A stretch of DNA of 64,000 nucleotides from Natrinema marinum (GTDB lineage: Archaea; Halobacteriota; Halobacteria; Halobacteriales; Natrialbaceae): positions 496,001-560,000 of the forward strand of contig NZ_CP100763.1 in assembly GCF_024296685.1 (NCBI RefSeq), given 5' to 3'. A program made the position numbers and the translations under genes. Positions 1 through 64,000 of the stretch are shown one piece after another. The first letter of the stretch is position 1; every line of letters starts with the position of its first letter. The notes under the pieces were generated by a model. That model had not been told where the DNA came from. It saw only the letters and a list, made by a program, of their open reading frames with translations, and made no database searches.

Positions 1-1673
1 TCCGACGCCTCTGACTCGTACTCCTCGGCGTCGGCCCGAAGCTGCCCGCGCTGGTCGCGCCGGTCGTCGATGGCCTCGCGTTTCTCCGCGAGTAGCTGCT
101 TCAGGTTGTCGCGGTTCTCCTCGAGCCGGTCGACCCGCCGCTCTGCCTCTCGCAGCCCTTCGGCGCGTTCGATCCGCTCGTCGAGTCCGTCGCGTTCGGC
201 TTCGAGTTCCTCGCGGCGCGCCTCGAGGTCGGCCAGTTCCTCGCGGCGGTCGTCCAGTACGTCGACGTGGGGCGAGTCCGCGACCGGCTGGCCACACTCG
301 GGGCACTTCCCCTCCTCTAGTAACCGTTCGCCCTCCTCGATGGCGTTCTCCGCGGCCCGGATGTCGGCCGTCACGTCGTTGAGGTCCGCGACGATATCCT
401 CGCGTTCGGCCTCGAGTTCCTCGAGATGGGAGTCCGCCTCGCCGAAGGCGACCAGCGCGTCGTCGAACGCCGCACGCGCGTTTTCGATCTGCTCGTCGAA
501 GTCTTCCAGTTTCGCCTCGCGCTCCGCGATGGCCTCCTCGTCGGCCTCGATCCGCTCGTCGAGATCGTCCGCATCGTCGCGAGCCGCCTCGGCTTGAACT
601 TCGAGGTCGTCGGCCTCCTCACGGAGCCGCTCTGCCTCGTTGTTCCCCTCGGTGATCGTCACCCGAACGTCCTCGAGGTCGTCGCGGAGTTCCTCGTCGC
701 GGGCCTCGAGGTCCGCGATGCGATCCGCGACCGTCTCTTCGTCCGGGCTGGTCCCCTCGAGATTAGTCTCGGCGAGCAACTCGGCGCGTTCGTCGGCGAG
801 TTCCTCGCGCCGTTCTCGCAGATCGCGGATCTCCTCGGACGCGTCCTCGCGCTCGCGTTCGGTCTCGGAGATCTTCGAGCGGAGGTCGTCGATCTCCCCC
901 TCGAGTTCTGCGATTTCCTCGCGGGTCTCTTCGTGGCGCTCGAGGACGTCTTCGGCGGTCTCGAGCGTCTCCTCGGCCTGATCCCGTTGGGTCTCGTAAC
1001 GGTCGATCTCCTCGCCGACCTCGGCCCGGCGCGACTCGAGGCCGTTGAGCCGCTCGTGGAGGTCTTTGTCCGCTTTCTGCTCGACCTGTTTGCGAACGTT
1101 CTCGAGAACCTCGCGTTGCCCGTCGAGGACGGTCTTGACGCCCAGCCGGGCCTCACTGCCGCGCTCGCGGTACTCCTCGAGGGCCCCGAGCTGGAGGAGG
1201 TCGTCGATCATGTCCTGTCGGTCGCTCGGCGAGGCGTGGATGAGCTTGTTGACCTCGCCCTGGCGGACGTACGCGCAGTTGACGAACGCCTCGGCATCCA
1301 TCCGCAGGAGTTCGGTTACCTCGCGGCGCACGTCGCGAGCCCCCTCGATCGCCCCGTCGGGCGTCTCGAGGACGCACTTCGTCGTGGTCGCGCGGTCGCC
1401 GCGCAGCTTCAGTCGGCGCTCGGCGCGGTACTCACGATTGTCGTGGGTGAACCAGAGTTCGACCTCGGCTTCCTCCTCGCCGGTCGTGATCACGTCGTCT
1501 AGGGTGCGATCGTCCAGCGCTTTCGAGCCATAGAGCGCGAAGAAGACCGCCTCGAGCAGCGTCGACTTCCCGCTGCCGTTGACGCCGTGGACGACGGTGA
1601 CGCCGCGCTCGAGCGAGAGGTCGGCGTCGCCGTAGCACTTGAAGTTCAGCAGGCGAACGCGGTCGACCCTCAC
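1..1673 (-). CDS. rad50: DNA double-strand break repair ATPase Rad50 (3' part beyond window)
   Basis: SMC-like ATPase that works with Mre11 in double-strand break processing. Only the N-terminal ~557 codons are present; the C-terminal Walker B/signature lobe lies outside the window. The GTG start at 1671-1673 overlaps the mre11 stop (GTGA). The N-terminus reads [11 protein letters not shown], followed at about residues 29-38 by a Walker A loop ([10 protein letters not shown]). A long Glu/Arg-rich heptad coiled coil follows, interrupted near nt 290-303 by a CPECG zinc hook, the dimerisation motif typical of Rad50. The overlap with mre11 indicates a translationally coupled operon. Identification is firm; only the missing C-terminus is unknown. 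Confidence 0.95.
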
Positions 1674-2977
1674 GCGAAATCACCCAGCGATGCGGTGTCG
1701 GCCCCGCCGTCTGCGTCTCCGGTGTCGGTCCCGTCGTCCTCTGGTTCGGCCTCGGCGGCCGTCTCGCCCTCACCGTCACTACCCGCGGACTCGCTCGGCT
1801 CCGCGAGCTGATCGGCGACCGTCGTCACGTCCGCGTCGCCCGGTTCGCGCTCCGGGGCGGGTTCGAACGCCGACTCGTCGTCCTCGAGCAGTTCCCGGAC
1901 CCGGCGTTCGACGGACTCGCGGACGTTCGAATCGGCCACGTCGTCGTTCCGGACGGTCTCGTCGATGCCGAGGGCGGCGTCGCTGAGCCCGAGTTCACGC
2001 ACTCGCTTCCGGACGGCGTCGTCCGGATCGGCGAAGCTCACCGACACCTCCTCGTCCTCGTCGGGGAGTTCCCTGCGGTCGTTCACGCGGGCGACCAGCG
2101 CGCCGCGATCGATCGCGAGTTCCTCGATCGCGGCCGGCGTGACCGGCCGACCGTCGCCTTCGACGGTGACGATGACGACCGCGTCCTCGAGGTCGTGCTG
2201 GCGGACGCGTTCCTGTACCCGGTCGACTCCCTCGCCGTCCTCGAGTTCGACGTCGACGAAGACGAACTCGCGGGTGTCGGTGAGTCCCCGTCGGCTGATC
2301 GCGACCGACTCGTCGTACTCGACGAGGTTGTAGCCCCGCTCCTCGCGCTCGCTGGCGCTCGCGCGCTCGGTCGAGCCGCAGTAGGTGACCCACGTCTCGC
2401 GGACTTCGGCGGTATCGGGCGCGTGGTTGTCCCCCAGCAGGACGGCGTCGAAATCGACCGTCGATTCCTCGAGGACGGTCTCGGTATCCCAGTCGGCGTG
2501 GGCAAAGGGTTCGAAGAGGCCGTGGCTCACGAGCGTGGCGTGATCTGCGTCGTCGGGGACGGACTCGAACTCGTACTCGAGGTCCTCGCGACGCGATCGG
2601 GGGACGAAGTCCAGCCCGTAGAAAGCGGCGTCGCCGACGACGACCGGTTCGGCGCCGAGCCGGGTTGCGAGGCCGAGGTCCGCGAAGAGGTCGAGCCACT
2701 GGGCGTCGCGTTTGGATTCGTGATTGCCGACGACGGCGAGAAAGGGGATGTCGGCGTCCGAGAGGGTTCGAAGTACGTCGACGGTTCCCTGCAGATCGAC
2801 CAGACTCGGTCGGCGGTCGTGAAAGAGGTCGCCGGCGTGGACCACGGCGTCCACGTCGTCTTCGACCGCGTCGTCGACGACGTTCCGGAACGCCTCGAGG
2901 AAGTCCCGTCGTCGCTCGGGCGAGTTGTACTGCTGGTACCCGATGTGGGTATCGCCCGTATGGATAACCCGCGTCAT
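1670..2977 (-). CDS. mre11: DNA double-strand break repair nuclease Mre11
   Basis: Calcineurin-like metallophosphoesterase nuclease, 435 aa, partner of Rad50. Metal-binding motifs are visible in order: DTH (D9, H11), GDLFH (D50, H53), GNHE (84-87), a SHG motif near 150 and GDNH further on. The C-terminal ~120 residues are acidic and low-complexity, as is common for haloarchaeal Mre11. It lies upstream of rad50 with a 4-nt overlap, so Mre11 and Rad50 should be co-translated. The ATG start is directly followed by the family N-terminus [13 protein letters not shown], so it is well supported. Confidence 0.96.
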
Positions 2978-3074
2978 TGTCCCCCCGTTGGCGAGTCGCC
3001 CCTAAAGGGGTTCCGTCACCGGAGTGAAACTAAAGCCGGAACGTCACTCGAACCGAGACGTTCGTCGAGAGCGG

Positions 3075-3791
3075 TCACGTCGCCGCATCGTCGGGCGTGG
3101 AGGGTACGAACCGCGAGGCCACCCAGCCGATCGCGGCGGCGACCGCCGCCGGAACCGCGACGAAGATGCACAGCACGACGAAGAAGCCGCCGCGTTCCTC
3201 GAGCCCGCCTTGCATCGTAACGGCGGGACTGAACGCGATGATCGGCACCGAGAGGAGGACGAGGGCGACGGCGTAGGCGCTCTTCGCGACCGCTTCCTGG
3301 ACGGTTCGGCGGCGGACGAGGTAGCCGGTCGATCCGAGCCACGCGATGAGACCGAACGTCCCCGCCCAGCTCCCCCCGGCGATAATGGAGAGCACGAAGA
3401 TGCCGACGATCCCGACGATGAGTCCGCCGACGATCCCGACGACGGCGGTGAGCGTGTTGTCGACGAGCCCGCTCGGGTCCAGCAGTTCGTCCGCTTCCGC
3501 GTCGACGGATGGGCGAGTATCGACGGAACCCGTGGCGGTGCCACTCGACGTCGCATCAACGCTGCCCGTTGCGGCGGACGGGGTACCCGAAACGGCGTTG
3601 CTCGCGTTCGCGGTCACCGGCCCCGCGTTCGAGTCGCCCCACGCTTCGTCGGGGGCCGTGTCGAGGGTTGCCGACCCGGTATCCCCGGGCCCGTCGGGGA
3701 GGTCGGTCCAACAGTGCATACAGTACGCCGCCGTCTGCCCGACGGGTTCGCCACACTCCGGACAGTGCGGGTCCGCGGCGGCGTTACGCAT
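3075..3791 (-). CDS. zinc-ribbon multi-pass membrane protein, function unknown
   Basis: About 238 aa. The N-terminus carries a CPEC...CMHC zinc ribbon within the first 25 residues. A Ser/Thr/Ala-rich, low-complexity linker follows, then four or five hydrophobic segments from roughly residue 100 to the end. This is the layout of many haloarchaeal zinc-ribbon membrane proteins of unknown role. I chose the ATG at 3791; a TTG start 33 nt upstream would add ARFPLERGET, which resembles no domain. It is separated from mre11 by ~100 nt and is probably monocistronic. No function can be assigned. Confidence 0.75.
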   Translation of the reverse strand: MRNAAADPHCPECGEPVGQTAAYCMHCWTDLPDGPGDTGSATLDTAPDEAWGDSNAGPVTANASNAVSGTPSAATGSVDATSSGTATGSVDTRPSVDAEADELLDPSGLVDNTLTAVVGIVGGLIVGIVGIFVLSIIAGGSWAGTFGLIAWLGSTGYLVRRRTVQEAVAKSAYAVALVLLSVPIIAFSPAVTMQGGLEERGGFFVVLCIFVAVPAAVAAAIGWVASRFVPSTPDDAAT

Positions 3792-3949
3792 CGTCTCTCC
3801 CCGCTCGAGCGGAAATCGTGCCAATCGTGGTCATGGATCGATCGTTTCCGGAGCAGAGACACTACGGTGTCTTAACTGTTCTACCGCGAAACCGAATCGG
3901 CAAAGCGACGAGAGGAGAAGCGTCGAGGGCTCCGAGCGATATCGATCGC

Positions 3950-4219
3950 TCAGGACTCGATCTCGAGGCTGTAGAGGCGCTTTCGCGCGTCGGAGAACGA
4001 GAAGCGAGAGTCGATGACGTTCTGCTCGTCGAGGCGGTTCAGTGCGTACCGGACCGTTCGGGAGGGCAGCAGCGTCTCGTCGGCGATCTGTTGTTGGGTC
4101 ATCGTGTCGTTGTACTCGAGGACCTTCGCGACGAGTTTCGCACTGGGCGGCAACTCGCGCACGTCGTCCCACGTTCCCCGCTCGCTGGTCTCCTGTCGAA
4201 GCGGCTCTGAAGCGCTCAT
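3950..4219 (-). CDS. winged-helix (MarR/TrmB-like) transcriptional regulator
   Basis: 89-aa DNA-binding protein. The central segment (TQQQIADETLLPSRTVRYAL) is a helix-turn-helix and is followed by a short winged-helix tail with RLYSLEI. The ATG at 4219 is preferred over the longer reading from 4303, whose extra 28 residues overlap the AT-rich promoter region. The gene is divergent from pan with ~126 nt between start codons, so it may regulate itself and/or pan; the neighbourhood suggests this but does not prove it. Confidence 0.8.
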   Translation of the reverse strand: MSASEPLRQETSERGTWDDVRELPPSAKLVAKVLEYNDTMTQQQIADETLLPSRTVRYALNRLDEQNVIDSRFSFSDARKRLYSLEIES

Positions 4220-4345
4220 CCTACCCTCCCATTCCGAATACGAGGTGATAATATTTTCCATTCTAATTAATGCACTGCAGTAATTCCGTGCGATTGAGTG
4301 CACCTACCCGAAGCCTCTTAAGAACCAACACCCAAAGGTCGGGTG
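4220..4345. promoter_or_regulatory. divergent promoter region between the HTH gene and pan
   Basis: AT-rich spacer with several TATA-like stretches (ataatatttt near 4247-4256, attctaatta near 4260-4269) and an 8-bp palindrome ACTGCAGT at 4274-4281 flanked by AATTAATGC and AATT. A ctcttaag box near 4314-4321 sits ~25-30 nt before the pan ATG, consistent with a leaderless pan transcript. The palindrome is a candidate operator for the adjacent HTH protein; this is inference. Confidence 0.45.
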
Positions 4346-5563
4346 ATGAGCGACACTGTGGACGACGTCGACCTCCCATACGACGAGGACGAGGCGTCCC
4401 AACAGGAGAAAATCCAGTCGCTCGAGGAACGGCTGGAGATACTCGAGGCGCAAAACGAGGAGATGCGGGACAAGCTCCTCGACGCCAACGCCGAGAACAA
4501 CAAGTACCAGCAGAAACTCGAGCGACTCACGCACGAGAACAAGAAACTCAAGCAGTCCCCGCTGTTCGTCGCCACAGTCCAGGAGATCACGGACGAGGGC
4601 GTCATCATCAAACAGCACGGGAACAACCAGGAGGCCCTGACCGAGGTCACAGACGAGATGCGCGACGATCTCGAGCCCGACGCGCGGGTCGCGGTCAACA
4701 ACTCGCTGTCTATCGTCAAGCCCCTCTCGAACGAGACCGACGTGCGCGCTCGCGTGATGGAAGTTACCGAGAGCCCCGAGGTGAGCTACGAGGACATCGG
4801 TGGCCTCGAAGAGCAGATGCAGGAGGTCCGCGAGACCGTCGAGATGCCCCTCGAGAAGCCCGAGATGTTCGACGACGTGGGTATCGACCCGCCGAGCGGC
4901 GTCCTGCTCTATGGGCCGCCGGGGACGGGCAAGACGATGCTCGCCAAGGCCGTGGCCAACCAGACCGACGCCACCTTCATCAAGATGGCCGGCTCGGAAC
5001 TGGTCCACAAATTCATCGGCGAGGGGGCGAAGCTCGTCCGCGACCTGTTCAAGGTCGCCCGCGAGCACGAGCCCGCCGTCATCTTCATCGACGAGATCGA
5101 CGCCATCGCCGCCAAGCGAACGGAGTCGAAGACCTCCGGCGACGCCGAGGTCCAGCGGACGATGATGCAACTGCTCTCCGAGATGGACGGCTTCGAGGAG
5201 CGCGGCGAGATCCGCATCATCGCCGCCACGAATCGCTTCGACATGCTTGACCGCGCCATCCTCCGTCCCGGCCGCTTCGACCGCCTCATCGAGGTTCCCA
5301 AGCCCAATCAGGAGGGCCGCGAGATCATCTTCGAGATCCACACCCGTGGCATGAACGTCGCCGACGATGTCGACTTCGCCGAACTGGCCACCGAGGCCGA
5401 GGAGGCGTCCGGCGCCGACATCAAAGCGGTCTGCACCGAAGCCGGGATGTTCGCCATCCGTGACGACCGCACCGAGATCCGGATGGAGGACTTCCGCAGC
5501 GCCTGGGACAAGGTCCAGGCCGAATCCGACGAGACCGAAGAGGTCTCGAAGACCTTCGCCTGA
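4346..5563 (+). CDS. pan: proteasome-activating nucleotidase (PAN)
   Basis: AAA+ ATPase that unfolds substrates and feeds them into the 20S proteasome; ~405 aa. An N-terminal heptad coiled coil (about residues 15-70) precedes an OB-fold segment. Next come Walker A GPPGTGKT (190-197), Walker B (VIFIDEID, about 247-254), and an arginine-rich stretch RPGRFDRLIEVP. The ATG at 4346 is preferred to the GTG one codon upstream because the N-terminus MSDTVDDVDLPYDE matches the family. The C-terminus is KTFA, not the hydrophobic-Tyr-X motif that docks many PAN proteins on the 20S ring. Haloarchaea often have two PAN paralogues; this could be either. Confidence 0.95.
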   Translation: MSDTVDDVDLPYDEDEASQQEKIQSLEERLEILEAQNEEMRDKLLDANAENNKYQQKLERLTHENKKLKQSPLFVATVQEITDEGVIIKQHGNNQEALTEVTDEMRDDLEPDARVAVNNSLSIVKPLSNETDVRARVMEVTESPEVSYEDIGGLEEQMQEVRETVEMPLEKPEMFDDVGIDPPSGVLLYGPPGTGKTMLAKAVANQTDATFIKMAGSELVHKFIGEGAKLVRDLFKVAREHEPAVIFIDEIDAIAAKRTESKTSGDAEVQRTMMQLLSEMDGFEERGEIRIIAATNRFDMLDRAILRPGRFDRLIEVPKPNQEGREIIFEIHTRGMNVADDVDFAELATEAEEASGADIKAVCTEAGMFAIRDDRTEIRMEDFRSAWDKVQAESDETEEVSKTFA

Positions 5564-5759
5564 GAACGCTCGAGGTCGACGCCGTTCGCGGTTCGTTTTC
5601 CCTCTCTCTCTTCGTCAGTACCGCTTCGAATTCGCCAGTCAGTGCTGTGCTCGAGCCCGACGGGCTCGTTCGCTGTGGTAAAAAGGATAGCGTCTATCAA
5701 CGAGAGCGAGCGACCTCGAGACGTATCTCACCGTTTGCCGACGCGGTTTCGAGGCCCCG

Positions 5760-5897
5760 TTACAGGGCCGCGAAGACGAGCCACGGGACGATAAACAGCG
5801 CTACCGTCAGCACGACGAGGATTAGTCCGTAGCCGATGCCCGTTCCCGCAGCGGCGAGCCACGCTGGATGCTCGTATTCGCCGAGATCAACTGCCAT
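5760..5897 (-). CDS. small single-span membrane protein
   Basis: 45-aa ORF starting MAVDLGEYEHPAWLAAAGTG, followed by one long hydrophobic span (IGYGLILVVLTVALFIVPWLVF) and a stop. The hydrophobic pattern, Gly/Pro placement, ATG start and codon use typical of haloarchaeal coding DNA argue for a real micro-protein, although it is short. It lies convergent to pan. No family function is known to me; similar tiny membrane proteins are frequent in haloarchaeal genomes. Confidence 0.55.
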   Translation of the reverse strand: MAVDLGEYEHPAWLAAAGTGIGYGLILVVLTVALFIVPWLVFAAL

Positions 5898-5989
5898 GTG
5901 CGTCTCATCCGGCGACGAGCGCATAAACGTACCGGAACCCCGATTCGGTCGCTCGGCCGCGACCCGACCGGATCGCCTCGAGCCATGGA

Positions 5990-6196
5990 CTACCGATAGA
6001 CGTTCTCGTACCGCTCGCGGTACTCACACAGGGCAATTCGAACTCTGCGTTGCGAGGTGAATCCGAAGCCGACCGCCCCACACTCGTCGGCGTCACACTC
6101 CCACCGGAACGTGTCGGGATCGCGGTCTTTGGTCACCGAGGCGGCCGTCTCGCACAGGGGGCAGATCCAGCCCCACCGCGTATCGCCCGCGTCCAC
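5990..6196 (-). CDS. small zinc-finger protein
   Basis: 68-aa protein with a CPLC motif (residues 12-15) and a second metal-binding pair around CDADEC, giving a single four-Cys zinc finger, followed by a basic tail (SQRRVRIALCEYRERYENVYR). Small zinc fingers of this type are abundant in haloarchaea and most are uncharacterised. It is divergent from the downstream guaA and probably has its own promoter. The function may be nucleic-acid or protein binding, but that is inference. Confidence 0.7.
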   Translation of the reverse strand: MDAGDTRWGWICPLCETAASVTKDRDPDTFRWECDADECGAVGFGFTSQRRVRIALCEYRERYENVYR

Positions 6197-6375
6197 GTTC
6201 GGCCGATCGATTGGTTTCCGACGGTAATAGGGTGTGCACCGAAAAGGGCGCTCCTCGAGTCGGTCGCCGTTTATCAGTCACATCGAGATCGGGCGCCGAT
6301 TCCGACCGCCGTTGCCGTTCACACCGAGAGCGTTTTTCGGACCGCTTTTACCGGGTGGCCCGCTACGAACACCCA

Positions 6376-6930
6376 ATGACGAAGATCGTCGTGGTGGACA
6401 ACCACGGACAGTTCACCCACCTCGAGCGCCGGGCACTTCGCGACCTCGGTGTCGAGACGGAACTGATCGACAACGACACGCCACCCGAGGAGGTCGACGC
6501 CGACGGCGTCGTCCTCTCGGGCGGTCCGGACATGGACCGCATCGGCCGTTCCGCCGACTACCTCGAGGCCGGCGTCCCGGTGCTGGGCATCTGTCTGGGA
6601 ATGCAACTGATCGCCGAGGAACTCGGCGGCCGCGTCGGCAGCGGCGAGTACGGCGGCTACGCCGACGTGACCGTCGACATCGTCGACGCCGAGGACCCGC
6701 TGACCGGCTCGCTGCACCCTGAGACACGGGTCTGGGCGAGCCACGCCGACGAGGTCACGGAACTGCCCGACGGGTTCGAACTGACCGCAAAAAGCGATGT
6801 CTGCGACGTGGAGGCGATGAGCGACACCGATCGCGACCTCTACGGCGTCCAGTGGCACCCGGAAGTCGCCCACACCGAAGAAGGCGACGAGATCTTCGAG
6901 AACTTCCTGACGATCTGCGAGTCGGCGTAA
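6376..6930 (+). CDS. guaA: GMP synthase (glutamine-hydrolysing) subunit A
   Basis: Class I glutamine amidotransferase, 184 aa, that supplies ammonia to the separate ATP-pyrophosphatase subunit of archaeal GMP synthase (XMP to GMP). The catalytic triad is visible: Cys73 in GICLGMQ, His161 and Glu163 in QWHPEV. The length is that of the stand-alone archaeal glutaminase subunit. The ATG at 6376 begins MTKIVVVDNHGQ, the expected N-terminus. The PPi-synthetase partner is not in the window. A decayed copy of its N-terminal third occurs ~5.4 kb downstream (11838-12016). Confidence 0.93.
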   Translation: MTKIVVVDNHGQFTHLERRALRDLGVETELIDNDTPPEEVDADGVVLSGGPDMDRIGRSADYLEAGVPVLGICLGMQLIAEELGGRVGSGEYGGYADVTVDIVDAEDPLTGSLHPETRVWASHADEVTELPDGFELTAKSDVCDVEAMSDTDRDLYGVQWHPEVAHTEEGDEIFENFLTICESA

Positions 6931-7080
6931 TCGAGTCCCGTGGTCGGTTTCCGCTGACAGACCGTCGAGACGAGCGGTAGAGCCGTTCGCAAGCCGTCCG
7001 CGTATAGAAATCCGGTCACGAGATGCTTTGTCGGCGACCCGGTGACATCGACGTTAGGTGGTATCGTTCGTGTCTAAAAG

Positions 7081-7103
7081 AGTATATATCGGTTCGAAAC
7101 CGA
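7081..7103 (+). promoter_or_regulatory. TATA-like box followed by an inverted repeat
   Basis: agtatatat at 7081-7089 is a good archaeal TATA match and runs directly into TCGGTT-cga-AACCGA (7089-7103), a 6-bp inverted repeat with a 3-nt spacer. A factor bound there would cover the promoter of the downstream NmrA-like gene. The start codon is ~96 nt away, implying a leadered transcript, which agrees with the ribosome-binding site at 7185. Confidence 0.5.
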
Positions 7104-7184
7104 ACTACGTAACGTGATGCAACCAGTCGCAGGCGGCGGTTCGTTCGCGGTCGTATCGATAGAAACCGACGAAAGGGGAACGGA

Positions 7185-7192
7185 GGAGGTGA
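7185..7192 (+). promoter_or_regulatory. strong Shine-Dalgarno site
   Basis: GGAGGTGA lies 6 nt before the ATG at 7199 and is a perfect complement of the haloarchaeal 16S rRNA 3' end. It fixes the start of the NmrA-like gene and is notable because most genes in this window look leaderless. Confidence 0.75.
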
Positions 7193-7198
7193 ACTGAC

Positions 7199-8104
7199 AT
7201 GGTCGAGAGCGTTCTCGTCACCGGCGCGACCGGCAATCAGGGCGGTGCGGTGGTCGACCATCTGCTGGCGTCCGACACCGACTTCGATGTCTACGGACTG
7301 ACTCGCGACGCCTCGAGCGACCGCGCCCAGGAACTGACAGAGCGGGGCGTGACGATGGTCGAAGGTAATCTGAACGACAAAGAGTCGCTGGCCCCGCACG
7401 TCGCCGAGGTCGACGCCGTCTTCGCGGTCACGAACTTCTGGACGGAAGGGTACGACACACAGGTCCAGCAGGGGGAGACCCTCGCCGAGGTCGCCGCCGA
7501 GGAAGGGGTCGACCAGTTCGTCTTCAGCGGCGTCGGCAGCCACGAGCGAGACACCGGCGTCCCCCACTTCGACTCCGCCTGGGAGATCGATCAGTACGCT
7601 CAGGAACTCGACCTCCCGCTGACCGTTCTCCAGCCCGTGTTCTTCTTCCAGAACCTCGAGGCCTTCGCCGAGGACATCGTCGAGGATGGGCAGCTCGCGC
7701 TCCCGCTCGAGGAAGGCGTCTCCCTCCAGATGATCGACGTGGACGACGTCGGTCAGGCTGCAGCGGTCGCGCTCGCAAACCCCGACGAGTTCGTCGGCGA
7801 GCGGATCGAACTCGCGGGCGACGAACTAACCCTTGCCGAGACCGCCGACGTGCTCTCTGCGGTCACCGGCCGAGATGTCGAGCCGGTCCACGTCCCGATC
7901 GAGGACGCCTACGAGAGCTTCGGCGAGGAGTTCACCGTCATGTGCGAGTGGTTCAACGAGGTCGGCTACGACGCCGACATCGACGCGCTCGAGGAGCAGT
8001 TCGGCTTCGAGTTCACCGACCTCGAGACGTACCTCCGCGAGCACGGCTGGGAGAACAAGGACGGCATGGCGGCGACGCCGGGCTGGGTTAAAGCGATGCA
8101 ATAG
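7199..8104 (+). CDS. NmrA-like NAD(P)-binding protein
   Basis: 301-aa Rossmann-fold protein of the NmrA/HSCARG group of atypical short-chain dehydrogenases, which act as redox sensors or NAD(P)H-quinone type oxidoreductases. The dinucleotide loop GATGNQG is at residues 9-15, and FVFSGVGS is the usual NmrA strand. The canonical SDR Tyr-x3-Lys pair is not obvious, as in many NmrA-like proteins. The start is fixed by the GGAGGTGA site 6 nt upstream. The gene stands alone, with a palindromic promoter region upstream and the RND gene convergent downstream. Confidence 0.88.
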   Translation: MVESVLVTGATGNQGGAVVDHLLASDTDFDVYGLTRDASSDRAQELTERGVTMVEGNLNDKESLAPHVAEVDAVFAVTNFWTEGYDTQVQQGETLAEVAAEEGVDQFVFSGVGSHERDTGVPHFDSAWEIDQYAQELDLPLTVLQPVFFFQNLEAFAEDIVEDGQLALPLEEGVSLQMIDVDDVGQAAAVALANPDEFVGERIELAGDELTLAETADVLSAVTGRDVEPVHVPIEDAYESFGEEFTVMCEWFNEVGYDADIDALEEQFGFEFTDLETYLREHGWENKDGMAATPGWVKAMQ

Positions 8105-8142
8105 TCGTCACGAGCCAACTCGAGCGATCGCTCGCCGATCGC

Positions 8143-17173: not shown

Positions 17174-17671
17174 CTATTGCTTCGCCGTCGCGCCGTATCG
17201 ACGCGCGGCCCACAGCGCGGCGGCGAGCGCACCCGAGACGATCGCGGGCCAGCGGTCGGTGCTGAGATACAGGTCCAGAGACGGCAGTCGATACGAACTG
17301 ATCGGGTAGAACACGGCGTAGGACTCGCCGGCCGCCGTGAGCAACGCGATGTCGAGGGCGTGGTGTGACGCTGCGCCGACGGCGATCAGCGCGACCGCCT
17401 GCCGTCGATACTCGGGTGCGACCAGCAGCGCTCCAAGAGAGACGACCAGCACGGTCCCGCCGAGCGTGTGCAGCGGTGCCCACGAGAAAGGGAGCCCGAC
17501 GATCGCCTCGACGAACCTGGCCGGGAACAAGAGCCGGACCTTGACGAGGTCCGGCGAGAGCGCTCCAGCCATCACGAGGGAGACCTGTTCCGGTCCGAGC
17601 CGCCCGTAGCGAAACGAAAGCACGGTCCCGATGCTGTAGCCGATCAGGACGTGCGTGAGGAGATCGGGCAT
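17174..17671 (-). CDS. membrane-bound metal-dependent hydrolase-like protein (YdjM family)
   Basis: 165-aa integral membrane protein resembling the YdjM/DUF457 membrane hydrolase family: early MPDLLTHVLIGYSIG, then SPDLVKV, then LHTLGG and ASHHALDIALL, conserved His/Asp residues at membrane boundaries. Four to five hydrophobic segments. The ATG at 17671 overlaps the stop of the preceding gene by 1 nt (TGATG), so translation is coupled. The family is thought to bind metal but activities are poorly defined. Confidence 0.8.
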   Translation of the reverse strand: MPDLLTHVLIGYSIGTVLSFRYGRLGPEQVSLVMAGALSPDLVKVRLLFPARFVEAIVGLPFSWAPLHTLGGTVLVVSLGALLVAPEYRRQAVALIAVGAASHHALDIALLTAAGESYAVFYPISSYRLPSLDLYLSTDRWPAIVSGALAAALWAARRYGATAKQ

Positions 17672-18222
17672 CACGGATCACCGTCGTTCACGTTCCGCCG
17701 TCGGTCGCCGTCCGGTCGCGTCGCAGTTCTGGGCACGAGAGCGAGCCGATCGCGGTCGATGCGCCAGCCGCGGACGAGGCGGCCGAGGACCCAGCAGCCA
17801 CCGACGAGCGAGACGGCGAGCATGTAGAACGTATCCCGCAACTCGTCGGTGAGGACCCGGTCCGCCTCGAGCGTGGACGCGTCCGTCAGCGTCCCGAAGA
17901 CGGTCACGTCGTCGCCTCGCTCGAGCGGCGCGGCCGACTGGAGTCGACTGTCGGCCGCGTCCACGACGGTGAACCTGCCGTAGCCGCTCGCTCGCGTCGC
18001 GATCACGACCGGGTCAGTCTCGACGACGAAGCCACCGATGACGACGCGGTCGCCGACGTACGCATCGGGGTTCGATGTCACCTCGAGCCCGTCGGGATAG
18101 GCGGTCTCCAGCGGCTCTGCGGTGGCCGCGCCCGTCCAACAGAGGAGCAAAAACAGGGCGGCGAGGAGGGCGGTCCCTGCGACGAGCCGACCGCGCTGAC
18201 CGAACGGTTCACGTGCGGACAT
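17671..18222 (-). CDS. membrane-anchored OB-fold-like exported protein
   Basis: 183 aa with an N-terminal hydrophobic segment (about residues 13-33, LVAGTALLAALFLLLCWTGA) resembling a signal anchor. An extracytoplasmic beta-rich domain (YVGDRVVIGGFVVETDPVVIATRA; ERGDDVTVFGTLTD) recalls an OB-fold, and a second TM segment lies near 140-160, followed by a basic cytoplasmic tail. It forms an operon with the downstream YdjM-like gene. It may be a membrane nucleic-acid or ligand-binding protein; the function is not known. Confidence 0.7.
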   Translation of the reverse strand: MSAREPFGQRGRLVAGTALLAALFLLLCWTGAATAEPLETAYPDGLEVTSNPDAYVGDRVVIGGFVVETDPVVIATRASGYGRFTVVDAADSRLQSAAPLERGDDVTVFGTLTDASTLEADRVLTDELRDTFYMLAVSLVGGCWVLGRLVRGWRIDRDRLALVPRTATRPDGDRRRNVNDGDP

Positions 18223-18466
18223 CTATCACCGACCACTGTGCCGCGGCGTATAGGCGTTCGTGACTTCCGTCACAACCACCGTCCGCTTCCGATCGCCGAG
18301 ACCGGGAGGCTACCACCGTGGGAACGGCTGTGCCGACTACTCAGACGGAGCCCGATTTTCACACGACAGTACTCCTCCTCCGGACTCGAGTCCGTCAGTG
18401 GACGGAACGTCCGGGTTCGTCGACCGTGATTCGAGCGGATGCGGTATCGAGACGATCGGCGAGTCA

Positions 18467-18772
18467 CTATCGGCGATGGTGGGTTCGGTCGCCCCTCGAG
18501 ACCCGAATGTCGAGTTTCTTCGTTCCGCGAATCCAGTCGATGTAGTCCGCCAACCGCTCTGCCGACCGAAGCGCGTCGATCGTTTCGTACGTGTCTCGGA
18601 GTTCCTCGTTCGTGAACACCGCGTGAATCTGTTTGTGGCAGGGCCGACAGAGCATCACCGTCGGACTCGTCGCTCGCTCCTCGGGCCGCAAGTGGTGTTC
18701 CTGGACGACCTGGGGGTCGTCGATGGTCTCGTCCGGAACGATGCGCCGACAGAGCGCACACGTCGTCGGCAT
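18467..18772 (-). CDS. HNH-type zinc protein
   Basis: 101 aa from the ATG at 18772. CALC (near residues 4-7), EHHL and MLCRPCHKQIH form an HNH endonuclease-like metal site with two zinc-binding CxxC pairs, followed by a helical, charged C-terminus (ADYIDWIRGTKKLDIRV). Stand-alone HNH proteins of this size can be nucleases, or zinc-binding proteins that have lost nuclease activity. No restriction or mobile-element partner is adjacent. Confidence 0.75.
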   Translation of the reverse strand: MPTTCALCRRIVPDETIDDPQVVQEHHLRPEERATSPTVMLCRPCHKQIHAVFTNEELRDTYETIDALRSAERLADYIDWIRGTKKLDIRVSRGDRTHHRR

Positions 18773-19401
18773 CGCCGGACGTACGGGCCGTACACCCAAA
18801 ACGACTCGGATCTGGTGTCTCAGAACCGCAGTGTGTGCATCTGATCCCGCGACCGTCGTTCGAACCGTCCGCTCCTGATCGCATCGCAGGTGCCACCGTG
18901 GGGAGCAAGGGGATGCATTCCGTCAGACCGTTCTCGAGTCGAGTGCTGCATCACCGGGTTGCGTGAGGCGAACGTTTCCCCACCGAGCGGGGGTTCGTCT
19001 CGCGGGGGAAACGGCTGATCGCGGAGCGGGGGCGAAAACGAAGGTCCGCCGACCGGGTGATTATCCGTTTCGTCGGTTGCTGCTCGCCAGTCCAATTTCG
19101 AGTAGTAAAATACGTGTGCATGTGTGTAAGAACTACCAGTATCTATATTATGTCTGGGCATGTCATACCATGGCAGTGGGGAGGAGATCCATTGTGTGTC
19201 ACTACAATTCTCACTCCCCACCGAACTGAAAGCGACCAGTTGACCGGTTCTTCGGTCGTTGGACGGGAATCGAACTGGGCTAGCCGGAACTGGTGAGGCG
19301 TTCGAACGGAGTGGTTTTTCGTTCGGAATTCGGCCCGTCAGCACCGTTTCAGTCGAGCGCGGGCCGCCAGCGGCGCTTGAGGGACGTATCGCACTAGCGG
19401 G
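18773..19401. other. 629-nt intergenic region, AT-richer in the middle
   Basis: The left part (18800-19060) is GC-rich with no convincing gene; a long reading frame runs through it on the minus strand but has no domain-like composition. From about 19085 to 19230 the base composition becomes distinctly AT-rich, with a TATA-like box at 19142-19150 and a large hairpin at 19176-19221. A T-run occurs near 19313-19317. A small RNA is suggested; no protein gene is supported. Confidence 0.5.
19173..19256 (+). ncRNA. candidate structured small RNA
   Basis: TATA-like tctatatta (19142-19150) lies 25-30 nt before a hairpin that begins at 19176. GTGGGGAG (19176-19183) pairs with CTCCCCAC (19214-19221), GAGA (19184-19187) with TCTC (19209-19212, one bulged A), and ATTGT (19191-19195) with ACAAT (19204-19208) around an 8-nt loop: 17 paired bases. 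A second small hairpin GACCG-gttctt-CGGTC follows near 19240-19255. Spacing of promoter to hairpin is what a transcript starting with the stem would need. The 3' end is a guess. Confidence 0.3.
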
Positions 19402-20589
19402 CTACGGACTCGAGAAGACCGCGCCGGCCTCGTGGAGCGCCTCGATCTCTCGTTGGGAGTACGACAGCGCTGCCAGCACGTCGTCGGTGTGTTCGCCTTT
19501 CGTCGGCGGCGGCGAAGAGAACTCCCCGTCGTGGATGGCCGAACTGAAGCGAAACGGGAGCGCCGCCGTCACGACCGCTTCGTCGGCCTCCGGATTGTAG
19601 GAGTCGACCAGCGACGACCGCGCCGCGACGTGGTCGTCGTCTTCGACGAGGTCGGCGACGGTCTGGACCGCGCCCGCGGGAATCCCCGCCTCGAGCAGTT
19701 CCTCTTCGAGGTCGGCCGACCTATACGCCTCGAACACCGAGATCAGTTCCTCGCGGAGCGCCTCGCGGTGCTCGAGGCGGTCGTCGATCGTCCGAAACCG
19801 GTCGTCCTCGAGCAGATCGGGGCGCTCGAGGACGGTACAGAGGCGCTCGTACATCGCTTCCGAGATCGCCGCGACGTAGATGTGGCCGTCGCCTGTCGGG
19901 AAGACGCCGTTGGGCGCGCTGCCGATCCCGTTGCCGCCGGCCCGCTCGGGGAGGTCGCCCGTCTGATCGTAGTTCGTGATCCAGTAGGACATCCACGAGA
20001 CCGCCACGTCGAACAGCGAGATGTCGATGTGCGTGCCGTCGCCGCCCCGGTCGCGCTGGCGGACGGCGGCCAGGATCGCAACGGCGGCGTTGGCGCCCGT
20101 TCCACAGTCGATGAGGCTGGCGCGGATGCGGATCGGCGGCCGGTCGCGATACCCCGTAATCGCCATCAGGCCCGACACCGCCTGGATGCAGGGATCGTAG
20201 CCGGGGTACGACTGGTACGGTCCGGTCCGGCCGAATCCCGACAGCGAGCAGTAGATCACGTCCTCGTTGCGCTCAGTCACCGACTCGTAGTCGAGATCGA
20301 ACGTCTCGAGGACGCCGGGGCGGAAGCTCTCGACGACCACGTCAGCTTCTCTCACCATATCAGTGACAACCTCGCGGCCCTCGTCGGTCTTGAGATCGAC
20401 GCAGAGGCTCTGCTTGCCGTGGTTGAACGGCGTGAACATGTTGCCATCCATGAGACGACGGAAGGCGTCGCCGTCGGGTGGTTCGATCTTCAGGACGGTC
20501 GCGCCCATCTCGGCGAGTAGCTGGGTACAGACAGGGCCGGCGATCGACTGTGTCAGATCGACGACGGTGAGGTCGTCAAGCGGCTTCAT
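19402..20589 (-). CDS. CaiB/BaiF-family (type III) CoA transferase
   Basis: 395 aa from the ATG at 20589. N-terminal PLDDLTVVDLTQSIAGPVCT and later PGYDPCIQAVSG (with the nucleophilic Asp expected in PGYD) are typical of formyl-CoA transferase/CaiB-family class III CoA transferases. They move CoA between carboxylic acids. Divergent from the acyl-CoA dehydrogenase gene across a 258-nt region rich in palindromes, it probably activates the acid degraded by this cluster. The upstream in-frame extension of 48 residues crosses that regulatory region and is not credible. Confidence 0.9.
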   Translation of the reverse strand: MKPLDDLTVVDLTQSIAGPVCTQLLAEMGATVLKIEPPDGDAFRRLMDGNMFTPFNHGKQSLCVDLKTDEGREVVTDMVREADVVVESFRPGVLETFDLDYESVTERNEDVIYCSLSGFGRTGPYQSYPGYDPCIQAVSGLMAITGYRDRPPIRIRASLIDCGTGANAAVAILAAVRQRDRGGDGTHIDISLFDVAVSWMSYWITNYDQTGDLPERAGGNGIGSAPNGVFPTGDGHIYVAAISEAMYERLCTVLERPDLLEDDRFRTIDDRLEHREALREELISVFEAYRSADLEEELLEAGIPAGAVQTVADLVEDDDHVAARSSLVDSYNPEADEAVVTAALPFRFSSAIHDGEFSSPPPTKGEHTDDVLAALSYSQREIEALHEAGAVFSSP

Positions 20590-20847
20590 ACCGCCCTCGA
20601 TGTCAGCATCCGAGAAATGCCTTGGGGAATGATACCATTCGTGATTCCGGTGGCGGGTATATCGGACTCGAGTCCGACCGTCTCGGGTCCGAGATTCAAC
20701 GGATACGTCGCCGATCGGCCGCCCGACGGACAACGACCGTTGTCTCCTGCGGATATGACAAATATCCTACACACTGTGCGAACTGTAACGGATCGTTTGA
20801 GATCCGGCTTCCGTACATTGATACCAGTGGCCACGATACCGGATTGC
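20590..20847. promoter_or_regulatory. divergent regulatory region with several inverted repeats
   Basis: Between the CoA-transferase and acyl-CoA dehydrogenase genes. Perfect 16-bp palindrome TCGGACTCGAGTCCGA at 20662-20677; GGATAT-gacaa-ATATCC at 20751-20767; CGGATC-gtttga-GATCCG at 20789-20806; and GAATG-ATAC-CATTC near 20626-20639. The dyads fit operators for a dimeric regulator of the catabolic cluster. No regulator gene is adjacent, so the binding protein would be encoded elsewhere. Confidence 0.55.
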
Positions 20848-21984
20848 ATGATCTCGCTCAGCCCGGAACAGGAGCTACTCGTCTCCGCGGTCGAGGACAT
20901 CGCGGAACGCGAATTCGCCGACAGGGCGTTCGACTGGGAGGACGAGCCGCCGTGGGAGAACGCGAAACTCCTCGCCGATCAGGGCTTTCTCGGCGTCAAC
21001 TTTCCGGAGGAGTACGGCGGCGGCGGGATGACCGAACTCGACGCGATCCTCGTCATGGAGGCTGTAGGCCGCGTTTGTCCCGATACCGCCGAGTTGCTCT
21101 ACAACATGCAACTCGTTGCCCCGCGCGCGATCGAACTGTTCGGGACCGAGGCGGCCAAGGAACGGTACCTGCCGCCGGTGCTCGACGGCGAGGACAACGT
21201 CGCCATCGGAATCTCGGAGCCGGAGGCCGGCTCCGACGTCGGCTCGATGGGGACGCGAATCGAGGACGACGGCTCCGAACTGGTGCTAAACGGCGAGAAA
21301 ACGTGGGTGAGCCACGTCGAGGACTCGAGCGCGGCCCTGATCTGGACGAAATTCCCGGAGGGGCTCGGCTCGGTGATCGTCGAGTTCGATTGGGACGGCG
21401 TCGAGATCCAGCAACACTACGAGAACATGGCGGGCCACCACCAGACCCACTTCACGATGGCGGACGTGACCGTCCCCGAGGAGAACGTCGTCACGCGCGG
21501 TCCGGAGGGGTTCAAAAACCAGCTTCGGGCGCTCAACTGGGAGCGCCTCGGCAGCTCGACGCTCGCGAACGCGATCGCCAGCTGCGCCCTCGAGAAGGCC
21601 CTCGAGTACGCCCAAGACCGGGTGCAGTTCGACCAGCCGATCGGCGACTTCCAGGGCATCGAGTGGAAGCTCGCCGATGCCGCCACGGAACTCGAGGCCT
21701 CGCGGGCGCTCACCCACCGCGCGGCGGTGCGGGCCCACGAACGAGGTCGGGTTCCCGACCGCCGCGACGCGTCGATGGCCAAACTCTACTCGAGCCAGAT
21801 GGTCGAGAGCGTCGTCAGCGAGGCCCTGCAGGTCCACGGCGCGAACGGCTACCAGCAGGGCCACCCGCTCGAGTACCTCTACCGGCTGGGCCGCGCCCGG
21901 CGGCTCGCGGCCGGTACCGACGAGGTCCAGAAGAACCAGATCGCGTCCAGCTTGAAGAGCGAGGGGCTCGGCGACCTCGCCTGA
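20848..21984 (+). CDS. acyl-CoA dehydrogenase
   Basis: 378 aa from the ATG at 20848: three-domain acyl-CoA dehydrogenase. Motifs: EEYGGGG, IGISEPEAGSDVGSM (flavin/substrate loop), LNGEKTWVSH, and GTDEVQKNQI near the C-terminus. The usual base position before the C-terminal GT is Ala, whereas the helix segment ALNWERLGSS holds a Glu that could serve as base, as in isovaleryl-CoA-type enzymes (inference). It likely introduces the alpha,beta double bond in the substrate activated by the divergent CoA transferase. Confidence 0.92.
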   Translation: MISLSPEQELLVSAVEDIAEREFADRAFDWEDEPPWENAKLLADQGFLGVNFPEEYGGGGMTELDAILVMEAVGRVCPDTAELLYNMQLVAPRAIELFGTEAAKERYLPPVLDGEDNVAIGISEPEAGSDVGSMGTRIEDDGSELVLNGEKTWVSHVEDSSAALIWTKFPEGLGSVIVEFDWDGVEIQQHYENMAGHHQTHFTMADVTVPEENVVTRGPEGFKNQLRALNWERLGSSTLANAIASCALEKALEYAQDRVQFDQPIGDFQGIEWKLADAATELEASRALTHRAAVRAHERGRVPDRRDASMAKLYSSQMVESVVSEALQVHGANGYQQGHPLEYLYRLGRARRLAAGTDEVQKNQIASSLKSEGLGDLA

Positions 21985-22007
21985 CGGCGGCGACGGTCGC
22001 TATCGGC

Positions 22008-22451
22008 TCACCCGAATCGCCCCGTCAGCGCGGCGACACAGACCGCGGCGACGGCGGTGTGCATGAGCAGCAACGCCGCGACGCCGATCACCGTCGCGTT
22101 CTCGTCGGCGGAGAGCAAGAAGAAGTCGGGACCGTACGAGAGGACGAGGACGACGGTGGCGACGATCGTGAACGTCCTGTCGGGGTCGTCCGCCACGCGA
22201 ACGAGGAGCCAGTAGACGGCGACGGCGCCGACGGCACCGACGACCGTGAGGAAAATCACCGGCGGCCAGGTGAGCGGTTCGAAGCCCGGCGCGATTCCGG
22301 CTGCCTGCGCGACCCCGAGGATAATCGCGGTGCTGAGAACTGAGAGCAGAATCGCGAGTACGCCGCGGCGGGCGAGCGAGCGCCTGCTCCGTGCCGGAGT
22401 TTCGGTTACGGTTGCCATGGGTTCTGTCGGTACTACGGATTCCACGGCCAT
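22008..22451 (-). CDS. four-span membrane protein (DUF6069-like)
   Basis: 147 aa with four hydrophobic segments, roughly at residues 30-52, 62-82, 92-112 and 118-140, and Pro/Gly-rich loops (GIAPGFEPLTWPP; SADENATVIG). The pattern agrees with DUF6069, a small membrane family without known function. An internal ATG at residue 12 (MATVTETPAR) is an alternative start. It is not part of the CoA operons by orientation or spacing. Confidence 0.65.
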   Translation of the reverse strand: MAVESVVPTEPMATVTETPARSRRSLARRGVLAILLSVLSTAIILGVAQAAGIAPGFEPLTWPPVIFLTVVGAVGAVAVYWLLVRVADDPDRTFTIVATVVLVLSYGPDFFLLSADENATVIGVAALLLMHTAVAAVCVAALTGRFG

Positions 22452-22496
22452 ATAGCCGACATCCGAGTGTCAGGATCGGATTTCGGCCCCCATCGG

Positions 22497-22898
22497 TCAC
22501 TCCTCGAGGCGACTCGCCGCGAAGAACGGATAGCCCGACGTCCAGCCCCGGTCGTGGTCGGGCTCGTACGCGACGGCCTCGAGGGCGACCGGGTCGCCGA
22601 TCTCGAGGGTCGCGTACGGTTCGTCGATCGGTGCGAGCAGGCGTGGCCCCTCCTCGAATTCGACGACGCCGATCACGACCTCGTCCGGGAACCCCGCCGC
22701 CGTGGCGTGCGTCCGCGTGAACGAAAAAAGGGTTCCGCGGCCGGTCGCCGCCGTCCAGTCGACCTCGCTCGAGTGGCAGTGCGGACAGAGCGGCGTCGGC
22801 GGGAAGAAGTGCTCGCCACAGTTCTCACAGGCGTGGATCAGGAACGTGCCGTCCCGGAGGGACTCCCAGAACGGTTTCGTGTACGGCTCCATGCTCAC
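22497..22898 (-). CDS. DUF35 zinc-ribbon/OB-fold acyl-CoA-associated protein A
   Basis: 133 aa. N-terminal rubredoxin-like zinc ribbon with C24-x2-C27 and C38-P-H-C41, then an OB fold (TGRGTLFSFTRTHATAAGF, VIGVVEFEEGPRLLAPI). DUF35 proteins bind acyl-CoA and partner thiolase or thiolase-like aldolase subunits. The GTG at 22898 overlaps the stop of the thiolase-like gene (GTGA); an ATG at 22892 is the alternative. The tight coupling says the two products form a complex. Confidence 0.88.
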   Translation of the reverse strand: MSMEPYTKPFWESLRDGTFLIHACENCGEHFFPPTPLCPHCHSSEVDWTAATGRGTLFSFTRTHATAAGFPDEVVIGVVEFEEGPRLLAPIDEPYATLEIGDPVALEAVAYEPDHDRGWTSGYPFFAASRLEE

Positions 22899-24061
22899 AC
22901 CTCCGTGGCGAAGACGGTGGCGGTCGCGCCGTTGACGTGGCCGTGTTCCGCGGTCGTGAGGACGCGTTCGGCGTCGGGCACCTGCGTCGGCGCGGTCCCG
23001 CGAAGCTGTCGCACGGCCGCCACGTAGTTGAGCAGCGGCGTCACCATCGCCGGATGGCCGCGGCCGAGACAGCCCCCCGACGGGCTCATCGGAAACTCGC
23101 CGTCCGGAGCCGTTCGGCCCTCGAGGCAGGCGTCGACGCCGCCGCCGCGCTCTGCGAGGCCCAACTCCTCCGCGACGATTGCCTCGATGTGTGGAAACGG
23201 CGCGTACGGCTCGAAGGCATCGATATCGGCAACCGAGATGCCGGCGGCGTCGACCGCTTGGTCCGCGGCGCGTCCGACGGCCGGCAACTCCGTGATCGGG
23301 GAGCCGTGGTTCGTGATGAACTGGCTCGCTTCGTGGTGGTAGCCGGTGCCGGCGACGGCGACCGGCGAGGAATCCGACGCGGCGATATCGTCTGCGGTGA
23401 GGAGGATCGCGGCCGCGCCGTCACAGGGGGCCGGACAGTCGAACAGACGGATCGGATCGGCGACCGGCCGGGCCTCGAGGACTGCCCCTCGAGTCAGTTC
23501 GTCGTCGAAGAGCGCCTCCGGATTCGCGACGCCGTTCGCACGGTTCTTGACGACGACCTCGGCGATGTCCTCGCGGTCGACGCCGTGCTCGTGGCAGTAC
23601 CGCTGCATGCTCTGGGCGTAGGCGGCTGGGATGGTCATCCCGATCGGCGACTCGAACTCGGCGTCGAACAGCTTGAGGACGTAGTCGAAGTACGGCCCCG
23701 TCGTGTCGATCGTCGAGTTGCGCTCGACGGCGAGGACGAGCGCCGTCTCGACGGACCCGTCGCGGATGTCCGAGATGGCGGCGTGGAACGCGTGGCCGCC
23801 GCTGGTGCCGCCGGTCGAGACCTCGAGCGAGCGGTCGACCGGGAGTCCGAGCCGGGAGAGAAGATGCGTCGAGAAGAACCCCTGGCGCGTCCACGGGCGC
23901 GGCGCGGGCATGTAGAGCCCGTCGACGGCGGGGAGTTCGACTGCGGCGTCCTCGAGGGCATCGCGAATCACGGTCAGCGCGAGGTCCCGCTCCGGGACGG
24001 AGTGGGTCCCGTTCGGGACGGTTCCGATGCCCGCGACGACCGGCGCAGTGGTCTGTGTCAT
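22895..24061 (-). CDS. thiolase-like (SCPx/Ltp2-type) protein A
   Basis: 388 aa from the ATG at 24061. Thiolase fold, but the N-terminal nucleophile position reads STGGTSGGHAF, so the cysteine of the classical (A-C-A-S-G) motif is replaced by Gly. The C-terminal GGCLGRGHPAM loop keeps the His-Pro. This combination is seen in SCPx-like and steroid retro-aldolase (Ltp2) proteins that need a DUF35 partner; the next gene, overlapping by 4 nt, is exactly that. It may catalyse C-C cleavage of a beta-hydroxyacyl-CoA rather than thiolysis; this is inference. Confidence 0.88.
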   Translation of the reverse strand: MTQTTAPVVAGIGTVPNGTHSVPERDLALTVIRDALEDAAVELPAVDGLYMPAPRPWTRQGFFSTHLLSRLGLPVDRSLEVSTGGTSGGHAFHAAISDIRDGSVETALVLAVERNSTIDTTGPYFDYVLKLFDAEFESPIGMTIPAAYAQSMQRYCHEHGVDREDIAEVVVKNRANGVANPEALFDDELTRGAVLEARPVADPIRLFDCPAPCDGAAAILLTADDIAASDSSPVAVAGTGYHHEASQFITNHGSPITELPAVGRAADQAVDAAGISVADIDAFEPYAPFPHIEAIVAEELGLAERGGGVDACLEGRTAPDGEFPMSPSGGCLGRGHPAMVTPLLNYVAAVRQLRGTAPTQVPDAERVLTTAEHGHVNGATATVFATEV

Positions 24062-24139
24062 GTCACGGGACACCACACGGAGCGGGATAAAGACGGCAGG
24101 AATCCGACGCTGACGGGCGGTGAACGCGATCGAACGCCC

Positions 24140-24607
24140 CTACTCGAGGAGCGATGTCATCTCGCAGGTGAGCACCGTCGTCTCGTCGTCTTTGCACACG
24201 TCCACGCGGTAGCGAACCGTTCCGGTCCCCGGCGCATCCGGCGTTCGCTCCGTCTCGAGGACCTCGCGCTCGACGTGGATGGTATCGCCGATGAACGTCG
24301 GCGCGGTGAACCTGAGATCGTCGAGACCGTAGAAGGCGACGACCGATTCCCGCTCGAGCGTGCTCCGGCTCTGCCAGATCAGACCGGTCCCGGCCGACAG
24401 GACGAGCATCCCGTGGGCGATCCGCTCGCCGAACGTGGAGTCTTCCATTCGGGCGCCGTCGGTATGCAGATGGTTGAAGTCGCCGGAGACGCCGGCGAAG
24501 TTCGTCACGTCGGCCTCGGTGATCGTCCGCCCCTGGGTGACCGTCCGGTCCCCGACCGAGACCGTCTCGAAGAAGCCGTCCGCGTCGGCCTCCGCGTCCG
24601 AACTCAT
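24140..24607 (-). CDS. MaoC-like (R)-specific enoyl-CoA hydratase
   Basis: 155-aa single hot-dog domain of the MaoC/PhaJ type. The hydratase-2 motif is visible as FAGVSGDFNHLHTD, with the catalytic Asp and His in GDFNHLH. A second helical segment (IAHGMLVLSAGTGLIW) follows. It is the first gene of a minus-strand operon with thiolase-like A and DUF35 A, with 78 nt between it and the thiolase. It should hydrate the enoyl-CoA made by the acyl-CoA dehydrogenase nearby. Confidence 0.9.
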   Translation of the reverse strand: MSSDAEADADGFFETVSVGDRTVTQGRTITEADVTNFAGVSGDFNHLHTDGARMEDSTFGERIAHGMLVLSAGTGLIWQSRSTLERESVVAFYGLDDLRFTAPTFIGDTIHVEREVLETERTPDAPGTGTVRYRVDVCKDDETTVLTCEMTSLLE

Positions 24608-24748
24608 CGGTGATCACCTCGCGATCGATCGCCGGCGATTTCGCGAGTCCGCTTCCTCGTCGTTCGATTCCTCAGCACACATGTGTGATACGTCATAGGT
24701 CAGTTGACCGGAAGCGATCGTTTAAACGTTGGGCCGTGATCGCGACGC

Positions 24749-25051
24749 TCACCCGGTCCGACTCGGACTCGAGTCGCGCGTGAGAAACAACACGCCGATT
24801 CCGACGACGCCAATGAGGGCATAGAGGAGGAACGTCGTCTCCCAGGAGAACGCGTCGATCAGCCAGCCGCCCACCGTCGGGGAGACTAACGTGCCGCTGA
24901 ACGCGATCGAGGTGAAGACGTCGAGGCTCGTCCCGCCGCGTCCCTCGGCGGCGAGCTCCCGCGTGTAGACGTAGTAGACGCCCATCCCGAACTGGAGCGA
25001 GAACTCGACGAGTACACCGTGTCGGCGACGCGCCGTGAGCGTGGATCGCAT
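24749..25051 (-). pseudogene. C-terminal remnant of an MFS transporter
   Basis: 100 aa covering only the last two or three transmembrane helices of a major-facilitator protein (LVEFSLQFGMGVYYVYTREL, FTSIAFSGTLVSPTVGGWLI, TTFLLYALIGVVGIGVLFLT). A complete MFS carrier has about 400 aa. Its apparent ATG lies 34 nt from the 3-hydroxyacyl-CoA dehydrogenase ATG and abuts that gene's TATA-like box, so the 5' three quarters have been lost. The remnant could have encoded the substrate importer of the cluster. Confidence 0.7.
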
Positions 25052-25052
25052 A

Positions 25053-25060
25053 CGTTTATC
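25053..25060 (+). promoter_or_regulatory. TATA-like box of the hydroxyacyl-CoA dehydrogenase gene
   Basis: cgtttatc ends 24 nt before the ATG at 25085, the spacing expected for a leaderless haloarchaeal transcript. Confidence 0.55.
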
Positions 25061-25084
25061 AGGAAAACCGAGAAACGGAGACGC

Positions 25085-26281
25085 ATGGTCGTGGATATCG
25101 ACGACATCGAGACGGTCGCAGTGATCGGGAGCGGACAGATGGGGCGCGGTATCGCCGCCGTCGCCGCGTTAGCGGGCTACGAGGCCGCTATCAACGACAT
25201 CGACGAATCGCAGCTCGAGGAGGCTGAAGAGCAGATCGAGTGGTCCTACGAGAAGTCGGTCGAGAACGGGGCCACGACGGAGGCGGCGGTCGACGACGCG
25301 CTCGACCGGCTCTCCTTTACCACCGACCTCGAGGAAGCGGTCGGCGACGCGGACTTCGTCACCGAGGCGGCGGTCGAACAGCAGTCGGTCAAGGAGGACA
25401 TCTTCGAGGACCTGGACGCGGCGGCCCCCGAGGACGCCCTCCTCGCGACGAACACGTCCGGCCTGAACATCACGCGGCTCGCGGAGACGACTGACCGACC
25501 GGAGCAGGTCGTTGGCACGCACTGGTTCAACCCGCCGATGCTCATGGAGCTGGTCGAGGTCATCATGACTGAGCACACCCCCGACGGCGTCGCCGACACC
25601 GCCGAAGCGCTCATCGAGTCGTTCGACAAGACGCCGATTCGCTGTAAGATGGACATCCCGTCGTTCATCGTCAACCGGCTGATGCGCCCCTACGGCGAAG
25701 GCCCGGCGTGGATGGCCTACCGGGGCGAACACTCCTTCGAGGAGATCGACTCCGCGATGAAGTATACGGAAGGGTTCCCGATGGGGCCGTTCGAACTCGC
25801 CGACTTCACCGGCGGTATCCAGCTCCGCGTCGAGGGCGAGCAGGACCACCTCGAGGACGACCGGCCGATGGCCTACGACACGGAGGTCTGTCCGCTCGTC
25901 CACCGGCTCTACGAGAAGGGACGCTACGGTCGGAAAGCCGACGCCGGCTACTACGACTACGACGAGCGCGACGAACCGCAGATCTCGGTCGACGCGGGCC
26001 AGGGCTTCGACACGCTGCTCGTCTGGGCGCCGATCGTCAACGAGGCCGCCAAGATGGTCGAGAACGATGTCGCCACCGTGGAGGACGTCGACACCGGCGC
26101 GCGTCTGGGCGGGAACTGGCCGATGGGGCCACTCGAGAAGGCAGACGAGGTCGGCGCGGATGTCATCCTGCAGAAGCTGACCGAGGTCGCCAGCCGTCAC
26201 GAGGACACGAACAAGCTCGCCGAAACGCTGCCGTGTGACCTGCTCGTCGAGAAGGCGAAAACCGGCGAGACGTTCTACTGA
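25085..26281 (+). CDS. 3-hydroxyacyl-CoA dehydrogenase
   Basis: 398 aa. N-terminal NAD-binding loop GSGQMG (15-20), the catalytic region GTHWFNPPMLMELVEVI, and a duplicated C-terminal helical domain with PSFIVNRLMRPYGEG and GRYGRKADAGYYDYDE. It oxidises (S)-3-hydroxyacyl-CoA. The ATG at 25085 follows a TATA-like box by ~25-30 nt. It heads a plus-strand unit with thiolase-like B and DUF35 B. Whether the hydroxyacyl-CoA made by the (R)-specific MaoC hydratase is its substrate is doubtful; a crotonase-type hydratase at 28.9 kb would give the S form. Confidence 0.92.
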   Translation: MVVDIDDIETVAVIGSGQMGRGIAAVAALAGYEAAINDIDESQLEEAEEQIEWSYEKSVENGATTEAAVDDALDRLSFTTDLEEAVGDADFVTEAAVEQQSVKEDIFEDLDAAAPEDALLATNTSGLNITRLAETTDRPEQVVGTHWFNPPMLMELVEVIMTEHTPDGVADTAEALIESFDKTPIRCKMDIPSFIVNRLMRPYGEGPAWMAYRGEHSFEEIDSAMKYTEGFPMGPFELADFTGGIQLRVEGEQDHLEDDRPMAYDTEVCPLVHRLYEKGRYGRKADAGYYDYDERDEPQISVDAGQGFDTLLVWAPIVNEAAKMVENDVATVEDVDTGARLGGNWPMGPLEKADEVGADVILQKLTEVASRHEDTNKLAETLPCDLLVEKAKTGETFY

Positions 26282-26413
26282 CGGAGTCGGCCCGCTGACG
26301 CGGATTCCCGATTCGAATCCGTTTCTGCGCGATTTTTCGAGCGCCGATTTCGGCCGTCCAACGCTCTGAACGAACGGCCAACGCTTACGGCCCCCCTCGA
26401 GAATTGCTATCTG

Positions 26414-27589
26414 ATGGCAAGCGAAGAGCCAGTGTACATCGCCGGTGCGTACGAGCACCCGACGAGAGAAGCACCGGACAAATCGACGATGCAGCTACAC
26501 GCGGAGGTCGCGAAGGGGGCCCTCGAGGACGCGGGGCTCGAGAAAGACGACGTCGACGCGTACTTCACGGCCGGAGTGCCGGAACACGGCTCCGGGCTGT
26601 CGCCGCTCGTCGCGGCCGACTACCTCGGCCTCGATCCGTCCTACGCCGACACGACGGACTACGGCGGTTCGTCGTACGTCAGCCACGTCGGCCACGCCGC
26701 GAGCGCGATCCGCGACGGCAAGTGCGACGTGGCGTTGATCACCCTCGCCGGTCGCCCCCGGTCGCGCGGCCAGGCGACCGGTTCCGGCGTGCGCGGCCTG
26801 CAGACGATGCAGGACAGCTTCGAACGGGTCTACGGCGTCACCAACGTCACTATGTACGGGATGGCCGCCCAGCGCCACATGCACGAACACGGAACGACGA
26901 GCGCACAGCTCGCCGAGATCCGCGCCGCGGCCTCCCACCACGCGCAGTACAACGAGCACGCGATGTATCAGGAGCCGGTCTCCGTCGAAGACGTCCTCGA
27001 GTCGCGGGTGGTCGCCGATCCGCTCCACCTCCTCGACTGCTGTGTCATCTCCGACGGCGGCGGCGCCTTGCTCGTCGTCTCCGAGGATGTCCGGTCGACC
27101 CTCGAGCGGTCGTGCGTCGAGGTGCTCGGCCACGGCGAAGCGATCGGCCATCAGGACGCCGGCCGCATCGACCTCTCGAAGACCGCCGCGGATCAATCCG
27201 GGGCGCGCGCCTTCGAGGAGGCAGGTCTCGGCCCGGAACACGTCGACTACGCGTCGATCTACGACTCCTTTACCATCACGGTGCTCGAGGCGTTAGAGGA
27301 CCTCGGCTTCTGCGCGAAAGGCGACGGCGGAAAGTTCGTCGAGGGCGGAACGCTGCGCGCGCCAGACGGGGAGTTGCCGTTCAACACCGACGGCGGCGGG
27401 CTGTGTTCGAACCATCCGGCCAACCGCGGCGGCATGACGAAGGTCATCGAGGCGGTCCGCCAGCTCCGCGGGGAGGCCACCGACGAGGTGCAGGTCGACG
27501 CCGATGTCGCGCTCGCCCACGGAACCGGCGGCAGCATCGGGACCCGCCACGGCGCTGCGACGCTCGTCCTCGGAGGTGAGGACCGATGA
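26414..27589 (+). CDS. thiolase-like (SCPx/Ltp2-type) protein B
   Basis: 391 aa, paralogue of the protein at 22895-24061. At the nucleophile site it reads DYGGSSYVSHVGHA with no cysteine. The motif DYASIYDSFTITVLEALEDL contains tyrosines where thiolases have HEAF, and GGGLCSNHPANRGG retains His-Pro. The pattern resembles thiolase-like aldolases of steroid side-chain degradation. Its stop overlaps the DUF35 ATG by 4 nt. Also possible is a non-cleaving acyl-transfer role. Confidence 0.88.
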   Translation: MASEEPVYIAGAYEHPTREAPDKSTMQLHAEVAKGALEDAGLEKDDVDAYFTAGVPEHGSGLSPLVAADYLGLDPSYADTTDYGGSSYVSHVGHAASAIRDGKCDVALITLAGRPRSRGQATGSGVRGLQTMQDSFERVYGVTNVTMYGMAAQRHMHEHGTTSAQLAEIRAAASHHAQYNEHAMYQEPVSVEDVLESRVVADPLHLLDCCVISDGGGALLVVSEDVRSTLERSCVEVLGHGEAIGHQDAGRIDLSKTAADQSGARAFEEAGLGPEHVDYASIYDSFTITVLEALEDLGFCAKGDGGKFVEGGTLRAPDGELPFNTDGGGLCSNHPANRGGMTKVIEAVRQLRGEATDEVQVDADVALAHGTGGSIGTRHGAATLVLGGEDR

Positions 27590-27996
27590 GCGAGGCCTCG
27601 CGGCCGGTGCCCGAGGTAACGCCGGAAACGGAACGCTACTGGGAAGCGGCCGCCGATGGTCGACTGCTCCTCCGTGAGTGTCGGGACTGCGGGCTCACGT
27701 ATCACTACCCGAGAGCGCTCTGTCCCGACTGCTTTAGCGACGACGTGGACTGGCTCGAGGCCGCCGGCACCGGCGAGGTGTACTCCTACTCCGTCGCCCA
27801 CAGCATGAGCGGCTGGCCCGCAGACGACCTCCCGCTCGTCGTCGCCTACGTCGAACTCGACGAGGGGCCGCGGATGGTGACGAACGTCGACTGCGACCCC
27901 GACGAGGTGACGGTCGGAACCCGCGTCGAGGTCCGATTTGTCGATGTCGACGCCGACGACGTGGCGATTCCGGTGTTCGTTCCCGCTGCGGAGTGA
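27586..27996 (+). CDS. DUF35 zinc-ribbon/OB-fold acyl-CoA-associated protein B
   Basis: 136 aa. Zinc ribbon C32-x2-C35 and C46-P-D-C49, followed by an OB fold (TGEVYSYSVAHSMSGWPADD, VVAYVELDEGPRMVTNVD). Sequence similarity to DUF35 A is clear in the ribbon and in the GP-R loop. Translationally coupled (ATGA) to thiolase-like B, so it is the cognate partner. Two separate thiolase/DUF35 pairs in one cluster suggest two successive cleavage steps or two substrates. Confidence 0.9.
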   Translation: MSEASRPVPEVTPETERYWEAAADGRLLLRECRDCGLTYHYPRALCPDCFSDDVDWLEAAGTGEVYSYSVAHSMSGWPADDLPLVVAYVELDEGPRMVTNVDCDPDEVTVGTRVEVRFVDVDADDVAIPVFVPAAE

Positions 27997-28024
27997 CTCC
28001 GCTCCTGACGCCCCCCACGGCCGA

Positions 28025-28801
28025 TTACGACTCTCGCTCCTCGATCGCGTCCTCGAACGTCGATTTCGCGCGCTGGCTGCCCGCCAGAACGTGCGTGGTA
28101 TCGGTCCCGGCCATGACGAAATCGAATCCGCGGTGGACCCAGCGCTCGATGTCCGCGTTCCGAACCGCGAGCGTCGAGACGGCGGTGTCGGCCTCGTGTG
28201 CCGTGTCGACGATTTCGTCGACCGCGGCGAGGAACACCTCGTCGTCCCACTCGCCGTAGCAGCCGAGGTTCGCGGACAGATCCGCGGGGCCGACGAACAA
28301 CGCATCGAGTCCGTCGACCGCCGCGATTTCCTCGACGTTCTCGAGGCCAGCTTCCGTCTCGATCTGGGCGATGGTGACGATTCCGTCGGCCGCGGTCCGA
28401 TAGTACTCCTCCATCTCGAGGCCGTACCGGGAGGCGCGGCCGCCGGCGACGCCGCGGACGCCCTCGGGCGGGTAGCGCGTCGACTCGACGAGCGTCTCCG
28501 CTTCGGCCGCGCTCTCGATCATCGGTGCCATGACGCCGCTCGCGCCCGTGTCGAGCACCCGTTTGACCACAACGGGGTCGTTCCAGGGGAGGCGCACGAT
28601 CGCGTCCGTCTCGCTGTCGGCGGCGTCGACCGCCCGTACCTGTTCGATCACCGTCTCCATCGTGTTCGGCGTGTGCTCGATGTCGAGGACGACGAAGTCG
28701 AACCCGAGTTCGGCGGTGAGTTCCGCGACGGCCGGGTCGCGAAGCGACAGCCAGCTTCCGACGGCCGGGTCGCGCTCGCGGAGTTTCGTTGCGAGGGACA
28801 T
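28025..28801 (-). CDS. HpcH/HpaI-family class II aldolase
   Basis: 258-aa TIM-barrel aldolase/citrate-lyase-like protein. Motifs: VVLDIEHTPN with catalytic His43, VRLPWND with the substrate Arg, QIETEAG (metal Glu) and FVGPADLS (metal Asp). Family members cleave 2-keto-3-deoxy or 2-hydroxy-acid intermediates to pyruvate plus an aldehyde. The gene is convergent with DUF35 B. Its presence supports a pathway for a cyclic or branched carboxylate, but the substrate is unknown. Confidence 0.9.
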   Translation of the reverse strand: MSLATKLRERDPAVGSWLSLRDPAVAELTAELGFDFVVLDIEHTPNTMETVIEQVRAVDAADSETDAIVRLPWNDPVVVKRVLDTGASGVMAPMIESAAEAETLVESTRYPPEGVRGVAGGRASRYGLEMEEYYRTAADGIVTIAQIETEAGLENVEEIAAVDGLDALFVGPADLSANLGCYGEWDDEVFLAAVDEIVDTAHEADTAVSTLAVRNADIERWVHRGFDFVMAGTDTTHVLAGSQRAKSTFEDAIEERES

Positions 28802-28896
28802 ACGTAGCCGTTCGCAAACCGAAGCAAAAACCTATCGGCGGAGAGACCGGTCCGACTCGGCAGCGATCTGGCCGCCAGCGGTGTGCGGACAGTCGC

Positions 28897-29715
28897 TCAG
28901 CCGTCGAACTCCGGCTCGCGGTCGTCCAGGAACGCCGCCATCGCCTCGCGCTGGTCCGGCGTTCCGAAGGTCCGGCCGATGTCGCCGATGCTCGCCTCCA
29001 TCCCCCGCTCGAGGCCGAGCGAGCGGAACCGGCGCAGCACTCGCTTTTGCGTCCGCAGGATCTGTGGGCTCTTCGCCGCGAGCGAGTCCACGAGATCGTC
29101 CAGCGCGTCGTCGTACTCGGCCGGCGCGACGGCGCGGTTGACGAGCCGTCGCTCAGCCGCTTCGGCACCTGACAGTGTCTTTCCGGTGTAGACGAGCTCT
29201 GCCGCGGTCTGGGTCCCAGCCAGCCGGAGCAACAATCCGCCGTGGATCACCGTCGGGAGGCCGACGGTTACCTCGGGCAGCCCCAGTCGCGCGTCGGCGG
29301 TCGCGACGCGGAACTCGCAGGCTATCGCCAGTTCGAACGCCGCGCCGAGCGTGTACGCGCCGCAGCTACAGACGACGACCGCGTCGAGATCCCGAACTGC
29401 CTCGATCATCTCGTAGAACGCCCGCAGGAGGTCGTGTCCCTCGTGGGCCGACAGGGACTGGGCCCACTCGAGGTTCAGTCCTGCGGACAGCCCGCGGATC
29501 TCGTCGCCCGACGCTCCGGTTCGATCGGCGGCGATCGTCAGTACTGACACCTCGTCGGGAACCGATGCGACCGTTTCGCGGACGGAGTCCGCCTCGTCGA
29601 CGGTCAGCAGGTTCAGGTCGTTGTAATCCAGCCGGAGGTGAGCGACGTGTGGGCGCTCCGACTCCTGGGAAAGCGTGACAGCCATCGAGACGGTTCGTTC
29701 GGTTCGCTTCGACAA
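28897..29715 (-). CDS. enoyl-CoA hydratase/crotonase
   Basis: 272-aa crotonase. Both catalytic glutamates are recognisable: one in AAFELAIACEF and one in RLGLPEVTVGL, so true hydratase activity is plausible. A second ATG at 29685 (MAVTLSQESE) is an alternative start 10 codons in. It lies 95 nt upstream of the aldolase gene on the same strand and the two are probably co-transcribed. Confidence 0.88.
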   Translation of the reverse strand: MSKRTERTVSMAVTLSQESERPHVAHLRLDYNDLNLLTVDEADSVRETVASVPDEVSVLTIAADRTGASGDEIRGLSAGLNLEWAQSLSAHEGHDLLRAFYEMIEAVRDLDAVVVCSCGAYTLGAAFELAIACEFRVATADARLGLPEVTVGLPTVIHGGLLLRLAGTQTAAELVYTGKTLSGAEAAERRLVNRAVAPAEYDDALDDLVDSLAAKSPQILRTQKRVLRRFRSLGLERGMEASIGDIGRTFGTPDQREAMAAFLDDREPEFDG

Positions 29716-29900
29716 GTAACTACCCGCGAGTCGCGTCGGCTCGAGCGAACGTCGCCGTCTCGAGCGATGAAAAGCGTAGCGCGGGCTCGGCGTCGGTTAC
29801 AGCTATCACCGAACTGTCCCTCGCCCACAGCAGCTATACGCTGATCGCACGTTTCTTCGGACGAACCAGTGGACTACTCGAGCGACCCCTCCCGACACCG

Positions 29901-30739
29901 ATGACAGCGCCACCACTCATCCCGGACGATACGCGGATCGGCCGCACCGCACTGCTCGTCACGGACCTCGAGGCGATGATCGACTTCTATCGCGACGTCG
30001 TCGGCCTCACGGTTTGTGCGCGCAGCGAGACGACGGCAACGCTCGGTGCCGACGGGACGCCGTTGCTCGTCCTGACAAGAGACGAGACCGCACCGCCCAG
30101 ACGCCCGGAGCAAGCCGGGCTGTTCCACAACGCCTTCAGGGTCCCGTCGCGGACCGCGCTGGGGCCGCACTCGAGCGGGTCCGCGACCGCTGGCAACTGA
30201 GCGGCGCGTCCGATCACCACGTCAGCGAGGCCCTGTATCTCACCGATCCCGAGGACAACGGGGTCGAAATCTACCGTGACCGGCCGCGGGCGGAGTGGCC
30301 GCGCGCGGACGACGGCACGGTCCGAATCGGGACGGTTCCGCTCGATCTCACCGACCTGGCGTCGCGGTCGGACGGCGCCGCCGCGGTCCCGCCCGACACG
30401 ACGGTCGGCCACGTCCACCTCGAGGTGTCCTCGATCGACGCCGCACGCGCGTTCTACGTCGACGCGCTGGGGCTTCGCGTCCAGACGGCGGCTCGAGGGG
30501 CGTTGTTCGTCGCGGCCGGGGACTACCACCATCACCTCGCCTTGAACGTCTGGAACGGCAGATCTGAGCCGCTGGGCGGCCGCGGGTTAGCGTGGGTCGA
30601 ACTCGTCGTCCCGGACGAGGCGACGCTCGGGACGGTCCGACGGCGTCTCGAGGACGCCGATGTCGCCGCCCGAGAGTGGGATTGCGGTCTCGAGATCCGC
30701 GATCCTGACGGGATTCCGATCCGACTCCGAGCGGCCTGA
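29901..30739 (+). pseudogene. two-domain VOC dioxygenase (CatE-like) with a frameshift
   Basis: The first frame gives a VOC domain beginning MTAPPLIPDDTRIGRTALLV, good through FHNAFRVPSRTALG. The matching continuation ERVRDRWQLSGASDHHVSEA and DPEDNGVEIYRDRPR is one frame away. The second VOC module (VGHVHLEVSSIDAARAFYVD) runs in that frame to 30739. The switch is at the G-run 30161-30164; a fifth G would restore one continuous ~279-aa catechol-2,3-dioxygenase-like protein. This is either a genuine inactivating deletion or a homopolymer sequencing error. The intact enzyme would open aromatic or related rings. Confidence 0.8.
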
Positions 30740-30797
30740 CGCCTCGCACACCGAGCGCGAGGGCACATTTATCCGCGCCGACACCGTGCTCTCTCCA

Positions 30798-30989
30798 ATG
30801 GTCGACCGAGACCCCACGTACCTCGAGGAGTCCGACGACGACGCGCGGAAACGCGTCGACGGCGAGACGTGGCGGGAGTGGCGCACCGTCACCTGTCCGG
30901 AGTGCGGTGCCGAGATGGAACTGCGCGCCCTCGCGCGACGCGAGTTCGTCGCCGACTGCGGCGGCTGTGGCACGCGGTTTACCGAGTGA
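30798..30989 (+). CDS. small zinc-ribbon protein
   Basis: 63 aa from the ATG at 30798: an acidic N-terminus, then CPECGAEMELRA and DCGGCGTRF, forming one CPxC...CxxC zinc ribbon. Such single-ribbon proteins are common in haloarchaea and usually have no assigned role. It is convergent with a USP gene, whose end is only 4 nt away. The longer upstream reading frame belongs to the end of the VOC gene. Confidence 0.7.
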   Translation: MVDRDPTYLEESDDDARKRVDGETWREWRTVTCPECGAEMELRALARREFVADCGGCGTRFTE

Positions 30990-30993
30990 GTCG

Positions 30994-31440
30994 CTACCGG
31001 ACGAGGGTCACGCGAACGGGCGATCTGAACGCCACCGTTTCGGTGACGCTCCCCAGCAGGATCCGCGATTTCTCGTCGCGGCCGTGGCTGCCCATGATGA
31101 TGTGGTCGACGTCGTGGTCCGCCGCGTAGTCGACGATCACGCGCGCCGGCGAGCCGGCGACGAGTTCGGTCTCGAGGTCGACGCCGTAGTCGTCCGCCGT
31201 CTCCCGTGCGTCGTCGAAGAGTTCGTCCGCGAGTTCTTCGGCGCGCTCGTACCACGCTTCGGAGCCGTGGAGCGGCTCTCTCGTCACGTCGACGTCGATC
31301 GGATAGCTGTATCCCGGATCGGCGGGGTCGATCACGTGGAGGACGGTGAATTCGGCGTCGTCGTGTTCGGAGAGCGCCACCTCGAGCGCTTTCTTGGAGA
31401 GCGGCGCGCCGTCCATCGGCACGAGGATGTACGTGCTCAT
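30994..31440 (-). CDS. universal stress protein (USP 1)
   Basis: 148-aa UspA-fold protein from the ATG at 31440. N-terminal YILVPMDGAPLSKKAL and the nucleotide-binding signature MGSHGRDEKSRILLGS (G-x2-G-x9-G-S) indicate an ATP-binding USP. It is divergent from USP 2. Part of a cluster of six USP genes in 7 kb. Confidence 0.92.
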   Translation of the reverse strand: MSTYILVPMDGAPLSKKALEVALSEHDDAEFTVLHVIDPADPGYSYPIDVDVTREPLHGSEAWYERAEELADELFDDARETADDYGVDLETELVAGSPARVIVDYAADHDVDHIIMGSHGRDEKSRILLGSVTETVAFRSPVRVTLVR

Positions 31441-31672
31441 ATCACCGGCTACGATGTCGGCTCGTAAAACGGCTACACAGGTAGCGAACACTGTCGATCA
31501 CGATTTCGGAACGGTCCCGGAGAACGAACGTTTCCGCCGCGTCAGCGCAACGAGCCGAACGGACCGGGTTCCGAGCCTCGAGCCCGGTCGGTCGCGCGTT
31601 TGGGCGCACCCGGATCGACGGTCTTGCGCTTCAAGGGGCGTGTATTATGATAACGGATATCGTGTAATCCCC

Positions 31673-32098
31673 ATGACCGATCGAATCCTCGTGCCCTACG
31701 ACGGCTCCCCACCGTCGGCAGACGCGCTCGAGTACGCCCTCGAGACGTTCCCCGACGCCCGCGTGACCGCGCTGTACGTCGTTCCGACACCGGACGGCTA
31801 CGAGGCCCTTTTCGAGAACCCCGAGGACAGAGTCCCCGTCGTCGACGCGGCCGACGACCGGGGGCGCGATATCCTCGACGAGGCGCGGGGCCTCGCGGCG
31901 GACCGCGGCGCCGACCTCGAGACCGAGATCGTCACCGGCAAACCGGACCACGAGATCGTCGACTACGCGGCGGCCGAAGATGTCGATACGGTCGTCCTCG
32001 GCAGCCACGGCCGAGAAGGGGTCTCGCGGCTTCTGCTGGGCAGCGTCGCGGAGAACGTCGTTCGCCGATCGCCGATTCCGGTCGTCGTCGTTCGGTGA
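31673..32098 (+). CDS. universal stress protein (USP 2)
   Basis: 141 aa from the ATG at 31673. RILVPYDGSPPSADAL at the N-terminus and LGSHGREGVSRLLLGSVAEN near the C-terminus give the complete ATP-binding motif. A tattatgata box near 31642-31651 stands ~25-30 nt upstream, suggesting a leaderless transcript. The upstream in-frame reading back to 31346 overlaps USP 1 and is rejected. Confidence 0.92.
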   Translation: MTDRILVPYDGSPPSADALEYALETFPDARVTALYVVPTPDGYEALFENPEDRVPVVDAADDRGRDILDEARGLAADRGADLETEIVTGKPDHEIVDYAAAEDVDTVVLGSHGREGVSRLLLGSVAENVVRRSPIPVVVVR

Positions 32099-32138
32099 CC
32101 GGGCCCGCCGTTTGGCGGCCGTCGCCGACACCTGCCGG

Positions 32139-32714
32139 TTAGCCTTCGCTCTCGTCTGCGGCATCGCCTTCGGCCCCGCTCTCGGCCGCGAGTTCGGCCG
32201 CGACTTCCCGACTCGCCGTTCGGACCCGGTTCATCGAGTCGGCCAGTTGGGACTCGACGCGCCGTTCCGTCTCGAGGTCGACCGTTCCGCCCTCCGTCTC
32301 GATCAGGAGCGTCGCCGTTTCGACGGCCTCGTAGAGGATGTCGTCTAATTCGTCGGCCGTGTAAAACCCGGAGAGTGCGCCGTACAGCATCGTGTTCGCC
32401 GCCCGCTGGACCTTCTCGTCGAACCGGTACGTCGCGTTGCTGATCGCCCGCCCCGAGTACGGCTCCGTCACGAAGGGGACGATTTCGGGGAGGTGCTCGC
32501 CGACCGTTCCCATCGGCACCCCCGTCGGCGTGCGGAAGTCCTGGCAGGCGCGAGCGATGGCCCACTCTCGCGCGGTGAACGCGGTTCGGTCCTTGAGGAA
32601 CTCGTTGACGCGGTCGTACTCGGCGGCGCGGATCTTCGTGAACCGTTCGCCGGTCGGATTGCCCGCGTGCTTGCTCGTCGATTCGTCGTCCATGGATGTG
32701 GATTCGTCGGGCAT
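32139..32714 (-). CDS. haloarchaeal conserved protein (DUF5806-like)
   Basis: 191 aa, acidic, without membrane segments or cysteines. The core FTAREWAIARACQDFRTPTG and the segment EIVPFVTEPYSGRAISNATY are features I associate with the DUF5806 family of haloarchaea. The C-terminus is Glu/Ala-rich. Residues 1-20 are low-complexity, and an internal ATG at residue 8 (MDDESTS) may be the true start. It is convergent with USP 2. Function unknown. Confidence 0.7.
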   Translation of the reverse strand: MPDESTSMDDESTSKHAGNPTGERFTKIRAAEYDRVNEFLKDRTAFTAREWAIARACQDFRTPTGVPMGTVGEHLPEIVPFVTEPYSGRAISNATYRFDEKVQRAANTMLYGALSGFYTADELDDILYEAVETATLLIETEGGTVDLETERRVESQLADSMNRVRTASREVAAELAAESGAEGDAADESEG

Positions 32715-32987
32715 AGTGTGTATCAGGCGGTCGCCCGAACCCCCGCCGCGGGAACGATCCGCGGTCCGCCGACCGGGGTCGTCGCTCGCGTCACGCCCCG
32801 GACGGCGCGACCGCGACCGTCTCTCTCGTACGGTCCGCTCGAACGTAAGGCGGAGCCAACCGTAGTGAAAGTGAACGGAGTCCGTGCGGCCGCTCTCGCG
32901 CGTCGAACCACGACGAACGCACTCCGGTTGCTGGCGCGGTACCAGTGTGTGTTCTTGAGAGCGTCGATCCTGACCGTCCGCCGCCGA
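32715..32987. other. intergenic stretch without recognised gene
   Basis: Roughly 270 nt between the DUF5806-like gene and the thiamine-binding-like gene. Arg/Pro-rich reading frames cross it in several phases, which is what GC-rich non-coding haloarchaeal DNA gives. No hairpin with a T-tract and no AT-rich promoter pattern stands out. Confidence 0.5.
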
Positions 32988-33386
32988 TCACCTCGAGCGG
33001 CGGGGCGACTGTCCGCGCCGTGTTCGAGACTGCTCTCGGGACCGAACCACCCCCTGCGATCGCTGCTGTGGGGGCGAGTGCCGCTTCTGTGGGGGCCGAC
33101 CGAGCGTCCGTTCGACCGATTCGAGACGGTCGTACATGCTCTGTCTGCGCCCCCTGGTCTCGTCGAGTTCCAGTGAGGTGATCACGCGATCGCCGTCGAT
33201 CGCTTCGTGGGCCGCTTGCACGGCGGCCAACACGTCGCCGACGGTCTCCCCTTCGAGTATCGTGTCCGTCGCGGTCGTCTCGTAGGAGACGGGGAACTGA
33301 TCGAGCGCATGCAGCGCGCTGGCGATCGCCTGTGACATACTCCCTTCTCGAATCGGGATCACTTCGAACCGTGCGATGACTGTCAT
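32988..33386 (-). CDS. MTH1187/YkoF-like thiamine-binding protein with an unusual tail
   Basis: 132 aa from the ATG at 33386. The first ~100 residues (TVIARFEVIPIREGSMSQAI, SYETTATDTILEG, AVQAAHEAIDGDRVITSLEL) match the MTH1187/DUF77 ferredoxin-like family, whose YkoF relatives bind thiamine. Family members usually end near the LGRPP position. Here ~32 extra residues follow, rich in Arg, Gln, Ser and Pro, suggesting loss of the original stop codon or a frameshift. Divergent from USP 3 across a small dyad. Confidence 0.8.
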   Translation of the reverse strand: MTVIARFEVIPIREGSMSQAIASALHALDQFPVSYETTATDTILEGETVGDVLAAVQAAHEAIDGDRVITSLELDETRGRRQSMYDRLESVERTLGRPPQKRHSPPQQRSQGVVRSREQSRTRRGQSPRRSR

Positions 33387-33518
33387 GATTTCTCTCCAGT
33401 ACCGCGATCGCGGCTCCGATCGTCGCGTCGGTACGGTGGCCTCTCCATCGAGCGGCCCTAAAACGCTTTCCCGCCTCGAACGTCCGCGCCCAGCGCTGAC
33501 TCGTCCGCTCACGAACCA

Positions 33519-33534
33519 CGTCGGCACACCGACG
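33519..33534. promoter_or_regulatory. inverted repeat upstream of USP 3
   Basis: CGTCGG-caca-CCGACG, a 6-bp stem with a 4-nt spacer, immediately before a TATA-like ctatacg at 33543-33549 and ~38 nt upstream of the USP 3 ATG. It is a candidate operator between USP 3 and the divergent thiamine-binding-like gene. Confidence 0.4.
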
Positions 33535-33571
33535 ATGAAAGCTATACGGGGAGGAACGGCGAACACCCCAC

Positions 33572-33994
33572 ATGGGCCCGATCCTGTTAGCGACCGACGG
33601 AAGCGAGTACGCGCGTCGGGCGGCCGAACGCGCCGTAGAGCTCGCCGAAGAACGCGAGACGGCTCTGCACGCCATCTGCGTGGTAGACGACCAGAAGTTC
33701 GACAGTCCCGCGCTCAGTTCGGCTGAATTGGCGACTATCTACGCCGAAGACCACGCCGCGATGTGTGTCAACGACGTGATTGAGATGGCGGCCGAGCGCG
33801 GCGTCCCCGTCGACGGCGACATGGAACACGGCATCCCGTCCGAGATCATCCTCCACTGTGCCGACGAGATCGACGCGGATGTCATCGTCGTCGGCGAACA
33901 CGGCGATCACCGGGAGCACTTCTCCGGCATCAGGAAGAAGGTCATCGAGCGGACCGACCGTGATGTGGCCGTCGTCAAAGCCGTCGCCCGGTGA
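33572..33994 (+). CDS. universal stress protein with degenerate nucleotide motif (USP 3)
   Basis: 140-aa UspA-fold protein (GPILLATDGSEYARRAAERA). The usual G-x2-G-x9-G-S loop is represented by VGEHGDHREHFSGIRKKVIE, in which the terminal Gly-Ser is lost, so ATP binding may be weak or absent. It is divergent from the thiamine-binding-like gene. The fold assignment is secure; the loss of the phosphate loop is the point of interest. Confidence 0.85.
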   Translation: MGPILLATDGSEYARRAAERAVELAEERETALHAICVVDDQKFDSPALSSAELATIYAEDHAAMCVNDVIEMAAERGVPVDGDMEHGIPSEIILHCADEIDADVIVVGEHGDHREHFSGIRKKVIERTDRDVAVVKAVAR

Positions 33995-34104
33995 CCGAGA
34001 TCGATACGTGCCGTCCGCTCTGGCGGCGAGCGATCTCCGTCCCGCGGTGACGGTTGCCACGATCTCTTTTAGTCTGGCCGGTATACCGACCCCCGGAGCA
34101 GCAA

Positions 34105-34836
34105 ATGCAACTCGAAGGAAAAACCGTGATCGTCACCGGCGGAGCATCGGGTATCGGCAAGTCGATCGCCGCCGCGTACGTCGACGAAGGCGCGAACGTG
34201 GTCATCGCGGACCAGACCCAGTCCGAAGGAGAGGCGGTTGCGGACGAACTCGGCTGCGAGTTCGTCCAGACGGACGTCAGCGAGTACGACCAGGTCGAGG
34301 CGCTCGTGGAGGCCACCGTCGACGAGTTCGGGACTCTCGAGGTGATCGTCAACAACGCCGGAATCGCGAGCGAAACGTCCGTCGAAGAGATGAGCCTCGA
34401 GGAGTGGGAGCGCGTCGTCGATGTCGATCTCGACGGCGTCATGCACGGAACGAAAGCGGCGCTGCCGCATCTCAAAGAGAGCGACGGGTGTATCATCAAC
34501 ATCGCCTCGATCTACGGGCTGGTCGGGGGCAAGGGGGCCGCCTCGTACTCCGCGGCCAAAGGCGGCGTCGTGAACTTCACCCAGCAGGTTGCCGTCGACT
34601 ACGCCGCGGAGGGCGTCCGCGTCAACAGCATCTGCCCCGGCTTCGTCGAGACGCCGATGACGAGCGACCTGCTCGAGTCCGAGCGCTTCTACAACTTCGT
34701 CCTCGAGGAGACGCCGATGAACAGGCCCGCCCAGCCCGAGGAGATCGCGCCGCTGGCGGTGTTTCTGGCCTCCGACGGGGCCTCGTATCTCACCGGCGCG
34801 AACATCCCGGTCGACGGCGGTTGGACAGCCCACTGA
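34105..34836 (+). CDS. short-chain dehydrogenase/reductase (FabG-like)
   Basis: 243-aa classical SDR. Cofactor loop TGGASGIGKS (residues 11-20), NNAG, the catalytic Ser in NIASIYG and the Tyr-x3-Lys as YSAAKGG. The C-terminal PVDGGWTAH is typical of 3-oxoacyl reductase or glucose/alcohol dehydrogenase members. The ATG at 34105 is preferred; upstream codons resemble nothing. It stands alone between USP 3 and a convergent flavin-binding protein, so the substrate is undefined. Confidence 0.9.
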   Translation: MQLEGKTVIVTGGASGIGKSIAAAYVDEGANVVIADQTQSEGEAVADELGCEFVQTDVSEYDQVEALVEATVDEFGTLEVIVNNAGIASETSVEEMSLEEWERVVDVDLDGVMHGTKAALPHLKESDGCIINIASIYGLVGGKGAASYSAAKGGVVNFTQQVAVDYAAEGVRVNSICPGFVETPMTSDLLESERFYNFVLEETPMNRPAQPEEIAPLAVFLASDGASYLTGANIPVDGGWTAH

Positions 34837-34929
34837 CGGACGCCTTCGTCCGGGATTGGGGCTCGAGAGCGGTGTCTCCGTCCGGTTCAGAGCGCGTGTG
34901 TCCGGCAGTGTGACGTTCCCGCAGGTAGT

Positions 34930-35412
34930 TTACTCCGGTTCGTCCGTCGTTCTGAGTGCGGGCGGGAGCCCCTGATGTTTGATCCCCGTTAGCTCGCCGA
35001 TCTCGAACTCGTAGACGCTGACGTCGCCCGAGAGCGTCGCCGTGTCGAACAGTTCGGGTCGCCACGTCTCGCTCAGGACCGTCTCGAGTGAGTCCCACTC
35101 CGATTCGGGGACGGCGGTGATCGAGCCCTGCAGAAGCGCGCTCTCCCAGTTGTACATCGTGTCGACTTTGAACGCGAGGAAACTGGCGGCGTCTGCCGCC
35201 TCGCTCAGCATTTGTTTCCGGCTGCTGGAGCCCAGGAGGAACGTGAAGTAGAGCCGCGTCTCGCCATCGTAGCCGAACGTGAGCGGAAGAAGGTAGGGAG
35301 CGTCTTCCCCAGGGAGACCCAGAACGCCCGTTTTCTGGCTCGACAGGAAGCCCCGAACGTCGTCGTCGCTCATCTTTTCCAGTCCGTACTCTTGTAGTTC
35401 GTCGACTGACAT
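34930..35412 (-). CDS. pyridoxamine 5'-phosphate oxidase-like FMN-binding protein
   Basis: 160 aa from the ATG at 35412. The split-barrel pattern (DDDVRGFLSSQKTGVLGLPG, APYLLPLTFGYDGETRLYF, SAL-LQGSITAV) fits the haloarchaeal PNPOx-like/NimA-like family that binds flavin or F420. The upstream in-frame extension to 35604 carries no motif. It is convergent with the SDR gene and divergent from USP 4. The redox substrate is unknown. Confidence 0.8.
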   Translation of the reverse strand: MSVDELQEYGLEKMSDDDVRGFLSSQKTGVLGLPGEDAPYLLPLTFGYDGETRLYFTFLLGSSSRKQMLSEAADAASFLAFKVDTMYNWESALLQGSITAVPESEWDSLETVLSETWRPELFDTATLSGDVSVYEFEIGELTGIKHQGLPPALRTTDEPE

Positions 35413-35619
35413 GCTATGACGCTCTCCGAGGAGCGCAAAAAAGCCATCCCGCCATGTGCGACAGTGAGAAAAATAGTCGATGCTGGAAGCAGACCACAAC
35501 GGGCGCTCAGTGCCGTTTTCGATGGCTCTCTGTGATCCTGATACCACGTCCCGCTTCGACGCGCCGAGTTCGCTCGCGGTGTCGAAAGTGGGGGCAAGAA
35601 TCACCTACTTTGGCGTGGT

Positions 35620-36066
35620 ATGGTAGCTATGGACGAACCACGCGACTTCGACGATATCCTCGTCCCGACCGACGGTAGCAAAGCCGCCCGCAACGGTGCC
35701 GAACAGGCGATCAAGTTCGCGCGGCGAAACGACGCGACCCTGCACGTCCTGTACGCCATGGACATGGGCGACGCCGACTACGTCGCCGTTCCGAGCGACA
35801 TCGCGGAGACGCGGCGCCGCCTCGAGAAGAAGGGCGAAAAGTTCGTCTCCGAGATCGAGGATTTCGCTGCGGACGCCGGAGTCGATTGCGTCACGGCGGT
35901 CGTGGCGAACACGCCCGTCGAGGCCATCCACGAGTACGTCGACGAACACGACATCGATCTCGTCGTAATGGGCAAACGCGGGCGTTCGGACCCCGACAAA
36001 CCGCTGATCGGCTCGATCACGAACCGGGTGGTCGGCTCGCTCGACGTTCCCGTGTTCACCGCCTGA
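35620..36066 (+). CDS. universal stress protein (USP 4)
   Basis: 148-aa UspA-fold protein. N-terminal FDDILVPTDGSKAARNGAEQ and the nucleotide motif MGKRGRSDPDKPLIGS. Start uncertain between ATG 35620 and ATG 35629 (MDEPRDF). It precedes the double-USP gene by 52 nt in the same direction and may be co-transcribed. Confidence 0.9.
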   Translation: MVAMDEPRDFDDILVPTDGSKAARNGAEQAIKFARRNDATLHVLYAMDMGDADYVAVPSDIAETRRRLEKKGEKFVSEIEDFAADAGVDCVTAVVANTPVEAIHEYVDEHDIDLVVMGKRGRSDPDKPLIGSITNRVVGSLDVPVFTA

Positions 36067-36118
36067 GCGACCCCTAGAATAAGGTCGATCCGGACCGATC
36101 CATCAGTTGGGAGACATC

Positions 36119-36982
36119 ATGTACGACCGAATCCTCTTTCCGACCGACGGTAGCGATGTCGCGGACGCTGCGGCCGAGGCGGCCGTCACGTTCGCCCGGC
36201 GATTCGACGCCGACTTACACGCGGTCCACGTCCTCGAGTTCGGCGAACTCCCGCCTGGGGTCGAGGACGACGCGGCCGACGAGTTCGCCCACCTCGGCGA
36301 GGAAGCGGTCAGAAGTGCCACCGAACTGGCGGCCGACGCCGGCGTCGACGCGACGGGGACGGTTCTCGAGGGCGGCCGACCGGTCCATCGTGCGGTCCTC
36401 GAGTACGCCGACGAACACGACGCGGACTGCATCGTAATGGGAACCTACGGTCGCACCGGGCTCGACCGGTTCGTCCTCGGCAGCGTCGCGGAACGGATCC
36501 TGCGCGAAGCGCCCGTGCCAGTCGTGACCGTCCACGAGGACACGGTCGTCGATTCGGCCCTCGATTCGGTGCTGGTCCCAACCGACGGCAGCGACTGCGC
36601 CGCGGCGGCAGTCGACCACGCTATCGACCTGGCGACGGTGACTGACGCGACGCTCCACGCCGTCAACGTCGTCGATCTCGGCGTCTTCTGGGACGAGAGC
36701 GCGGCCATCGCCCTCGACGCGCTCGAGGACGCGGGCGAGCGCGTGACCGAACGGGCCGTCGAACGCGCCGCCGACGCCGGCGTCGCGACCGCCGACGCGG
36801 CGGTCCTGACCGGGACGCCACACCACGAGATCGTCGCCTACGCCGACGAGCACGATATCGATTGCATCGTCATGGGTACCCACGGGCGGACCGGACTGGA
36901 CCGGTATCTCCTGGGCAGCGCCACCGAACGGGTGGTCCGCCACACCGACGTTCCGGTGATCTCAGTCAAAGACCGGTCGTAG
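36119..36982 (+). CDS. tandem-domain universal stress protein (USP 5)
   Basis: 287 aa from the ATG at 36119, composed of two complete USP domains. Domain 1 begins YDRILFPTDGSDVADAA and carries MGTYGRTGLDRFVLGS. Domain 2 begins SVLVPTDGSDCAAAAVDHAI and carries MGTHGRTGLDRYLLGS. The near-identity of the two nucleotide loops indicates an internal duplication. Two fused domains mimic a USP dimer. Confidence 0.92.
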   Translation: MYDRILFPTDGSDVADAAAEAAVTFARRFDADLHAVHVLEFGELPPGVEDDAADEFAHLGEEAVRSATELAADAGVDATGTVLEGGRPVHRAVLEYADEHDADCIVMGTYGRTGLDRFVLGSVAERILREAPVPVVTVHEDTVVDSALDSVLVPTDGSDCAAAAVDHAIDLATVTDATLHAVNVVDLGVFWDESAAIALDALEDAGERVTERAVERAADAGVATADAAVLTGTPHHEIVAYADEHDIDCIVMGTHGRTGLDRYLLGSATERVVRHTDVPVISVKDRS

Positions 36983-37311
36983 GCTCTCCGCCGACGGTGC
37001 CCGTGCGAAGACGGGCGCGACCCCGGACTCGTTCGACGAGCGGCCGATCGACTTCCGAGGGAGCAGCCGGTCGTACGTGCGCTCAAAACCTGATTACCGG
37101 TCGTTCTGTGGTGGTAACAGCTGTCTGACGGGGAGAAATGATTACATAACTACGGGCGTAATGCCCGCGACGATCGGGGGTCGAGACGGCTGCCCGCTTC
37201 CTCGCAGAGCCATGCGAATTCGTGTCTCGCCGTCGGTGTGGCGACGGATCTCGGCTTCGGTGTGACACTGTATCCCGCCGTCGGCGGCTTCTTCGAGGCC
37301 AGCGATCCGCG
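36983..37311. other. intergenic stretch with a short hairpin
   Basis: About 330 nt between convergent USP genes. A CGGGC-gtaat-GCCCG stem lies at 37153-37167 next to an AT-richer segment (gattacataac). No credible gene was found; the frames crossing it are Arg-rich. The hairpin may terminate transcription from either side but lacks a T-run. Confidence 0.45.
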
Positions 37312-37761
37312 TTAGCGGACGACGGTGACTGGAACGGTGGCGCGTTCGACGACCTCCTTGGCGACGCTGCCGAGCAGCCGTTCAGCCCGCTCCGAGCGGC
37401 CGCGGTGACCGACGTAGATCGCGTCGAACCCTTCCGCCGTAGCGTAGTCGGGGATCTCCGCGGCCGGATCGCCGTAGAGGAGTTCATCCTCGACGTCGTG
37501 GCCGAATGTCTTGGCGCGCTCGGTCGCCTCCTCGAGAACGTCGCCGCCCCGCCGTTCGGCGGCTTCGATGCTCTCGAGGATCAGTCGCTGCTCGGCGTCC
37601 GTAAGCGTCGAGACGGGGCCGCGTCCGCCTTCGTCGTAGACGGCGGGATCGACGACGTAGACGATCGTTATCGATCCCTCGAACGCGTCCGCGATGTCGG
37701 TGGCGTACTCGAGGGCGTTTGCGGCCTCCTCGGACCCGTCGACGGCTACCAAGAGCTTCAT
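37312..37761 (-). CDS. universal stress protein (USP 6)
   Basis: 149-aa UspA-fold protein. N-terminal KLLVAVDGSEEAANALEYAT and nucleotide loop VGHRGRSERAERLLGS. A middle segment rich in Glu/Arg (RRGGDVLEEATERAKTF) is the usual helical insert. It is the last of the USP cluster and divergent from a small acidic gene. Confidence 0.92.
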   Translation of the reverse strand: MKLLVAVDGSEEAANALEYATDIADAFEGSITIVYVVDPAVYDEGGRGPVSTLTDAEQRLILESIEAAERRGGDVLEEATERAKTFGHDVEDELLYGDPAAEIPDYATAEGFDAIYVGHRGRSERAERLLGSVAKEVVERATVPVTVVR

Positions 37762-37946
37762 ACGGAGAACGGCGACGTGCAGCGAGTTAAATCGGTAACC
37801 GGTTCCACGACGGTTCGGCCGGTCGTCCCGGTGGCCGGTGATTCGTCACGAACGGGCGAAATCGAAGTCGCTTCGACCGGCCCCACTCGAGGCGTCGGGT
37901 TCCGAATCGGGGCTGCCGGCTTGGGGTAGACGGCCCGTGGGTGGTG

Positions 37947-37953
37947 TTTTATT
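37947..37953 (+). promoter_or_regulatory. TATA-like box
   Basis: ttttatt lies 26-32 nt upstream of the ATG at 37979, fitting leaderless transcription of the small acidic gene. Confidence 0.5.
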
Positions 37954-37978
37954 CTGCTGGCGACCGTCGTAGTTCGTA

Positions 37979-38122
37979 ATGACCCGAACGATCGAACTCG
38001 ACGACGAACTCGCACAACGAATCGAGGGCCACCTCGAGGACGACGAGACCATCGAGGAGTTCGTTGCCGAACTGGTCGCGATCTACGAGCAGGAGGGGCG
38101 GTTCCTCCAGGAAGGGGCGTAA
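37979..38122 (+). CDS. small acidic helical protein
   Basis: 47 aa: MTRTIELDDELAQRIEGHLE then DDETIEEFVAELVAIYEQEG and a short tail. The opening 'TIELDDELAQRIEGHLE...TIEEFVAELV' resembles the ribbon-helix-helix or antitoxin-like small proteins widespread in haloarchaea (DUF7557-like). No toxin-like gene is adjacent on the same strand, so a toxin-antitoxin role is not supported. A TATA-like box sits at the right distance upstream. Confidence 0.65.
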   Translation: MTRTIELDDELAQRIEGHLEDDETIEEFVAELVAIYEQEGRFLQEGA

Positions 38123-38274
38123 GCCGAGGCGCCCAAGGTCCACCGGGCGGGAGAGCGGGAAGTGAACTCGAGCCACCGTCGAACGTGAGTCTGCCCGATC
38201 GGCTACCGCTCCATCGGTGTGTCCGCCGGAGGCCCGTGGTCCAGTAAGTCAACGGGAGGAGGCAATTTCGTTAA

Positions 38275-38290
38275 TACCACCTCCGTGGTA
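38275..38290. promoter_or_regulatory. inverted repeat at the AI-2E transporter start
   Basis: TACCAC-ctcc-GTGGTA, 6-bp arms, ends 10 nt before the ATG at 38300 and overlaps the TATA-like ttaatacc at 38271-38278. Bound protein would sit on the promoter and start. Confidence 0.5.
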
Positions 38291-38299
38291 TGTGTACAC

Positions 38300-39499
38300 A
38301 TGGGCGAAGCTGATTCATCGATACGGAACGTCCGCGTCTGGGCAGCCCGTGACCGTCTGGGGTGGTGGCTGCTGGGAGCCGCGTTACTGGCCGTGCTGGG
38401 GCTCGTCATCAATCACTACCTCCCCTGGCTCGTCTTCGGGCTGTTCATCTACTACGTCGCGCGGCCGATCACGCGGCGACTCGAACGGCGCATCGCTTCG
38501 CCGACGCTCGTCGCGGCACTGACGCTGCTCCTGATCGTCGTTCCGATCGTGGTGATGCTCGGTGCGATTTTGCTCGTCGCGCTCGGGCAACTGGTGACAG
38601 CGATGGCCGAGTTGCCGGTCGACAGCATCCTCGCACAGCTGCCGGTTCAGATCTCAGACCTCCCGAACACGCCCTCGGAGGTGTACGACACGACGGTCGT
38701 GTTGATTCAGGAGCCGTCCGTTCAGACCCTGCTCGGTTCCGTCGGGCAGGCGATCGGCGCGGTCGGTGCAGTGTTGTTCAATATGTTCATCTCGCTGCTG
38801 ATCGCGTTCTTCCTGCTCGTCAGCGACCGCGATATCGCCGACTGGTTCGAATCGAACGTCTTCGGCGAGGAGGGCCTGGTGACCGACTACTTCTCGGCCA
38901 TCGATCGCGGACTGGGCTCGATCTACTTCGGCTATACGATGACGATCTTCGCGGTCATCATCCTCTCGGCGATCATCTACACGCTGTTTAACGTCTTCGC
39001 GCCCGGCGGACTGGCGATCCCCTCGGCCGTGCTGTTCGCCGTCGTCACCGGTCTGTTCACGCTCGTCCCGCTCGTCGGTCGGTCGATCGTCTACGTCGCG
39101 ATCGCCGGGACTCTCGCGGTTCAGGCGGCGACGGTCGATCCGCGACTTCTCTGGTTCCCGCTCGCGTTCCTCGCGGTCATGATCGTCGCGTTCGACAATC
39201 TCGTCCGGACCTATATCCGGCCGTTCCTCTCCGGGCGACTGCTCCACACCGGGCTCGTCATGTTCGCGTACCTGTTCGGCCCGCCGCTGTTCGGCTGGTC
39301 GGGCATCTTCCTCGGCCCGTTCCTGATGGTGTTCATCGTGACGTTCGTCCGGATGATCCTCCCGGTGTTGGTCGATCCCGAGCGCGAGCGCGTCGATATC
39401 GAGCCCGAACACACGCTCGACGAGTTCGCCGAGAGCCCCGGGGAGCAAGGGGAGACACCCCCGTCCGAGGTGGACCGAACCGACATCGGAACGGGGTGA
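38300..39499 (+). CDS. AI-2E family transporter (PerM-like)
   Basis: 399-aa membrane protein. Seven or eight hydrophobic helices, beginning with LGWWLLGAALLAVLGLVI. The characteristic loop between early helices, then VTDYFSAIDRGLGSIYFGYT and the late FGWSGIFLGPFLMVF motif, are typical of the AI-2E/TqsA/PerM family. The C-terminal tail is acidic. Substrate unknown; some homologues are Na+(Li+)/H+ antiporters or exporters. The ATG at 38300 directly follows a palindromic promoter. Confidence 0.88.
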   Translation: MGEADSSIRNVRVWAARDRLGWWLLGAALLAVLGLVINHYLPWLVFGLFIYYVARPITRRLERRIASPTLVAALTLLLIVVPIVVMLGAILLVALGQLVTAMAELPVDSILAQLPVQISDLPNTPSEVYDTTVVLIQEPSVQTLLGSVGQAIGAVGAVLFNMFISLLIAFFLLVSDRDIADWFESNVFGEEGLVTDYFSAIDRGLGSIYFGYTMTIFAVIILSAIIYTLFNVFAPGGLAIPSAVLFAVVTGLFTLVPLVGRSIVYVAIAGTLAVQAATVDPRLLWFPLAFLAVMIVAFDNLVRTYIRPFLSGRLLHTGLVMFAYLFGPPLFGWSGIFLGPFLMVFIVTFVRMILPVLVDPERERVDIEPEHTLDEFAESPGEQGETPPSEVDRTDIGTG

Positions 39500-39500
39500 G

Positions 39501-39623
39501 GTGGACCGACGCGAGACATCTCTCCCGAAGATCCGCGACTGGATGAACGACAACTCCTGGATCATCTCCGAGGCAGTGATCGCACTCTTCGTCGTCCTGA
39601 CGCTGCAGAATCTCTTGGGGTAG
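39501..39623 (+). CDS. tiny membrane protein downstream of the AI-2E transporter
   Basis: 40 aa from a GTG at 39501, two nt after the transporter stop. It reads (V/M)DRRETSLPKIRDWMNDNSWI then a hydrophobic span (SEAVIALFVVLTLQNLL). The close spacing and the ggggtgag upstream suggest coupled translation. An accessory subunit is possible. Evidence is limited by length. Confidence 0.5.
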   Translation: MDRRETSLPKIRDWMNDNSWIISEAVIALFVVLTLQNLLG

Positions 39624-40030
39624 TCGGGACATCGTCGTCCGAGTCGGCTTCATCGGGCAGGTCTCCGAGGTGGAGTCGGAGAGCAGCCAACGCCTCACTG
39701 CCCGCGTTCAGGTCGGTTCGAACGGGTCACCCTGGGAATCGACGGCGTCGCTCCCGCTGGAAGCGACGAGCTCACGCTCCCGACGCGGGAGACGGTGACG
39801 TTTCCCCTCGCGAAGTCGCTGCGCGCGTTCGCCCTCGTCGCGCTCACCGCGGATCGGGCTCGGTGGTGCGGCCTTTCAGTACCGTCTCTCTGAACTGTAG
39901 CTGGCCGTTCGTGTCGGCCCCTGGCCGAGCGATTGAGCGTTCGGCGTGGGACGTGGCTGCCTCCCACCGGTTTGGCAACCGCGATTCGTTTGGGATATTG
40001 ATATACGTCTCTCCGTTGATACTGGGATGT
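39624..40030. other. 407-nt stretch without an intact gene
   Basis: Contains codon-like runs in two different frames: VESESSQRLTARVQVGSNG near 39668-39725, and then GIDGVAPAGSDELTLPTRET near 39735-39795. This could be a frameshifted gene remnant, but I recognise no family. The 3' part (39985-40020) is AT-rich (gggatattgatatacg) and holds the promoter of the next gene. Confidence 0.4.
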
Positions 40031-40819
40031 ATGCTCGGTGAAGACGTACTTCTGGACGTACAGGACGGCATCGCGACGATCACGCTCAACCAGCCGGATC
40101 GGATGAACGCCCTCTCGGAGGGGATCAAAACCGGCATCTCGGACGCGCTCGACGAAGTGACCGCCCGAGACGACGCGCGCGTCGTCGTCCTCGAGGGCGC
40201 GGGAAAGGCGTTCTGTGCCGGCGGCGACATCAGCGGCATGGCCGACGCCGACTACACAGACCACGAGCGCACCCAGGGCATCGTCGAGGACTGCGAAGCG
40301 ATCCCGATTCGCATTCACAACCTCGAGTTGCCGACGGTGGCGACGGTCGACGGCTACTGCGTCGGGGCCGGCGTCGGCGTCGCGATGTCCTGTGACATGG
40401 TGCTGGCGAGCGACCGCGCCAAGTTCGCACTCGCGTTCCGAAACATCGGCCTGACGCTCGACTACGCGACCTCGCTGTTCGTCACGCGGGCCGTCGGTCC
40501 CTACGTCGCGAAGGAACTGGCGCTCACCGGGGAGACGATCTCCGGCGAGGAGGCCGACGAGATCGGCCTGATCAACCACGCGTATCCGGCCAACGAGTTC
40601 GAGGACGAAGCGGGCGACTTGATCGAGCGGATCGCCACCGGTCCGACGGTCGCGCTGCACTACTCCGTTCGGAACATCGATCGGTCGTACAACAGTTCGA
40701 TCCGCGAGGTCGTCGAGCGGGAAGCGAAGTCTCAGAACCTCGCCAGTGGCACGCAGGACCACCGCGAGGGCGTCGAGGCGTTCGGCGAGGATCGCGACCC
40801 CTCGTTCGAGGGCCACTGA
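40031..40819 (+). CDS. crotonase-family protein, isomerase-like (PaaG-type)
   Basis: 262 aa from the ATG at 40031. CoA-binding loop AFCAGGDISGM is present. The two crotonase glutamates are not: the first site reads VGAGVGVAMSCD, the second KFALAFRNIG. An Asp in GLTLDYAT matches the PaaG isomerase position, so double-bond isomerisation or another crotonase reaction is more likely than hydration. It is convergent with another crotonase at 40847. Confidence 0.88.
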   Translation: MLGEDVLLDVQDGIATITLNQPDRMNALSEGIKTGISDALDEVTARDDARVVVLEGAGKAFCAGGDISGMADADYTDHERTQGIVEDCEAIPIRIHNLELPTVATVDGYCVGAGVGVAMSCDMVLASDRAKFALAFRNIGLTLDYATSLFVTRAVGPYVAKELALTGETISGEEADEIGLINHAYPANEFEDEAGDLIERIATGPTVALHYSVRNIDRSYNSSIREVVEREAKSQNLASGTQDHREGVEAFGEDRDPSFEGH

Positions 40820-40846
40820 CGGCGGTTCGGTCGGACTCGAGGTCGC

Positions 40847-41635
40847 TTACCGACCGCGGAACTCCGGCTCTTCGCCCTCGCGCAGCGCTTCGACCGCGCG
40901 TCGGTAGTCCTCGGTCTCGAAGACGATCGTCTGTCTGGTCGCCTCGTTGGCCAACGCGTCCTCGAGGCTCGTCTCGTGGCTGGTTCGGACGAGCTCTTTG
41001 ATGTGTTTGAGGGCGATCGGGGGGCCGGTCGCGATCTCCGAGACGATCTCGTCGGCCCGCGCCTCGAACTCGTCGGTCGCGAAGACGTGATTGACGAGCC
41101 CGAGTTCCTGAGCGCGCTCGCCGTCGACGATCCGACCGGTCATCGCCAGCTCCATGGCGAGTCCGCGACCGACGAGTCGGGGGAGGACGTACGAGATGCC
41201 ACAGTCCATGCTCAGCCCGAAGCGAACGTGGGAGAAACCGATCCTGGTCCGCTCGCTCGCGAGCGGAATATCGCACGCGATCGCGAACCCCGCCGCGTCG
41301 CCGATGGCCGGCCCGTCGATCTTCCCGATGATGGGGAGGGGATGCGTGATGAGCTCTCGGACGAGCCGATGTTCGTGGCGTTGTATCTGCTCGACGCTGT
41401 CGTGGAGTGTCCCGTCGTCGTCCGACTCGCCCATCGACTCCACGTCGAAGCCCGACGAGAACGCATCGCCGGCACCCTCTAGCACGACACACCGCGCATC
41501 GGTGTCACGCGCCGCCTGCAGCGCGTCGTAGATCGTAAGATAGTCGTCTCGAGAAAGGGGATTCCCCCGCTCGGGCTCGTTCATCGTGATCGTGACCACG
41601 CGATCGGCGAACGACGTATCGATGCTGTCTGACAT
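40847..41635 (-). CDS. crotonase-family protein, isomerase-like
   Basis: 262-aa crotonase paralogue. CoA-binding loop AFSSGFDVESMG. The first catalytic position reads IGDAAGFAIACD and the second RIGFSHVRFGLSMD, so both hydratase glutamates are replaced and an Asp aligns with the PaaG-type base. It ends 27 nt from the end of the convergent crotonase. The two may serve the same pathway, but no CoA ligase or dehydrogenase is adjacent. Confidence 0.88.
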   Translation of the reverse strand: MSDSIDTSFADRVVTITMNEPERGNPLSRDDYLTIYDALQAARDTDARCVVLEGAGDAFSSGFDVESMGESDDDGTLHDSVEQIQRHEHRLVRELITHPLPIIGKIDGPAIGDAAGFAIACDIPLASERTRIGFSHVRFGLSMDCGISYVLPRLVGRGLAMELAMTGRIVDGERAQELGLVNHVFATDEFEARADEIVSEIATGPPIALKHIKELVRTSHETSLEDALANEATRQTIVFETEDYRRAVEALREGEEPEFRGR

Positions 41636-41758
41636 AGTCGATCACTCACTGAGCGCACGTGTAAAATTTCCGTGTGATCCGATGATCGCGGAAAAGAGGG
41701 CCGCGTCCCGAGTCGCGCTCGCAGTGGGTCGCCTCCGAGCGGTCGGCTGAAACCGCGT

Positions 41759-42139
41759 TCACCTCGTCGCCTCGAGCCCCTCGAGCGCGTCGACGAGTTC
41801 CTCGTACACCGCCGCCGCTCGCTCGTCGTCGTAGCCGGCGTGATACTCCTTCGGGACGCCCCGCTCTGCGAGGTTGACGTGCCGGTCGGGCGTTACGTCG
41901 TGTTGAGCTAGACACTTCCGCGCACACTCGAGCGGACAGCCGTCGATCACGAGCGTCGGCCGGTCGTCGGTCGCGGTGTTCACGAGCGGTGGCACGTCGC
42001 CGCCGACGCCGGCGATACAGGACATCTCCGCGCGCCGCTCCCGGTCGAGCCTGACGGCGAGGTCGTTGGCCATCTGGGCCGCGCTCGAGCACCCCGAGCA
42101 CGAGTACACCAGCGGGAGGTCGTCGTAGTCTGCGCTCAT
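41759..42139 (-). CDS. DGC-domain putative zinc-binding protein
   Basis: 126 aa from the ATG at 42139. N-terminal LVYSCSGCSSAAQMANDLA, then MSCIAGVGGD, and VIDGCPLECARKCL: a Cys-rich arrangement typical of the DGC/DUF1847-like putative zinc or iron-sulfur proteins. Six to seven cysteines are arranged in CxGC, SC and CPLxCxxxC groups. Family members are often near redox or metal genes; here the context is uninformative. Confidence 0.8.
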   Translation of the reverse strand: MSADYDDLPLVYSCSGCSSAAQMANDLAVRLDRERRAEMSCIAGVGGDVPPLVNTATDDRPTLVIDGCPLECARKCLAQHDVTPDRHVNLAERGVPKEYHAGYDDERAAAVYEELVDALEGLEATR

Positions 42140-42331
42140 CGACGGTGCGTTCGGAGACGTTCTGAAAAGTGGTTGTCCCGAAGGCGTTCGCGTGAGGAAG
42201 CCGCTGTGCTCGTGAGTCGCGATTGGCGGCAAAGCGCGGTGACGGACAGATCCTCGCCGTCAGTCATCGACGGCTTCGGACTCGGTGAGTGCGACGATTA
42301 CCGTCTCGCTGTCGTCGGTGACGTTCGGTGG

Positions 42332-44206
42332 TTAGAGCAGCCGGTCTCGGAGGTACCGATCGAGGTCGACGGTGTCCTCGAGCGTCTCGAGTTCCTCGAG
42401 AAGCTGCTCTATCTCTCGGATATCGTCGGCAGCGAACCCCGCTTCGCGAGCGACTCGGCCGAGGCTGACGAGTAACTCCACCTTGTTGATACCGCTCTCG
42501 AGCGCCACGACTCTCGAGACGACGGTCTCGCCGGACGAGTCATCGAGTCGGACGAACGCCGGTGGAATGGCGTCTCGGAGTAACGCCGATACCATCAGAG
42601 TGTCTTCGGTCGCGTCGGCCGGAACGTCCGCGAGCATCGCCATCATGAACGCAGCGTCGTCGCCGGGGTCGTCGTCGACGATATTGCGAACGAAGCTGTC
42701 GGTGTCGATGCGCCGAAGACTCCGGTTCTCGTCGACGCGGACACGGACGAGTTCGAGGTCCTCGTTGCTGAACTCGGGCGCGATCTCGCCTCGAGGAACG
42801 CAGAGATCGGTGCCGATATCGCCCGTCTCGAGGGCGGCGAATGGATCCTTGAGCCCACGGCGCTCGTCCGGCGCTGGCTCGTCACTCTCGTTGAAGGTGG
42901 CATCGTCGAGATACGCGGCCTCGGTCGGTGGCCGCCAGCCGCCATCGAGCCACGGCGTGTCGGATTCGATCACGACGGTTTTGCCGTCCTCGAGCGACGC
43001 CGTATACCACGGCGGCGACCCGAACATGGCCGCGACGCCGCCGAATTCGTCGAGGACGTCTCGAGAGTACACGCCCATGCGAGGGAGTTCCTCGAGACCG
43101 TCGATCGTCCCGTTATCGCTCTCGTCGACGGCGGTCTTCGCGGAATCGCTGTCGTGGGCTAACGGATCCGTCCCGGCCCTCTCGAGCTCGTAGGTGTCCG
43201 GGAGCGCGTCGCCGTCCAGCAACAGTTCGTCGGTGGTCGGCGACGAGTCCGGGGACGACCGGCCGTTCGCGTGTTTCGGCGGTCCGCGGCGCTGCTTTCG
43301 GTTGGTGTTGTCCGCCAGTGCCGCCCGAATGCGCTGGTCTCGGTCCTCGAAGCTGACGTTTGCAACGAACGTGACGTTCGACGCTGGCACGGTGCTGTTG
43401 CCCGGCTGGACTTCGACCGAGGAACCGCCCTCGACCGTCACCGTCACGTTCCCGAGGTCGTTCGGTCCAACGGCCTCGATCGCACCGCCGATGGTCCGAT
43501 TTGTGACATCCGAGCCGTTTCGAACGGGGTCGTTTCGGGTCGTGATCCGCAGCCGCGGTGTTGTCTGGCGCTCGAGTTTGTCCAGCGCCTGCTGGCTCTG
43601 GCGCCAGGCGGTCATGAACTGCCGGATCGCCCGTGCACGCTCTCGCGCCGTGCGTTCGACGTTGTTGCCCCCGTCGTCCTCGAGGGCTTTCTCACCGCGG
43701 TCGTACGCGCGCTCGGCGTTGCGAAGGTGGCTCTCGATCGCGTTCCGATGGCCCGGATTGTCGATATCGTCCTCGAATCGCTCGAGGGCACGCCGCGTAT
43801 CAGTAATCGAGACGTTGGCCGTCCGCGCGTTGGCCTTCGCGAGCAGCCACGTCGACTCGTTGACGGCCGCCGGATCGGCGTCCGCGAGTGGTGCCATGCG
43901 TGAGACGGCAGCGGCGTCCCCTTCGAACACCATGTGGCTCTCGACGCGGTCTTTGTCGAGATAGAGATCGAGCGTCTCGTTGAGCCGCTTCCCGACCCGC
44001 TCTTTCAGTCGCTCGTCGCGACGGTCGGCAGGTCGAATCGCTGCGAACTCGGCGACGGCCGCGTACTTCAACTCTAGTGCGGCCGGATCCCGTTCGCCCG
44101 CAGCAAAGAGTTGATACGCCCCGTTCAGACCGTCATCGCCGACGGCTGGCTCTGCTGTGCTCCCTCCCGGTGCAGCCAGGGCTGGCCCGATCGCCCCGGT
44201 AACCAA
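42332..44206 (-). CDS. large secreted protein with Asp-rich calcium-binding-like repeat; N-terminus unresolved
   Basis: At least 624 aa. Reading backward from residue 1 (a TTG), the in-frame codons encode NQRVQKILGVAFSILLVTGA, a textbook signal peptide with basic start and hydrophobic core, ending in PALAAPGG. No ATG, GTG or TTG precedes it in frame. The mature part is acidic; DGDALPDTYELERAGTDP with following DSDSAK and DNGTIDGLEEL resembles thrombospondin type-3/EF-hand calcium motifs in haloarchaeal surface proteins. An AT-rich promoter lies at 44240-44300. Function unknown. Confidence 0.7.
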   Translation of the reverse strand: MVTGAIGPALAAPGGSTAEPAVGDDGLNGAYQLFAAGERDPAALELKYAAVAEFAAIRPADRRDERLKERVGKRLNETLDLYLDKDRVESHMVFEGDAAAVSRMAPLADADPAAVNESTWLLAKANARTANVSITDTRRALERFEDDIDNPGHRNAIESHLRNAERAYDRGEKALEDDGGNNVERTARERARAIRQFMTAWRQSQQALDKLERQTTPRLRITTRNDPVRNGSDVTNRTIGGAIEAVGPNDLGNVTVTVEGGSSVEVQPGNSTVPASNVTFVANVSFEDRDQRIRAALADNTNRKQRRGPPKHANGRSSPDSSPTTDELLLDGDALPDTYELERAGTDPLAHDSDSAKTAVDESDNGTIDGLEELPRMGVYSRDVLDEFGGVAAMFGSPPWYTASLEDGKTVVIESDTPWLDGGWRPPTEAAYLDDATFNESDEPAPDERRGLKDPFAALETGDIGTDLCVPRGEIAPEFSNEDLELVRVRVDENRSLRRIDTDSFVRNIVDDDPGDDAAFMMAMLADVPADATEDTLMVSALLRDAIPPAFVRLDDSSGETVVSRVVALESGINKVELLVSLGRVAREAGFAADDIREIEQLLEELETLEDTVDLDRYLRDRLL

Positions 44207-44494
44207 TAAAATGGAGAACGCTACCCCCAGTATCTTTTGTACCCGCTGGTTGATATAGTCAGAATATAGTAGTAATATAATAAAGTAACGGACAATCCAA
44301 TACGTTTCCAGGTCGTTAGTGTAACTGCTTCGAGAACGGAACTACGAGGGATCACCTTACCCCTTCGACGGTCGAGGGAGTTCTGCCAGAACACGCGTCT
44401 GGCAGCAAATCTGCTATCGGTCGTCCCACGGCCTCTCGAGATTGACGTCCTCGAACCGCTACAAGTAGGTGGCTACGATCGGACGGGAGCAACA
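44207..44494. promoter_or_regulatory. AT-rich divergent promoter region
   Basis: 44240-44290 is exceptionally AT-rich for this genome (gatatagtcagaatatagt and taatataataaag), with multiple TATA-like cores, between the secreted-protein gene and a small membrane gene. Apparent signal-peptide codons of the secreted protein extend to about 44250. I see no other gene here. Confidence 0.5.
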
Positions 44495-44932
44495 ATGGCG
44501 TCGCTCTCGCTGCACGATCACGTTCGTCCGACTACCGATGACTACCCGGTCGGGATCTATCGCGTCGTCGGTAGCGGCGACGAGACGGTGACGCTGCTTC
44601 GCGTCGGAGAGGCCGACGGGCGGCGCGTCGCCACCGGCGAAATCGTAATCGTCCCCGACGACGACCTCGAGGCGTTCGAGCCGGCCGAAAACCCGGACGG
44701 AAACCGGCCGCTCGGAGCCACCGTCGTGTCGACCGTCGAAATGGGATACTGGTCGTTCCGAGCGTTCGGCAAGCAACTCGCCGCGCGGCCGTTTCCGGCG
44801 GTCGTCGCGGTCGCACTCGTCTTGATCGGGGTCGCTGGCGAGGGCATCCTTCCGGTCCCGGAACTCGTCCTGACCGCGTCGGTGATCGCGGGAGGCCTCT
44901 CGCTCGCACTCGTCGGGAGCGGCCGCCTGTAG
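44495..44932 (+). CDS. haloarchaeal membrane protein of unknown function
   Basis: 145 aa. A soluble beta-rich N-terminal part (YPVGIYRVVGSGDETVTLLR, RRVATGEIVIVPDDDLEAF) precedes two hydrophobic helices near residues 98-115 and 122-140. The sequence looks like a conserved haloarchaeal protein that regulates or senses something at the membrane. No recognised domain. The start codon ATG follows an Arg-rich upstream stretch, and translation probably begins there. Confidence 0.75.
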   Translation: MASLSLHDHVRPTTDDYPVGIYRVVGSGDETVTLLRVGEADGRRVATGEIVIVPDDDLEAFEPAENPDGNRPLGATVVSTVEMGYWSFRAFGKQLAARPFPAVVAVALVLIGVAGEGILPVPELVLTASVIAGGLSLALVGSGRL

Positions 44933-45019
44933 CGGCGTCCCCGCGGTCGGTCACGACTCGAGCGAGTCGCTCACCGAGTCCCATCGAACGATCGAGAAGC
45001 GAGTCGCGATCTGAGATTG

Positions 45020-45271
45020 CTACTGTTCGCCGAACAGTTCGTCGACCGCCTCCCGCGCCGCGAGCGCGGCGTCGTCGGCGACCTGCTCGGGGTCGGCCTC
45101 GTCCTCGGGTGCGTTGAGGTAGACGTCGACTTCGAGCACGCCGTCCTCGAACGTGACGGTGACGTCACAATCACGCACGTCGGATTGCTTGTACCGCGAG
45201 AAGATGAGGCCCTCCGCGGCGTCGGAAGCCGTCTGAACGACCGTCTCGTCGGACGGCTCGTCGCTCGACAT
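45020..45271 (-). CDS. DUF3194 family protein
   Basis: 83-aa acidic protein with an ASDAAEGLIFSRYKQSDVRD core and VTVTFEDGVLEVDVYLN strand, characteristic of DUF3194. The family is encoded directly after prefoldin beta in many archaea, and here its ATG follows the pfdB stop with no gap. A role in folding or stress is inferred from context only. Confidence 0.9.
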   Translation of the reverse strand: MSSDEPSDETVVQTASDAAEGLIFSRYKQSDVRDCDVTVTFEDGVLEVDVYLNAPEDEADPEQVADDAALAAREAVDELFGEQ

Positions 45272-45670
45272 TTACGCGCCGCCAGCGCCCGGGCCGCCGG
45301 GGCCGGCCGGGCCGCCCATGCCGCCGCCACCGCCGAGCAGTTCCTCGAGGTCCTCCTGGAGGCTCTCGAACTGGTCCTGGACGCGCTCTTCCTGCTTCTC
45401 GAGGGTCTCGAGGCGGATCTCGAGCGTATCGACTTTGTCCTCGAGGTCCTCCTCGGCCTGGTCGTACTCGGTCTCGACGAGGAGTTCGCCGACGTTGCGG
45501 TACATCGTCGTGTCGTCGTCGACGTTCTCGAGTTCCTCGAGGGCGCTTTCGGCCTCGGTCAGGCTCGATTCGGCTTCCTGTTTCTGGACGGCGACTTCCT
45601 GTGCCGTCTCCTGGAGGTCCTGCAGCTGCTCGATTTTCTCCTGTGCTTCCGGCGGCAGGTTTCCTTGCAT
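45272..45670 (-). CDS. pfdB: prefoldin subunit beta
   Basis: 132-aa coiled-coil chaperone subunit. N-terminal and C-terminal heptad helices ([40 protein letters not shown]) surround a beta hairpin, and the chain ends in a Gly-rich tail ([19 protein letters not shown]). Prefoldin hands unfolded proteins to the thermosome. It is directly followed by DUF3194 and lies at the end of the rpl37ae-rpoP-pcc1 run. Confidence 0.95.
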
Positions 45671-45775
45671 ATCTCGACCGTCGCCCTCCGGACTGATAAA
45701 GACCAGCTTTATCGTCCGGATCGCCGATCGATCCGGTCGGCTACCGAATCGGCCGTTTCCGATCGTCTACGGCGA

Positions 45776-46318
45776 TTACTCTCCCCCGTCCGTCGCGACC
45801 GCGTCGGTTCCGGCCGTCGGCGTCGCGGCGCTGTCGGTTCGGATCAGCAAGTAGCCGCCGACGAGGAACAGCGCACCCCACAGCAGAAAGACGGCGTCCC
45901 AGAGGACGGTCGGGCCGGGCCCAGCGGGCCAGACGTGGTGGAGTCCGAGTAGCTGGTGAGCGACGAGCCCCTCGACGACGTTGAACAGGCCCCAGCCCGC
46001 GATCACCGCCCCGAGCAGCGTGCGGCCTGATTCGGGCACCGGATGAAACCGCCATGCCCTCGAGAGCAACACGATGCCGATGATGGTGAAGGTGTACGTC
46101 GCGAGATGGAAGATCCCGTCGGCCATCACGTTGAGCTCGAGGTCGGTGGCGATGCTCGTGTCGGGGTATGACGAGAGCATGTGGTGAATCTGCAGGATCT
46201 GGTGGAAGACGATCCCGTCGAAGAAGCCGCCGATCCCCAACCCGAGCGCGAGGCCGGCCAGCACGAGCGGTTTGGCGTCCCGGCTGAGTCCGAGCCAGGT
46301 CGTGGTCTCGTCTGTCAT
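45776..46318 (-). CDS. DUF2243 membrane protein
   Basis: 180 aa from the ATG at 46318. Four transmembrane segments with conserved histidines (DGIVFHQILQIHHML, MADGIFHLATYTF, GLVAHQLLGLHHVW) match the DUF2243 family. The conserved His pairs at membrane edges suggest metal or heme binding. It sits inside an otherwise conserved archaeal block between pcc1 and pfdB, with ~100-nt spacers, so it may be an insertion. Confidence 0.88.
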   Translation of the reverse strand: MTDETTTWLGLSRDAKPLVLAGLALGLGIGGFFDGIVFHQILQIHHMLSSYPDTSIATDLELNVMADGIFHLATYTFTIIGIVLLSRAWRFHPVPESGRTLLGAVIAGWGLFNVVEGLVAHQLLGLHHVWPAGPGPTVLWDAVFLLWGALFLVGGYLLIRTDSAATPTAGTDAVATDGGE

Positions 46319-46422
46319 ACGCACGGTTCGAACGCACCGGCGAAGACTGCGCTGCCTGCCGGTACAGGCCGCCGCAGATCCGCCGATCCGTCCGGCGTTC
46401 AGACTTGCGCCTGCCGGCCTCG

Positions 46423-46689
46423 TCACCGATCCTCGAGAACTCGCGTACCCGCGTCCGCGGTCCGCTCTGCGACATCGACCAGCGAGAACCAGGTGTTCAG
46501 CGCCGCTCGCAGGGCGACGGCGTCGGTGGCGTCGATCTCGAGGACGAGGACGGTGCCCTCGCGCTCGAGCGTCGTTTGCGAGCGGTCGTCGTCGATCTCG
46601 CCGATCTCGCGGCGGACGCTCGCAGCGACGAGTCGGGCACGCGACGGTGTCTCGTAATCGAATTCGAGGGTCGCGTCGTGAGAAGGCAC
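46423..46689 (-). CDS. pcc1: KEOPS complex subunit Pcc1
   Basis: 88-aa small alpha/beta protein. It contains ATLEFDYETPSRARLVAASV and ALRAALNTWFSLVDVAER, typical of Pcc1. The KEOPS complex makes the t6A modification on tRNA. It follows rpoP with a 4-nt gap. A small size and acidic surface are normal for the family in haloarchaea. Confidence 0.9.
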   Translation of the reverse strand: MPSHDATLEFDYETPSRARLVAASVRREIGEIDDDRSQTTLEREGTVLVLEIDATDAVALRAALNTWFSLVDVAERTADAGTRVLEDR

Positions 46690-46693
46690 GCCG

Positions 46694-46828
46694 TTACTGC
46701 ACGTCGACTTCTTTGACGTCGCGGCTGCGTTCTTTCAGGAGTACGCGGTGGCCGCAGTAGGGACAGCGGACGCCGCCGTACTCGTCGAGTTGGACGTCGC
46801 GTTTACAGCGAGAGCACTTGTAACTCAT
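46694..46828 (-). CDS. rpoP: DNA-directed RNA polymerase subunit P
   Basis: 44-aa zinc protein with CSRC and CPYC motifs ([12 protein letters not shown]..., [13 protein letters not shown]), the archaeal RpoP/Rpb12 signature. It lies between L37Ae and pcc1 as in other archaea. Its Zn ribbon is intact, in contrast to that of the upstream L37Ae. Confidence 0.95.
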
Positions 46829-46846
46829 ACTGAACCTGAGGGGTCG

Positions 46847-47110
46847 TTATTCGTCGTCCTCTGCGAGCGCAGCGCGGATGGAGCGCTGGACGGTGCGGCC
46901 GGCAGGGGTCTCCGGGCGGTACGCGCCGCCGGTAAAGACCTCGCCGGTCTCCTCGTTCTTCCAGATGCCGGTGCCGACGCGAGTGACGTCGTCGCCGTCG
47001 ACTTCGGCGTTTTCCATGTCGTCTTCGATCTCGCTGACGCGACGGCGCGCGACGCGGCCGTAGCGGGCACCGAAGCGGCCCGCGCTGCCGACCGTTCCTT
47101 TCTTGGCCAT
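46847..47110 (-). CDS. rpl37ae: large ribosomal subunit protein L37Ae, cysteine-free
   Basis: 87 aa from the ATG at 47110: [20 protein letters not shown] is typical of L37Ae, and [20 protein letters not shown] with [14 protein letters not shown] covers the usual zinc-ribbon half. The protein has no cysteine at all: positions normally holding two CxxC pairs read around [14 protein letters not shown] and WKNEETGEV. Ribosomal zinc is therefore replaced by other contacts. It is the first gene of the rpl37ae-rpoP-pcc1 run. Confidence 0.92.
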
Positions 47111-47218
47111 AGTAGTGCTGTCTATCGCCAGCGGATTCTTAAACCTGTTGAGTCGCGTCGGTATCGACGAGAACCCGACGAGCGCGACCGTTGCCGGATC
47201 GCGGGTCGTCGCCATCGG

Positions 47219-47425
47219 TCAGGAGCCGGCGAGCCGTTCGGCGACCGGCCACGCCAGTAGCTCGCCGAAGACGAGACAGAGTGCGGCGGCGTAGCCGACC
47301 GGTGCGAGCGGTGCGGCGAGCAGCCCCGTGGCGACGCCCGTGGCTGCGATCAGCGTGCGAGCCGCGAGGCCGCTCACCGCCAGCAGCGGGATCAGGGTCA
47401 GGACGGCGTCCGGTCGCTCGAGCAT
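47219..47425 (-). CDS. small two-span membrane protein
   Basis: 68 aa with two hydrophobic helices (AVLTLIPLLAVSGLAARTLIA; LAPVGYAAALCLVFGELLAW). An AT-rich stretch (ctaattatatctaattaca) just upstream is a likely promoter. Conserved small membrane proteins of this type occur near ribosomal genes in haloarchaea. Function unknown. Confidence 0.65.
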   Translation of the reverse strand: MLERPDAVLTLIPLLAVSGLAARTLIAATGVATGLLAAPLAPVGYAAALCLVFGELLAWPVAERLAGS

Positions 47426-47560
47426 GGCTAATTATATCTAATTACAGCCGTCCCGTTAAGGGTCGGACAACCGGACAGACCTGTCACTTCCATCGGCCCG
47501 ACACAATATTTGCCGCGGGAATCTCTCGAGTGCGGTACCGACATCGGCGGCCGAAGGCGG

Positions 47561-48340
47561 CTACTGGAACTCCGCGTCGGCCAGGACATCGTTCAAGTCC
47601 GCGCGGATCCGCTCGCCCATCTCCCGGTCGCGAGCGGTCGTCACGACGCGGTTCTCCTGAACACTCGAGCCGTCGCGGATGAGCATGCGGACGTTGCCGC
47701 CGTCGTCGGCGCGGGTGACCTTCGCGCGCAGTCCGGACTGCGAGCCCTTGCCGCCAGCGTCGATGGGGCCCGGAATCACCTTCTTGACGTGGGGGTGGTC
47801 CGCGACCGTGTGGATGGCGTTCATTCCGGCTCGGCCGCCGATGAGCGTCGTGTGGCTGCCGCCGATCTTCTCGGCCGGCGGGGTCTCGACCACGTCGAGC
47901 GCGCGATTGCCGCGGCGCTCGAGAACCGCTTGCACTGGATCGTCGTCGTCGACACGGTAGAACGGGTAGTGGATGTCCTCACGGACGGCCCGGATCACGG
48001 CTCGCGTTCCGCCCGCGTAGACCTCCTCGGGCCGTTTCCGGCGGATTTCGTCGCCGATCAGCCCGGCGAAGTTCCGCAGTTCGACGACCTCGTTCTCGCC
48101 GTCTTCCGGCGTCGTCGTGATCGTCGTCTCGCCGAGGATTTCCTCCTCGTCGTCGGTCGCAGATGCCGACTCGCCGGTTCGTTCGGTGCCGTCCGTGCCC
48201 TCGTCGTCCCCCGCCAGCATCGTGATGGTCGCTCTGTCGCGTCCCGCCTCGAGGACGATCGCCTCGGTGTTTGTCTCCCGACAGACCAGACAGAAGTCGC
48301 CGGGTTTCTCGAGGGGCGAAGCGCAGTGGCGACACTCCAT
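47561..48340 (-). CDS. DUF2103 metal-binding domain protein
   Basis: 259 aa. An N-terminal CRHCASPLE...CLVCRET zinc ribbon, an acidic linker, and a C-terminal region with GGSHTTLIGG, AIHTVADHPHVKKVIPGPI and GLRAKVTRADDGGNVRMLIR, the DUF2103 signature, whose C-terminal part is predicted to bind RNA or metal. It is a common archaeal single-copy gene, but its biochemical function is not established. Confidence 0.88.
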   Translation of the reverse strand: MECRHCASPLEKPGDFCLVCRETNTEAIVLEAGRDRATITMLAGDDEGTDGTERTGESASATDDEEEILGETTITTTPEDGENEVVELRNFAGLIGDEIRRKRPEEVYAGGTRAVIRAVREDIHYPFYRVDDDDPVQAVLERRGNRALDVVETPPAEKIGGSHTTLIGGRAGMNAIHTVADHPHVKKVIPGPIDAGGKGSQSGLRAKVTRADDGGNVRMLIRDGSSVQENRVVTTARDREMGERIRADLNDVLADAEFQ

Positions 48341-48540
48341 AGCGGTCGTTGACGGGTCGGCGGTAAAACAGGCGTGTTTTTCGGCCGGTTCGATGCCGCG
48401 GCCACTGTTACGAGCCGCTGACGATCCGCTCGTCGCGTCCGGCGTTCCCGTCCGCCATCGGTCGAGTGGCCACCCCTTGTGAGTCGACCAGCTAACCCGG
48501 ACTGACCACGACAGTGACCGGACGCCGTGACTGACCGGTG

Positions 48541-49377
48541 TCAGAAGATGTCGCCGAAGATGTTCCGAACCGGTTCCGTGTCCACGACCTCGTAGGGCAC
48601 CCTGAGCGGGGAGATCGAGACCTGTTCCTCGAGCACGGCGTGACGGTCGGTATCCTCGGGGTCGGGGATATCGCGGTTGGCCATCTGCTGCCAGAGGCGG
48701 TTAGTCAGCTGGAAGCGCCCCTTCTCGAACGTCGCGTCCATCTCGTAGATTCGGGTCGGGCGCGTGATCGCGACGCCGTTGGCCTCGCGGTCCGGTCGCG
48801 GCACGTTGACGTTCAGGTAGTCCACACGGTCGAACAGGCCCGTTCCGGGTGTGCCGTCAACCAGGGCGGCGGCGACTTCCCCCGCGTGCTCGAAATCTGC
48901 CGGCTCGAGGTCGCGCTCGTAGCCGAGCGTGTCCATCGAGATCGCGATCGAGGGAGTCTCGAGGAAGGCGGCCTCCATCGCGGCGCTGACGGTCCCCGAG
49001 CGGGAGAACACGTAGGCCCCGAGGTTCGCCCCGGAGTTGCAGCCGGAGACGACGATGTCGGGGGCCGGCTCGATTCCCTTGACGCCGACGATGGCACAGT
49101 CACAGGGGGTGCCGTTGACGGCGTAGCCGAGTTCGTGGTCGGTGTGGGGGACCGGGACGGTGAACGCGTCCGACTCTAGGTCGATCTCGAGGCCGTCGCC
49201 TTCCTCGCTCGTCCGGCCGTAAGACAGCGACCGGCCGACCGCGCTCTGGTTTCGGTCGGGCGCGACGACGGTGACCGTGCCGACCGCCGAGAGCGCGTCG
49301 TACAGTGCGCGGATGCCGGGCGCGTCGATCCCGTCGTCGTTCGTCAGGAGGATGTGGGGGTCCGAAGCCAGTTCCAT
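48541..49377 (-). CDS. surE: 5'/3'-nucleotidase SurE
   Basis: 278-aa SurE phosphatase. The metal-binding motif is LLTNDDGIDAPG with D14 and D15, followed by VVAPDRNQSAVG and VVSGCNSGANLG (metal Asn). SurE removes phosphate from nucleoside monophosphates and polyphosphate, and is linked to stationary-phase survival. It appears monocistronic. Confidence 0.94.
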   Translation of the reverse strand: MELASDPHILLTNDDGIDAPGIRALYDALSAVGTVTVVAPDRNQSAVGRSLSYGRTSEEGDGLEIDLESDAFTVPVPHTDHELGYAVNGTPCDCAIVGVKGIEPAPDIVVSGCNSGANLGAYVFSRSGTVSAAMEAAFLETPSIAISMDTLGYERDLEPADFEHAGEVAAALVDGTPGTGLFDRVDYLNVNVPRPDREANGVAITRPTRIYEMDATFEKGRFQLTNRLWQQMANRDIPDPEDTDRHAVLEEQVSISPLRVPYEVVDTEPVRNIFGDIF

Positions 49378-49410
49378 TGCCTGTCGACCGAATGGCGGGC
49401 GAGCTACGTA

Positions 49411-49706
49411 TCAGTTCGGTTCCCGGAGGCGGACTCGAGTGCGGCCGCGGGGGTCGCCACACGCCCGGCAGCGCTTCCGTCCTTCTAGCGGATCCGACGG
49501 CGCGATTTCGCGACGCAATGGTACGCGGCCAGACGATGGTCCAGCTCCGAGCGAGATCCAGAGCGTCAGGGTCCGGACCAGCGCGTGACTGCCGTCCGAA
49601 CCGAACTCCCTGTCGACCGTGACGACGCGGTCTGCGTCTCCGCCTCGGCTCGCCAACCCCGTTCCACGCGGTCGTCGACCTCCCGTCGCAATCGCGGGCT
49701 GTGCAT
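49411..49706 (-). pseudogene. frameshifted small haloarchaeal protein (DUF8108-like)
   Basis: From the ATG at 49706 the frame reads MHSPRLRREVDDRVERGWRA then EAETQ. The natural continuation, DRVVTVDREFGSDGSHALVR and LTLWISLGAG, is in the neighbouring frame, as if one base had been lost near 49610-49620. The joined pattern (RLRREV-D--VERGW, RVV-VDREFGS-GSHALV--LT) is one I associate with a family of haloarchaeal proteins combining a small soluble domain with membrane helices. Beyond LTLW the sequence no longer looks membrane-like, so decay is advanced. Confidence 0.45.
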
Positions 49707-49803
49707 ACCCACAGATAGAACGCCAGCGGGCAGAAGGCTATCAGCGGGCCGAATACCGCGCCGTGACAGTCCGGTTTACGTACCTCGAGTACCTCTAGCG
49801 GAT

Positions 49804-50325
49804 ATGATCGGATTCGATCACTGGATACGAACCGTCTCGTTGATCGCACAGGCCGACCCCGGCGTCAACGTCGACATCGGGACGACGAACGGACTGCTCG
49901 GGGGCGCGACGGGAGCCTTCCTGACCACACTGGTTGTCGGCGCAATCATGGTCGCCGTCTTCCCCGCGTACACGGAACGGCTGATGGGCGAGGTACTCGA
50001 GGACCCGGTCGATTCGTTCCTGTACGGCCTCTTCTCGCTCGTTGCGCTGATCGTCTTGACCGTCGCCCTAGTCATCACCCTCATCGGGATCGTGGTGGCG
50101 ATCCCGCTGATCCTCGTCGCGTCGATCGTCTGGGCCATCGGCGCGGCGATCGCGTACCTCGCAATCGCCGAGCGACTCGTCGGCCGCGACGACGGCTGGC
50201 TGAAGCCGTTGCTGGTCGCCTCGGCCATCAACGGCATCCTCGCGCTGACCGGCGTCGGCTGGATCATCTCGGTCTGTATCGGCGCCGCCGGCTTCGGCGC
50301 GATGTTGCGAAAGTACCTCGAGTAA
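49804..50325 (+). CDS. integral membrane protein, haloarchaeal conserved
   Basis: 173 aa from the ATG at 49804. Four hydrophobic segments (FLTTLVVGAIMVAVFPAYT; GLFSLVALIVLTVALVITLI; IPLILVASIVWAIGAAIAYL; GILALTGVGWIISVCIGAAG). The pattern resembles DUF-type membrane domains often fused to bactofilin-like domains. No enzymatic motif. Function unknown. Confidence 0.7.
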   Translation: MIGFDHWIRTVSLIAQADPGVNVDIGTTNGLLGGATGAFLTTLVVGAIMVAVFPAYTERLMGEVLEDPVDSFLYGLFSLVALIVLTVALVITLIGIVVAIPLILVASIVWAIGAAIAYLAIAERLVGRDDGWLKPLLVASAINGILALTGVGWIISVCIGAAGFGAMLRKYLE

Positions 50326-50433
50326 GCCCGATTTCGGTCGGGGCGGGCGAACCGATCGATCTCGACTACCGCGAGAGAACCACGGCCCGGTCGGGCAGTC
50401 GGAGAACGACGAGGGGCGAACCGACCGGCACAG

Positions 50434-50805
50434 TTACCACGGAAGGTACCGCCGGAGACGAGCCACCAATGACGGCTCGCGACGGACTCGTAGCGTGGTT
50501 CCGTCGGCGTCGAACGCCGCTTCCGTCGCGGGGATCCGCTCGCCGTCAGGCAAGTGGAAGTACTGCTCGCCGGACGGGACGGTCCCGCCGCTGCTCGCGC
50601 CGAACAGCGTCTTCGATCGGCCCGTCGGCTCCCGAACGGGCTCGCTGTACTCGATCTCGTACACCGTCCGCCCGTCCTCGGTCGTCTTCCGCCAGTCGAC
50701 GATCTCGCGGTCGCCGTCGACGCCGATCATGCTCGAGGACTCGATCGCGTCGATGGCGTTCGAATCGCGCTGTCCATGTCGCCGACGGCTACTCGTGACA
50801 ATCAC
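50434..50805 (-). CDS. hypothetical haloarchaeal protein
   Basis: Up to 123 aa. The credible part starts at the internal ATG (50730): MIGVDGDREIVDWRKTTEDG, then TVYEIEYSEPVREPTGRSKT, a repetitive polar segment, and a basic end (RREPSLVARLRRYLPW). Beta-rich, no cysteines, no membrane segment. I do not recognise a family. The gene is convergent with the membrane protein before it and precedes the truD end by 62 nt. Confidence 0.5.
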   Translation of the reverse strand: MIVTSSRRRHGQRDSNAIDAIESSSMIGVDGDREIVDWRKTTEDGRTVYEIEYSEPVREPTGRSKTLFGASSGGTVPSGEQYFHLPDGERIPATEAAFDADGTTLRVRREPSLVARLRRYLPW

Positions 50806-50867
50806 CTAAAACCCCCGACGAAGGCCGGAAGAACGAGCGGCCGCCGCCGAGTCGCTCGCTCCCGCCG

Positions 50868-52277
50868 TCAGCCCAGATCGACCGGATCGACCTTCAGATA
50901 CTCCCGCAGAACGACCGTCGCGTACGACCCCTTCGGCAGCGCGAACTCGAGCGTCAGCGGCTCGCGATCGAGGTCGAGATCCGTCCGGACGAGCATCGCG
51001 CGCCGCGTCCCGGTCGAGTGAAACTCCCCTGGGAGGTCGAAGTCGGCGGGCTCGAGGCCGAGGTCGTCGAGTACCTCGCGTTCGATCTCGCCCTGCTCGC
51101 CGTCGGCCAGTTCCGTTTCGGTGCCGACCAGCGGCGCGGTGACGAACGCTCGCCCGCGCTCGCAGTGGCGGGTCACCGAGTCGACCCGGCGCTCGTCGAC
51201 GCGCTGGAGCCGGTCGGTGTCGGGCAACTCGAGGCCATCGGGCGCGTCGGTATCGGAAAAGCAGGCCACGTCGCCCGCGACGGGTCGATCGAAGGGGAGT
51301 CCGCGCGCTAGACGCTCGGAGAGCATCAGATTGAACGCGTAGGACTGGGCGGCGTGGACGAACAGTCGCTGAAGGTTCGAGGGAACGCGCTCGAGGGCCG
51401 CCCGGAACTCGTCGGGCCCCGGCTCGCCGTCGTGTTCGGCGAGCGCGTGGATCATCGAGCGCTCGTAGCGCAGGCGGTTTGGGACGCGCTCGAGGGCTTC
51501 CTGCCAGTCCCGCGTCTCCTCCCGCGGGTCGCGTTGCTCCCCGCTCGAGGTATCCGAACTCCGTCGGAGTTCGCGATCGATGAAGGCGCGAGCCTCCCGC
51601 GTGCCCTCCGGTTCCGCATCAGTCGGGTTCCCGAGGTAGGCCATCACCGCGCCCTCCCAGTCGCCGCGGGCGATCGCGAGGCCGACCTTGTGGGTGACCG
51701 GTCGGCGACTGCCGAAGCGCTGCTGGCCGAAGAAGTTGGGAACGCCGATCGAGGTTGCGTCGTCCGACGTATCGCTCTCGAGCCACCCGAACGCCGCCAG
51801 CTCGTCGGTGATCCCCGCCGCGTTCTCGGGTCGCTGGGGCTCGCTGACCACGAGTTCGAACGCGTTGCCCGCGAGGTCGCCGAACTCGAGGTTCCGACCC
51901 GCTCGTCCGAGCACCTCGAGTTCTGCGCCGTCGACCTCGGGAAGGTCGTCCGGATCGGCCCCGTAGACCGAAAACAGCTGCGTCGTCACGGCGTACTTGT
52001 CCTTCGTGCCGGCCCAGTTGACTCGCTCTCGAGAGATCCCGAGCGCGTCCGAGATTCGGGAGGCGAAATCGTTGGTGTCCCAGCCGCGCAGGGTCGCCCG
52101 AAAGACGAGATGCGGATAGGCGTCCGTCGAGGCGTCGACCGGCTCGGTGTCGAAGCGCTCGAGTTCGCGCACCCGGAAGTGCTCGTCGTCCTCGCGCAGT
52201 CGGCCGCCGACGCCGTCGGTGTCGCTGACGTAGTACTCCATGCCGACGGCCTGTTCGGTGGGGTGGGCTGGGCGCAT
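50868..52277 (-). CDS. truD: tRNA pseudouridine(13) synthase TruD
   Basis: 469 aa, archaeal TruD. The catalytic Asp is in [14 protein letters not shown] (D93), and [10 protein letters not shown] and GIPNYFGQQRFG-like [13 protein letters not shown] are typical. The protein modifies tRNA(Glu) U13. The N-terminus [19 protein letters not shown] agrees with haloarchaeal homologues, so the ATG at 52277 is preferred to the internal Met13. It is 78 nt from the ABC permease. Confidence 0.95.
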
Positions 52278-52355
52278 GCTGTTGGCGGGGCTTGGCGTGC
52301 CGGGCCTAAATCGGTTCGTTCTCGAGAACGCCGCGTCCTCGTGGACCGCGCCGGC

Positions 52356-53129
52356 TCAGTCCGTCCGTGGGATCGACCGCGCACCGAGCGCGAACGCGAC
52401 GACCGCTACGGCAGAGAGGATCAGCAGGTTCGCGATCTGGGGCTCGAGGCCGGCGACCGCCGCCGTCTCAGCCTCCGAGTAGGTCGCGGCTCGCACGCCG
52501 CGCGCGAAGTACGTCAGCGGCGAGAGGTTCACCAGCGGGCCGAACCAGCCCGGCAGTTGGGAAAGCGAGATGAACGTCTCGGAGAGGAAGAGCAGCGGAA
52601 GCCCGATCGCGTTACTGGCGGCGACCGCGCCGTCCTGGGAGTCGGTGTAGCTGCCGAGCATCGCCCCGACGCCACAAAAGCAGACGACGCCGATCAGAAT
52701 GTAGGGTACCAGCAGCAACGAGAACGCGATCTCCGCGCCCGTGAGAACGATCACTAAGCCGAGGATGAGTAGGCTCGCGAGGCCGATGATGACGGCGTTG
52801 ACGGCCGTCTGGGCGAGTAACCACTCTCCCCGGGACAGCGGCGTCGTCGCGAGTTTTTCGAAGCGACTCCCTTCCCGGTGGCGAGCGACCTCGCTGCCCA
52901 TCCGCGAGAGCGGCGTGAAGAGGACGACGACTGCGAGGTAGCCCGGTACGTAGTAGGCCGCCGGCTCCGTGAACAGCCCCTCTCCCGTCGGATCCGTTCG
53001 AACCAGCGCCCCGAAGATGACGATCAGGATCACCGGGAAGAAAAAGGTGAAGAAGACCGCCGTCCGCCGCCGGACGAACGACCGCCAGCCGGCACTGGTT
53101 TCGGCCCGGACGCGACCCATGCGGCTCAT
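52356..53129 (-). CDS. ABC-2 type transporter permease
   Basis: 257 aa with six hydrophobic segments; FFTFFFPVILIVIFGALVRT early on and the later PLSRGEWLLAQTAVNAVIIG and LSPLTYFARGVRAATYSE are typical of ABC-2 permeases (drug or polysaccharide exporters). Its ATG overlaps the stop of the ATPase gene by 4 nt (ATGA), so the pair forms one transporter. Substrate unknown. Confidence 0.9.
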   Translation of the reverse strand: MSRMGRVRAETSAGWRSFVRRRTAVFFTFFFPVILIVIFGALVRTDPTGEGLFTEPAAYYVPGYLAVVVLFTPLSRMGSEVARHREGSRFEKLATTPLSRGEWLLAQTAVNAVIIGLASLLILGLVIVLTGAEIAFSLLLVPYILIGVVCFCGVGAMLGSYTDSQDGAVAASNAIGLPLLFLSETFISLSQLPGWFGPLVNLSPLTYFARGVRAATYSEAETAAVAGLEPQIANLLILSAVAVVAFALGARSIPRTD

Positions 53130-54124
53130 GCGGTCTCACCTGCCTGTGCGAGATCGGATTCACTGGCGTCGCCGTCTCCGCTCCCACTGCCCTCGAGACG
53201 GTCCGTTCGTTCCCGCTCCGTCACATCGGCCAGCGAGAGATACACGTCCTCGAGGTCGGGCTCGGCCCACGAGAGCTCGGTGTACGCGATGGTCTGATTT
53301 TCGAGGTAGTCGACGACCGTCCCGATCGCGGCGGGCTCGACCTCGCGGACGACGACGGCCCGTTCCGGGCTCCGGCCCCGGCCGCGTTCCGGCCGTTCGA
53401 CCGGATACTCGAGATCGTCGAAGACCGACGGATCGGCGCTGGTCTCGATCGTGAGGCGGCTCGAGCCGCCGTGTTCGCCGACGAGGTCGTCGGGTGAGCC
53501 CTGCGCGACGATCGCGCCGTCGGCGAGCAGGCCGACGCGATCGGCGAGGCGCTCGGCTTCGGCCATGTCGTGGGTCGTCAGGACGACGGTGGTCCCGCCG
53601 GCCGCGAGGTCCTCGATCAGCCGCCAGACGGTGCGCCGGCCGGCGGGGTCGATGCCGGTCGTGGGTTCGTCCAGAAAGAGCAGGTCGGGGTCGTTGACCA
53701 GCGCCGAGCCGACGCAGACGCGCCGCTGCTGGCCGCCCGAGAGGTCCTCGTACCACGTGTCGCCGGCGTCGACGAGCCCCACGTCGGCCAGCACGTCCTC
53801 GGAATCGCGCGCGTCGTCGTACAGCCCCGCGTAGTAGGCAAGCAGCTCCCGTGCGCTGAGCCGGCTCGGCGGCGAGAACTCCTGGGGAAGGACGCCCAGC
53901 CGGCCCCGATCGACCGCCGTCGGCGATTCGCCGAGGATACGCGCGCTGCCGGCGTCGGGCTCGGTCGTCCCCGTCAGTGCGCGCACGAGCGTCGTCTTTC
54001 CGGCCCCGTTCGGACCGATCAGCGCGAAGACTTCGCCGCGACCGACCGACAGCGAGGCCCCCGCTAGGGCGACGGTCTCGCCGTAGGTCTTCTCGAGGTC
54101 CGTCGCTTCGACTACGGCTTCCAT
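53126..54124 (-). CDS. ABC transporter ATP-binding protein (DrrA/CcmA-type)
   Basis: 332 aa from the ATG at 54124. Walker A GPNGAGKT (37-44), signature LSGGQQRR, Walker B DLLFLDEPTTGID and the switch His in TTHDMAEAE. A C-terminal ~100-aa extension (EYPVERPERGRGRSPERAVV and following) is of the DrrA type. The stop overlaps the permease start. Start upstream at 54211 would add 29 residues of no pattern. Confidence 0.93.
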   Translation of the reverse strand: MEAVVEATDLEKTYGETVALAGASLSVGRGEVFALIGPNGAGKTTLVRALTGTTEPDAGSARILGESPTAVDRGRLGVLPQEFSPPSRLSARELLAYYAGLYDDARDSEDVLADVGLVDAGDTWYEDLSGGQQRRVCVGSALVNDPDLLFLDEPTTGIDPAGRRTVWRLIEDLAAGGTTVVLTTHDMAEAERLADRVGLLADGAIVAQGSPDDLVGEHGGSSRLTIETSADPSVFDDLEYPVERPERGRGRSPERAVVVREVEPAAIGTVVDYLENQTIAYTELSWAEPDLEDVYLSLADVTERERTDRLEGSGSGDGDASESDLAQAGETA

Positions 54125-54219
54125 ACGGGCCGGTTCCGGCGCACCGCGGGTAAGGGGTTCGATTCCGTTGGCGGCGATGTTCGAGTCGTCCGGCGTTCGC
54201 CGTCGGCTCACGGCGCTTC

Positions 54220-54285
54220 GCGGTTCTCACTCGCTTCGCCTGCTCACGGCTTCGCCGCTCGCACCGCGGTTCTCACTCGCTTCGC
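54220..54285. repeat. 20-bp direct repeats in haloarchaeal-style intergenic sequence
   Basis: gcggttctcactcgcttcgc occurs at 54220-54239 and again at 54266-54285, with related ctcacggcttcgccg segments between. Sequences of the style 'ctcgcttcgctcg' recur in haloarchaeal intergenic DNA. Confidence 0.7.
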
Positions 54286-54288
54286 TCG

Positions 54289-54330
54289 TTCCGAACCGCG
54301 CACGTTCCGAACCGCGCACGTTCCGAACCA
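54289..54330. repeat. 16-bp tandem repeat, ~2.6 copies
   Basis: ttccgaaccgcgcacg is repeated at 54289-54304 and 54305-54320 and begins a third time at 54321. It ends ~60 nt before the start of the LLM oxidoreductase gene. Confidence 0.8.
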
Positions 54331-54387
54331 CGCTCTTGCCCTCGCAGGTGCAACCGTTACCCGCAGCGTCGTGATAGCTGACCGGAA

Positions 54388-55344
54388 ATGACGAAACTCG
54401 GGTATACCCTCTCGAGCGAGGAGTTCGGGCCGCAGGAACTGGTCGATATCGCGCGGCAGGCCGAGGAAGCCGGCTTCGACTTCTGCTCGATCTCGGATCA
54501 CTTCCACCCGTGGGTCCCCGCACAGGGCGAGTCGCCGTTCGTCTGGTCGACGCTGGGAGCCATCGCGAACGAGACCGACGAGATAGAAGTCGGCGTCGGC
54601 GTCACCTGCCCGACGACGCGGATCCACCCGCTCAACGTCGCCCACGCGGTCGCCACCGTCGACGAGCTGTTCGGCGACCGCTTTACCTTCGGCGTCGGCA
54701 CCGGCGAGAACCTGAACGAACACGTCACGGGCGAGCGCTGGCCCGAGCACGATGTCCGCCTCGAGCGGCTCGAGGAGGCGATGGACGTGATGCGAAAGCT
54801 CTGGACTGGCGAGACGACGAGTCACCGCGGCGAGCACTACACGGTCGAGAACGCGACGCTGTTCACCGTCCCCGACGACCAACCGACGACGATCGCGAGC
54901 GCCTTTGGCCCGCAGACGGCCGAGTGGACCGCCGAACACGCCGACGGGCTCTGGTGTTCCGGCCCGCGATCGGAGCCGGTCAAAGCCTACGAGGACGCCG
55001 GCGGCGAGGGGCCGACGTACACCCAACTGCACGGCTGCTACGCCGACAGTGAGGAGGAGGCAGTCGAGACGATCTACGAGCAGTGGCCCAACGGCTCGAT
55101 TCCGGGCGAACTCGGCCAGGAGCTGCCGACGCCGGCACACTTCGAGCAGGCCGCTCAGATGGTCGAGAAAGAGGACATCGCCGAGAGCGGGACGACGACC
55201 GAGCCCGACGCAGGGGCCCACATCGAGAGCATCGAGGAGGCGGTCGACGCGGGCTACGACCACGTCTACGTTCACCAGATCGGACCGGAACAGGAGAAGG
55301 CGATCGAGTTCCACGCGGCGGAAGTCCTCCCGTCGTTCAGTTAA
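54388..55344 (+). CDS. F420-type LLM-class oxidoreductase
   Basis: 318-aa TIM-barrel protein of the luciferase-like monooxygenase superfamily, close to the TIGR03557 group that uses coenzyme F420. Motifs are EEAGFDFCSISDHFHPWVPA, TLGAIANETDEIEVGVGVTC, ELFGDRFTFGVGTGENLNEH. Haloarchaea contain F420, and a hydride transfer to an unknown substrate is likely. It stands apart from its neighbours; no partner gene is evident. The start follows a tandem-repeat region. Confidence 0.9.
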   Translation: MTKLGYTLSSEEFGPQELVDIARQAEEAGFDFCSISDHFHPWVPAQGESPFVWSTLGAIANETDEIEVGVGVTCPTTRIHPLNVAHAVATVDELFGDRFTFGVGTGENLNEHVTGERWPEHDVRLERLEEAMDVMRKLWTGETTSHRGEHYTVENATLFTVPDDQPTTIASAFGPQTAEWTAEHADGLWCSGPRSEPVKAYEDAGGEGPTYTQLHGCYADSEEEAVETIYEQWPNGSIPGELGQELPTPAHFEQAAQMVEKEDIAESGTTTEPDAGAHIESIEEAVDAGYDHVYVHQIGPEQEKAIEFHAAEVLPSFS

Positions 55345-55368
55345 TCGGCAGTGCTCCCGTCCCGTTAG

Positions 55369-57000
55369 CTAGTCGGTGGCGAGTGCAACGAACTCGTTGA
55401 TCGCCTCGTCGCTCCCCGCGACGATTAGGGTGTCATCCGACCGGACCTCGAACCCTGGGCCGAGATCGGTCAACAGCTCGTCGTCGCGCTCGGCGGCGAC
55501 AACGGTACAGCCGGTTTTGGCCCGCAGGTCCACGTCGCCGAGGCTCCGGCCGGCGATCCGCGGTGCGGCCGTCCGAACGAGTTCGAACTGCGTTTCGGGG
55601 GTGAGGATCTCCTCGTCCTCGATCAGGACGGAGGCGAGCATCCGCCCGGTGACCGTCGACAGCGCGAGGACGTACTCCGCGCCGGCGCGGTAGAGTTTCG
55701 GGATGTTCTCGGTCTCGTTCGCCCGCGCGATGATCTCCACCTCGGGTGCGACCTGTTTGATGACCAGCGTCGCGTAGATCGTCGTCGCGTCGTCGTCGAG
55801 CGTGAGAATAACCGACCGGGAGTCGCCGATGCCTGCGTCTTCGAGGACGTCTTCGTCGGTTACGTCGCCGACGATATCGACCCCCTCCTGCTCGACGAGA
55901 TCGACGACACAGGTCGACACGCCGTCGGCCGCCAGCGTTTCCGCCGCCGTGTGACCGACGACGCCGGAGCCGCCGACGAGGACGCGGTCCCGGCGGTGCT
56001 GTACGCTCGACACCGTCCGTGCTTTCAGTTCGGAGAGGTCGTCTCGCTGTCCCGCGACGAGCAAGATCGTGTTGCCGTCGATCCGGTGTTCCGGTCCCGG
56101 AACGGGGACGAACTCGCCGTTGAACCACGCGCCGATGACGGTGATCCCCATCCGGTCGCGGACCCCCGACTCCGGGATCGTCTGCCCGACGAGGTCGCTG
56201 TGGTCCTGGACGAGCAGTTCGGTCACCGCGAGGTCGTCGCTGAACTCGACCGTATCGCGGAGGTCGGCCGAGACGGTCGTCGTCGCCTTCGTCGCGAGGC
56301 TCTCCCCGAGGACCCGCCGCGGGCGGACGACGTCGTCGGCACCCGCGTAGCGGTGGTAGCTCGCCACGTCGTCGTCCTCGACCACGGTGACGATTCGGAG
56401 GTCACTCGAGAGCTCTCGAGCCGTGAGGATCACCATCGCGTTCGTCTCGTCGTCGATGTCGGTGACGAGCGCGCGAGCCTCGGTCGTGTTGGCCGCGCGT
56501 AGCGTCCCCTCCTGATCGAGTTCGCCGTAGATGGCGTCGATCCCGTCGTTGACCAGTTCCACGACGAGTTCTGGATCGTCGTCGATGAAGACGTACGGCA
56601 CGTTCGCCGCCTCGAGCTCCTCCGCGAGCACGTCCGACCGGGGCGTGTACGAGCAGATGACGACGTGGTCGATGAGGTCGGTTTCTTCGGGCGGCCGATC
56701 TTGAAGCGCCTGCTGGAACAGCGGGACGACGATCAGGGGGAGCGCGAGGAAGACGAGCAGAACGCCCGTGAGGTTCATCGCGATCACCATCAGGTTCGTC
56801 GCGGCGCTCTCCCAGTCAGAGGAATCGCCACCGAAACCTGCGGTCGTCAATGCTTCGACCACGAACTGGAGCGCCTCGTAGTACGACATGTTCTCCCCCT
56901 CGAACGTGGCCATTCCGTGCTGGTAGAGCCCGGCGTAGACGAGGACGAGCGCGAGGACGGCGACCAGCGAGAGCGCGATTCGCCGCCACCAGTAGTTCAT
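55369..57000 (-). CDS. two-TM RCK-domain potassium channel or TrkA-like protein
   Basis: 543 aa from the ATG at 57000. TM1 (about 7-28), pore loop with TTAGFGGD (52-59), TM2 (about 69-90). Two tandem Rossmann RCK/TrkA-N domains follow (DHVVICSYTPRSDVLAEELE; DRVLVGGSGVVGHTAAETLA), plus TrkA-C regions. The filter differs from TVGYGD, with an extra Gly and Phe for Tyr. The protein would control K+ flux, important for a salt-in halophile. The upstream 80 in-frame codons lack pattern. Confidence 0.88.
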   Translation of the reverse strand: MNYWWRRIALSLVAVLALVLVYAGLYQHGMATFEGENMSYYEALQFVVEALTTAGFGGDSSDWESAATNLMVIAMNLTGVLLVFLALPLIVVPLFQQALQDRPPEETDLIDHVVICSYTPRSDVLAEELEAANVPYVFIDDDPELVVELVNDGIDAIYGELDQEGTLRAANTTEARALVTDIDDETNAMVILTARELSSDLRIVTVVEDDDVASYHRYAGADDVVRPRRVLGESLATKATTTVSADLRDTVEFSDDLAVTELLVQDHSDLVGQTIPESGVRDRMGITVIGAWFNGEFVPVPGPEHRIDGNTILLVAGQRDDLSELKARTVSSVQHRRDRVLVGGSGVVGHTAAETLAADGVSTCVVDLVEQEGVDIVGDVTDEDVLEDAGIGDSRSVILTLDDDATTIYATLVIKQVAPEVEIIARANETENIPKLYRAGAEYVLALSTVTGRMLASVLIEDEEILTPETQFELVRTAAPRIAGRSLGDVDLRAKTGCTVVAAERDDELLTDLGPGFEVRSDDTLIVAGSDEAINEFVALATD

Positions 57001-57151
57001 CACCGGGACGTGACCATCGAGTGGTATGTAGCTTCGGAAACCGGGTCCGGGATCGGTAGGTGGCACTGGTGGAGGAGGTATCGCTCGAGCGAGGGACTTC
57101 GTAGATCGCCGCAGCCCCGTTCGTTTTGCCCCTCGCCGTCGAATCCGCGCT

Positions 57152-58171
57152 ATGGAGTACACGACGCTCGGCGACACCGGGACACGAGTCTCGCGGCTCT
57201 GCTTCGGCACGTGGCGCTTCGGAAAGGAAAGCGACGGCACCGTCGAGACCGACCGCGAGGAGGCCCGTCAGCTGCTCGACGCCTGCTGGGACCACGGGAT
57301 CAACTTCATCGATACCGCGAACGTCTACGGCGATCCGAACGGCACGAGCGAGCGTTGGATCGGCAAGTGGCTCGAAGACCGCGACGATGTCGCCCGCGAG
57401 GACCTCGTCGTCGCCTCGAAAGTCTACTTTCCCTTCGACGGTCGCGGCGAGCCCGGGCCGAACGACTCCGGGCTCGGGCGGAAACACATCCGCGCACAGA
57501 TCGAGGGCACCCTCGAGCGACTCGGCACCGACTACCTCGATCTGTACTACATCCACCGCTGGGACGACGACACGCCGATCCGGGAGACGATGCGGACGCT
57601 CACCGAACTCGTCCGCGAGGGCAAAGTCCACTATCTCGGCGCCTCGAGCATGGTCGCCTGGAAACTCACCAAGGCGCTGTGGACGAGCGACGTCGAGGGC
57701 CTCGAGCGGTTCGACGTGACCCAGCCGATGTTCAACGCGGCGGACACTGACGACGTGAGCGACTATCTCGAGGTCTGTGCCGATCAGAACCTCGCCGTCT
57801 GTCCGTACTCGCCGCTCGCGGGCGGCTTTCTGACGGGAAAGTACGAGCGCGACGAGGACGGGGCCGTCGTCGCACCGGACGGCTCGCGGGGAACCCTCTC
57901 GGACCTCTTCGAGGACCGCTACACCAGCGAGACCGCCTGGGAAGTGCTCGAGGCCGTCGAGTCCGTCGCCGACGAGGTCGACGCCACCCCGGCGCAGGTG
58001 TCGCTCCGGTGGCTGATGGAGCAAGATCGGTTCACTTGCGTTCCGATCGTCGGCGCGCGGACGCCCGACCAACTCTCGGAGAACGTCGGCGCGGTCGAGC
58101 TCGAGCTCACCGAGGCGCAGTTCGAACAAATCGACGACGCGCGCGGCGTGGACGACGACGGCTATCGCTGA
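57152..58171 (+). CDS. aldo/keto reductase
   Basis: 339-aa TIM-barrel oxidoreductase. The catalytic tetrad is visible: D54 (FIDTANVYG), Y59, K90 (ASKVYF) and H135 (YYIHRWD). The C-terminal segment with PIVGARTPDQLSEN binds NADP(H). Similar haloarchaeal proteins are annotated as voltage-gated K+ channel beta-subunit-like reductases. That is of interest because it is divergent from a potassium channel gene, but a physical link is only inference. Confidence 0.92.
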   Translation: MEYTTLGDTGTRVSRLCFGTWRFGKESDGTVETDREEARQLLDACWDHGINFIDTANVYGDPNGTSERWIGKWLEDRDDVAREDLVVASKVYFPFDGRGEPGPNDSGLGRKHIRAQIEGTLERLGTDYLDLYYIHRWDDDTPIRETMRTLTELVREGKVHYLGASSMVAWKLTKALWTSDVEGLERFDVTQPMFNAADTDDVSDYLEVCADQNLAVCPYSPLAGGFLTGKYERDEDGAVVAPDGSRGTLSDLFEDRYTSETAWEVLEAVESVADEVDATPAQVSLRWLMEQDRFTCVPIVGARTPDQLSENVGAVELELTEAQFEQIDDARGVDDDGYR

Positions 58172-58360
58172 CCCCATCAGTCGTCGACGGGCGACTCTCC
58201 ATCCGTTGTGGAGCGCGCTCACTTTTCGCACCCACTGCACAGCAACGTCACATCAGCTATCGAATATCGCGTCTGTGCAGTGGCCCACCTCGTCGGCCCG
58301 ATATAACACCCTGCATTAGATGGGGATCGGGCTATCTGTGAGCGGTGCTAAGTCGGCGTA

Positions 58361-58984
58361 ATGACACGAGACGAACGCATGTCCAGACGGCGGCTGCTCA
58401 CAGTGACCGGTGTCGCGGCGTCGACGGCGTTCATCGCCGGCTGTGGCGGCGGCAGCGGTGGGAACGGGGGCAACGGGGGCAACGGCGGTACCGAAGACGG
58501 TAGCGGCGTGGAGATCGAGCCCGGCACGCAGATCGAATTCGACGGCCAGACGCCCGGCTGGGTCGGCATCGCACCCGACTCGATCGCGGACGAGGACAAC
58601 CCGACGATCGTTCTTCAAGAGGGGGAAACCTACGAGATTGGCTGGACGACCGGCGACGGCGCTCAGCACAACATCGAAATCAGGGACGAAAACGATGAAG
58701 TCGTCGGCGATCTCTCGACGGAGGTCGTCACCGAACCCGAAGATCAGTGGCTCGAGTTCGAGGCGAGCAGCGAGATGGCGACGTACGTCTGTCAGGTCCA
58801 CCCGAACACGATGATCGGGGATATTCAGGTCGCCGGCGGTGGCGGCGACACCACTGGCGGCAACGAAACCGGCGGCAACATGACCGGAAACGAAACCGGT
58901 GGAAACGAGACTGGCGGTAACATGACCGGAAACGAAACCGGCGATAACATGACTGGGAACGAAACCGAGAATCAGACCGGCTAA
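58361..58984 (+). CDS. halocyanin-like cupredoxin lipoprotein with a sequon-rich tail
   Basis: 207 aa (or from ATG 58379). Tat-type signal with RR at 9-10-11 and lipobox IAGC (lipid-modified C28), then a Gly/Asn-rich linker. The cupredoxin domain has copper ligands His103 (AQHN), Cys144, His147 and Met151 (YVCQVHPNTM). The C-terminus from residue 165 is a run of Thr-Gly-Gly-Asn repeats holding nine N-x-T sequons (N168, 173, 177, 182, 187, 191, 196, 200, 204), a likely glycosylated stalk. It acts in extracellular electron transfer. Confidence 0.9.
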   Translation: MTRDERMSRRRLLTVTGVAASTAFIAGCGGGSGGNGGNGGNGGTEDGSGVEIEPGTQIEFDGQTPGWVGIAPDSIADEDNPTIVLQEGETYEIGWTTGDGAQHNIEIRDENDEVVGDLSTEVVTEPEDQWLEFEASSEMATYVCQVHPNTMIGDIQVAGGGGDTTGGNETGGNMTGNETGGNETGGNMTGNETGDNMTGNETENQTG

Positions 58985-59060
58985 CGGTCGCTACCACCTC
59001 AGCTAGCGGCAGTTGCTGTGACCGAAGGGACGGGAAACGCACTTCGTTCGCACTCCTGCC

Positions 59061-60257
59061 TTACTGTCGACTGCCGACCGTCGGCTCGAGCCCCACGCGA
59101 TACTCGGTCAGGTTCTCGTAGCCGTCCTCGGTGACGACCACCAGATCCTCGATGCGGACGCCGCCGACCGCGGGGTCGTAGATGCCGGGTTCGATCGAGA
59201 TCACGTGACCGGCCTCGAGGTCGCCGCCGGAGGGCGAGACGCTTGGCTCCTCGTGGATGTCCAGCCCGACGCCGTGGCCGGTGCTATGGATGAAGCCGGT
59301 CTCGGTGTTCGGGTCGCTCCGGAGGGTTTCGTAGCCCGCGTCCTCGATCACGTCGCAGGCCGCGCCGTGCACGTCGGCTCCCGTTACGCCGGCCGCGACG
59401 GCCTCGAGGGCGGCCTCGTAGGCCTCGTGGGTCACGTCGTACCGTCGGCGGGCCTCTTCGCCGGGGTCGCCGCGGGCGAACGTTCGTGTCATGTCCGCGA
59501 AGTAGCCGGTCTCCTTGTCCCGCGGGAAGATGTCGATCACGATCAGCTCGTCGGCCTCGAGCGGGCCGCTACCGCGATCGTGAGGGTCTGCGCCGTCGGC
59601 CCCGCAGGCGACGATGGTCTCGTCTAACGCGCAGCCGTGGCGCAGCAGGGTGATCTCGATCTCCTCTTTGACGTCCTCGCTGGTCAGCGCCTCGCCGTCG
59701 CGGACGAGCACGCCGTCCTCGACCTCGGCAGTGGCGAGCAACTCCTCGGCGCTGGCCATCGCGGCCTCGTTCGCCCGCTGGCTCGCCCGGATCTGCTCGA
59801 CCTCCCACTCCGTTTTCCTCGCGCGGATCTCCGTCACGATCCCCTCGCGTTCGACGGTCACCTCGAGACCGCGCTCGCGAAGCCCGTCTGCGGTTCCCGT
59901 CGGGAAGTTCCGCGGCACCGCGATCGAGTCGACGCCGCGGTCCGCGAGAAAAGCCTCGATCGAGCGGATCTTCCCCTCGTACCGGCCGTGTTCGGCCACC
60001 AGCCGCTGGTAGTCGTAGTCGGCTCGCCGACTGACCGAGTCCGCGTTCGCCTCCGCACTCGCGCGGCCGTACTCGAGGCCCGAGACGAGCAGGTGGACCC
60101 CGTCTCGGGTGACCAGGGTCTGATAGGGATCCGGGGCGGTGAAGCCGGAGACGTACCGCTGGTCCGAATCCGACGCGTCGTCGTCGATCAGGTAGCCGTC
60201 CGCGCCCGCCGACTCGAGGTACTCGCGGAGGGGTGCGAGGTCCGCGTCCACGTTCAT
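59061..60257 (-). CDS. Xaa-Pro aminopeptidase/dipeptidase (M24 family)
   Basis: 398 aa from the ATG at 60257. An N-terminal creatinase-like domain precedes the pita-bread catalytic domain. Dinuclear metal ligands are visible: the Asp pair in VIDIFPRDKETGYFADMTR, the His in HSTGHGVGLDIHE, Glu in SIEPGIY and Glu in GGVRIEDLVV. It cleaves dipeptides with C-terminal proline. Divergent from the downstream lipoprotein by ~100 nt. The long frame upstream of 60257 is not part of this protein. Confidence 0.93.
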   Translation of the reverse strand: MNVDADLAPLREYLESAGADGYLIDDDASDSDQRYVSGFTAPDPYQTLVTRDGVHLLVSGLEYGRASAEANADSVSRRADYDYQRLVAEHGRYEGKIRSIEAFLADRGVDSIAVPRNFPTGTADGLRERGLEVTVEREGIVTEIRARKTEWEVEQIRASQRANEAAMASAEELLATAEVEDGVLVRDGEALTSEDVKEEIEITLLRHGCALDETIVACGADGADPHDRGSGPLEADELIVIDIFPRDKETGYFADMTRTFARGDPGEEARRRYDVTHEAYEAALEAVAAGVTGADVHGAACDVIEDAGYETLRSDPNTETGFIHSTGHGVGLDIHEEPSVSPSGGDLEAGHVISIEPGIYDPAVGGVRIEDLVVVTEDGYENLTEYRVGLEPTVGSRQ

Positions 60258-60359
60258 GCGAGAGTGTGGGACGGGCGGGCACATAATCCCGGGGATCCCG
60301 GCGGTCGCGGATCGATTCCGATCCACAGACTTATCAATAAAGGTGGTAATCCCCCGCGT

Positions 60360-61514
60360 ATGAACCGGCGACGGATCCTGGCAGCGGGGGCGGCGGTCGC
60401 GCTCGCCGGCTGTGTGACCTATCCTGACAGCGATACCGACGGCGAACCGCCCTCGGGCGAGGAACTGGTCCGGAACGCGGTCGAAACGCGCCGTCACATG
60501 CACGATCTCGAGGCGCGACGGACGATGACGGTCGAAACAGAAGACGAGACTGCCGAGCGGGTCGAGCGCGTCGCCCGGCAGCCACCGGCCAAACAGCGCA
60601 TCGAGGTCGTCGAGTCGACCGATCCCGACGTGCCGGTCGGGGCAGTCACCGTGACGAACCGGGCGACGACCTGGGAGTACAACCCGAAGACGGAGGTGGT
60701 GGACAAGCAGAACCATCCGAACAAGGTCGACACTGATCGGACGCGCCTCGTCCTCGAGAACCTCCTCGAGGAGTATCGGCTCAGCTACGAGGGGACCGCG
60801 ACCGTCGACGGCCGGACGGCCCACGTCGTCGAGACGAAGCCGCCGGCCGAGGATGTCGGCCCGACGATCGATCTCGTCGTCGGGGACACGACCTTCGTCG
60901 TCCCGCTGCGTGCGACCGCCGACCCCGAGGCGATGGACGTCACCCGGACCGTCTGGATCGACGACGAGTACCGGTATCCGATCAGAGAGCAAAACACGCT
61001 CACCATCGACGGCGAGACGCGCCACGAGTTGACGGTCACGTACGAGGATCTCTCGATCGATACGGGATTGCCACCGGGAACGTTTACCTACGAACCGCCG
61101 GCGGACGCGACAGTCGAAACCGACGGCCGCGACCCGGCGGGCGTCTTCGAGTCGCGGACGGCCGCCGAAGAGATCCTGCCGTACGAGTTGCCCGAACCGG
61201 ACGTGCCCGATTCCTACGTCCTCGACCGAATCACCGTCGTCAAGCGAGCCGAAAACGTCGGTGGCACCACCGCGACGATGTGGTACAACGATCCGAACGT
61301 GATCGCGCGCGAACTCTACGTCGCCGTCCGGGAGTATCAGCGGTTCAGCCCCGACGTGCTCGAGGAGATCGATCTCGACGGGCACACCGCCTATCGGCGC
61401 GACGGCCGAATTCAGAGCATCTTCTGGACCTGCGGCGGGCTGAGCCACGAGGTCTCGAGTCTCACCGACGACTCGCCGCTACTCGAGATCGCGTCGTCCG
61501 TCGGCTGCCCGTGA
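60360..61514 (+). CDS. lipoprotein, LolA/LppX-like
   Basis: 384 aa with a Tat-like signal (MNRRRILAAGAAVALAGCVT; lipobox Cys at residue 18). The mature protein has a long beta-rich domain (VTVTNRATTWEYNPKTEVVD; RHELTVTYEDLSIDTGLPPG) resembling the LolA/outer-membrane lipoprotein sorting fold common in haloarchaeal lipoproteins. A second, shorter domain follows (PDSYVLDRITVVKRAENV). TATA-like cttatcaataa is at the expected distance upstream. Function: extracytoplasmic lipid or protein binding is assumed. Confidence 0.8.
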   Translation: MNRRRILAAGAAVALAGCVTYPDSDTDGEPPSGEELVRNAVETRRHMHDLEARRTMTVETEDETAERVERVARQPPAKQRIEVVESTDPDVPVGAVTVTNRATTWEYNPKTEVVDKQNHPNKVDTDRTRLVLENLLEEYRLSYEGTATVDGRTAHVVETKPPAEDVGPTIDLVVGDTTFVVPLRATADPEAMDVTRTVWIDDEYRYPIREQNTLTIDGETRHELTVTYEDLSIDTGLPPGTFTYEPPADATVETDGRDPAGVFESRTAAEEILPYELPEPDVPDSYVLDRITVVKRAENVGGTTATMWYNDPNVIARELYVAVREYQRFSPDVLEEIDLDGHTAYRRDGRIQSIFWTCGGLSHEVSSLTDDSPLLEIASSVGCP

Positions 61515-61855
61515 CGCGTCGTCACCGCCTCCGATTTCTGTCGCTTGATCCCGATCAACCGATGTGCGGTGGCGCGCGCTGTCGGCTGTCTGAGTGCGAG
61601 CGAAGGCAGCCGACGACTCCGTGCGAGGGATGAGCGCGTGACTGAGAGGAACGAGCGCATCGGCTGGGGAGGGCGTGGTGATCCCTCGTGTCCACGATAG
61701 CAGGACGCTTTCTTCGCCCCTCCCAACCACAGCGTCTGTACGCGCGTTCCCTGGCCAAGAAGGTCGACCCACAGAGTCCCTTCACGGCTCATCGCCCTTT
61801 TCTCGAGACTTCGAGGATCGGTATCGGTAAGACGGGGCCACTCCACAGGGCGACC
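61515..61855. repeat. intergenic region with probable dispersed repeat
   Basis: No gene found. GTCGGCTG (61581-61588) and CAGCCGAC (61607-61614) form an 8-bp stem with an 18-nt loop inside sequence of the style gagtgcgagcgaaggcagcc, resembling a short dispersed element I have seen in haloarchaeal intergenic DNA. The element may extend to about 61685 (ctggggagggcgtgg). Confidence 0.45.
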
Positions 61856-63154
61856 ATGAACGTCACCATCGCGCCCTCGAACGTCGCGGGGACGGCCCGC
61901 GCACCGCCCTCGAAGAGCTACACCCACCGGGCGATCCTCGCGGCGGGCTACGCCGACGGGGCCACCGTCCGCGACGCGCTCTGGAGCGCGGACACGCGGG
62001 CGACCGCCCGCGCCGTCGACTTGTTCGGCGGCGCGGTCGACCGACGAGACGACGGCACCCTCGAGATCGACGGCTTCGACGGCCGCCCCGACGTGCCGGC
62101 GGACGTGATCGACTGCGCGAACAGCGGGACGACGATGCGTCTCGTCACCGCCGCGGCGGCACTCGCCGACGGCACCTCGGTGCTGACCGGCGACGAGTCG
62201 CTGCGCTCGCGACCCCAGGGGCCGCTGCTCGAGGCCCTGACCGACCTCGGCGCCGAGGCGTACAGCACCCGCGCCAACGGACAGGCGCCGCTGGTGGTCA
62301 CCGGTCCGCTCTCGGGCGGCGAGGTGTCGATCCCCGGCGACGTCTCCTCGCAGTACATCACTGCCTTACTGCTGGCCGGCGCGGTCACCGACGAGGGGCT
62401 CGCGATCGACCTCGAGACGGCCCTCAAGTCCGCGCCCTACGTCGACATCACGCTCGAGGTTCTGGACGCCTTCGGCGTCGACGCACGGAAAACGGACTGC
62501 GGATTCGAGGTCGACGGTGGGCAATCATACGCGCCCGCGGGTGGTGAGTACGCGGTCCCCGGCGACTTCTCGTCGATCTCGTACCCGCTGGCTGCGGGCG
62601 CGATCGCCGGCGACGCGGACCAGGGCGTCCGCATCGAGGGCGCGAACCCGAGCGCGCAGGGCGATACCGCCATCGTCGAGATCGTCGAGCGGATGGGCGC
62701 GGACGTGGACTGGGACCGCGACGCAGGGACGATCGACGTGTCGGCGGCCTCGCTCTCGGGGATCGAGGTCGGCGTCGAGGACACGCCCGACCTCCTGCCG
62801 ACGATCGCGACACTGGGGGCGGTCGCCGACGGCGACACGACGATTACGAACGCCGAGCACGTCCGCTACAAGGAGACCGACCGCGTGAGCGCGATGGCCG
62901 AAGAACTGGGCAAGATGGGCGTCGAGACGACCGAGGAGCGCGACTCGCTGACGATCCACGGCGGCGAGTCGACGCTCGAGGGCGCGACCGTCTCCGGCCG
63001 CGACGACCACCGGATCATCATGGCGCTCGCGCTGGCCGGCCTGGTCGCCGACGGCGAGACGACTATCGAGGGCGCCGACCACGTCGACGTCTCGTTCCCC
63101 GGCTTCTTCGAGTTGCTCGAGGAGTTGGGCGTCGAACTCGAGCGCCGACGCTGA
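61856..63154 (+). CDS. aroA: 3-phosphoshikimate 1-carboxyvinyltransferase (EPSP synthase)
   Basis: 432 aa from the ATG at 61856. [10 protein letters not shown] near residue 17, [39 protein letters not shown], and [15 protein letters not shown] near residue 340 are the enzyme's signatures. It joins shikimate-3-phosphate and PEP in the aromatic amino-acid pathway. It is not in an operon with other shikimate genes here. The upstream 56 codons read without pattern. Confidence 0.95.
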
Positions 63155-63277
63155 CGGCCGACCGGTCAGGGCCTGCGGGGGTCCGGGCGAGTAGCTCGAG
63201 GGACGGCGACGTGGCGAGCCGGCGAAACATGTGTCCGAGCGCGATTTTATATCCGAGCGACAGCATACGTCGAATCG

Positions 63278-63775
63278 ATGGGGGACGGCGACGACGAGTC
63301 CGAAATGGGAGAACTGGAGTTCCTGCTGACGCGATACCAGCAGCTCATCGACCACCAGATGGGGAACAACAATATCATCCACACGACGTTCTACCTGAGT
63401 TTCGTCTTCTTCGGTGTCCTGCTCGGCGTCGTGCCTCGAACCGAACTGCGGCTCGCGCGGGCGGCGCTGTACGTCTTCGCGGCGGCCATCTTCGTCTCGA
63501 TGTTCATGTGGACGCGGACGTACATCAACGACAGAGACGTAACGGAGGCAAAGCGGAACGCGATCCTTCGCGAACTGAACGAGGGCAGTTACTCGTGTGG
63601 CGATCTCGAGTCGGTCGAGCGGTTCTTTCCCGACCCGGGATTTCAGCGCCGCGAACGATGGTCGAAAGGCCGCCGAAAGGAACTCCTGTTACAGGCATAC
63701 TATCTCGCGCTCGCCGCGCTCTCGGTGGCACTCCTCCTCGTCGAGTATCTGCTGATTCCGTCTCTCGCGCTCTGA
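63278..63775 (+). CDS. three-span membrane protein, unknown
   Basis: 165 aa. An acidic N-terminus with a helical segment (EFLLTRYQQLIDHQMGNNN), two hydrophobic helices (HTTFYLSFVFFGVLLGVVP; AALYVFAAAIFVSMFMW), a basic cytosolic segment, and a third helix near the C-terminus (YYLALAALSVALLLVEYLL). A tttatat box ~28 nt upstream supports the start. I do not recognise the family; it looks like a small sensor or effector membrane protein. Confidence 0.7.
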   Translation: MGDGDDESEMGELEFLLTRYQQLIDHQMGNNNIIHTTFYLSFVFFGVLLGVVPRTELRLARAALYVFAAAIFVSMFMWTRTYINDRDVTEAKRNAILRELNEGSYSCGDLESVERFFPDPGFQRRERWSKGRRKELLLQAYYLALAALSVALLLVEYLLIPSLAL

Positions 63776-63840
63776 TCTGGATTACTCTCGCGCGAACGGC
63801 CGGTAACGACTCTCGTCTGTGCTTTTCCGAAAAAGGTAGG

Positions 63841-63847
63841 TATTTAT
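63841..63847 (+). promoter_or_regulatory. TATA-like box of the thiolase gene
   Basis: tatttat lies 25-31 nt upstream of the ATG at 63872, fitting a leaderless transcript. Confidence 0.6.
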
Positions 63848-63871
63848 GTCCACGAAAGATGATGGCATACA

Positions 63872-64000
63872 ATGTCAGCCAACACGCCGGTAATCGTTAG
63901 CGCTGTTCGAACCGCTCAGGGTAGAGAAGACGGTGCGCTCGCGGACATCCGTAGCGAAGACCTCTCGATCCCGCTGGTCAACGAGATGCTCGCCGAAACG
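63872..64000 (+). CDS. thiolase (acetyl-CoA C-acetyltransferase), 5' end only
   Basis: The first 43 codons: MSANTPVIVSAVRTAQGRED then GALADIRSEDLSIPLVNEML. The VSAVRT-x-G start is typical of acetyl-CoA acetyltransferase/thiolase. The remainder, including the nucleophilic Cys, lies beyond the window. It is unlike the two atypical thiolase-like genes at 22.9 and 26.4 kb, which lack this N-terminus. Confidence 0.85.
   Translation, partial: MSANTPVIVSAVRTAQGREDGALADIRSEDLSIPLVNEMLAET

Follow-up and report, generated by a model that had tools for sequence, protein, structure and literature searches.

A Cysteine-Free Form of Ribosomal Protein eL43 in Natrinema and Its Patchy Distribution among Haloarchaea

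Introduction

The stretch of DNA analysed here (64,000 nucleotides from Natrinema marinum, referred to as the window) encodes a ribosomal protein eL43, also called L37Ae, that contains no cysteine. The locus raises the question of whether this protein is exceptional, a zinc-independent version explained by life in a salt-adapted lineage, as the initial annotation proposed, or an ordinary member of its family, and of how the cysteine-free state came to be distributed as it is. The archaeal protein lies close to the subunit interface and makes many rRNA contacts (PMC12605026). In a 2021 study (PMC8305020), a C2-C2 zinc finger was described in eL43 of all Halobacteriales and in the euryarchaeal proteins outside haloarchaea, while Haloferacales lacked it and it was very rare among Natrialbales; a report cited there describes the zinc finger of the yeast protein as important. 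The existence of cysteine-free eL43 and its heterogeneity in haloarchaea have therefore already been published.

Gene, neighbourhood and copy number

The features of the window that bear on this question are as follows.

46847..47110, minus strand: rpl43e (eL43/L37Ae), cysteine-free form, 87 aa (PF01780, no cysteine)
46937..47014, minus strand: cysteine-free block of 26 residues (33-58), from the protein alignment, with coordinates derived from residue numbers
46694..46828, minus strand: rpoP (RNA polymerase subunit P), zinc ribbon intact (NF001606, 101 bits; synteny)
46423..46689, minus strand: pcc1, KEOPS subunit (PF09341, E 7.8e-21)
45272-45670, minus strand: prefoldin subunit (PF01920), farther on past pcc1

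As initially annotated, the 87-residue translation of the eL43 reading frame has no cysteine. The protein belongs to the family, with a score of 80.8 bits against the Pfam profile Ribosomal_L37ae (cut-off 21.9) and with the flanking motifs GRFGARYGR and TP.G..V.RSIRAAL in place, while the C2-C2 zinc ribbon is missing. Its scores fell just short of the cut-off of NCBIfam PRK03976.1 (86.5 versus 87) and well short of that of TIGR00280 (73.7 versus 95.8), as expected because the zinc ligands are gone.

The gene lies upstream of rpoP, which is followed by pcc1. In 168 of 170 genomes rpoP is the downstream neighbour of eL43, whichever cysteine state the latter has, so the window gene occupies its native neighbourhood. 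The RpoP of the window retains its CxxC...CxxC ribbon, in agreement with the first reading of this locus. Downstream of pcc1, the prefoldin subunit gene is followed by a small ORF of 83 aa (together 45020-45670, minus strand). Closely upstream of the eL43 gene is a gene for a DUF2103 protein, predicted to bind metal and carrying an N-terminal CxxC...CxxC (47561-48340, minus strand), and between the two lies a hydrophobic ORF of 68 aa (47219-47425, minus strand) for which no Pfam or NCBIfam match was found.

The window gene might be a decayed copy, with a working zinc form encoded elsewhere in the genome. A profile search of the whole genome (a single contig of 3.77 Mb, 99.9% completeness) found one eL43 locus above the family cut-off and no second, zinc-binding paralogue. 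The idea draws on weak zinc-ribbon matches and nothing more: a 15-bit match in the same genome falls on a zinc-ribbon protein similar to transcription factor S, and a 12-bit match on a large unrelated ORF. Furthermore, nothing interrupts the reading frame, and eL43 of 20 other Natrinema genomes is 94-99% identical to the window protein. A decayed copy is thus refuted for this assembly, unless the assembly misses sequence, and is hardly conceivable. No plasmid-borne eL43 was found in PLSDB. Second matches to the eL43 profile in eight other genomes were generic zinc ribbons or transposase-type ribbons, apart from one genome (G222) in which the second match scores alike (81.2 bits), with the two matches at opposite ends of a single contig.

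The window gene is an ordinary copy of eL43 in an already known cysteine-free state, and the protein itself is unremarkable. The lack of cysteine, the single copy, the native operon and the lack of a second paralogue are consistent with the proposal of a zinc-independent version, and judging from the sequence, the protein probably works in the ribosome without zinc. In the same Natrinema genome, eL37 and eS27 (VRCSDC...CAVC) keep their cysteines, which indicates that zinc has not been given up by the ribosome in general.

A shorter block in place of the zinc ribbon

An alignment of 156 distinct haloarchaeal protein sequences located the difference between the two forms. The block with four cysteines has 30 residues (for example, HDSHACPECGADNVSRAGTGIWQCGTCDYE in genome G133); that of the cysteine-free form has 26, the four missing positions lying in the first knuckle. 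The first CPxC knuckle aligns with xVDGDDV, which is four residues shorter, and the second CxxC with NEETG; the GTGIW strand is unaltered, as are the flanking segments. The earlier description of both CxxC motifs as replaced by acidic residues around an intact GTGIW was accurate in that both knuckles are gone, but the change is no residue-for-residue swap.

The pattern xVDGDxVxRxGTGIWxNEETGExF is common to the cysteine-free forms with few departures. Every one of the 94 distinct cysteine-free sequences carries the deletion of four residues, along with what is essentially one block, VDGDDV...GTGIW.NEETGE. This common block makes a single origin probable and disfavours repeated decay.

In the AlphaFold model of eL43 (mean pLDDT 49; VIA-align Z of at most 3.1), strands are weakly seen at residues 34-37, 40-46, 49-52 and 58-60, flanking both turns. 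Given the low pLDDT, the structural reading is founded on the sequence and not on the model. In the shorter block that replaces the zinc ribbon, acidic turns, VDGDD and NEETGE, take the place of the two CxxC knuckles. Hairpin pairing, together with the surrounding rRNA, may then do the work of zinc in holding the beta fold.

Distribution across haloarchaea

A profile search found eL43 in 389 of 391 haloarchaeal genomes. The scores were bimodal: 266 genomes scored at most 86 bits and 123 scored at least about 106 bits, and the gap between them was empty. Cysteines were counted in 170 sequences representing all 86 haloarchaeal genera. No cysteine was present in 105 of them and four were present in 65 (one of these has five); none had one to three. 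Score class and cysteine count agreed in every sequence read, low scores going with zero cysteines and high scores with four (once five). The conservation of the cysteine-free state in 105 of 170 sequences excludes chance or sequencing error.

By score class, 68% of the genomes (266/389) share the state of the window protein, which removes the exceptional status first given to it; within haloarchaea, the C2-C2 zinc ribbon is not a defining feature of eL43. The opposite generalization, that all haloarchaeal L37Ae proteins lack cysteine, is equally wrong, with 123 genomes in the four-cysteine class.

The two forms are spread unevenly over families and genera, whose names were assigned by matching named records and are firm only where the match is exact. 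The window genome belongs to genus g1, identified as Natrinema because several named Natrinema records are 100% identical over about 3.2 kb to other g1 genomes. Natrialbaceae (f1), the family of the window, is cysteine-free with genus g22 as the sole exception, and family f4, which includes Halorubrum (g30), is cysteine-free with g79 as the sole exception. Families f2, f5, f6, f10 and f11 have four cysteines throughout. Families f3 (including Halovenus, g60), f7, f8 and f9 (Halococcaceae) are mixed, and both states occur within the single genera g50, g46 and g69. In the rest of the phylum, outside the class, scores were mostly like those of the four-cysteine form; judged by score alone, genus g98 and genomes G534 and G647 are lower.

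These results bear on the suggestion that the cysteine-free form evolved as an adaptive response to high salt or zinc scarcity and made the lineage zinc-independent. The form is confined to a salt-living class, by the scores and by PMC8305020, and its block is slightly more acidic (6.5 D+E residues per block versus 5.7 in the four-cysteine form). However, equally halophilic families keep four cysteines, genera g50, g46 and g69 hold both states, and eL37, eS27 and RpoP of the window genome retain their cysteines. The change is particular to eL43; neither salt nor a general dispensing with zinc explains it. Adaptation of this kind is unlikely, and the salt-adapted lineage offered at first as the reason does not account for the pattern.

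State changes and exchange of the block

An RpoB' tree built from 58 genomes (one gene, quick search, SH-aLRT support only) required 14 changes of state, at least seven of them forced by well-supported (starred) branches, compared to a mean of 19 for shuffled states; these counts carry no direction. The cysteine state is therefore only partly clustered on the tree. In a Halorubrum genome (G201), RpoB' at locus L348 is split into two frame pieces that overlap (residues 1-386 and 382-598), owing to a frameshift or a sequencing error.

So many changes could mean that the zinc ligands were lost independently and repeatedly in several families, with no transfer of one block, and zinc-ribbon disruption in ribosomal proteins reportedly recurs in bacteria (Makarova, Ponomarev and Koonin, 2001). 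Against such a history stand the one deletion and one block of the 94 distinct cysteine-free sequences and the lack of intermediates with one to three cysteines among the 170 sequences. Repeated loss is thus improbable.

In the mixed genera, DNA identity between the two states was 47-58% in the block, compared to 74-92% in the N-terminal part and 77-89% in the C-terminal part. In genus g50 (Halococcaceae), the N-terminal parts of the cysteine-free genomes G194 and G059 are nearest to four-cysteine congeners, while their blocks are nearest to cysteine-free ones. For G194, comparison of the N-terminal part with the rest gave a Fisher p of 2e-5, and with the C-terminal part alone 0.03; for G059, the values were 2e-4 and 0.006, all uncorrected, for pairs picked after seeing the alignment and for segments of about 100 nt in which 10-16 sites outside the block are informative. 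The first seven codons (ATG GCT AGA AGC AAA TCG GGA) are identical in the cysteine-free G194 and the four-cysteine G215 and unlike those of other g50 members, and the block and tail of G194 match its cysteine-free congeners. The apparent mosaic in g50 is suggestive, though no proof, of exchange of the block by recombination over repeated loss; it is less clear in g46 and g69.

The eL43 N-terminus MGNQEV was seen both in a four-cysteine protein (L096 of G156, family f8, genus g46) and in a cysteine-free one (L175 of G131, family f1, genus g15). Its presence in both states is possibly a further hint of exchange within the gene.

Collectively, the single copy, the conserved place in the operon, the all-or-none states, the shared block and the many changes of state are all shown by the sequence data. 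The window gene is very probably an ordinary single eL43 in its cysteine-free form, with a shared block that became patchy as four-cysteine and cysteine-free versions replaced each other. The cysteine-free block probably arose once, and homologous recombination within the conserved flanks is the probable vehicle of replacement. A bolder proposal, which we hold tentatively and with some doubt, is that a stretch of about 80-90 nt passes as one piece from species to species, and perhaps from family to family, by recombination in its conserved flanks. An essential ribosomal protein would thereby switch between the zinc and zinc-free forms in both directions, with perhaps a regain of zinc in g22 and g79, and with no compensation in 23S rRNA. 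Among 15 genomes, no 23S rRNA column tracked the cysteine state beyond shuffled labels; some extracted stretches carried flanking sequence, and well-filled columns alone were counted. This is as expected if the two forms of eL43 are interchangeable parts.

Relation to known systems

Compared to the published description, the present analysis adds the all-or-none nature of the two states, the one shared block of 26 residues and the repeated alternation, including that inside three genera. The distribution matters more than the single protein, and it corrects the statement in PMC8305020 that all Halobacteriales have the zinc finger. That statement is too strong, as cysteine-free members exist in Haloarculaceae (Halovenus, Natronomonas relatives and Halocatena) and Halococcaceae. 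Several natural pairs of related species differ in the zinc-binding capacity of one ribosomal protein, which makes the role of zinc in eL43 directly testable in genetically tractable archaea.

Bacterial ribosomal proteins L31, L33, L36 and S14 occur in zinc-binding (C+) and zinc-free (C-) versions with a patchy distribution, and the members of such pairs are often paralogues in one genome and often zinc-regulated. Haloarchaeal eL43 differs in that each genome has one copy and the states alternate between species; a second copy of the opposite state is absent from the window genome.

Among archaea, HVO_0654 of Haloferax volcanii, listed in PMC8305020 as without zinc finger, is likewise cysteine-free but comes from a family other than that of the window, whose group is Natrialbales. 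The eL43 of Haloarcula marismortui (1s72, 3cpw, 4v9f) shares the family, the flanking segments and the order of archaea with the window protein; it differs in having a four-cysteine zinc ribbon and a block four residues longer. The initial annotation called for comparison with ribosome structures, and a cysteine-free eL43 with the same block is indeed present in a solved ribosome (PDB 9l94, chain R). This protein scored 137 bits to the window protein, compared to 99 bits for the Haloarcula chain 3cpw_Y. By analogy with 9l94, the window eL43 would be part of the assembled large subunit. Of the sequences read, those of genus g43 (family f4) come nearest to 9l94_R.
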